Below are positions 1 to 33,815 of a DNA stretch of 33,815 nt, one piece after another. The first letter of the stretch is position 1; the number at the start of each line of letters is the position of its first letter. The position numbers and the translations under genes were made by a program. Origin of the DNA: Acidimicrobiales bacterium (GTDB lineage Bacteria > Actinomycetota > Acidimicrobiia > Acidimicrobiales > SHLQ01); assembly GCA_004282895.1 (NCBI GenBank), contig SHLQ01000011.1, forward strand, positions 1 to 33,815. The letters are read 5' to 3'. The notes under the pieces are model-generated. The model did no database searches and was not told the origin of the DNA. It worked only from the letters and a program-made list of their open reading frames with translations.

Positions 1-2
1 AG

Positions 3-848
3 ATGGCGCAGGCGGCCGAGACGGTTGGATTCGACTCCGTGTGGTACGGCGATCATCTGATCTACGACCTGTCGGTCGGCGCCCGGGGTCCATGGGAAGC
101 TTGGACGACGTTGGCCGCAATCGCCGCCAGCACATCGACGATAGAACTTGGCCCACTCGTCGCGTCCACGAGCTTTCATGCGCCGGCCATGCTGGCCAAA
201 CAGGCCGCGACGGTCGATGCAATCTCGGAGGGCCGCCTGATCGTCGGACTCGGCGCGGGCTGGAACAAACGCGAATATGACGCCTTTGGCTTCGCGTACG
301 ACAAGCGGGTGAGCCGTTTCGCCGAAGCATTCACAATTGTCCGCACCCTCCTGACTGAGGGGGAAATCGACTTCCACGGTGACTACTACGACGCGGATCA
401 CTGCGTCCTCCATCCCCGGTCACCGCGTCCCGACGGTCCGCCCTTGATGATCGGTTCGATTGGTCCGCGCATGCTCGGCCTGACGCTTCCCCATGTGCAG
501 GCGTGGAACATGTGGTGGTCGAGCTATGGAAACACCGCTGGCGGTTTCGCGGCCGAGAAGTCTCGGGTTGACGAGCTGGCCGCCGCCGCCGGTCGATCGA
601 CCGGTGACGTGGACGCCACTGCAGCTGTCCTCGTTCGCCTGGACGGCGGGACTGGCAGGCAGATGGGGGACTACGACGCCGAAGCTCAGGCCGCACCGCT
701 CACCGGCAGCCCGGCTGAGCTCGCCGATCAGCTGCGCGAATTCGAGAACGCGGGGGCCGCGCACATTCAGCTCTGCGTCGACCCAATCACTCACGCGAGC
801 ATCGAGTGGCTGGGTGATGTGCTGGTGGAGTTTCGCCAGGAGGGTTAA
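3..848 (+). CDS. LLM class (F420-dependent-type) oxidoreductase, 5' end probably truncated by the window edge
   Basis: 281-aa ORF with luciferase-like monooxygenase pattern (GFDSVWYGDHL, STIELGPLV, EGRLIVGLGAGWNKREYDAFGF). Begins at the window edge; stop TAA 846-848. Confidence 0.85.
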   Translation: MAQAAETVGFDSVWYGDHLIYDLSVGARGPWEAWTTLAAIAASTSTIELGPLVASTSFHAPAMLAKQAATVDAISEGRLIVGLGAGWNKREYDAFGFAYDKRVSRFAEAFTIVRTLLTEGEIDFHGDYYDADHCVLHPRSPRPDGPPLMIGSIGPRMLGLTLPHVQAWNMWWSSYGNTAGGFAAEKSRVDELAAAAGRSTGDVDATAAVLVRLDGGTGRQMGDYDAEAQAAPLTGSPAELADQLREFENAGAAHIQLCVDPITHASIEWLGDVLVEFRQEG

Positions 849-3310
849 CTCCGAGGCCGTTCGTGGCCAGGATCGTAGACACCGTGGTCGTGACGCTGGG
901 CCGGACACGACTCGCCAAAGACATCGATCGTGAAGCCTGACGTCGTCGAGGCGAATTGCCCCTCCACGTAGCCAAGGCAGAGCCGCGAGCCGGTGCGGAA
1001 CCCCATGGAGGCCGACGTCACGAAGCCAACCGCTCGGCCATCCACTCGTATGGGCGCCGAGGGCGCGGGGTCTCCATTCGGGTCCGAAAGGCTCGAGGTG
1101 TCGATCGTCCACACGCCATACGACCACTCGGCTTCTTCTGTCGAGCGCTCAAACGCTGCCGCTCGACCGATGAAGTCTCCTTTGTCGAAATTCACAAAGC
1201 GTTGAATACCAGCGTCGAACGGGGTGTACTCCACGCCGAACTCGCTGCCCCAACCGTGGTAGCCCTTCTCGATGCGCATGGCGTTGAGTGCGTACGAGCC
1301 AAAGTCGCGAAGGCCGAGATCGACCCCGGCTTCCTGCAGGGAGTTGTACACGTCGCACACGTCCTCGTCGGCGAGGTGCAGCTCCCATCCCAGTTCACCG
1401 ACAAAGCTGACCCGCAGTGCCGTGGTGGAGCGACCGGCGACGCTGATGTCGCGAACCGACATCCATGGAGCCGCCTCCTTCGACAGGTCCGCATCGGTGA
1501 GTCGGCACAGCAGATCACGAGAGCGCGGGCCCATCACCATGAGCGTCGATGTTCGATTAGCACCGAACTGGAGCTGCACCGAGCCGTCGCCGGGCAGGTG
1601 ACGGGACAACCAGTCGAAGTCGCGTTCTCGGGCGGCGGTCGGCCCCAGCAAAAGGAATCGGTCCTCTTCGAGGCGCGCAATCGTGGCCTCGCTCCAGACG
1701 GTGCCGTTCGGCCGCAACATGTAGCCCAGTTGCACCCGTCCGAGGGCAGGGATCGTGCTACAGAACATGCCGTCGAGGAAACGCTCCGCGCCAGCACCGG
1801 ACACCTCAAACCGGGTGAATCCGCAATGGTCCATCACCCCGACGCGATCTCGCACCGCCAGACATTCCTGGGAGACGGCCTCATGCCAGTGTTCGTCGCG
1901 ATAGCTGAGCGTGTCGTGCGCGTACGGCTCCGAGCCAAACCAGAAGGCGCGCTCCCATCCAGCGATCTGCCCGAAGCGGGCGTTCTTCGCGCCGAGGGTC
2001 TGATACAGCGGGCTTTGTTGCACCGGACGAGCCGACTCCCAGATGCGGTGAGGGAACGGCTCGCCGTATTGATGTTCGTACAGTTCGCGGACGCGACTCC
2101 GGGTGTAGGTGTTGTGTCCGCTGCCGGTCATGGCCCAGTTGCCGAACCGCCTTGGGTCCCATGGCCACACGTCCCATTCGGTGTCGCCGGCGGTGATCAT
2201 CTCGGTCAGCACCTTGCCGATGGCGGCCGCGTGGGTGATGCCAATCTGCACGCCGACGGCTTGATAGAAGTTCCGGGTTCCGGCGGCTGGGCCCACCAAG
2301 GGATTGGCGTCGGGGGAGTAGGTGATCGGCCCGTTCACAAACTCGGCGATTCCGACCTCTCCGAGAAGTGGCACGTGCGCCATCGCCTGCTCCGCCACGG
2401 CAGCGATGTCGTCGGTGGAGTCCGCGAAGAGGGAGGCGTTGAACGTCGCTGGGGGTCCGTCGTCCCACACCGAGCGGCCCTCATGGCCGTAGTTGCCGAA
2501 CAGGAAGCGGTCCTGTTCCTGGCGAAGGTAGAACATGAGCTCCGGGTCGCGGACGAGCGGAAACGGCGAGGTCATTCCCGCGAGCTCGGCCACGGGGCCG
2601 GTGACCAGGTACTGATGTTCCAGAACGGCGAGAGGCGCCGCGACGTCAGCCATCGCCGAAATCTGCTCGCCGTAGAATCCCGCCGCGTTGATGATGATGT
2701 CGGCCGCGACGACGTAGGGCCCGTTCGGGCCGACGACGTGAACCTCCCACGAAGCACCCGTGTCGACGAGATCGACCACCTCGGTATGGCGGCGAACCTG
2801 CGCCCCTAGCGCCCTGGCTCGACGAGCGAAGCCGTGGGTGAGGCCACTCGGGTCAATGTCGCCTTCGTAGGGGTCCAGCAATCCGGCGATCACGGTTCCG
2901 TCGTCCTGCCAGAACGGGTGCATCTCCTCCATGTCCGCGGTCGAGATGATCTCAAGATCGAACCCGAGACCGGTGGCGACACCCATCAGATGATGGAAAT
3001 GGTCGATCCGACTCGTCGTGTGGCCGGGCCAGAACGCCTGCGTGTGGCGATACGTGATCGGGTCCTCAGGGTCTGCTGCGAGATCGGAGTAGAGCTTCCA
3101 CGCATAGTTGCCGGCGCGCTGACCGAGCCAGCTGTTCGAGAACGTCGGCACGTTGCCGGCTGCATGCCAGGTGGAGCCGGCGGTCAGTTCATGCTTCTCG
3201 ATGAGCACGGTGTCGGTTCGACCCGCCTCCGCGAGGTGCCACAGAACGGATGCACCCACGGCGCCGCCACCAATGATTGCGATGTCGAAGGATTCCTCGA
3301 CGGCGGTCAA
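845..3310 (-). CDS. FAD-dependent oxidoreductase with C-terminal GcvT-like domain (dimethylglycine/sarcosine dehydrogenase-like)
   Basis: N-terminal IIGGGAVGASVLWHLAEAG (Rossmann) and GSTWHAAGN, the usual covalent-FAD histidine context in DMGDH-like enzymes; C-terminal half GcvT-like (FVGELGWELHL, GYHGWGSEFGVEYTP). Start revised from the ORF track (3637) to TTG at 3310, which overlaps the upstream stop as TTGA. Confidence 0.85.
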   Translation of the reverse strand: MTAVEESFDIAIIGGGAVGASVLWHLAEAGRTDTVLIEKHELTAGSTWHAAGNVPTFSNSWLGQRAGNYAWKLYSDLAADPEDPITYRHTQAFWPGHTTSRIDHFHHLMGVATGLGFDLEIISTADMEEMHPFWQDDGTVIAGLLDPYEGDIDPSGLTHGFARRARALGAQVRRHTEVVDLVDTGASWEVHVVGPNGPYVVAADIIINAAGFYGEQISAMADVAAPLAVLEHQYLVTGPVAELAGMTSPFPLVRDPELMFYLRQEQDRFLFGNYGHEGRSVWDDGPPATFNASLFADSTDDIAAVAEQAMAHVPLLGEVGIAEFVNGPITYSPDANPLVGPAAGTRNFYQAVGVQIGITHAAAIGKVLTEMITAGDTEWDVWPWDPRRFGNWAMTGSGHNTYTRSRVRELYEHQYGEPFPHRIWESARPVQQSPLYQTLGAKNARFGQIAGWERAFWFGSEPYAHDTLSYRDEHWHEAVSQECLAVRDRVGVMDHCGFTRFEVSGAGAERFLDGMFCSTIPALGRVQLGYMLRPNGTVWSEATIARLEEDRFLLLGPTAARERDFDWLSRHLPGDGSVQLQFGANRTSTLMVMGPRSRDLLCRLTDADLSKEAAPWMSVRDISVAGRSTTALRVSFVGELGWELHLADEDVCDVYNSLQEAGVDLGLRDFGSYALNAMRIEKGYHGWGSEFGVEYTPFDAGIQRFVNFDKGDFIGRAAAFERSTEEAEWSYGVWTIDTSSLSDPNGDPAPSAPIRVDGRAVGFVTSASMGFRTGSRLCLGYVEGQFASTTSGFTIDVFGESCPAQRHDHGVYDPGHERPRS

Positions 3311-4812
3311 CGGGGAACCTCGAGGTGGATGTCGAATCGTTCGCGTATCGCTCGTTCGTGTGCCTCGGGGAGATGGCCGGGGTTCCCTGCCTCCACGATC
3401 TCCTGAACCCGCGCCGATGCCTGGGCCCACAACTCGGGCGATCCGGCATCGACCCATTCGGCGACGGACGCGCGGTCGCCGATGGTCGGGTAGACGTACT
3501 CGCTGCGCAGCAGCTGAAGGGTCTGCTCGTGGCCAAGGAAGTGGCCGTCGCCCGTCACGACCGACTCGGTGACGGCGAGGTCCAGGTACTCGGGGCGAAC
3601 ATCCACTCCACGTACGGATCGCAGGATCGCGCCGCACATGTCGTCATCGATCACCAGGCTTTCGGGGCTGGCAACCATGATCGAGCCGAGCATGCCGACC
3701 GACAGCTGCACCATGTCGGCACCGGCGTGCGCGGCAAGGGCGACGGTGTACCCCTTCTCGTACCCCGCCTGATTGTCCTGGACCTTCGAATCGGTGATTC
3801 CTGCCGAGACGGCGTGGGGGATGTCGAGCGAACGGAGCAGCTGGGCTGCGGCGGCACTGGAGATGGCTGCCTCGCCGCTCCCGCCGGTCATGGCGCCGCT
3901 CCGGAGGTCAGACACAAACGGCATGAATGCGTGGATACACGGGTGGCCGGGGCGAATGGAGTCCACCAGGACGATGCCCGCGAGGATCTCCGCCAGGCCC
4001 TGCGCCAGCGCTCCGGCCAGCGACGCCGGGCTCGTCGCCCCCGCCTGGCCGGCGCTACAGGTCTGAATGATCATCCCGCGATCGATCGCCCGAGCGATGA
4101 TGTCGCATCCCTCGGACGCGAACCGCAACGGCGGCACGACGTGAACAACGACCGCCATCGAAAACGGCTGACGCGAGAACGCGCCCTCCCCACCGAGTGC
4201 CAAGTCGAACAAGTCCACGACCGGGTCGACATGTTCGGCCGTTGCGAAACTTACCCCGGTTGGTTTCGACGTCGCCGCAGTCGCCGCGAACGCGGTGTTG
4301 ATGTCTAGATCAAGGCTTGACTCCATGTCCCGTGCGACCAATGGCCGGAGCCCGTAGTGCACATGTGGGCTCTCATCGAGAACCCGCATCATCACCCACA
4401 GGTCCTGCAGTGTGGAGTCGCGGTAGCGGCCGGTTGTGGCATCGAGTGACTGGACGGCGGCACCACCCGTGCCGATGTGGACGGCGCCGCCTCCGATCGT
4501 GAGGCCATCATCCTCGACGAAGCCGGGCAACGACACTGAGGAAGGCGATCGCTCCAGAGCGGCTTCGACCATTGGACGCGGCATGGTGAGTCGGCCGTCG
4601 TCGCGTTGAGAGGCCCCCACCTCAATGAGCCGATCGAGGAACGGTGCGGGCGTGCCGGCCATGCCGATCGTCTCGAGGATGTTGAACGCGTGATCCACGA
4701 TGTCGTCGCGCTGGGTGGGTGTGAGCGGCGTGAGCGCGCCGCCGGCGGGTGGCTCGGATGTTCGAGAGGACGGCACACGGGATGATGTGTCGTTTCGGCT
4801 GCCGCGGCGCAT
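3307..4812 (-). CDS. Trimethylamine methyltransferase (MttB) family protein, non-pyrrolysine type
   Basis: 501-aa uninterrupted ORF with MttB/COG5598-like pattern (GIVLVDSIRPGHPCIHAFMPFVSDLRSGAMTGGSGEAAISSAAAAQLLRSLDIP, AGADMVQLSVGMLGS). No in-frame amber codon. Exact start uncertain. Confidence 0.85.
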   Translation of the reverse strand: MRRGSRNDTSSRVPSSRTSEPPAGGALTPLTPTQRDDIVDHAFNILETIGMAGTPAPFLDRLIEVGASQRDDGRLTMPRPMVEAALERSPSSVSLPGFVEDDGLTIGGGAVHIGTGGAAVQSLDATTGRYRDSTLQDLWVMMRVLDESPHVHYGLRPLVARDMESSLDLDINTAFAATAATSKPTGVSFATAEHVDPVVDLFDLALGGEGAFSRQPFSMAVVVHVVPPLRFASEGCDIIARAIDRGMIIQTCSAGQAGATSPASLAGALAQGLAEILAGIVLVDSIRPGHPCIHAFMPFVSDLRSGAMTGGSGEAAISSAAAAQLLRSLDIPHAVSAGITDSKVQDNQAGYEKGYTVALAAHAGADMVQLSVGMLGSIMVASPESLVIDDDMCGAILRSVRGVDVRPEYLDLAVTESVVTGDGHFLGHEQTLQLLRSEYVYPTIGDRASVAEWVDAGSPELWAQASARVQEIVEAGNPGHLPEAHERAIRERFDIHLEVPR

Positions 4813-4877
4813 GCGTCATGATGCCAGATCGGTGGCGGTGCATTCGTTATCGCTGCCGGGGATCGGTCGAGGCTCAG

Positions 4878-4883
4878 TAGAAT
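4878..4883 (+). promoter_or_regulatory. Putative -10 element (TAGAAT) for a leaderless copA transcript
   Basis: TAGAAT lies 6 nt upstream of the GTG start at 4890, with no room for a Shine-Dalgarno. Confidence 0.4.
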
Positions 4884-4889
4884 CGATGT

Positions 4890-7054
<2,165 letters not shown>

Positions 7055-7058
<4 letters not shown>

Positions 7059-7264
7059 GTTCAACAACCATCTTCAACGTCCCCGGCATGAGCTGCGAAC
7101 ACTGTGTGAGCGCGATCAATGGTGAGGTCGTCAACGTCGACGGAGTATCTGACGTCACGATCGATCTCGAGGCAAAGACCGTCGCCGTAACCGGGGGCGA
7201 CGACACCGCAATCATCGAGGCCATCGATGAGGCTGGGTATGACGTCGCAGGGACTGCCGTCTGA
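7055..7264 (+). CDS. copZ: Heavy-metal-associated (CopZ-like) copper chaperone
   Basis: 69-aa HMA domain with GMSCEHC; GTGA overlap with copA stop. Confidence 0.9.
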
Positions 7265-8413
7265 ATGGACCGCATGGGCCGTCGTCAGGGGACCGATGCA
7301 GCGACGCTGATGCGTCATTTTGGATCTGACCGGGATCTTCTTCCGCTGTGGATTGCCGAGCCCGAGATCGCACTTGCCGAACCCATCGTCGATGCGTTGC
7401 GTCGGCGCGCGGCCGACGGTTGGTATGGGTACGAGACCCGACCAGAACCGGTGATCGACGCGTACTGGGATTGGACACAGTCCCGGCATGGATTGGGTCC
7501 GTCAGGACTGCACACCAAGGTCAGCCCCAGCATCGGTACCTCTGTCGGAACGTTGATCGAACTGCTGACGGACCCCGGCGATGGGGTCATTCTTCAGTCC
7601 CCGGTGTTCACGGACTTCAAGACAATCATCGGGGCGGGAGGCCGCTCGGTTGTCAAAAACTCGTTGCTGGAATCCGATGGCGGCTACACCTTCGATTTGG
7701 AGGACCTCGCTGCCAAGGCGGCGGAGAGCCGGAATCGACTGCTCATCCTGTGCAGCCCCCACAACCCCGTGGGTCGGGTGTGGGCCGAGAGCGAACTACA
7801 CGACGTGGCGGCGATCTGCGCCGAGCACGACGTCTTCGTACTCGCCGACGAGATCCACGAGGACCTCGCATTGTCTCCCCATCGATTCGTGCCCTTCGGC
7901 ACTGCCGCCGCAGGGACTGACGTACGTTGGGCGTCGACGAATGGACCCATCAAGACGTTCGGTCTTGCCGGTGTATGTGACACGTTGTTGATCACTCCTG
8001 ACGACGAGGTCGCTGAGCGATTCCAAGACCGGAGCTCGCAGCTGCATCTGACGCGAAACAACGTGTTCGGCATCGAGGCGTTCGAGGTGGCGTACCGTCT
8101 GGGCGGCGACTGGCTGGACGAATTGCTTGTGCTCCTGGCCGCCAACGTGGAGGTGCTGCGATCGACGCTTCCTGCAGAGGTGAAGCTCATGCCGCTCGAG
8201 GGCACGTATCTGGCATGGTTGGATCTGCGCGAGCTCGGACTCGATGTCCCCGAGATCCCCCGGTGGTTGGCGGCGGAGGCCGGCATTGCCATCAGTCCCG
8301 GACATTGGTTCGGCCGTGAGGGCGCCGGCTTCGCCCGGATGACGATTGCGATGCCAACGGAGACGATTACCCAAGCGGCCACACAAATCCGCGACGCGGT
8401 CGCTCGTCGTTAG
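7265..8413 (+). CDS. PLP-dependent aminotransferase/C-S lyase-like (MalY/PatB-related), divergent
   Basis: Fold-type I signatures: YGYETRPEPV, SPHNPVGRVW, LADEIHEDL, putative PLP lysine in NGPIKTFGLAG. Start ATG immediately follows the copZ stop. Confidence 0.85.
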   Translation: MDRMGRRQGTDAATLMRHFGSDRDLLPLWIAEPEIALAEPIVDALRRRAADGWYGYETRPEPVIDAYWDWTQSRHGLGPSGLHTKVSPSIGTSVGTLIELLTDPGDGVILQSPVFTDFKTIIGAGGRSVVKNSLLESDGGYTFDLEDLAAKAAESRNRLLILCSPHNPVGRVWAESELHDVAAICAEHDVFVLADEIHEDLALSPHRFVPFGTAAAGTDVRWASTNGPIKTFGLAGVCDTLLITPDDEVAERFQDRSSQLHLTRNNVFGIEAFEVAYRLGGDWLDELLVLLAANVEVLRSTLPAEVKLMPLEGTYLAWLDLRELGLDVPEIPRWLAAEAGIAISPGHWFGREGAGFARMTIAMPTETITQAATQIRDAVARR

Positions 8414-8480
8414 TTCACAATCGGGTGGAGGGTCGCTTCGATCATGTCTCCGACCCCGGTTCGGTCGTAACTTGGTGCCT

Positions 8481-9464
8481 ATGTACCGCATCGACTGCTT
8501 GCAGTTCGCCAACTGGTCTGAATCGATCTTTCGCGAGATGCGCGAGGGTGAGGTCGATGCGGTTCATGTGACCATCGTGTACCACGAGACGTTCCGTGAA
8601 ACCGTGGCCGAGATCTCCAAATGGAACCGATGGTTTGATCAGCATCGAGACCTGATCCTGCACGGCAAAACCGCAGCGGATGTCGATCGGGCTCGGGAGA
8701 CCAACCGAACCGCGATCTTCTTTGGTTTCCAGAATCCGTCGCCGATCGAAGCCGACATCGACCTCGTCGAGATCCTGCACACGCTTGGTGCACGGTTCAT
8801 GCAGCTCAGCTACAACAATCAGTCTCTGCTCGCGACCGGCTGTTACGAAACGGAAGACCCCGGCATCACCCGGATGGGCAGGGAAGTCATCAAAGAGATG
8901 AACCGGGTCGGACTCGTCGTGGACATGAGCCACTCCGCTGATCGTTCCACCATTGAGGCCGCGGAAGTGTCCGAACGGCCGATCGCCATCACCCACGCGA
9001 ACCCACACGTCTGGCATCCGGCTCTACGGAACAAACGGGACGACGTGATCCGAGCGGTCACGGACAACGGCGGAATGATGGGGTTCTCGCTCTACCCGCA
9101 TCACCTGAGAGACGGATCGGACTGCACGGTGGAGAGCTTCTGTCAGATGGTGGCGGACACGGCAGAGACGTACGGCGTCGAACACTTCGGAATCGGCAGC
9201 GACCTGTGCCAGGACCAACCCGACAGCATCGTGGAATGGATGCGGGTTGGGCGTTGGACGAAAGGTATCGACTATGGCGAGGGCTCCGCATCGGCTCCAG
9301 GCTTTCCGCCGCAGCCATCGTGGTTCGAATCCAACACGGACTTCGGCAACATCGAATCCGGACTCCGTGCGGTCGGTTTCGACGACCACGGAGTTGCTGC
9401 CGTGATGGGCGACAACTGGTATCGGTTCTTCGCCGAGAACTTCGGACCCAGGGAGACGCGGTAG
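8481..9464 (+). CDS. Peptidase M19 (membrane dipeptidase)-like protein with altered metal-ligand motifs
   Basis: M19-like blocks (LGARFMQLSYNNQSLL, RMGREVIKEMNRVGLVVDMSHSADRST, ITHANPHVWHPALRNKRDD, GIGSDLC). Start revised from 8346 to ATG 8481 (MYRIDCLQF). Confidence 0.85.
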   Translation: MYRIDCLQFANWSESIFREMREGEVDAVHVTIVYHETFRETVAEISKWNRWFDQHRDLILHGKTAADVDRARETNRTAIFFGFQNPSPIEADIDLVEILHTLGARFMQLSYNNQSLLATGCYETEDPGITRMGREVIKEMNRVGLVVDMSHSADRSTIEAAEVSERPIAITHANPHVWHPALRNKRDDVIRAVTDNGGMMGFSLYPHHLRDGSDCTVESFCQMVADTAETYGVEHFGIGSDLCQDQPDSIVEWMRVGRWTKGIDYGEGSASAPGFPPQPSWFESNTDFGNIESGLRAVGFDDHGVAAVMGDNWYRFFAENFGPRETR

Positions 9465-11144
9465 ATGAGTGCGACCGTGGAACTCCGTCCTCCCGATGTG
9501 GTAATGCGTCTCGCCCGTATGGGTTCGTTCCACCAGTCGCGTTTGTCGTTCATGCGGATTCTGTTACGGCGGATAAAGGACGAAGCGTGGACCTTCGACC
9601 GGCCTCGTTTCGATATCGATGAGGACGGTGTCGGGATCGCTCTCTATACGGCGACTACGCCCGATCGCACGTACACCCTCGTTGCGTTCGCTCATGACCT
9701 GCCCGATGACATGCGATCCGATCGGGTCATCGCCACCGCGTGGGACTGTACGTTCGCGCTTCATGATGGTGTGGCCACCGAAGCGGATGTGGAACGACTA
9801 CGGGCCAACGTGCCGTTGCAGGAAGTGGGCCGCATTTCCGGTGACGAACTCACTCTTTCCCGTGCGAACCGCTCGGTTCGCTTGTGGTCAACGGTCGTCG
9901 ACGCGCTGGCAGCCGGTCGCCAACCAGACGTCGAGGCCGTGGAGAATGTCGGGTACCTCATGCGTACGACCGCCGTCTACGGGAGCGGCAAGTTCGGCGC
10001 CGCCGATCGTCAGTCAATCGCCGATCGGCCCGAGCTGATCGCGCCGTTCCAGGCGGAGATGCTCACCGTGTACCTCATCCGAACCTTCGTCATGGACCTG
10101 GTTGAGCACATGGCGGCGGTGGCCTCACCCGACGCCGTTCGCCTCGATCCCGAGATTCGTCGACGCTTCGGCATCGGCAACTCCACTGGGCTCGGCATGG
10201 CGCCGTTTCTCGTCACACATCCGCGGCTGATCAACAATTGGATTCTGGCCCGCGAGGAAGCACTGGCACGCGTTCGTGGGGTCGAGTCGGCGACCGCGGA
10301 CGAAGTCGACGTATTCCGTGGTTTCGTTCGCCGAGCTCGCCGGTCGGTTGAGCTCTGGCACTCCGAACACGAGATGCAGAAGGTGAAACTCGTCGCGCTA
10401 CGACAGGATCTAGATGCTCTCGACGAGTACGTGGCGACGATCTCATCGGACGATGTGATGCCGTGGGACGCGCTGATGAAGTGGGCGGAGACAGCGTTGT
10501 CCCTCGAGGGACAGGAGCTCGTCGTGTCGTTGATGCTCGAGCCGTATGGCCCGCTCGTCGATGAGCTGTCCGAGACGATGCATGCGGACGAGTCGTCGCC
10601 CGCCTCGATCGACGGATCGACAACGGTCTCCATGGTTCGGGATCAGCTCGCGGCTAACTACGGCTGGGCACTGGAGATCGACTGGAACTCCGCCGACGCC
10701 AACGCTCGAGCCTGGTACGTCTCGGAGGAGAAACTCGAGCCGCGGCTGGGGGAGCGCGAGTCAGAACCGATCGGTGAGTACGAACAACCGCTTCAACCTG
10801 GTCGTGATGCGGCTCGTATGTATGCGGACCTTGCGACATGGGATCCCGCAGCCACGCTGGCGAGGTTCCTTCGGGTTCATCCCGAACACCGTCACATGGC
10901 TCGTCGGCTGACGGTCGTGCACAGCTCTCCCTACTCGGAGATCCGCGACAACACCATTGACGCAACCATGCTCCCGATCGACATGCTGCGGGCCAAACTC
11001 GCCTTCTTTGGTGCGACCCACTTCGATCCGCGTTCGGATCGCTGGGTGCGCATCAACATGTTCCGGGGTGCACCGTTTCCCGACGAACTAGCGACGACCG
11101 ACCCGGATGGATGGACGTACCCGCTGGAGAACCCGGCCGCATGA
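9465..11144 (+). CDS. Conserved hypothetical protein of unknown function (559 aa)
   Basis: Long ORF with ATG directly abutting the upstream stop (TAGATG); protein-like composition (RLARMGSFHQSRLSFMRILLRR). No domain recognised. Confidence 0.85.
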   Translation: MSATVELRPPDVVMRLARMGSFHQSRLSFMRILLRRIKDEAWTFDRPRFDIDEDGVGIALYTATTPDRTYTLVAFAHDLPDDMRSDRVIATAWDCTFALHDGVATEADVERLRANVPLQEVGRISGDELTLSRANRSVRLWSTVVDALAAGRQPDVEAVENVGYLMRTTAVYGSGKFGAADRQSIADRPELIAPFQAEMLTVYLIRTFVMDLVEHMAAVASPDAVRLDPEIRRRFGIGNSTGLGMAPFLVTHPRLINNWILAREEALARVRGVESATADEVDVFRGFVRRARRSVELWHSEHEMQKVKLVALRQDLDALDEYVATISSDDVMPWDALMKWAETALSLEGQELVVSLMLEPYGPLVDELSETMHADESSPASIDGSTTVSMVRDQLAANYGWALEIDWNSADANARAWYVSEEKLEPRLGERESEPIGEYEQPLQPGRDAARMYADLATWDPAATLARFLRVHPEHRHMARRLTVVHSSPYSEIRDNTIDATMLPIDMLRAKLAFFGATHFDPRSDRWVRINMFRGAPFPDELATTDPDGWTYPLENPAA

Positions 11145-11755
11145 ACCTCTCGTTGGGGGAATTCCAGTCACTGATCGCCAAAGCGTTTCGTGGTGCTGGC
11201 TACCCGTGGGGACTAACCGAGGAAGCCGCCTTTGCGGCGCGCCGGCTGGCCGAGGGAGGACTCCCGGTGGGCGCAATGGTGGTGCGGCTCCTGCAGTCGG
11301 TCGACGGCTCCGCCATTGCCGATCTGATGCCGGACGAACAGTGGCGCTCATCTGGTCCTGTGCTCTGCGCTGTCTGTGTCGGCACGTCGATCGCCGACGA
11401 GGCCGATTGCGAGGACCTCGAGTTGGGCCCAACGAGTGAGCCGATCTTCATTGCTCCGTTCCTGTCCGCCACGCTCGACGCCGACGACGGGGGTTACGTC
11501 ATCGACTGGGGAGAGGGCCGTTGCTACGTCACGTCAGGCGGCATTCGGGTTGAGGGTGGTTTGTCGGTCGGCCCGGTTGCGGTGATGATCAGACGTCAGG
11601 CGGCGCTGCCTTCCGAGGACGAGCGATTCGATCGTGTGGAAGTCGACGACGTCACGTTCTCGGCATTGGCCACATTCGCCCACCGGGTCTATGCGCCGGC
11701 AACCGAGGCAAGCCGCCTGGCCGGAGCTGGTGCGGGCACCACCGACAACGACTGA
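11141..11755 (+). CDS. DUF3726-like protein
   Basis: N-terminus MNLSLGEFQSLIAKAFRGAGYPWGLTEEAAFAARRLAEGG resembles DUF3726. ATGA overlap with the 559-aa gene; start revised from 11111 to 11141. Confidence 0.75.
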   Translation: MNLSLGEFQSLIAKAFRGAGYPWGLTEEAAFAARRLAEGGLPVGAMVVRLLQSVDGSAIADLMPDEQWRSSGPVLCAVCVGTSIADEADCEDLELGPTSEPIFIAPFLSATLDADDGGYVIDWGEGRCYVTSGGIRVEGGLSVGPVAVMIRRQAALPSEDERFDRVEVDDVTFSALATFAHRVYAPATEASRLAGAGAGTTDND

Positions 11756-11765
11756 CCTGAGCCAA

Positions 11766-12440
11766 TCAGTCGGTGAGGGCGCCGTACTGAGCGAAGCCGG
11801 AGTCGAGCAACGCGGACGGATCGGCGCTCCAGTCGAGTCCGGCGACTTCGCTGCGGGTGCGACGGGCGGTCACTGATCTAAGAACGTCGAACGCAGTGGC
11901 CCGCAACGTCAGCGGCGTTGACCCGGCGGCTGCCTCGTGCGTGTGGCCGTCGGTCAGGTCGACCGTCAATGCGACATCATCCTGCTCGGCGGCTCGTTCC
12001 TGTAGGAGACCGAGGTAACGCTCCGCCGCGTAGACGGTCGCGGGTGATGTTGCATCGATGGGCAATGAAAGCGCCTCCTGGATGTCGTGGGAGTGCACCA
12101 CGAGGTCACAGAGGAAGGGCTGGATGAATGGCGAGTCATCTGTTGCCACGGCGCTAAACGCCGACGCGTTGTGCTCCCATTCGTCGCACACCTCTGCGAG
12201 GCTCATGCCGGCACGGTCCTGAACCTGCCGGGCGGTTGCCTCGTCGGACCCAAGAGGAGGTGGCACCTCGGCCAACTTCTCGGCGACCAGACCGCTCACA
12301 TGGGCCATCACGTCCTTGACGGACCAGCCCGGGCAGGTGGGAACGGGCGTCGCCGCCTGCTCCGCAGTCAACGACCTAAGTGTGTCGGTGAGTTCGGATC
12401 GTTGAGCGGCGTAGAGGTCGTGCACGGTGTGTGTTGTCAT
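11766..12440 (-). CDS. Maleylpyruvate isomerase/mycothiol-dependent (DinB-like, TIGR03083-type) family protein
   Basis: ATPVPTCPGWSVKDVMAHVSGLVAEK and FLCDLVVHSHDIQEAL are typical of this family. Start revised to ATG 12440 (MTTHTVHDLY). Confidence 0.8.
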   Translation of the reverse strand: MTTHTVHDLYAAQRSELTDTLRSLTAEQAATPVPTCPGWSVKDVMAHVSGLVAEKLAEVPPPLGSDEATARQVQDRAGMSLAEVCDEWEHNASAFSAVATDDSPFIQPFLCDLVVHSHDIQEALSLPIDATSPATVYAAERYLGLLQERAAEQDDVALTVDLTDGHTHEAAAGSTPLTLRATAFDVLRSVTARRTRSEVAGLDWSADPSALLDSGFAQYGALTD

Positions 12441-12448
12441 GGCTGCGA

Positions 12449-12468
12449 GCTTGCCACACCCGGCAAGC
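12449..12468. promoter_or_regulatory. Inverted repeat GCTTGCC-N6-GGCAAGC in a divergent intergenic region
   Basis: Perfect 7-bp arms read directly; lies just upstream of the minus-strand start at 12440. Confidence 0.3.
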
Positions 12469-12514
12469 CAACCGGTTGAGATAATCTGCACCCAACGACA
12501 CTTTGGGGGTATTC

Positions 12515-13177
12515 ATGGCAGACGACGGTGCGCAGGTAACGGTCAAGGAGAACGGTCCATACCTCGTCTCCGGTTCGGTGCCCCTGCGGGTGAAAGAGCC
12601 GATCATGTCTGAACATGGCGAGCCGCTGACCTGGCAGACCGGCGACGCACTGGAGACCCGTGCAACGTACGCCCTGTGTCGCTGCGGGGATTCCGCCAAG
12701 AAGCCGTTCTGCGACGGAGCCCATGCTGCCGAAGGATTCGATGGCACCGAAACGGCGCCTACCGAATCATACGAAGAGCGGCGCAAGAGCTACCCGGGCA
12801 CCGGCATCGAAGTGTTTGATGACCGGGCCACCTGTGTCCATGCCGGGTTCTGTGGAAACCAGGTGTCCAATGTCTGGAAGATGGCTGGTGACACCGACGA
12901 CACGCAGATTCGCGCGCAGGTCATGGCAATGGTCGAAAAGTGCCCCTCCGGGGCGTTGACGTTCGAAGTTGACGGTGCTGCCGTCGAACCCAGCTTGCCA
13001 GCCGAGGTCGGGATCATCCCCGATGGCCCGATCTGGATAACGGGCGGCATTCCCATCGAACGCGCCGACGGCGCGCCGGTCGAGGTCCGAAATCGTGTGA
13101 ATCTCTGCCGCTGCGGCCACTCGGCCAACAAACCCTTCTGTGATGGCGCCCACAAAGAGGCCGGTTTCACCGGCTGA
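12515..13177 (+). CDS. CDGSH iron-sulfur protein with two CDGSH motifs flanking a ferredoxin-like/YjdI-like segment
   Basis: Two copies of the motif (CRCGDSAKKPFCDGAH, CRCGHSANKPFCDGAH). Middle segment has ATCVHAGFCGN and VEKCPSGALTF. Start taken at ATG 12515. Confidence 0.9.
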   Translation: MADDGAQVTVKENGPYLVSGSVPLRVKEPIMSEHGEPLTWQTGDALETRATYALCRCGDSAKKPFCDGAHAAEGFDGTETAPTESYEERRKSYPGTGIEVFDDRATCVHAGFCGNQVSNVWKMAGDTDDTQIRAQVMAMVEKCPSGALTFEVDGAAVEPSLPAEVGIIPDGPIWITGGIPIERADGAPVEVRNRVNLCRCGHSANKPFCDGAHKEAGFTG

Positions 13178-13212
13178 GCCAACCTGCTTCGCCCCGAGCC
13201 CCCCAGAGGGAT

Positions 13213-13857
13213 CTATGCGGCGATCAGTTCCTTGACGGTGCGGACCAGAACTGCGGCGTTCGGTGCGTACCCGTCCGCGCCGATCTCGTCGGCGTGCTCC
13301 TGGGTTACCGGAGCACCACCAACCAGGATTTTCGTGCCGTCCCGCACGCCAGCTTCGATGAGGGCGTCGATGGTCGTCTTGAGCTCGGGCATGGTCGTGG
13401 TCAGAAAGGCGCTCAATCCGACCGCGTCGGGTTTGTGTTCCGAGATCGCAGCGACGAACTCTTCCGGCGGGACATTGATGCCGAGATCGATCACCTTGAA
13501 ACCGTTGCCTTCAAGCATCACGTTGCAGAGGTTCTTGCCAATGTCGTGAATGTCACCGGCGATGGTCCCCATCACGAACGTCCCAGCGTGGGCGGCGGTT
13601 TCATCCGCGAGATGAGGACGCACAAGATCCATGCCTGCTTGCATGGCCCGCCCGGCGACGAGCATCTCGGGCAGGAAGATTTCGCCCGTTTCGAAGAGGG
13701 ATCCAACCTCCTCCAGCGCCGGAATCATCGAGTCGAACAACATCGTCATCGGTGCGACACCCGACTCGAGTCCGCTCTTCACCTGGGTCACGGCCGTGTC
13801 CCGGTCGCCGCGCACGACCGCGTCGTACAGGACATCGAGTAGTTCTTCGTTGGACAT
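13213..13857 (-). CDS. B12-binding corrinoid protein (MtbC/MttC/MtgC-like)
   Basis: Cobalamin-binding signature GDIHDIGKN (DxHxxG), then SAFLTTTMPELKTTIDAL and GGAPVTQEHADEIGADGYAPNA. Strong SD (GGAGGTAAAC) upstream of ATG. Confidence 0.93.
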   Translation of the reverse strand: MSNEELLDVLYDAVVRGDRDTAVTQVKSGLESGVAPMTMLFDSMIPALEEVGSLFETGEIFLPEMLVAGRAMQAGMDLVRPHLADETAAHAGTFVMGTIAGDIHDIGKNLCNVMLEGNGFKVIDLGINVPPEEFVAAISEHKPDAVGLSAFLTTTMPELKTTIDALIEAGVRDGTKILVGGAPVTQEHADEIGADGYAPNAAVLVRTVKELIAA

Positions 13858-13862
13858 TGGGT

Positions 13863-15026
13863 TTACCTCCGGGCCGCCTCGCGGCCGTATTCCTCCACTG
13901 CATCGACCAAAGCCAGCACGTTCTCTGCTGGCACGTCATTCATGATCGTGTGAACTGACGAGACCATGTAGCCGCCGGTTGGTCCGAGTATGTCGATCAC
14001 GCGTCGCACCTCCGCCCGGACCTCGTCTGGAGTGCCGTGAGGCAGGATCCGCTGGGTGTCGATCGCGCCGCAGAAGACGATCTTCGAACCATAGCGACTT
14101 GCGAGTTCCTCGATGTTCGACATCTTGCCGGCCGAGGTCTGGATCGGGTTCAGAATGTCGATGCCCATATCCACGAAATCGTCAATGAGGGGGAACACAT
14201 CGCCGTCCGTGTGGAAGAACAGTTTCGCGTCCGTCCTGGCCTTGATGAAGTCGACCCAGTCGGCGTGAATCGGCTTGAGCACCTGGCGGTACATATCGGG
14301 TGACATCAGCAGGCTCTCCTGGGTGCCGAGGTCGTCGCCAATCTTGATGATGTCGACATTGGGTCCAAGCGCCGCAAGGAACGGCCCCATCAGTGCCTTG
14401 CACATCTCCTGCAGCTTCCACAACAAGGCCTCAGCGAAGTCTGGATAGATCACCATGTTCATGAGGAACGTGTCCATACCCTGCATGGCGAATGCGCGCT
14501 CGAGCGGAAACAGCAGCCAGGGTGTCGCCATGATCGCGTATTGGCCGTCATCGGCGAGCTGCTTGGCCTGCTCGGCCACATGGGCGATGCGGGTGGGGTC
14601 GGTCATGTCCGGCCACTCGTGGGCCTCGATCTCCTCGACGGTCGTAGCGGACGCGAGCGGGTGCACCATGGGAAACCAGTCGCCCGGTTTGATCTCACGT
14701 GCGCCGGATCCCCAGGAGTCGACGTAGTCGCTGTGGGGTTCGCGGCCTCGATTGCGGCCGAGCACCGTGGCCGGCTCAAGGTCAAGCACACCACGAACGT
14801 CCGAGTGAAGTCGCAGCATGGTTTCCTCATCGATCGCGGCCGTGCCGAGCTCGGGCCAGTCGTAGAGGTAGTCATCAGGCGCATCGATGCCGAGCAACAC
14901 TTTGAGCTTCTGGTAGGTCGCCATCTTGATGCCGGTCGCGTTGCTCGTACCGAGCACGATGGGCGGGCGATCGGGGACCTCATGGTTGATCGCCATGAGA
15001 ACCCGGTCCCGTGGGGTGATATCCAT
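13863..15026 (-). CDS. Uroporphyrinogen decarboxylase (UroD)-family methyltransferase-like protein
   Basis: MDITPRDRVLMAINHEVPDRPPIV, FFHTDGDVFPLIDDFVDMGIDILNPIQTSAGKM, FCGAIDTQRILPHGTPDEVRAEVRRVID. Start revised to ATG 15026, overlapping the upstream stop by 1 nt (TGATG). Confidence 0.9.
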   Translation of the reverse strand: MDITPRDRVLMAINHEVPDRPPIVLGTSNATGIKMATYQKLKVLLGIDAPDDYLYDWPELGTAAIDEETMLRLHSDVRGVLDLEPATVLGRNRGREPHSDYVDSWGSGAREIKPGDWFPMVHPLASATTVEEIEAHEWPDMTDPTRIAHVAEQAKQLADDGQYAIMATPWLLFPLERAFAMQGMDTFLMNMVIYPDFAEALLWKLQEMCKALMGPFLAALGPNVDIIKIGDDLGTQESLLMSPDMYRQVLKPIHADWVDFIKARTDAKLFFHTDGDVFPLIDDFVDMGIDILNPIQTSAGKMSNIEELASRYGSKIVFCGAIDTQRILPHGTPDEVRAEVRRVIDILGPTGGYMVSSVHTIMNDVPAENVLALVDAVEEYGREAARR

Positions 15027-16573
15027 CAGCTCTGCTCGGCCGCCGCGAAGGCGCTGGGGAATCGGGCCAAAAACGCGATGACCAGTCGGAGCTCGCGTTT
15101 GTCGACACATTCGCCGATCTTGTGCGTGTTCTGCTCGATGCCGGGGCCGAATCCGAACATCGCCGGATGTTTGAAGCCGCTCTCTGATATCCACGCCTTT
15201 GAGTCAGGCACAGCGATCGAGGCGTTGTCCTCCGGAATCGGGAATCCGACGCCGTCGGTGGAGAAGATCCAGCGATCGACGCGGGCTTCCTTTCGTAGGC
15301 CGCCGTCTTCTCGAGGCGATGGATCCACGTTGGGGGCAACAACGGCTTCGTAGACCTCGGACGCGGTGGTGATGGCGGCGTGATCCTCAGGTGTGGTCCA
15401 GCCCATGTAGATCTGCTCGTTGCCGAGGGAATACCCGTTCCAGGTCGTGCGCTCATAGACGGGCACGGCGATGTCGACCGTGAGACCGGCGTCGCGCGCA
15501 GCGGACACCGCGTCGAGACGCTCGACATCGGCCAACGCAGCCGCAGGAAGCTCGCCTGCCGTCAGTCTGCGATCAAAGCGGAAGGTGAATCGATCGGGCA
15601 CGGCGCAATCGCTGGGCGTCTCGAGTTGCGACCACGACGCCGTTCGCGTGCCGTGACCGAGGAACGGGTCGTCGAGGAAGCCGTCGCGGGCGTCGTAGCG
15701 CTGTGCTGCCTCGGCGATGATTGCGCCACCGAACTCGAGTGGATTCAGTCCTTCCCACGGCATCGAGCCATGGCATGAGCGGCCCGTCACGGTGACTTCG
15801 ATCTGCATGCGGCCCCGTTGCCCTCGGTAGATGCCGAGAGCACCCTTGTGGGCGTCGCCGGTGCCTTCCGTGAGGATGACCACGTCCGGCACAAGGTCGG
15901 GCGTAGCTCCTGGGAGCACCTCCTTCATCAGATACATGGGACCGCCCCCGTCGTTGTCCTCCTCGCACACGGAGCCGTAGGCCCGGATGACGACACCTTT
16001 GAGCGCTCCCTCGGGCGCAAGTTCGAGCGCGATCTTTGTGGCCAGAATCTGCGAAATGACGCCGCTGAGCTGGTCGGCGGAACCCCGGCCGAAGATCAGG
16101 TTGTCCCACTCGTCGTCGGGCGGGACATGACCCAACTCGCTGCGCAGGAAGTCCCGATCCACGGCGTCGATGTCCACGAGGCCGTCATAGGCGTCGATTC
16201 CCCCGAGCTTCTCCCGCCAGGCGCCACGCAGGGCTTGCACCGTGTCCGTGTGACCGTCGAAGTAAACGACCTTCTTGTCATCGGGATGGATGCCATCCTC
16301 GGGGTCGGTGACGAACCAGACGAGGTTGCCGTAGTCGTCGAACCAGACATCCTCAGGAAAGCGCACCGCACCGATATCTACGATCGATTGCTTCAGGAAC
16401 TCGAGTCGGGGTTGTTCGTGGTTGCTCAGTCCCGATTCCGGGTCACCGCCCGCGTCGGCATCGCGGTCCACGTAGTCCGCGGGGATGCGGATCGCCTCAC
16501 GCAGGATTTCACTGGCGAGATCGAGATACAGCGCACTCAGTTCCGCGACCCGAGTGTCCAGATTGGCGGTCAT
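15026..16573 (-). CDS. M20 family metallohydrolase (YgeY-like)
   Basis: VVYFDGHTDTV, FGRGSADQLSGVISQIL, VCEEDNDGGG and the C-terminal GPGIEQNTHKIGECV indicate an intact M20 metal site. Confidence 0.85.
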   Translation of the reverse strand: MTANLDTRVAELSALYLDLASEILREAIRIPADYVDRDADAGGDPESGLSNHEQPRLEFLKQSIVDIGAVRFPEDVWFDDYGNLVWFVTDPEDGIHPDDKKVVYFDGHTDTVQALRGAWREKLGGIDAYDGLVDIDAVDRDFLRSELGHVPPDDEWDNLIFGRGSADQLSGVISQILATKIALELAPEGALKGVVIRAYGSVCEEDNDGGGPMYLMKEVLPGATPDLVPDVVILTEGTGDAHKGALGIYRGQRGRMQIEVTVTGRSCHGSMPWEGLNPLEFGGAIIAEAAQRYDARDGFLDDPFLGHGTRTASWSQLETPSDCAVPDRFTFRFDRRLTAGELPAAALADVERLDAVSAARDAGLTVDIAVPVYERTTWNGYSLGNEQIYMGWTTPEDHAAITTASEVYEAVVAPNVDPSPREDGGLRKEARVDRWIFSTDGVGFPIPEDNASIAVPDSKAWISESGFKHPAMFGFGPGIEQNTHKIGECVDKRELRLVIAFLARFPSAFAAAEQS

Positions 16574-17673
16574 TGGTTTCCTTCCTCAAGAGACGTCAAT
16601 ACGGCATCCAACTCCGGAACCTTGGCCCCGGCGAGAAGCGCCATTACGACGTACATCTTCCAGTTGGCCTCACGGGCCACGTTCACCTTGTGTTGCTCCA
16701 TCACGCCGGCGCTGACTTCGGCGCCGATGTCTGCGGGCAAGCAGTGCATGTACAACGCGTCTCCCTCACGAGTCGTCGCCATTCGTCGCTCGTCGCAGAT
16801 CCAATCTGTGAACTGGGCGTTGCGTTCCAGTGCTCGACCCTCGATTGCGGCGAGCTCGTCCTTGTCGCCAGAAGCGTTGGCATCGACCCGGTCCACCATG
16901 AGGTCGTAGGCGCCCCAACTCTTGGGATAGACGACGTCGGCGTCGGCAAAAGCTTCATCCATGGAGTCGACGACACGGAACGATCCTCCGCCCGCGGTGT
17001 TGCTCTCGGCGGCAGCCATTGTGGCGTCGGTGAGCTGGTAGCCAGGCGGGTGGGCGAGGGTCACGTTGGCCCCGAAACGGGTGAGCAACGTAACGAGCCC
17101 TTGCGGAACCGACAGTGGCTTGGCGTAGGAAGGGGAGTAGGCCCAGCTCACCGTGATGTTCCGATCGGCGAGGTCGTCGAAGTTGTCTTCGAGCCAGAGG
17201 AGATCGGCCATCGTCTGGGTGGGGTGGTCCACATCACACTGCAGGTTCACGATCGGAACCTTGCGGCTGTCATCCGTGGCGGCGAGGTAGTCGTCGATGC
17301 CGGTCTTGATGTCACGGATGAACGTATTGCCCTCCCCGAGGATGAGGTCGTGGCGGATGCCCATCGCGTGTGCGTTCATCCCGAGCATGGCGCCGGTCTC
17401 GATCGCCGTCTCTCCATGGGAAACCTGGGTTGATGATCCGTCGACGATCACGGGCTGCATACCGAGCCGAGCCGCCGCGCCTCCCCATGCGCTCTTGGTG
17501 CGGGTCGATTGGTCGAAGAACACGGCCCAGGCGAGCTCGTTCGGACACAACGGGGTCTTGATGCCCTGTCGATCGAGCGCTGCCAACCTTCGGGCAACGG
17601 TTCGAACTGCATGCAACTTGTCGATCGACCACTCCTGGGTGGTCAGCAGACTCTCACCGAGGTAGCTGGTCAT
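16570..17673 (-). CDS. Aspartate/ornithine carbamoyltransferase family protein (YgeW-like, knotted)
   Basis: FDQSTRTKSAWGGAAARLG (carbamoyl-phosphate loop), SWAYSPSYAKPLSVPQG, MHCLPADIGAEVS. Start revised to ATG 17673; ATGA overlap with M20 gene. Confidence 0.87.
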   Translation of the reverse strand: MTSYLGESLLTTQEWSIDKLHAVRTVARRLAALDRQGIKTPLCPNELAWAVFFDQSTRTKSAWGGAAARLGMQPVIVDGSSTQVSHGETAIETGAMLGMNAHAMGIRHDLILGEGNTFIRDIKTGIDDYLAATDDSRKVPIVNLQCDVDHPTQTMADLLWLEDNFDDLADRNITVSWAYSPSYAKPLSVPQGLVTLLTRFGANVTLAHPPGYQLTDATMAAAESNTAGGGSFRVVDSMDEAFADADVVYPKSWGAYDLMVDRVDANASGDKDELAAIEGRALERNAQFTDWICDERRMATTREGDALYMHCLPADIGAEVSAGVMEQHKVNVAREANWKMYVVMALLAGAKVPELDAVLTSLEEGNQ

Positions 17674-18619
17674 TGTCCCTCCTGATGTGGGTGCCGGCGG
17701 CTCCATCCACCGCGGTCACGAGATCGGCCGGGCTGCAGATGATCATTTCGCCATCTATCTCGTCGAGGTAGCTGATGGCAGCCTCGACTTTGGGTCCCAT
17801 ACTTCCGGCGGCGAAATGGCCGGCAGCGGCCAGCGTGGATGCCTCGGCCCTGGTTAGCTCGGGCCGCGGCGTGGGCGAATCGGAGTAGAAGTCCTCGTAG
17901 ACGTAGTCCACGCTGGTTGTGATGATCAGCTTCGGCGAGCCAAGTTTCACGGCCAAGACCATGCTGACCCGGTCCTTGTCGATGACCGCTTCGTGACCCA
18001 GGATCTGGCCATCGTCGGTTTTGCTCACGGGGATACCTCCGCCACCGCAGCAGATCACCGTGATGCCGAGGTCGCACAGCTTCTGGATTGTGGACATCTG
18101 AACAATGCGGACTGGCTGGGGGGAAGGCACGACTCGTCGAGCGCCGCGTCGCGGATCCTTCATCAGCTGCCACCCGTGCTCGGCAGCCAGCGCTTCGGCC
18201 TCGTCGAGGTCGTAGAACCGGCCGATCGGCTTGTTGGGGGACTCGAATGCCGGATCGTTGGGATCAACCTCCACCTCGGTCACGATCGTCACGACGTCGG
18301 TGTTGTTACCCCGTTGACGAAGTTCAGCCCGCAGCGCTCGTTCGATCATGTATCCCATCGCCCCTTGGCTGTCGGCGACGAGCGAATCGAGGGGAACCTC
18401 GGGAACGGTCCCGGCCGCAAGTTCGGAACGTAGTTGCATGAAGCCAATCTGCGGGCCGTTGCCATGGGTCAGGACGAGGTGTTCGCCCCGTTCAATGAGA
18501 TCGGCGACCGGCTTCATCGCCTCGCGGGTTACCGCGAACTGGTTGGCAACCGTCGGAGGGAGATCGGGCTCCAGCAAAGAGTGTCCGCCGATCGCGATGA
18601 CGGTAGGAGGTGCTGCCAC
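17654..18619 (-). CDS. arcC: Carbamate kinase
   Basis: VIAIGGHSLLEP, LVLTHGNGPQIGFMQLRSELA, VICCGGGGIPV, AVIDKDRVSMVLAVKL, HFAAGSMGPKVEAAISYLD. GTG start; 20-bp overlap with the downstream gene. Confidence 0.93.
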   Translation of the reverse strand: MAAPPTVIAIGGHSLLEPDLPPTVANQFAVTREAMKPVADLIERGEHLVLTHGNGPQIGFMQLRSELAAGTVPEVPLDSLVADSQGAMGYMIERALRAELRQRGNNTDVVTIVTEVEVDPNDPAFESPNKPIGRFYDLDEAEALAAEHGWQLMKDPRRGARRVVPSPQPVRIVQMSTIQKLCDLGITVICCGGGGIPVSKTDDGQILGHEAVIDKDRVSMVLAVKLGSPKLIITTSVDYVYEDFYSDSPTPRPELTRAEASTLAAAGHFAAGSMGPKVEAAISYLDEIDGEMIICSPADLVTAVDGAAGTHIRRDNDQLPR

Positions 18620-18731
18620 TCACTCATCGTCTCCAAACTGCCGATTGCACAGAAGGGCACTAAGTCCCACCCCGGAAGCGGCGACGAAATTAGCCTGAAG
18701 TCCGGTCCTGGGTGCAGGTGAAGGAGACAAC

Positions 18732-19685
18732 ATGGCTGGTGGTCTGGTTGGACTACTCGATGATGTGGCGGCGCTGGCGAAGCTTGCCGCGGCGTCGATC
18801 GACGATGTCGGCGCGGCTGCTGGCAGGGCGAGTGCGAAGGCTGCTGGTGTAGTGGTCGACGACACCGCGGTGACTCCGGCGTACGTGCACGGGCTCGCAG
18901 CTGATCGGGAACTCCCGATCATCAAACGAATCGCGACCGGTTCGCTCAAGAACAAACTGTTCTTCATCCTTCCAGTGGCGCTGATCCTGAGCGAGGTCGC
19001 GCCGGTTCTGGTCGAGATCATTCTGATGTTCGGCGGAACGTTCCTCTGCTACGAGGGGGCACACAAGATCATTCACAAGATCAAAGGTGATGATCACGAC
19101 CATGATGTGCCCGTGGCCATGCAGGGCCCGGAGGCCGAAGCGAAGACCGTCTCCGGCGCGATCCGCACGGACTTCATCCTTTCGGCGGAGATCATGGTGA
19201 TCTCGCTCAAGGAAGTGCTCGACGAGGGTGTCGTCTCGCGAGGTGTCATCCTTGTGGTCGTTGCGCTCATGATCACCGCGGTCGTGTACGGCGTGGTCGC
19301 CCTGATCGTGAAGATGGATGACATCGGACTGTCATTGGCCGAACGCGAATCGGAAACATCACAGAAGTTCGGCCGCATGCTGGTGAACGGCATGCCGAAG
19401 CTACTGACGCTGCTCACCGTCGTCGGCACCGCTGCGATGTTGTGGGTGGGTGGACACATCCTGATCGTCGGTGCGCACGAGCTCGGCTGGGACTGGCCCT
19501 ACGACGTCGTGCACGACCTTGAGGAGTCGGTCAAGGATGTGGGAGGAATCGGAGGCGTGCTGGGCTGGTTGATCAACACGGCGATCTCTGCGGTTGTTGG
19601 CCTGGCGTGGGGAGCGATCGTCGCAACGGTCATGGATCGCGTGAAGGCCGGGTCGGGCGAAGAAACACACGCTGCTGCCCACTGA
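18732..19685 (+). CDS. DUF808 family membrane protein (YedI-like)
   Basis: MAGGLVGLLDDVAALAKLAAASIDDVGAAAGRA and LMFGGTFLCYEGAHKI are typical of DUF808; several hydrophobic helices; AAGGAG SD upstream. Confidence 0.9.
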   Translation: MAGGLVGLLDDVAALAKLAAASIDDVGAAAGRASAKAAGVVVDDTAVTPAYVHGLAADRELPIIKRIATGSLKNKLFFILPVALILSEVAPVLVEIILMFGGTFLCYEGAHKIIHKIKGDDHDHDVPVAMQGPEAEAKTVSGAIRTDFILSAEIMVISLKEVLDEGVVSRGVILVVVALMITAVVYGVVALIVKMDDIGLSLAERESETSQKFGRMLVNGMPKLLTLLTVVGTAAMLWVGGHILIVGAHELGWDWPYDVVHDLEESVKDVGGIGGVLGWLINTAISAVVGLAWGAIVATVMDRVKAGSGEETHAAAH

Positions 19686-19713
19686 TGTGCCGCACTTCAT
19701 AGGCCATCCTCTC

Positions 19714-19731
19714 CAATTGTACGTACAATTG
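19714..19731. promoter_or_regulatory. 18-bp perfect palindrome (CAATTGTACGTACAATTG), putative operator overlapping a TACAAT -10 element
   Basis: Exact self-complementarity read from sequence; 49 bp upstream of the peroxiredoxin start; contains TACAAT at 19724-19729. Confidence 0.55.
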
Positions 19732-19779
19732 TCTGAGGTGTTCGGCGTCCGCCGGATGCTTTGATCGAGAGGAACAATC

Positions 19780-20412
19780 ATGAGTTTGCATCTGGGAGAT
19801 GTCGCCCCCGACTTCACCGCTGACACAACCGACGGCGAGGTGTCGTTCCACGACTGGAAGGCCGGTTCCTGGGCGGTCTTCTTCAGCCATCCTGCGGACT
19901 ACACCCCGGTGTGTACTACCGAGCTCGGCCGCACCGCCGCACTCGAGAGCGAGTTCGCGAAGCGCAACACGAAGGCCATGGCGCTGTCTGTCGATCCGAT
20001 CGAAGTTCACCACGGATGGGCCCCTGACATCGGCGAGGTTTCCGGTACGGCGCTCAACTTCCCGATCGTTGCCGACCCGGATCGCACGGTCGCCGAGTTG
20101 TACGACATGATCCACCCCGGCGCCGGTGATACATCGACGGTGCGCTCCGTCTTCATTATCGACCCGGATAATGTGCTGCGACTCAGCCTCACGTACCCGA
20201 AGTCCGTCGGACGTAACTTCGACGAGATTGTTCGAGTGATTGACGCACTGCAGGCCACGGACCGGGACGCGATTGCGACCCCCGCCGATTGGCAGCCCGG
20301 AGACCGGGTCATCGTGTCTCCCGGAATGTCGACCGAAGAAGCAGTCTCGACGTTCGAGAACGTGGTCGAGGTCAAGCCGTACCTCCGCTGGGCGGACGCA
20401 CCGGGGTCCTAA
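19780..20412 (+). CDS. 1-Cys peroxiredoxin (Prx6-like)
   Basis: HPADYTPVCTTE active site; only one cysteine in the translated protein; C-terminal extension PYLRWADAP. Confidence 0.93.
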   Translation: MSLHLGDVAPDFTADTTDGEVSFHDWKAGSWAVFFSHPADYTPVCTTELGRTAALESEFAKRNTKAMALSVDPIEVHHGWAPDIGEVSGTALNFPIVADPDRTVAELYDMIHPGAGDTSTVRSVFIIDPDNVLRLSLTYPKSVGRNFDEIVRVIDALQATDRDAIATPADWQPGDRVIVSPGMSTEEAVSTFENVVEVKPYLRWADAPGS

Positions 20413-20449
20413 CCCCACACAATCGTTCGACCCGGTTTCGTCCGGGCCC

Positions 20450-20455
20450 TAGGTT
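20450..20455 (+). promoter_or_regulatory. Putative -10 element (TAGGTT) for a leaderless transcript
   Basis: TAGGTT-N6-ATG at 20462; no SD. Confidence 0.3.
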
Positions 20456-20461
20456 TGGGCG

Positions 20462-23400
20462 ATGTCGAACAACAGCACCGACGAAGAGTCCGAGAAGACG
20501 CCGATCGAAAAGGCCATGGCCGGGTTGGCCATGCGCAGCATTGGTCCCGCCTTCATGGGTGGTCGCATCGCGGACATCGCCATTCATCCGTCGCGTCCGA
20601 CCACCTGGTACGTGGCAGTTGGCTCGGGTGGTGTGTGGCGTACGGACAACGCTGGCATCACGTGGAAGCCGCTGTTCGATGAGCAGCCGTCCTATTCGAT
20701 CGGCTGTGTGCGAATAGACCCGTCCCACCCGGAAGTGATCTGGGTTGGGACGGGCGAGGCCGTGAGCGGCCGACACGTGGCATGGGGTGATGGCGTCTAT
20801 CGCAGCGACGATGGTGGCGAATCCTGGTTGCAAATCGGGCTGGAGCGATCCGAACACATCAGCGACATCCTGATCGATCCACGCGATGGCAATGTCGTCT
20901 ACGTCGCGGCTGAGGGTCCGTTGTGGTCCTCCGGCGGCGAGAGAGGCCTCTACAAGACCACCGACGGCGGTGCGACGTGGGAGCTGGTGCTGTCCGTGGA
21001 TGACGACACCGGCGTGACCAGTGCGGTCTTCGCGCCAGATGACCCCGACGTCATCTACGCCGCGACCTATCAGCGCCGCCGGCGGGTGTGGTCATTTCTT
21101 GGCGGTGGCCCTGGATCGGGCATCCACACATCCAGCGACCGTGGCCAGACCTGGACGAAAGCGACAAAGGGTTTGCCCGAAGGTGAGATGGGTCGAATCG
21201 GCCTGGCTGTCACCCCAGCGGCGCCGGAGATCGTCTACGCCACGATCGAGGCCGCCGACGAGAAGGAGAAGGGGTTCTACCGATCGACGAACCGGGGCCG
21301 CACGTGGGAGCGACGAAACGAGTACCTCTCGGGTGGCACCGGCCCGCACTACTACCAGGAACTGTTCGCCTCGCCGACGGATGCCGACAAGGTGTACCAG
21401 GTCGATGTCTTCCTGCACGTCACGATCGACGGCGGAAAGACGTTTCGGAACATGGAGACGGGCAAACACAAACACAGCGACAACCACGTGCTGTGGATCG
21501 ATCCGCACAACGGGCAACATCTCATCGTCGGTTGTGACGCGGGGCTCTACGAGACGTTCGACGACGGGGAGGCGTGGCGTCATGTCCCCAACCTCCCGAT
21601 TTCGCAGTTCTATCGGGTCGCGGTCGACAACTCCGTTCCGTTCACGAACATCCTTGGTGGCGCGCAGGACCTGGGAACGCTGCGCGGCCCCACGCGCACG
21701 TTGCATGTCGACGGCGTGCGGAATCAAGACTGGTCGGTGACTCTCGGCGCCGACGGCTATCAGGTCGCGTTCGACCCGGATGACAACGACATCAGCTACA
21801 TGGAATGGCAGATTGGCAACGTCATGCGTCACGACGGCCGCACGATGGAGCTGGAGGACATACAGCCGCAGGCCGGTCCGGACGACCCGCCGGAGCGGTG
21901 GAATTGGGATACACCGATCGTCATCAGCCCCCATGCACCGAATCGCATCTACGTTGCGTCGCAGCGGCTCTGGCGAAGCGAGGACCGTGGCGATTCGTGG
22001 ACGCCGATCAGCCCCGACCTGACCACGAACCGGAATCGATTGGAGTTGGCCACGGGGGACCGGGTCGTCAGCGTCGACTCGATCTTCGATCACATGGCGA
22101 TGTCGTTCTACAGCACGATCACTGCGGTGGCGGAGTCTCCGGTCGAGGAGGGTGTCATCTACGTGGGCACGGACGACGGCCGTATCCAGGTGACCGAGGA
22201 TGGTGGCGCAACCTGGCGGGAAGCCGCTCGGCCCGATGGCCTGTCGGAGTTCGCATTCATCAACGACATCGAAGCATCACAACACGACGGTGACGTCGTG
22301 ATCATCGCTACCGACGATCACAAGAGCGGCGACTACCGGCCCTACCTCTTCGAGAGTCGCGATCGCGGACGCACGTGGCGCTCGATCGCTGGCGATCTTC
22401 CTGAAGCCACAACGATCTGGGCGATCGAACAGGACCACGTGAAGGCGGACCTGCTGTTCGTGGGAGCCGAGCATGGCGTACACGTGAGCCTCGATGGCGG
22501 CGAACGCTGGCACAAGCTGACCAAAGGAGTGCCCACCATTTCCTTCCGAGATCTTGCGATTCAACGTCGAGACAACGACCTTGTAGGGGCGACCTTCGGA
22601 CGCGGGTTCTATGTTCTCGACGACTACGCCCCGCTTCGAGAACTGAGCGAGGACGCACTTGCCGCTCCGGCTGCACTCCTGCCGGTCCGCGACGCGTGGT
22701 GGTACGTGCCCTACCAGCCGATGCAGGCGGTGGATCAGCCCACGCTCGGAACCACGGCATTTCGCACGCCGAATCCAGAGTTCGGGGCGACCGTCACGTA
22801 TCACCTGAGCGAGGAGATCCGCTCCGCCAAGGGGACGCGCCGCGAGGCCGAGAAGGAGCAGGACACATCCGGTACTGACGTGCCGTTCCCGGGATGGGAC
22901 ACCCTGCGAGACGAACACCGTGAGGTTGATCCGGTTGTGGCCCTCGTCGTACGGAATGCAGACGGCGACGCGATCCGCCACGTCCCGGCGGAATCAAAGC
23001 CAGGGTTGCATCGCACATCATGGGATCTTCGCCTGCCCGCACCCGATCCGGTCAAGCTCGCCAAACCGGAGTTCGAACCGCCGTGGGTGACCGACCCCAA
23101 GGGCCCACTTGTCGAGCCAGGCTCGTACTCGGTCGAGTTGGTACGACTCTCTGCGGCCGGAGTGGAGCTGCTGGCCGGCCCGGAGCAGTTCTCGGTCGTG
23201 CCGACACCCGCGGTCAGCACCGCGCTGGGGGACGCCGGAGATTTCCGGAGACGAAGCACCGACCTCGCGCGTCGGGTTGCCGGGGCAGCGAAGCAAATAG
23301 AGTCCGCCCGCGATCGAATTCGCCATGTGCGCGCTGGTATCAGCGCGACGCCGGCGGCTGCCGACCTGTTGCCCCGGCTTGAGAGCGTCCATGTCGCGAT

Positions 23401-23719
23401 CGAGGACGCCGCCGTGACGCTCATGGGTGATCCGGTGCTGGAGAAGATGAACGAGCCTGCGCGGCCGTCGGTTCGCGAGCTCGTTGGTCGGGTGGTCAGC
23501 AATCACCGGAACAACACCGGACCGCCCACGGCAACCCAGCGGGCAACCATCGATCAGGTCGCGGCCAACTTCGAAACGATCGTGCCGGAGCTCGCGGCTG
23601 CCCCCGACGAGCTGGCGGCACTCACCGCTGAACTCGACGCGGCCGGAGGCCCTGGACGCCGCGTTGACCGGCTGTGTCAGCTGATCGCGAAGTCGGTGAT
23701 CTGGACCTCTGCGCCATAG
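20462..23719 (+). CDS. BNR/Asp-box (VPS10/sortilin-like beta-propeller) repeat protein
   Basis: 1085 aa with many Asp-boxes: SDDGGESW, TTDGGATW, SSDRGQTW, STNRGRTW, TIDGGKTF, SEDRGDSW, TEDGGATW, SRDRGRTW, SLDGGERW. Confidence 0.88.
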   Translation: MSNNSTDEESEKTPIEKAMAGLAMRSIGPAFMGGRIADIAIHPSRPTTWYVAVGSGGVWRTDNAGITWKPLFDEQPSYSIGCVRIDPSHPEVIWVGTGEAVSGRHVAWGDGVYRSDDGGESWLQIGLERSEHISDILIDPRDGNVVYVAAEGPLWSSGGERGLYKTTDGGATWELVLSVDDDTGVTSAVFAPDDPDVIYAATYQRRRRVWSFLGGGPGSGIHTSSDRGQTWTKATKGLPEGEMGRIGLAVTPAAPEIVYATIEAADEKEKGFYRSTNRGRTWERRNEYLSGGTGPHYYQELFASPTDADKVYQVDVFLHVTIDGGKTFRNMETGKHKHSDNHVLWIDPHNGQHLIVGCDAGLYETFDDGEAWRHVPNLPISQFYRVAVDNSVPFTNILGGAQDLGTLRGPTRTLHVDGVRNQDWSVTLGADGYQVAFDPDDNDISYMEWQIGNVMRHDGRTMELEDIQPQAGPDDPPERWNWDTPIVISPHAPNRIYVASQRLWRSEDRGDSWTPISPDLTTNRNRLELATGDRVVSVDSIFDHMAMSFYSTITAVAESPVEEGVIYVGTDDGRIQVTEDGGATWREAARPDGLSEFAFINDIEASQHDGDVVIIATDDHKSGDYRPYLFESRDRGRTWRSIAGDLPEATTIWAIEQDHVKADLLFVGAEHGVHVSLDGGERWHKLTKGVPTISFRDLAIQRRDNDLVGATFGRGFYVLDDYAPLRELSEDALAAPAALLPVRDAWWYVPYQPMQAVDQPTLGTTAFRTPNPEFGATVTYHLSEEIRSAKGTRREAEKEQDTSGTDVPFPGWDTLRDEHREVDPVVALVVRNADGDAIRHVPAESKPGLHRTSWDLRLPAPDPVKLAKPEFEPPWVTDPKGPLVEPGSYSVELVRLSAAGVELLAGPEQFSVVPTPAVSTALGDAGDFRRRSTDLARRVAGAAKQIESARDRIRHVRAGISATPAAADLLPRLESVHVAIEDAAVTLMGDPVLEKMNEPARPSVRELVGRVVSNHRNNTGPPTATQRATIDQVAANFETIVPELAAAPDELAALTAELDAAGGPGRRVDRLCQLIAKSVIWTSAP

Positions 23720-24669
23720 TCGGCGAAATCGCCGTCGGCTCGGGCTTGGCGGAAGTCGCCCCAGTTGATTGGCCGATAGTGAGCGTGGTCGCCGGCGCGG
23801 ATCGAGCCGGGTAGCGGGCTGTAGTCGGTCGTGTAGCTCGGGTTGAAGAAGTAGGGGAGCGAGTACCTCGCGGCGTTCGTGCGAGCTGCCACCCGATGCA
23901 GTGCGGCCTGATAACGGTCGTTCGACCAGACCTGCATCATGTCGCCGGTGTTCACGACGAGTGCCCCGGGGATGGGCTCGACATCAACCCATACGCCTTG
24001 GTGTTCGACCTGCAGTCCGCCGACGTCATCTTGTAGCAGCAGCGTCAGTGCACCGGAGTCGCTGTGGTGATGTAGTGCCATGTCCCCGAGGTCGGTCACC
24101 GTGGCTGCTTCCGCTTCGGTCAGGAGATCGGTCAGTGGGTAGTGGTTCATCCGTACGAAGCTGGTGTGGTCGTCCCCGAAGTGCTCGCGGAGGTAGTCAG
24201 CGTGTTCCCCCAAACCTCGGCAGAACGCCTGCAGCAGCCATTGTCCCAGTCGATCGCACGACTGCAGATATCCAACCATCGTCTCACGAAAGCCCGGCAG
24301 GTCCGGCCACTGGTTCACCCCATCGACGCGATGGAAGTTGCGGGGGTCGTCGTCGGGCAGATCGGGAAACGGCACGTGCGCGAGGTCGAGAACCTCCTTG
24401 AGGTCCCGGGCGTTCTTCGTGAGCTCACGGTCGTAGTACCCACGGGAGTTCTCCTTGGTGCGTAGGATCTGCCGTTTCTCGTCCGTCGGCAGGGCGAAGA
24501 AGGCGCGGGTCGCCTGCCACACCTCTTCGAACTGCTCGCCTGGGATCCCGTGATTGCTGACTTGGAAGAACCCAAAGTCCTCAGCAGCTTGCGCGACGGC
24601 ATCAACAACCTGTTCCGTCGGCTGCTCGGTGGCGCCAGAGAGGTCGATAATCGGAACGGTGGCGGTCAT
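23677..24669 (-). CDS. 2OG-Fe(II) oxygenase, isopenicillin N synthase-like family
   Basis: GFFQVSNHGIP, HHHSDSGALTLLLQDDVGGLQV, NTGDMMQVWSNDRYQAALHRV, RYSLPYFFNP. Start revised to ATG 24669. Confidence 0.9.
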   Translation of the reverse strand: MTATVPIIDLSGATEQPTEQVVDAVAQAAEDFGFFQVSNHGIPGEQFEEVWQATRAFFALPTDEKRQILRTKENSRGYYDRELTKNARDLKEVLDLAHVPFPDLPDDDPRNFHRVDGVNQWPDLPGFRETMVGYLQSCDRLGQWLLQAFCRGLGEHADYLREHFGDDHTSFVRMNHYPLTDLLTEAEAATVTDLGDMALHHHSDSGALTLLLQDDVGGLQVEHQGVWVDVEPIPGALVVNTGDMMQVWSNDRYQAALHRVAARTNAARYSLPYFFNPSYTTDYSPLPGSIRAGDHAHYRPINWGDFRQARADGDFADYGAEVQITDFAIS

Positions 24670-25574
24670 GATCCACCTGGTCGGGCAGCAAGGGCGCCAA
24701 TCGACAGCCGAATGGTTGGTTCCGGCGGTTCGGGCGCATCGGGGTCGAAGAACGGCTTCGTTCCACGACCCGATACGCGGTGGCCTTTCCGTTCGTCCGG
24801 CCAGTAGTCCCAAATTGCGAAGTGTTGCAGGCGACGGTTGTCCCAGAGCGCCACATCATTCTGTTGCCAGGTGAATCGAATCTGAAACTCTGGTCTTTCC
24901 ACATGATTGAAGAGCCAGTTCAGCAACTCGTCGCTCTGGTCCGGCTCCATTCCGACGATGGCGGTCGTGAAAGAGCGATTCACGTAGATGCTCGGCCGGC
25001 CTGTATCGGGGTGGGTGCGGACCACCGGGTGTTCGGCGGCGGGATAGATGGCATCGGTGTCGTCCACGCCTCGGTCGGCGTAGCGACCTCGATACACGTG
25101 CTCGGACTCGTGCCGCGCCGTCAGTGACTTCAGCTGGGACCGCCACTCGGGCGGCAGCGCCCGGTAGGCGGCTTCCATGTCGGCGAAAAGGGTGTCCCCG
25201 CCGCCACCTTGAGGTAGCTGATGGATCTGCAGCATCGTCGCGAGCGGCGGCTCCTCATCGCAGGACACATCCGTGTGCCAGCCGTTGCCATTCGCGACGG
25301 GCGAGTCGCGATGGGCGTGAATGACGAACACCGCCGAGTCGGCATCATCCATCGGAGCTGCGGGATGCTGGTGCAGCGGCCCCAACCGGCGAGCCAAACC
25401 AACCTGGGCATCGGCCGACAGGAGGCTCTGCCCGCGAAAGAAGAGCACTCCATGAGCGTGGAACGCTTCCTCAAGGGCTTCGAACGTGGCGTCGTCGATT
25501 CCAACCGCGAGGTCCATGCCAGTGATCTCGGCGCCAAACACCGGTGACACGGGTTGAGCTTCGAAGTTAACCAT
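24666..25574 (-). CDS. TauD/TfdA-family dioxygenase
   Basis: GVLFFRGQ, NGWHTDVSCDEEPP, GGGDTLFADMEAAYRAL, VWDNR-type segment (ALWDNRRLQHFA), HRVSGRG. Start revised to ATG 25574; ATGA overlap with downstream gene. Confidence 0.92.
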   Translation of the reverse strand: MVNFEAQPVSPVFGAEITGMDLAVGIDDATFEALEEAFHAHGVLFFRGQSLLSADAQVGLARRLGPLHQHPAAPMDDADSAVFVIHAHRDSPVANGNGWHTDVSCDEEPPLATMLQIHQLPQGGGGDTLFADMEAAYRALPPEWRSQLKSLTARHESEHVYRGRYADRGVDDTDAIYPAAEHPVVRTHPDTGRPSIYVNRSFTTAIVGMEPDQSDELLNWLFNHVERPEFQIRFTWQQNDVALWDNRRLQHFAIWDYWPDERKGHRVSGRGTKPFFDPDAPEPPEPTIRLSIGALAARPGGS

Positions 25575-25608
25575 GAGGTGACGATACTGCCCGCGCGAAT
25601 TCAGCGGT

Positions 25609-27057
25609 TCACTGGCTACCGGCGACAAGCCGTTCGGCAAGTCTTCTCCAGATCACCTTGTGGATCGGAAGGAGAACCCACCAGTACGCGCGACCGGCCA
25701 CGCCTCTCGGGTGGAATCGAGCGAGCTGTCGCAACTCGGTGGACCCGTCGTTGGTCTCGACAATCCTCCACTCGAGCCATGCTTCGCCCGGCACCTTCAT
25801 CTCCGCCCGAAGACGCAGGAGGTGTGGCTGTTCAAGTGCCTCCACGCGAAAGAAGTCGAGTGCGTCACCGACGCGAAGGTTGTCCGGGTGTCGACGCCCG
25901 CGGCGCATGCCCACGCCACCGATCAACTTGTCGAGCAGTCCGCGCAGTGCCCAGAGTTGATTTGCGACAAACCAGCCCCGGTCTCCGCCGATTCCGGCGA
26001 CGACCGCAAACACCTCCTCTACCGACGCGTTCGTAGTGGACACCTGTTGGATGTTCTGAAACATCGTGCCACCGGCCCAGTCAGGATCCTGCGGCATCGG
26101 TGACGCGGGTGCATCGGAGCTGTCCATCCAGCTCGTCTTGATTTCGAGATCGTCGACCACCGCCAAGGCTCGCTCGATCGCGCCGTCGAGGGTGTACGGA
26201 TCATGATCGATCAGGCGACGAATGTCGCGCTCCGGATGAACAACGACGTCGTTTATGAGACTGTCGACCAATGGTCGCGCGAGTCCGTATGGCAGGGGCG
26301 TTACGAGGTTGACCCAGTGTGAGGAGAGACGCGGTGTGAGCAGGGGAACCGGGATGATGAGGCGTCGGCGCAACCCGGCGCGATCGGCGTATCGATCCAT
26401 CATGTCCCGATAGGTGAGGATGTCTGGGCCGCCCACTTCGAGGATCTCGCCCGTGGTTCTCGCGTCATCCAATACGGCCACGAGGTAGTACAGAACATCA
26501 GCGATGGCGATTGGCTGACACTTCGTCCTGGTCACCCAGCGCGGACACGTCATTGCCGGCAGCACCTCAACCAGGTGGCGGAGCATTTCGAACGATGCGC
26601 TCCCCGAGCCGATGATGACGGCCGCTCGTAGTTCGGTTACGGGCACCGTCCCGGCGGCGAGGACATGCCCGACCTCATGGCGACTGGCCAGGTGATCCGA
26701 TAGATGGCCGGGGTCATCTTCGCCGAGGCCGCCCAGGTAGACGATCCTCTCCACGCCCGTGCGTTCTGCTGCACGACGGGTGTTCTCGGCGCCTAGCCGG
26801 TCGGTCTGTTCGAAGTCGCCGGAATGGCCCATCGCATGAACGAGGTAATACACCACCTCGATGTCGAGAAGCGCGTGGTTCAATGATTCCTCGTCCAAGA
26901 CGTCGGCCGCAGCGACGTCTACTTCGGAGCGCCAGTCAACGCCGTCCAGCCGGTCAGGGTTGCGGGCGAGGCAACGAACCTCATGGCCTGCGGCCAGCAG
27001 GCGTGGGACGAGGCGACCTCCTACGTAGCCGGTAGCTCCAATGACGGCGACTCTCAT
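25609..27057 (-). CDS. NAD(P)-binding SDR-like protein with C-terminal DUF2867-like domain
   Basis: MRVAVIGATGYVGGRLVPRLLAAGHEV; C-terminus DRGWFVANQLWALRGLLDKLIGGVGMRRGRRHPDNLRVGDALDFFRVE is DUF2867-like. Start revised to 27057. Confidence 0.88.
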   Translation of the reverse strand: MRVAVIGATGYVGGRLVPRLLAAGHEVRCLARNPDRLDGVDWRSEVDVAAADVLDEESLNHALLDIEVVYYLVHAMGHSGDFEQTDRLGAENTRRAAERTGVERIVYLGGLGEDDPGHLSDHLASRHEVGHVLAAGTVPVTELRAAVIIGSGSASFEMLRHLVEVLPAMTCPRWVTRTKCQPIAIADVLYYLVAVLDDARTTGEILEVGGPDILTYRDMMDRYADRAGLRRRLIIPVPLLTPRLSSHWVNLVTPLPYGLARPLVDSLINDVVVHPERDIRRLIDHDPYTLDGAIERALAVVDDLEIKTSWMDSSDAPASPMPQDPDWAGGTMFQNIQQVSTTNASVEEVFAVVAGIGGDRGWFVANQLWALRGLLDKLIGGVGMRRGRRHPDNLRVGDALDFFRVEALEQPHLLRLRAEMKVPGEAWLEWRIVETNDGSTELRQLARFHPRGVAGRAYWWVLLPIHKVIWRRLAERLVAGSQ

Positions 27058-27446
27058 GCCGCGACCTCGGCGAGTCGCTGCAAACGGGTCAGCGCCACGC
27101 GACATACCGTCAGGTACGGGGTTGCCGCGATCGGAACGCCGAAGCCGGCTCGGCAAGACTCGGCATCAAGGGGCTGCACGGTGTGGTTGGTAGCCGTAAC
27201 GCCAGCTACCTTCCATGACCATTGAGACCCGGGTTCAAACTCCGTGATTTCGAAGGAAAGCTCGGGGCCGAACACCGTCTTGATCGTACCGGTGGCCCCA
27301 GTGGTTAGGTGGCCGCCATCGACCGTCGCCGACCGCACTGATGGGCCCCACGTGGGCCAGGCGTTCGTGTCCGTCAGCAGGTCCCACACGTGGTCTGCGG
27401 GTGCATTGATGTTCCGATGGATCCAGTTCAACTTCACCGCGGCCAA
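27054..27446 (-). CDS. SRPBCC family protein
   Basis: INAPADHVWDLLTDTNAWPTWGPSV; ATGA overlap with SDR-DUF2867 gene. Start (TTG 27446 or GTG 27437) uncertain. Confidence 0.8.
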   Translation of the reverse strand: MAAVKLNWIHRNINAPADHVWDLLTDTNAWPTWGPSVRSATVDGGHLTTGATGTIKTVFGPELSFEITEFEPGSQWSWKVAGVTATNHTVQPLDAESCRAGFGVPIAATPYLTVCRVALTRLQRLAEVAA

Positions 27447-27567
27447 CTTCCGGTGTGCGATTTATCAGTCTCGCGCATCGCATAAGAACACGTCTGCTGA
27501 ATTGTGACCCGATTTGATGCGGCCCGTTGCGTCCAAACCGCCGCCTGCGGACGAAGTAGATAGTGAT

Positions 27568-28020
27568 ATGGCTCATTACGCAGTTACCGTCAGCACACCC
27601 CTGTCCGTCTCCGATGCGTTCGACTACATCGCAGACCTCTCGAACTTCGCCGAATGGGATCCTGGGGTTCGAGAAGTGTCACAGGTCGAAGGGGATGGGA
27701 CCGGGCTCGGATCTGCCTACGACGTCACCGTCGAGGGGATCGCTGGCCCGCTGACGTTGACGTATGTGGTCACCGATTTCACCTCACCCGACGTAATCGT
27801 GGCCGAGGCACGTAGCACCTTTCTCACATCGCTCGACACGATCACCGTTCGTGCGGATGGCGACGGTTCGACCGTGACCTATGACGCCATTCTCACGTTG
27901 AACGGCCCATTGGGGCTGGCCGACGCGTTCTTGGCCCCAGCTTTCAAAAAGATTGGGGACAAAGCGGCTGCCGGACTTGAGAAGGTTCTCGATGGCCGGA
28001 TCGTTGAGACAGTCTCATGA
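27568..28020 (+). CDS. SRPBCC family protein
   Basis: VSTPLSVSDAFDYIADLSNFAEWDPGVREVSQVEGDGTGLGSAYDV. Start revised to ATG 27568. Confidence 0.85.
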   Translation: MAHYAVTVSTPLSVSDAFDYIADLSNFAEWDPGVREVSQVEGDGTGLGSAYDVTVEGIAGPLTLTYVVTDFTSPDVIVAEARSTFLTSLDTITVRADGDGSTVTYDAILTLNGPLGLADAFLAPAFKKIGDKAAAGLEKVLDGRIVETVS

Positions 28021-28994
28021 GGGTCTCGAGTGTGGTCGACGCAGTCATCGAAGCCCCTGTGGTGTCAAGCTTCAGCCGGATCGGCTTCGATGTACGAAAA
28101 CGCCTTGACGATTGGACAGCCCTCGACACCTACGATCTGACGGATCACGTCGCCGTTGTTACCGGCGCCACTTCAGGCCTTGGACGCGCCGCAGCCGAAC
28201 AACTCGCACGGTGCGGCGCGACCCTGGTTCTCGTCGGCAGAGGAGCTGAGCGCAACCAGTCCGTCGTCGAGGAGATGATCGAGGCCACCGGGAACCCATC
28301 GATCAGTTCGGTTGCAGCCGATATGGGCGATTATGAGCAGGTTCGGCATCTTGCGTCGATCGTGCTGGCGGATCACGACCGCCTTGACGTGCTCATTCAC
28401 AATGCCGGCGCGCTTGCGAACGACCGACAAGACGCACCCGATGGAACGGAAGCAACGGTGGCAAGCCAGGTTGTCGGCCCGTTCCTCCTCACCAGCTTGC
28501 TTCTCGAGCGCCTCGGCGCGACGGATTCGTCGCGGGTCATCACGATGTCCTCGGGGGGTATGTACACCGCAGGCCTTACGGTCTCGAAACTGCAGATGCC
28601 AGCTGAGTCGTACAAGGGCGCCGAGCAGTACGCCCGCGCCAAACGCGCACAAGTGGTCCTCAACGAGATGTGGGCGGAACGTTTCGGGTACCTCGGCATC
28701 TTCTTTCACGCCATGCACCCAGGCTGGGCCGACACCCCCGGTGTCGATGCGTCCTTGCCGCTCTTCTCAAAGATCATGGGACCGTTGCTCCGGACACCCG
28801 AACAGGGAGCGGACACTCTCGTGTGGTTGGCTGCCGATGACGCTCCGCTCGCCGTGAATGGCAAGTTCTGGCTTGATCGGCGCCAGCGAAGCACCCACAA
28901 AATTCCGTCGACAAGATCCAGTGACACGTCGGAACGGCGAGAGAAGCTCTGGTCGTGGGTCGTCGAGACCGCCGGCTACGAGCCCACCGTGTAG
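28017..28994 (+). CDS. Short-chain dehydrogenase/reductase (DHRS12-like)
   Basis: VVTGATSGLGRAAAEQLA, IHNAGAL, YARAK; ATGA overlap with the upstream SRPBCC gene. Confidence 0.88.
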   Translation: MRVSSVVDAVIEAPVVSSFSRIGFDVRKRLDDWTALDTYDLTDHVAVVTGATSGLGRAAAEQLARCGATLVLVGRGAERNQSVVEEMIEATGNPSISSVAADMGDYEQVRHLASIVLADHDRLDVLIHNAGALANDRQDAPDGTEATVASQVVGPFLLTSLLLERLGATDSSRVITMSSGGMYTAGLTVSKLQMPAESYKGAEQYARAKRAQVVLNEMWAERFGYLGIFFHAMHPGWADTPGVDASLPLFSKIMGPLLRTPEQGADTLVWLAADDAPLAVNGKFWLDRRQRSTHKIPSTRSSDTSERREKLWSWVVETAGYEPTV

Positions 28995-29003
28995 CAGGGA
29001 GCC

Positions 29004-29771
29004 GTGACGATGACGGGTGGCCTGCTGACTCAGATCACGCCAGACCCGCCGGGACTGGCCAAGCGGGTGGTGATGACGCAGCAGTGGACGGAATTGGCCT
29101 ACTTACACTGGTCGTATGACCCTGCGGAAGTGCAGCGTTTGCTTCCAGACGGCATCACGGTCGATACGTTCGAGGGTCGGGCGTGGGTGGGGCTCATTCC
29201 CTTCGAGATGCGCGACGTACGCCTGCGGCCAGCACCGGTCCTCCCGTGGGTTGGCAACTTCATCGAGATCAACGTTCGGACGTACGTCACTGACCGGTTC
29301 GGCCGACGAGCAGTGTGGTTCTTCTCGCTTGATGTGCCTCGCTCGCTGGTCGTTGGCGTGGCGAGAACGGCATTCGCGCTCCCGTACTGCTGGGCCAAGG
29401 CAGGTCACGAGCGCACCGACGATCGGCATCACTATTGGATGACGAGGCGCTGGCCAACGGCTTCACCCGCGCGGGCGGACATGCGGTTCCGAGTCGGAGA
29501 CCGGATAGCAGACGCCGATGTCAGCGATCTTGATCACTTCCTCAGCGCCCGCTGGGCGTTGCTGACCACCCGTGGCTCGCGGGTGGAATACGGACGAGTT
29601 GAGCATCCCCGATGGCCATTGCATCACGTACATGACGTCGAGATAACGGAAGATGCGTTGGTAGCCGCCGGGCTTCCATCGCCCGAAGGAAAGCCGCACG
29701 CGCTCTACTCACCGGGCGTGGACGTGCGTCTGGCCTGGCTCGACAAGATCACAAACGAGGAGACCCCATGA
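29004..29771 (+). CDS. DUF2071-like (YqjF) family protein
   Basis: MTQQWTELAYLHWSYDPAEVQRLLPDGITVDTFEGRAWVGLIPFEMRDVR...EINVRTYVTD. Start 29004 (GTG) or 29010 (ATG). Confidence 0.87.
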   Translation: MTMTGGLLTQITPDPPGLAKRVVMTQQWTELAYLHWSYDPAEVQRLLPDGITVDTFEGRAWVGLIPFEMRDVRLRPAPVLPWVGNFIEINVRTYVTDRFGRRAVWFFSLDVPRSLVVGVARTAFALPYCWAKAGHERTDDRHHYWMTRRWPTASPARADMRFRVGDRIADADVSDLDHFLSARWALLTTRGSRVEYGRVEHPRWPLHHVHDVEITEDALVAAGLPSPEGKPHALYSPGVDVRLAWLDKITNEETP

Positions 29772-30472
29772 CCGCCCCTTCTGCTTCATCCGACGTGGCT
29801 TCTTCGCCTTCCGTGCTCATTGCAGGCGCAACGGGCGGTTTGGGCTCGGCCATCGCCAAGAACCTCGCGGCACGTGGTGCGACCCTGACGCTTGTGTCGA
29901 GAGATGCCGATCGGCTGGCAGGTCTCGACGTGCCTGGCCACCGAATCCCACTGGACCTGCGCGATCCCGATGCGTGTCGGGAGGCGGTTCGGATCGCTCA
30001 TGAACGCGGCGGCGGCTTGGATGTCGTGGTGAATGCCGTGGGGGTCGTGGCGTTCGGGCCGGTGGAAGATCTGTCCGTCGACGTCGTCGAGGAGCTCTTC
30101 ATCACGAACACGTTCCTCCCGATCTTCCTTGCCCAGGCAGCCCTAGGCGCGCTGGCCGCAGGTGGGGTGCTCGTGAACATCTCGGGAGTCATCGCGGAAC
30201 AGAACCTCCCAGGAATGGCTGCCTACGGCGCGTCGAAGGCGGCGACGCGTTCCTTTGACGAAGCCCTTGCGAGGGAGGCCCGCCGCAAGAAGATTCGGGT
30301 CATCGATGCCCGTCCACCGCACACGGAGACAGGTTTGGCCACCCGTCCGGTCGCGGGCACCGCGCCCCGGATGCCCGTGGGGCTCGCCCCGGACGATGTT
30401 GCAGCCACGATCTGTGATGCGATCATGTCCGACGTTTCGGATCTTCCCAGCTCTGCGTTCGCATCCTCGTGA
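29768..30472 (+). CDS. Short-chain dehydrogenase/reductase
   Basis: LIAGATGGLGSAIAKNLAARGA, YGASK catalytic motif; ATGA overlap with upstream gene. Confidence 0.9.
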   Translation: MTAPSASSDVASSPSVLIAGATGGLGSAIAKNLAARGATLTLVSRDADRLAGLDVPGHRIPLDLRDPDACREAVRIAHERGGGLDVVVNAVGVVAFGPVEDLSVDVVEELFITNTFLPIFLAQAALGALAAGGVLVNISGVIAEQNLPGMAAYGASKAATRSFDEALAREARRKKIRVIDARPPHTETGLATRPVAGTAPRMPVGLAPDDVAATICDAIMSDVSDLPSSAFASS

Positions 30473-30891
30473 CCGTTCTGATCATCAGCACGGTTGCGGC
30501 CTGGGGGATGGTCGGCGTCATCTGGACAATGCAGCTTGTGCACTACCCAATGCTTGCAGCCATCTCGGAACTACTGCCGGGAACCGCAGCCCAACGCCAT
30601 CAGCGCAACGTGACTTGGGTGGTTGGTCCGCTCATGGCTGCGGAGGGAGTCACATCGTTGATACTCCTGTTTGATCGCCCGGACACCATGTCGGCACTCG
30701 CCGCCTGGACCGCAGCGATCCTGCTCGGTGTGGCCCTCCTGTCGACTGTGCTGCTCCAAGTCCCCTTGCATGGGCGCTTGGCCGAGGGGCATGACGCAGA
30801 TGCCGCGAGGAAGCTGATCACAACGAACTGGATTCGTACGGTGGCCTGGACCGCCCGGGGACTGGTGCTGGCGTTCGCCCTCGGCCTCTGA
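30469..30891 (+). CDS. Small integral membrane protein of unknown function
   Basis: 140 aa with about four hydrophobic segments; GTG start overlapping the SDR stop (GTGA). Confidence 0.75.
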   Translation: MTVLIISTVAAWGMVGVIWTMQLVHYPMLAAISELLPGTAAQRHQRNVTWVVGPLMAAEGVTSLILLFDRPDTMSALAAWTAAILLGVALLSTVLLQVPLHGRLAEGHDADAARKLITTNWIRTVAWTARGLVLAFALGL

Positions 30892-30925
30892 CCATGCTCC
30901 CGCTCAGCCGTGACACGATGGGGGA

Positions 30926-31783
30926 ATGAACGCCAATCCGCTACGTCCGGTCGAATCCACTGACGTCGAGACCTTTGACCGCGACGGCGTCGTGTTCCTG
31001 CCCGGGATGTTCGACCGCGAGTGGATTGAGCTTCTTCGAGCGGGACTCGAGACGAACCGAGCCCACCCGACGACGCGGTCTCGTATCTGGGACCGTGACG
31101 CCGAAGGTCGCACCATGTTCTACGACAGTCAGGCCTGGCAAGGAGTCGATGAGTATCGCGAGTTCGTCTTTGAGTCTCCGGCAGCCAAGATCGCCGCAGA
31201 TCTGATGCGAGCAACGACCGTCAACTTCTTCTTCGATGCTGTTTTCGTTCGCTCGCCCGGAACCCAGTTCTCCACACCATGGCATCAGGACGAGCCCTAT
31301 TGGTCGGTCGATGGCTTCAACACCTGCAGCATCTGGATGCCGCTGGTGCCGGTAGCTGCGAAGAACGCGCTTTCGTTTGTGCCGCGCTCGCATCGGTCCG
31401 CCACCGTCTTTGATCAGTACAACTTCGGCGATCTCAATCCGGACGGGCAATCGGCGGTGGACATGGTTGACTTCGGCGCGATCGCGGAGGACGAGTTCCC
31501 CGACATCGACGCCGACCCGGAGCGGTGGGGAGTCGTGAACTGGGACATGGAACCGGGCGACTGCATCGCGTTCAACAGCCGGATGATGCACGGCGGATCA
31601 GGCCAGCTGCCGGACGACGTCGGGCTGGAAGTGTTCACCACGAAGTGGCTCGGCGACGACGTATCGGTCATCTTTCGCGAATGCGGCATGGATCCTGACC
31701 ACACCGAGGTCATGAAAGCGGCCGGGCTCAAGCCTGGTGATCGGCCCGAGGGTGAGCTCTATCCGCGAATTCTGACCAGATAG
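30926..31783 (+). CDS. Phytanoyl-CoA dioxygenase (PhyH) family protein
   Basis: FDRDGVVFLPGMFD, PWHQDEPYW (HxD), MMHGGSG distal histidine. Confidence 0.9.
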   Translation: MNANPLRPVESTDVETFDRDGVVFLPGMFDREWIELLRAGLETNRAHPTTRSRIWDRDAEGRTMFYDSQAWQGVDEYREFVFESPAAKIAADLMRATTVNFFFDAVFVRSPGTQFSTPWHQDEPYWSVDGFNTCSIWMPLVPVAAKNALSFVPRSHRSATVFDQYNFGDLNPDGQSAVDMVDFGAIAEDEFPDIDADPERWGVVNWDMEPGDCIAFNSRMMHGGSGQLPDDVGLEVFTTKWLGDDVSVIFRECGMDPDHTEVMKAAGLKPGDRPEGELYPRILTR

Positions 31784-31796
31784 CTGATCCGACCCC

Positions 31797-32954
31797 TCAG
31801 ACGATCGTCTCCAGGTGTCGCTCAAGCGCCGCGACACTCTGCGGTACGTCCCGTCGACCGATGCCGATACGGAACCGGTCCTCGGGGATTGCGCCAAGCT
31901 CGGATTCGTACACCGTGTATGGCAACAGGAACACGCCGCTTTCCTCGACGGCACGGCGGCAGAACTCGGCCGGACCCTCGGGCCCGAGATACCTCGGGAA
32001 GGTCACACAGCCGCCCACGGGAGTCTCGTACTCGAAGAGGTCGGGGTGTCGTTGCGCGAACTCGGTCACGATCTGGTCGTTGGCGGCAACGATCGCCCGA
32101 TTGCGGTCGAGGATCACGTCGCCGTGGTTCAGCGCCACTGTTGCCAGAAGCTCGCTGGGAGCGGAGTTGCAGATGCTCGTGTAGTGCTTGGCCTTCTCCA
32201 GTCGACCCAGGGCACCAACATCCTGGGAGGCGACCCATCCAACCCGAAGGCCGGGGAGTCCATAGGCCTTCGAGGTGACGGAGATGGACAACGCGCTCGG
32301 GTTGATGTCGGCGGCAGCGGCGATGGTGTCGTCCGGGTTTGTTTCCACTCCGCGGTAGACCTCATCGCTTACCACTCGAATGCCCCGTTCGTGACAGAGC
32401 GCATTGAATGCGGACCACGTTTCATGGTCCGGAACGAAACCGGTCGGATTGTTGGGAAAGTTGACCGACACGAGTGATGTTTCGGCTCGAAGGAGTGACT
32501 CGAATCGCTCGAGGTCGAGCTCCCACCGCAGGTCGGCTCCGGTTCCGGACCACAGCGGAAGGCCGCTCACCGCCACACCGGTTGCCAGCGGTATTGATTC
32601 AATCGACTGATAGTTGGGGACGTTCACGATGACGTGTTCGCCCGGTTCGACGAACAGCTGCATGGCCCAGAAGAGCGCCTCACCTGCACCGGCGAATCCG
32701 AGCACGTTCGAGGAGGTGAGGGACTCGTAGGAGCCAGCGATGGCAGCTCGCAACGGCTCTGTCCCCCAGGTTGGGGTGTATCCGAGGTGCAGGTTCTCGT
32801 ACGCCTGGAGGTCCTCATCCGTACCGAGTGCCAACAGCTCCGCGACTGTCATCGATTCGGCGTCTGAGGCCGTTAGGTGATGTCGGGCCGTGAACTCCCA
32901 CGTACTGAAGTACGTCTCCAGCTTGAACTCGGGTAATACAAGACGGCCGTTCAT
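31797..32954 (-). CDS. PLP-dependent aminotransferase class I/II
   Basis: VNVPNYQSIESIP, NFPNNPTGFVPD, VVSDEVYRGVE, SVTSKAYGLPGLRVGW. Start revised to ATG 32954. Confidence 0.88.
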   Translation of the reverse strand: MNGRLVLPEFKLETYFSTWEFTARHHLTASDAESMTVAELLALGTDEDLQAYENLHLGYTPTWGTEPLRAAIAGSYESLTSSNVLGFAGAGEALFWAMQLFVEPGEHVIVNVPNYQSIESIPLATGVAVSGLPLWSGTGADLRWELDLERFESLLRAETSLVSVNFPNNPTGFVPDHETWSAFNALCHERGIRVVSDEVYRGVETNPDDTIAAAADINPSALSISVTSKAYGLPGLRVGWVASQDVGALGRLEKAKHYTSICNSAPSELLATVALNHGDVILDRNRAIVAANDQIVTEFAQRHPDLFEYETPVGGCVTFPRYLGPEGPAEFCRRAVEESGVFLLPYTVYESELGAIPEDRFRIGIGRRDVPQSVAALERHLETIV

Positions 32955-33001
32955 CGATCCATCATGACGCGGATCAATAGGGACCACCGCTCTGCTCCAC
33001 C

Positions 33002-33007
33002 TACAAT
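33002..33007 (+). promoter_or_regulatory. Putative -10 element (TACAAT)
   Basis: TACAAT 30 nt upstream of a GTG start that has AGGAGG at 33026-33031. Confidence 0.35.
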
Positions 33008-33036
33008 CGGGCAAACCCCGCGTCCAGGAGGACTAC

Positions 33037-33815
33037 GTGAACGTCGACTTCGATCAGATCATCGATCGCAGCAATACCAATGCCGTCGCTCGGCACGGCT
33101 TTCGTAGGTACCTCTTCGACGGTGACGACTTTCCGATGCCGTGCGACGATGACGATGCCATGTCCATGTGGGTTGCCGATATGGCGTTTGCGTCCGCTCC
33201 AGCGGCGGTCGACGCGATGCGCGCACGGCTCGACCATCCGATCTTCGGATACACCGCGGTGTTCGACGACGAGCTGTTCGACGCCTATCGAGACTGGTGC
33301 GTCGAGCAGTACGACTGGAAACCCGAGCGTGACCATTTCCTGACCTCTCCCGGTGTTGTCCCTGCGCTCTACGACCTTGTCGAACACATACTCAAGCCGG
33401 GCGAGCAGGTGCTCACCCTGACGCCTGCCTATGGCCACTTCAAGAACGCGAGTGACTATCACGGCATCAACTTGGTTACATCCGGACTTATTGAGGACGA
33501 GAACGGACGTTTCGACGTCGACTTTGCCGATCTTGAAGCGAAACTCGCCGACCCGAGCATGCGGATGTTCTTCCTGTGCCATCCGCACAATCCGACGGGG
33601 CGGGTTTTCAGCGACGACGAACTGCGCCGCATGGCTGAGCTCTGCTTCGCCAACGATGTGCTTGTCGTGAGTGACGAGATTCATTGTGATCTGCTGCGCC
33701 ATGGCGTCACCCACACGCCGATGGTGAAACTCTTCCCGGATTCAGATCAGATCATCACCTGCATGTCGGCGAGCAAGACGTTCAATCTGGCTGGACTCGG
33801 TACGGCAATCGTCAT
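33037..33815 (+). CDS. MalY/PatB-type PLP-dependent C-S lyase/aminotransferase, 3'-truncated by the window edge
   Basis: Not in the supplied ORF track because no stop is in the window. The frame from GTG 33037 stays open to 33815: MNVDFDQIIDRSNTNAVARHGF..., MWVADMAF, FGYTAV, HPHNPTGRVFS, VVSDEIHCDL, SASKTFNLAGLGTAIV. Confidence 0.88.
   Translation, partial: MNVDFDQIIDRSNTNAVARHGFRRYLFDGDDFPMPCDDDDAMSMWVADMAFASAPAAVDAMRARLDHPIFGYTAVFDDELFDAYRDWCVEQYDWKPERDHFLTSPGVVPALYDLVEHILKPGEQVLTLTPAYGHFKNASDYHGINLVTSGLIEDENGRFDVDFADLEAKLADPSMRMFFLCHPHNPTGRVFSDDELRRMAELCFANDVLVVSDEIHCDLLRHGVTHTPMVKLFPDSDQIITCMSASKTFNLAGLGTAIV

Follow-up and report, generated by a model that had tools for sequence, protein, structure and literature searches.

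The reductive uric acid pathway of E. coli and clostridia, elucidated in gut anaerobes and published in 2025, comprises XdhD, YgfK, SsnA, HyuA, YgeW (a knotted carbamoyltransferase), YqeA, YgeY and YgeX (diaminopropionate ammonia-lyase), and E. coli YgeW, YgeY and YqeA act as its last steps (PMC12507026, PMC12990295). Corrinoid systems of the UroD superfamily include MtaA/MtbA, CmuA, MtvB/OdmB, MtoB and CdmBCA (PMC10418091, PMC13222342). MtvB, OdmB and MtoB belong to O-demethylase systems for methoxy compounds. Within this superfamily a His-Cys-Cys site marks S-methyltransferases, whereas carboxylate or non-coordinating substitutions mark O-methyltransferases (PMC10418091). A further corrinoid system, Mtg for glycine betaine, has an MttB-family methyltransferase, MtgB, together with MtgC and MtgA.

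The window, by which we mean the whole stretch of 33,815 nucleotides analysed here, belongs to a metagenome-assembled genome (MAG), 85% complete, of an uncultured actinobacterium in the Acidimicrobiia. Five genes, all open and co-oriented on the minus strand, occupy positions 13213-18619. The first (17654-18619) has a GTG start and encodes an ArcC/YqeA-like carbamate kinase of 321 aa. It is followed by a YgeW-like transcarbamylase (16570-17673, 367 aa, ATG preceded by AGGAGG), an M20 metallo-hydrolase of the YgeY-like long form (15026-16573, 515 aa), a UroD-superfamily corrinoid methyltransferase, presumed to be the substrate methyltransferase (13863-15026, 387 aa from the ATG at 15026), and an MtgC/MtaC-like corrinoid (B12-binding) protein (13213-13857, 214 aa). 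Read from the sequence, the kinase and YgeW-like genes overlap by 20 bp, the YgeW-like and M20 genes by 4 bp (ATGA), and the M20 and UroD-like genes share 1 bp (TGATG); a gap of 5 bp, with GGAGG ahead of the ATG, separates the UroD-like and corrinoid genes.

A scan of the sequence found no promoter-like site in the operon region and no terminator-like site on the minus strand within the operon. Terminator-like sites in the region numbered 3 versus 3.1 expected from shuffling, and one on the minus strand (13160-13174) lies directly past the corrinoid gene. In GC3 the five genes (0.75-0.81) resemble their neighbours, so nothing points to a chimeric contig. We infer that one transcript carries all five genes. 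The preliminary description had named the same five gene products and the same four junctions; both stand, the former with the Pfam domains of all five over their gathering scores, and the five-gene operon is real as an observation on the sequence.

The carbamate kinase matches AA_kinase (PF00696, 77.7 bits) and exceeds the cut-off of PRK12352 (289 versus 266 bits), with a score slightly below that of TIGR00746 arcC (329.6 versus 358.25). Both transcarbamylase domains are present in the YgeW-like protein (OTCace PF00185, 82.5 bits; OTCace_N PF02729, 77.9 bits). Its best families are PRK07200 YgeW (357.7 bits, cut-off 453) and TIGR03316 (332.6 bits, cut-off 500), both scores lying below the equivalog cut-offs, and its top PDB match is 3q98 (331.7 bits). 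Alignments with 3q98, 2yfk and 19 homologues showed that it keeps the motifs STRT, HPTQ, WAYSPSYxKPLSVPQG, YPKSW and HCLPAD, which cover the carbamoyl-phosphate and YgeW-type signatures. The third protein matches Peptidase_M20 (28.9 bits) and M20_dimer (34.9 bits) and scores 187.1 bits against PRK13004 YgeY, below the cut-off of 321. The residues presumed to bind metal or to take part in catalysis (H108, D110, D167, E204, E205, E236 and H484) are invariant among 18 orthologues, and a low-confidence structure model (61.6) matches M20 enzymes, which confirms the fold only. The product has an M20 fold with presumed metal ligands.

The kinase, YgeW-like and M20 genes form a cassette conserved across phyla, which we found in some 30 genomes belonging to several of them, with YgeW identities of 59-85%. 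The same three-gene order recurs in these genomes, often with 4-bp overlaps, and this part of the operon is therefore not due to chance. The cassette often adjoins genes like SsnA, YgfK or xanthine dehydrogenase, matching TIGR03314 SsnA, TIGR03315 YgfK and TIGR03311 selenium-dependent xanthine dehydrogenase; at one locus (L045) SsnA, YgfK, YgeW and M20 genes are contiguous. In some loci a CN-hydrolase with similarity to N-carbamoylputrescine amidase comes after the M20 gene.

Candidates for the upstream enzymes were found in the window's genome, on contigs separate from the cassette. Contigs C15 and C91 carry a YgfK-like protein (436.8 bits), an XDH-like protein (760 bits), an SsnA-like protein (191 bits, the gene cut by the contig end), a CN-hydrolase and two PALP genes, in the same order as in another cassette genome. 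A D-hydantoinase on C261 (545.9 bits) is the only relative of XdhD, YgfK, SsnA or HyuA in this genome over its cut-off, and a HyuA/HyuB fusion of the N-methylhydantoinase type is also present. No clear YgeX candidate was found in the genome, with no match to a YgeX model at 1e-10; the two PALP proteins encoded beside SsnA show only weak similarity to cysteine-synthase and threonine-dehydratase families. Since the YgeW, YgeY, SsnA, YgfK and XDH proteins in this genome score below the NCBIfam equivalog cut-offs throughout, the compound degraded may be one related to urate.

Most likely the cassette catalyses the final steps of the reductive urate pathway and thereby produces carbamoyl phosphate and ATP. 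It would form the part of a reductive purine (urate-type) pathway that gains energy, with the upstream enzymes encoded elsewhere in the genome. 2,3-Diureidopropanoate would be phosphorolysed by the YgeW-like enzyme at one of its ureido groups, giving carbamoyl phosphate from which the kinase would make ATP, the carbamate left giving NH3 and CO2; hydrolysis of the second ureido group by the M20 enzyme would leave diaminopropanoate. The tie to purine-derived substrates, already proposed in the preliminary description, is upheld by the SsnA/YgfK/XDH linkage and by the published E. coli roles. A catabolic direction, from carbamoyl phosphate to ATP, likewise has good support. The three-gene part occurs widely and is largely explained.

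The fourth protein matches URO-D (PF01208, 97.1 bits, above gathering). A role as HemE in heme synthesis was rejected: it scores 19.1 against TIGR01464 (cut-off 302.95), and a much stronger URO-D match on C253 (392.8 bits) is presumably the true HemE. Its score against the MtaA/CmuA model TIGR01463 (68.1 bits) is below the cut-off of 235.4. At the presumed zinc-ligand positions it has His272, Asp274 and His359, where MtaA has His-Cys-Cys, and this site argues against a thiol:corrinoid methyltransferase. A structure model from the single sequence (pLDDT 39.9) was not used. The fifth protein has both B12-binding domains (PF02310, 99 bits; PF02607, 71.3 bits, above gathering), with a D102-x-H104-x-x-G107 (DxHxxG) motif that does not vary across the aligned sequences; MtgC is its best NCBIfam family (204.8 bits), far below the cut-off of 370. 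Elsewhere in the genome, contig C307 encodes a methyltetrahydrofolate:corrinoid methyltransferase (PRK07535, 344 bits, over cut-off) and an AcsV/RACo-like activator (347.8 bits) within an MttB-corrinoid-MtgA-RACo set separate from the operon.

For the preliminary description, UroD and corrinoid genes next to ygeW-ygeY-arcC in a single genome would count as a refutation. The neighbourhood survey found this coupling in the window's genome only, and judged in that way a conserved link fails. Neither gene lies beside the cassette in any of the approximately 30 other cassette loci, including those of the closest relatives (75-83% identity), and the five-gene operon was not found in these loci, 58 relatives, 396 genomes of the order or 395 of the phylum. 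A conserved five-gene operon is therefore rejected for the genomes sampled. The one congener with the M20 gene at 84% has an unrelated gene after it; its own UroD and corrinoid genes, at only 38% and 50% identity, lie on a different contig, adjoining a homocysteine-methyltransferase-like gene. Close relatives of the pair occur away from the cassette in 3 of the 29 other cassette genomes, most of which have no close UroD at all. In two genomes the UroD-like and corrinoid genes are paired at other loci (G968, 85% and 73%; G974, 82% and 69%). True UroD orthologues elsewhere have no companion or adjoin unrelated genes, M24 hydrolases among them, and the pair's neighbours are a DoeA-like M24 protein and a P450, or none. 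For the UroD orthologues of G451 and g437 no cassette was found. Two further links of UroD were judged weak: one with creatinase in four genomes joins convergent genes that form no operon, and one with M24 and hydantoinase genes (L205 and L211) is interrupted by a divergent, acyl-CoA-dehydrogenase-like reading frame. The UroD-corrinoid pair is a unit separate from the cassette.

We consider it probable that two functional units share one transcript, urate-type end steps and an independent methyl-transfer pair. In the latter the UroD-like protein would transfer methyl to Co(I) from a non-thiol donor such as a methyl ether or an N-methyl group, the MtgA-like methyltransferase of C307 would pass it from the corrinoid to tetrahydrofolate, and the RACo-type activator of C307 would reactivate the corrinoid. 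The pair would have become the tail of the cassette recently, in the window's lineage. A different partner for the corrinoid protein is offered by the window itself, which encodes an MttB-like methyltransferase (3307-4812, MTTB 301.9 bits) and a DMGDH-like protein (845-3637, DAO and GCV_T domains); the tail would then serve betaine or methylamine use and not the cassette. The corrinoid's resemblance to MtgC fits this, but 8 kb with opposite-strand genes intervene, the MtgC score is low, C307 has its own MttB set, and in G968 and G974 the corrinoid travels with UroD, so we hold it unlikely. A role of the cassette on a ureide that has nothing to do with purines and derives from an amino acid or polyamine, as in citrulline- or carbamoylputrescine-like catabolism, is highly improbable: the scores below the equivalog cut-offs and the CN-hydrolase after M20 agree with it, whereas the YgeW-specific motifs common to E. 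coli-type YgeW and the recurring proximity of SsnA-, YgfK- and XDH-like genes speak against it.

The preliminary description had read the five enzymes as acting on one substrate with both a ureido or carbamoyl and a methyl group (a methylated urate, methylhydantoin or N-carbamoylsarcosine), UroD and corrinoid taking the methyl and YgeW and kinase the carbamoyl. The tight overlaps, the hydantoinase-type genes and an Asp ligand suited to a non-thiol donor favour this. Furthermore, UroD orthologues of at least 80% identity were seen only in cassette-bearing genomes among those sampled, in 3/29 other cassette genomes (3/14 in the Acidimicrobiia clade) versus 0/396 other order genomes (Fisher p 3e-4 and 3e-5, respectively, from different collections and uncorrected for relatedness). 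Against it, the pair adjoins the cassette in no other genome examined, and has other neighbours or none; most cassette genomes have no close UroD, and we found no paper linking corrinoid demethylation to methylxanthines. We judge it improbable that all five act on one such substrate, and likewise improbable that the pair demethylates a purine- or ureide-pathway intermediate, e.g. a methylurate- or methylhydantoin-derived ureide. A shared pathway acting on a methylated ureide finds no support here. The interpretation is kept in part because the operon is physically tight and close UroD orthologues keep to cassette genomes. Gene calls, overlaps, purine link and catabolic direction are well supported, but the single substrate is not, as the cassette loci examined showed no conserved linkage.

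The 1-bp and 5-bp junctions could nevertheless reflect the two units working together. If so, the carbamoyl end would provide ATP and the methyl end one-carbon units, all through one operon, which would amount to a corrinoid-dependent pathway for methylated purines; if corrinoid demethylation does not feed the route, two unrelated modules share a transcript. The attached pair is a concrete test case for such feeding. Additionally, the cassette places diverged reductive-urate end steps in Acidimicrobiia, Myxococcota, Acidobacteriota and others, and as upstream genes co-occur in at least some cassette genomes, purine use becomes testable in uncultured lineages.

Compared with the Mtg system, the corrinoid protein resembles MtgC, but its partner is UroD-like, not MttB-like, and it falls short of the curated cut-off. 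With the reductive urate pathway the locus has in common that a single operon holds the three enzyme kinds of the last steps, that the same genome encodes relatives of the upstream enzymes, and that YgeW keeps its carbamoyl-phosphate and substrate-domain motifs. It differs in its diverged proteins, in an M20 protein longer than the YgeY models (395-399 positions), in a short YgfK-like protein (601 aa) with no pyridine-nucleotide domain detected, in having no clear YgeX candidate and genes split across several contigs, and in the added UroD and corrinoid genes. To the characterised members of the UroD superfamily the window's methyltransferase is only remotely similar (4ay7 MtaA, 56.5 bits with a family profile); it has His-Asp-His in place of the MtaA ligands, and the tetrahydrofolate methyltransferase and activator lie outside the operon. 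As in those systems, a UroD-type methyltransferase precedes a corrinoid protein of two domains that carries DxHxxG, and relatives of both accessory enzymes are encoded in the same genome.

The five reading frames at 13213-18619 have the order, strand (minus) and junctions claimed for them in the preliminary description. As read from the sequence, the carbamate kinase and YgeW-like transcarbamylase genes overlap by 20 bp, the latter and the M20 (YgeY-like) hydrolase gene by ATGA, and the M20 and UroD-like methyltransferase genes by TGATG, while the corrinoid protein gene, preceded by a strong Shine-Dalgarno sequence, is set off from UroD by 5 bp. Pfam matches, all over gathering scores, were amino-acid kinase, both transcarbamylase domains, M20 peptidase and dimerisation domain, URO-D and two B12-binding domains. 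Within the operon no terminator-like site was found on the minus strand, nor was any promoter-like site found, counts being at chance level. The window is part of contig C55 in a metagenome-assembled genome of 3.48 Mb and 85% completeness, whose closest relatives in the YgeW tree are Acidimicrobiales MAGs.

Using the YgeW-like protein as query against bacterial and archaeal species genomes, we obtained 48 loci, about 30 of which form one clade (59-85% identity) with hosts in Acidimicrobiia, Myxococcota, Acidobacteriota, Eisenbacteria, one planctomycete and others. The same kind of long M20 gene adjoins the YgeW-like gene in nearly all clade loci, and the kinase gene comes before YgeW in most Acidimicrobiia. 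Since 4 bp overlaps recur among these loci, the three-gene cassette is an operon under selection. In a profile search the window proteins scored under every NCBIfam equivalog cut-off for YgeW and YgeY; despite this, YgeW motifs and M20 metal residues are invariant in alignments. At locus L036 about 4 kb seemingly splits the M20 gene, as an insertion or assembly chimera; this stretch encodes a further transcarbamylase and carbamate kinase, both running opposite to M20. In the same class, a second group of YgeW-like transcarbamylases (L006-L032; 35-39% identity, blastp) often adjoins a carbamate kinase and another, more distant transcarbamylase.

All five enzymes had been proposed to degrade one substrate carrying ureido/carbamoyl and methyl groups. 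Our survey did not bear out a conserved neighbourhood: UroD and corrinoid genes beside the cassette were found in the window's genome only, and at none of the other fetched cassette loci. In a congener with M20 at 84% identity the gene after M20 is unrelated; a separate contig carries a UroD/corrinoid/homocysteine-methyltransferase-like set (last label borrowed from a similar gene in locus L170) at only 38-50% identity. UroD orthologues at 66-70% identity occur in five genomes, all without the cassette; four of the five belong to the same genus, in which UroD occurs as a single gene.

Whole-genome search found UroD at 83-85% identity in 3/29 cassette genomes, near the cassette in none of the three. 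A corrinoid orthologue follows in two (73% and 69% identity), so the pair is a real unit; in the remaining one UroD stands alone with one internal TGA. UroD at 80% identity or more was found in 0/396 other genomes of the order, giving Fisher p 3e-4 against 3/29, or 3e-5 against 3/14 Acidimicrobiia-clade cassette genomes, with samples from different collections and relatedness uncorrected. UroD-bearing rows are scattered over the YgeW tree. The pair's position at the cassette end is so far private to the window's genome, and as an extension of the cassette the five-gene operon is unusual. What speaks for a functional unity of the five genes is gene overlap together with a co-occurrence that is suggestive and uncorrected. 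A search of the literature, mostly outside subscription journals, turned up no described pathway with these genes.

Aligned to MtaA (4ay7), UroD has His272-Asp274-His359 at the His-Cys-Cys zinc-ligand positions; Asp274 is kept in the closest orthologues, while those at 67% identity have Cys. According to Kountz and Balskus (PMC10418091), His-Cys-Cys marks S-methyltransferases of the UroD superfamily, and carboxylate or non-coordinating replacements mark O-methyltransferases. Read with this rule, the His-Asp-His replacement makes a non-thiol methyl donor likelier. Contig C307 of the window's genome encodes a corrinoid protein, a MeTHF:corrinoid methyltransferase (above cut-off), an AcsV/RACo-like activator and an MttB-like enzyme, which could supply methyl-transfer steps missing from the pair.

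Several other genes were also recorded. At locus L205 the pair is directly preceded, on its own strand, by an ectoine-hydrolase-like M24 gene (DoeA, 517.8 bits; 7626-8813), before which comes a cytochrome P450 gene. In the window's genome, contig C261 (L211, L213) groups D-hydantoinase, hydantoin racemase, fused HyuA/HyuB, an M24 protein and, judged by eye, a frame resembling monomeric sarcosine oxidase; this M24 protein shares 84% identity with one encoded about 1.5 kb beyond the pair in genome G968. Within the window, an MttB-family methyltransferase gene is followed by a DMGDH/sarcosine-dehydrogenase-like gene (845-4812, minus strand). Positions 3706-3798 score 40.2 bits against Rfam PYLIS_3, the mttB pyrrolysine insertion sequence; the UAG position reads ATC, and the protein is therefore a non-pyrrolysine homologue.

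In E. coli and clostridia, a gene set described in 2025 reduces urate to yanthine, which is opened to ureidomethyl-hydantoin and diureidopropanoate; ureido groups are removed by YgeW (phosphorolysis, with carbamoyl phosphate yielding ATP) and YgeY, and YgeX ends the pathway (PMC12507026, PMC12990295). The commonest cassette-neighbour families correspond to models for YgfK, SsnA and selenium-dependent xanthine dehydrogenase, along with two PALP proteins and a CN-hydrolase, and SsnA-YgfK-YgeW-M20 are contiguous at locus L045. In the window's genome these families are divided between contigs C15 and C91, which are probably adjacent, as an SsnA-like gene is cut at both contig ends; the gene order is that of G966, another cassette genome. 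The D-hydantoinase on C261 is above its cut-off. No true YgeX was recognised in the window's genome, where the PALP proteins are candidates only. The YgfK-like protein at L175 (6296-8098) has 601 aa, and a Pfam scan gave Fe-S domains only, without the pyridine-nucleotide domain of the 1194-aa L045 form; its electron donor may differ. Because the published set matches both the recurring neighbours and the families in the window's genome, the cassette most likely has the same function as in the E. coli and clostridial urate pathway, of which it is a new, diverged branch.
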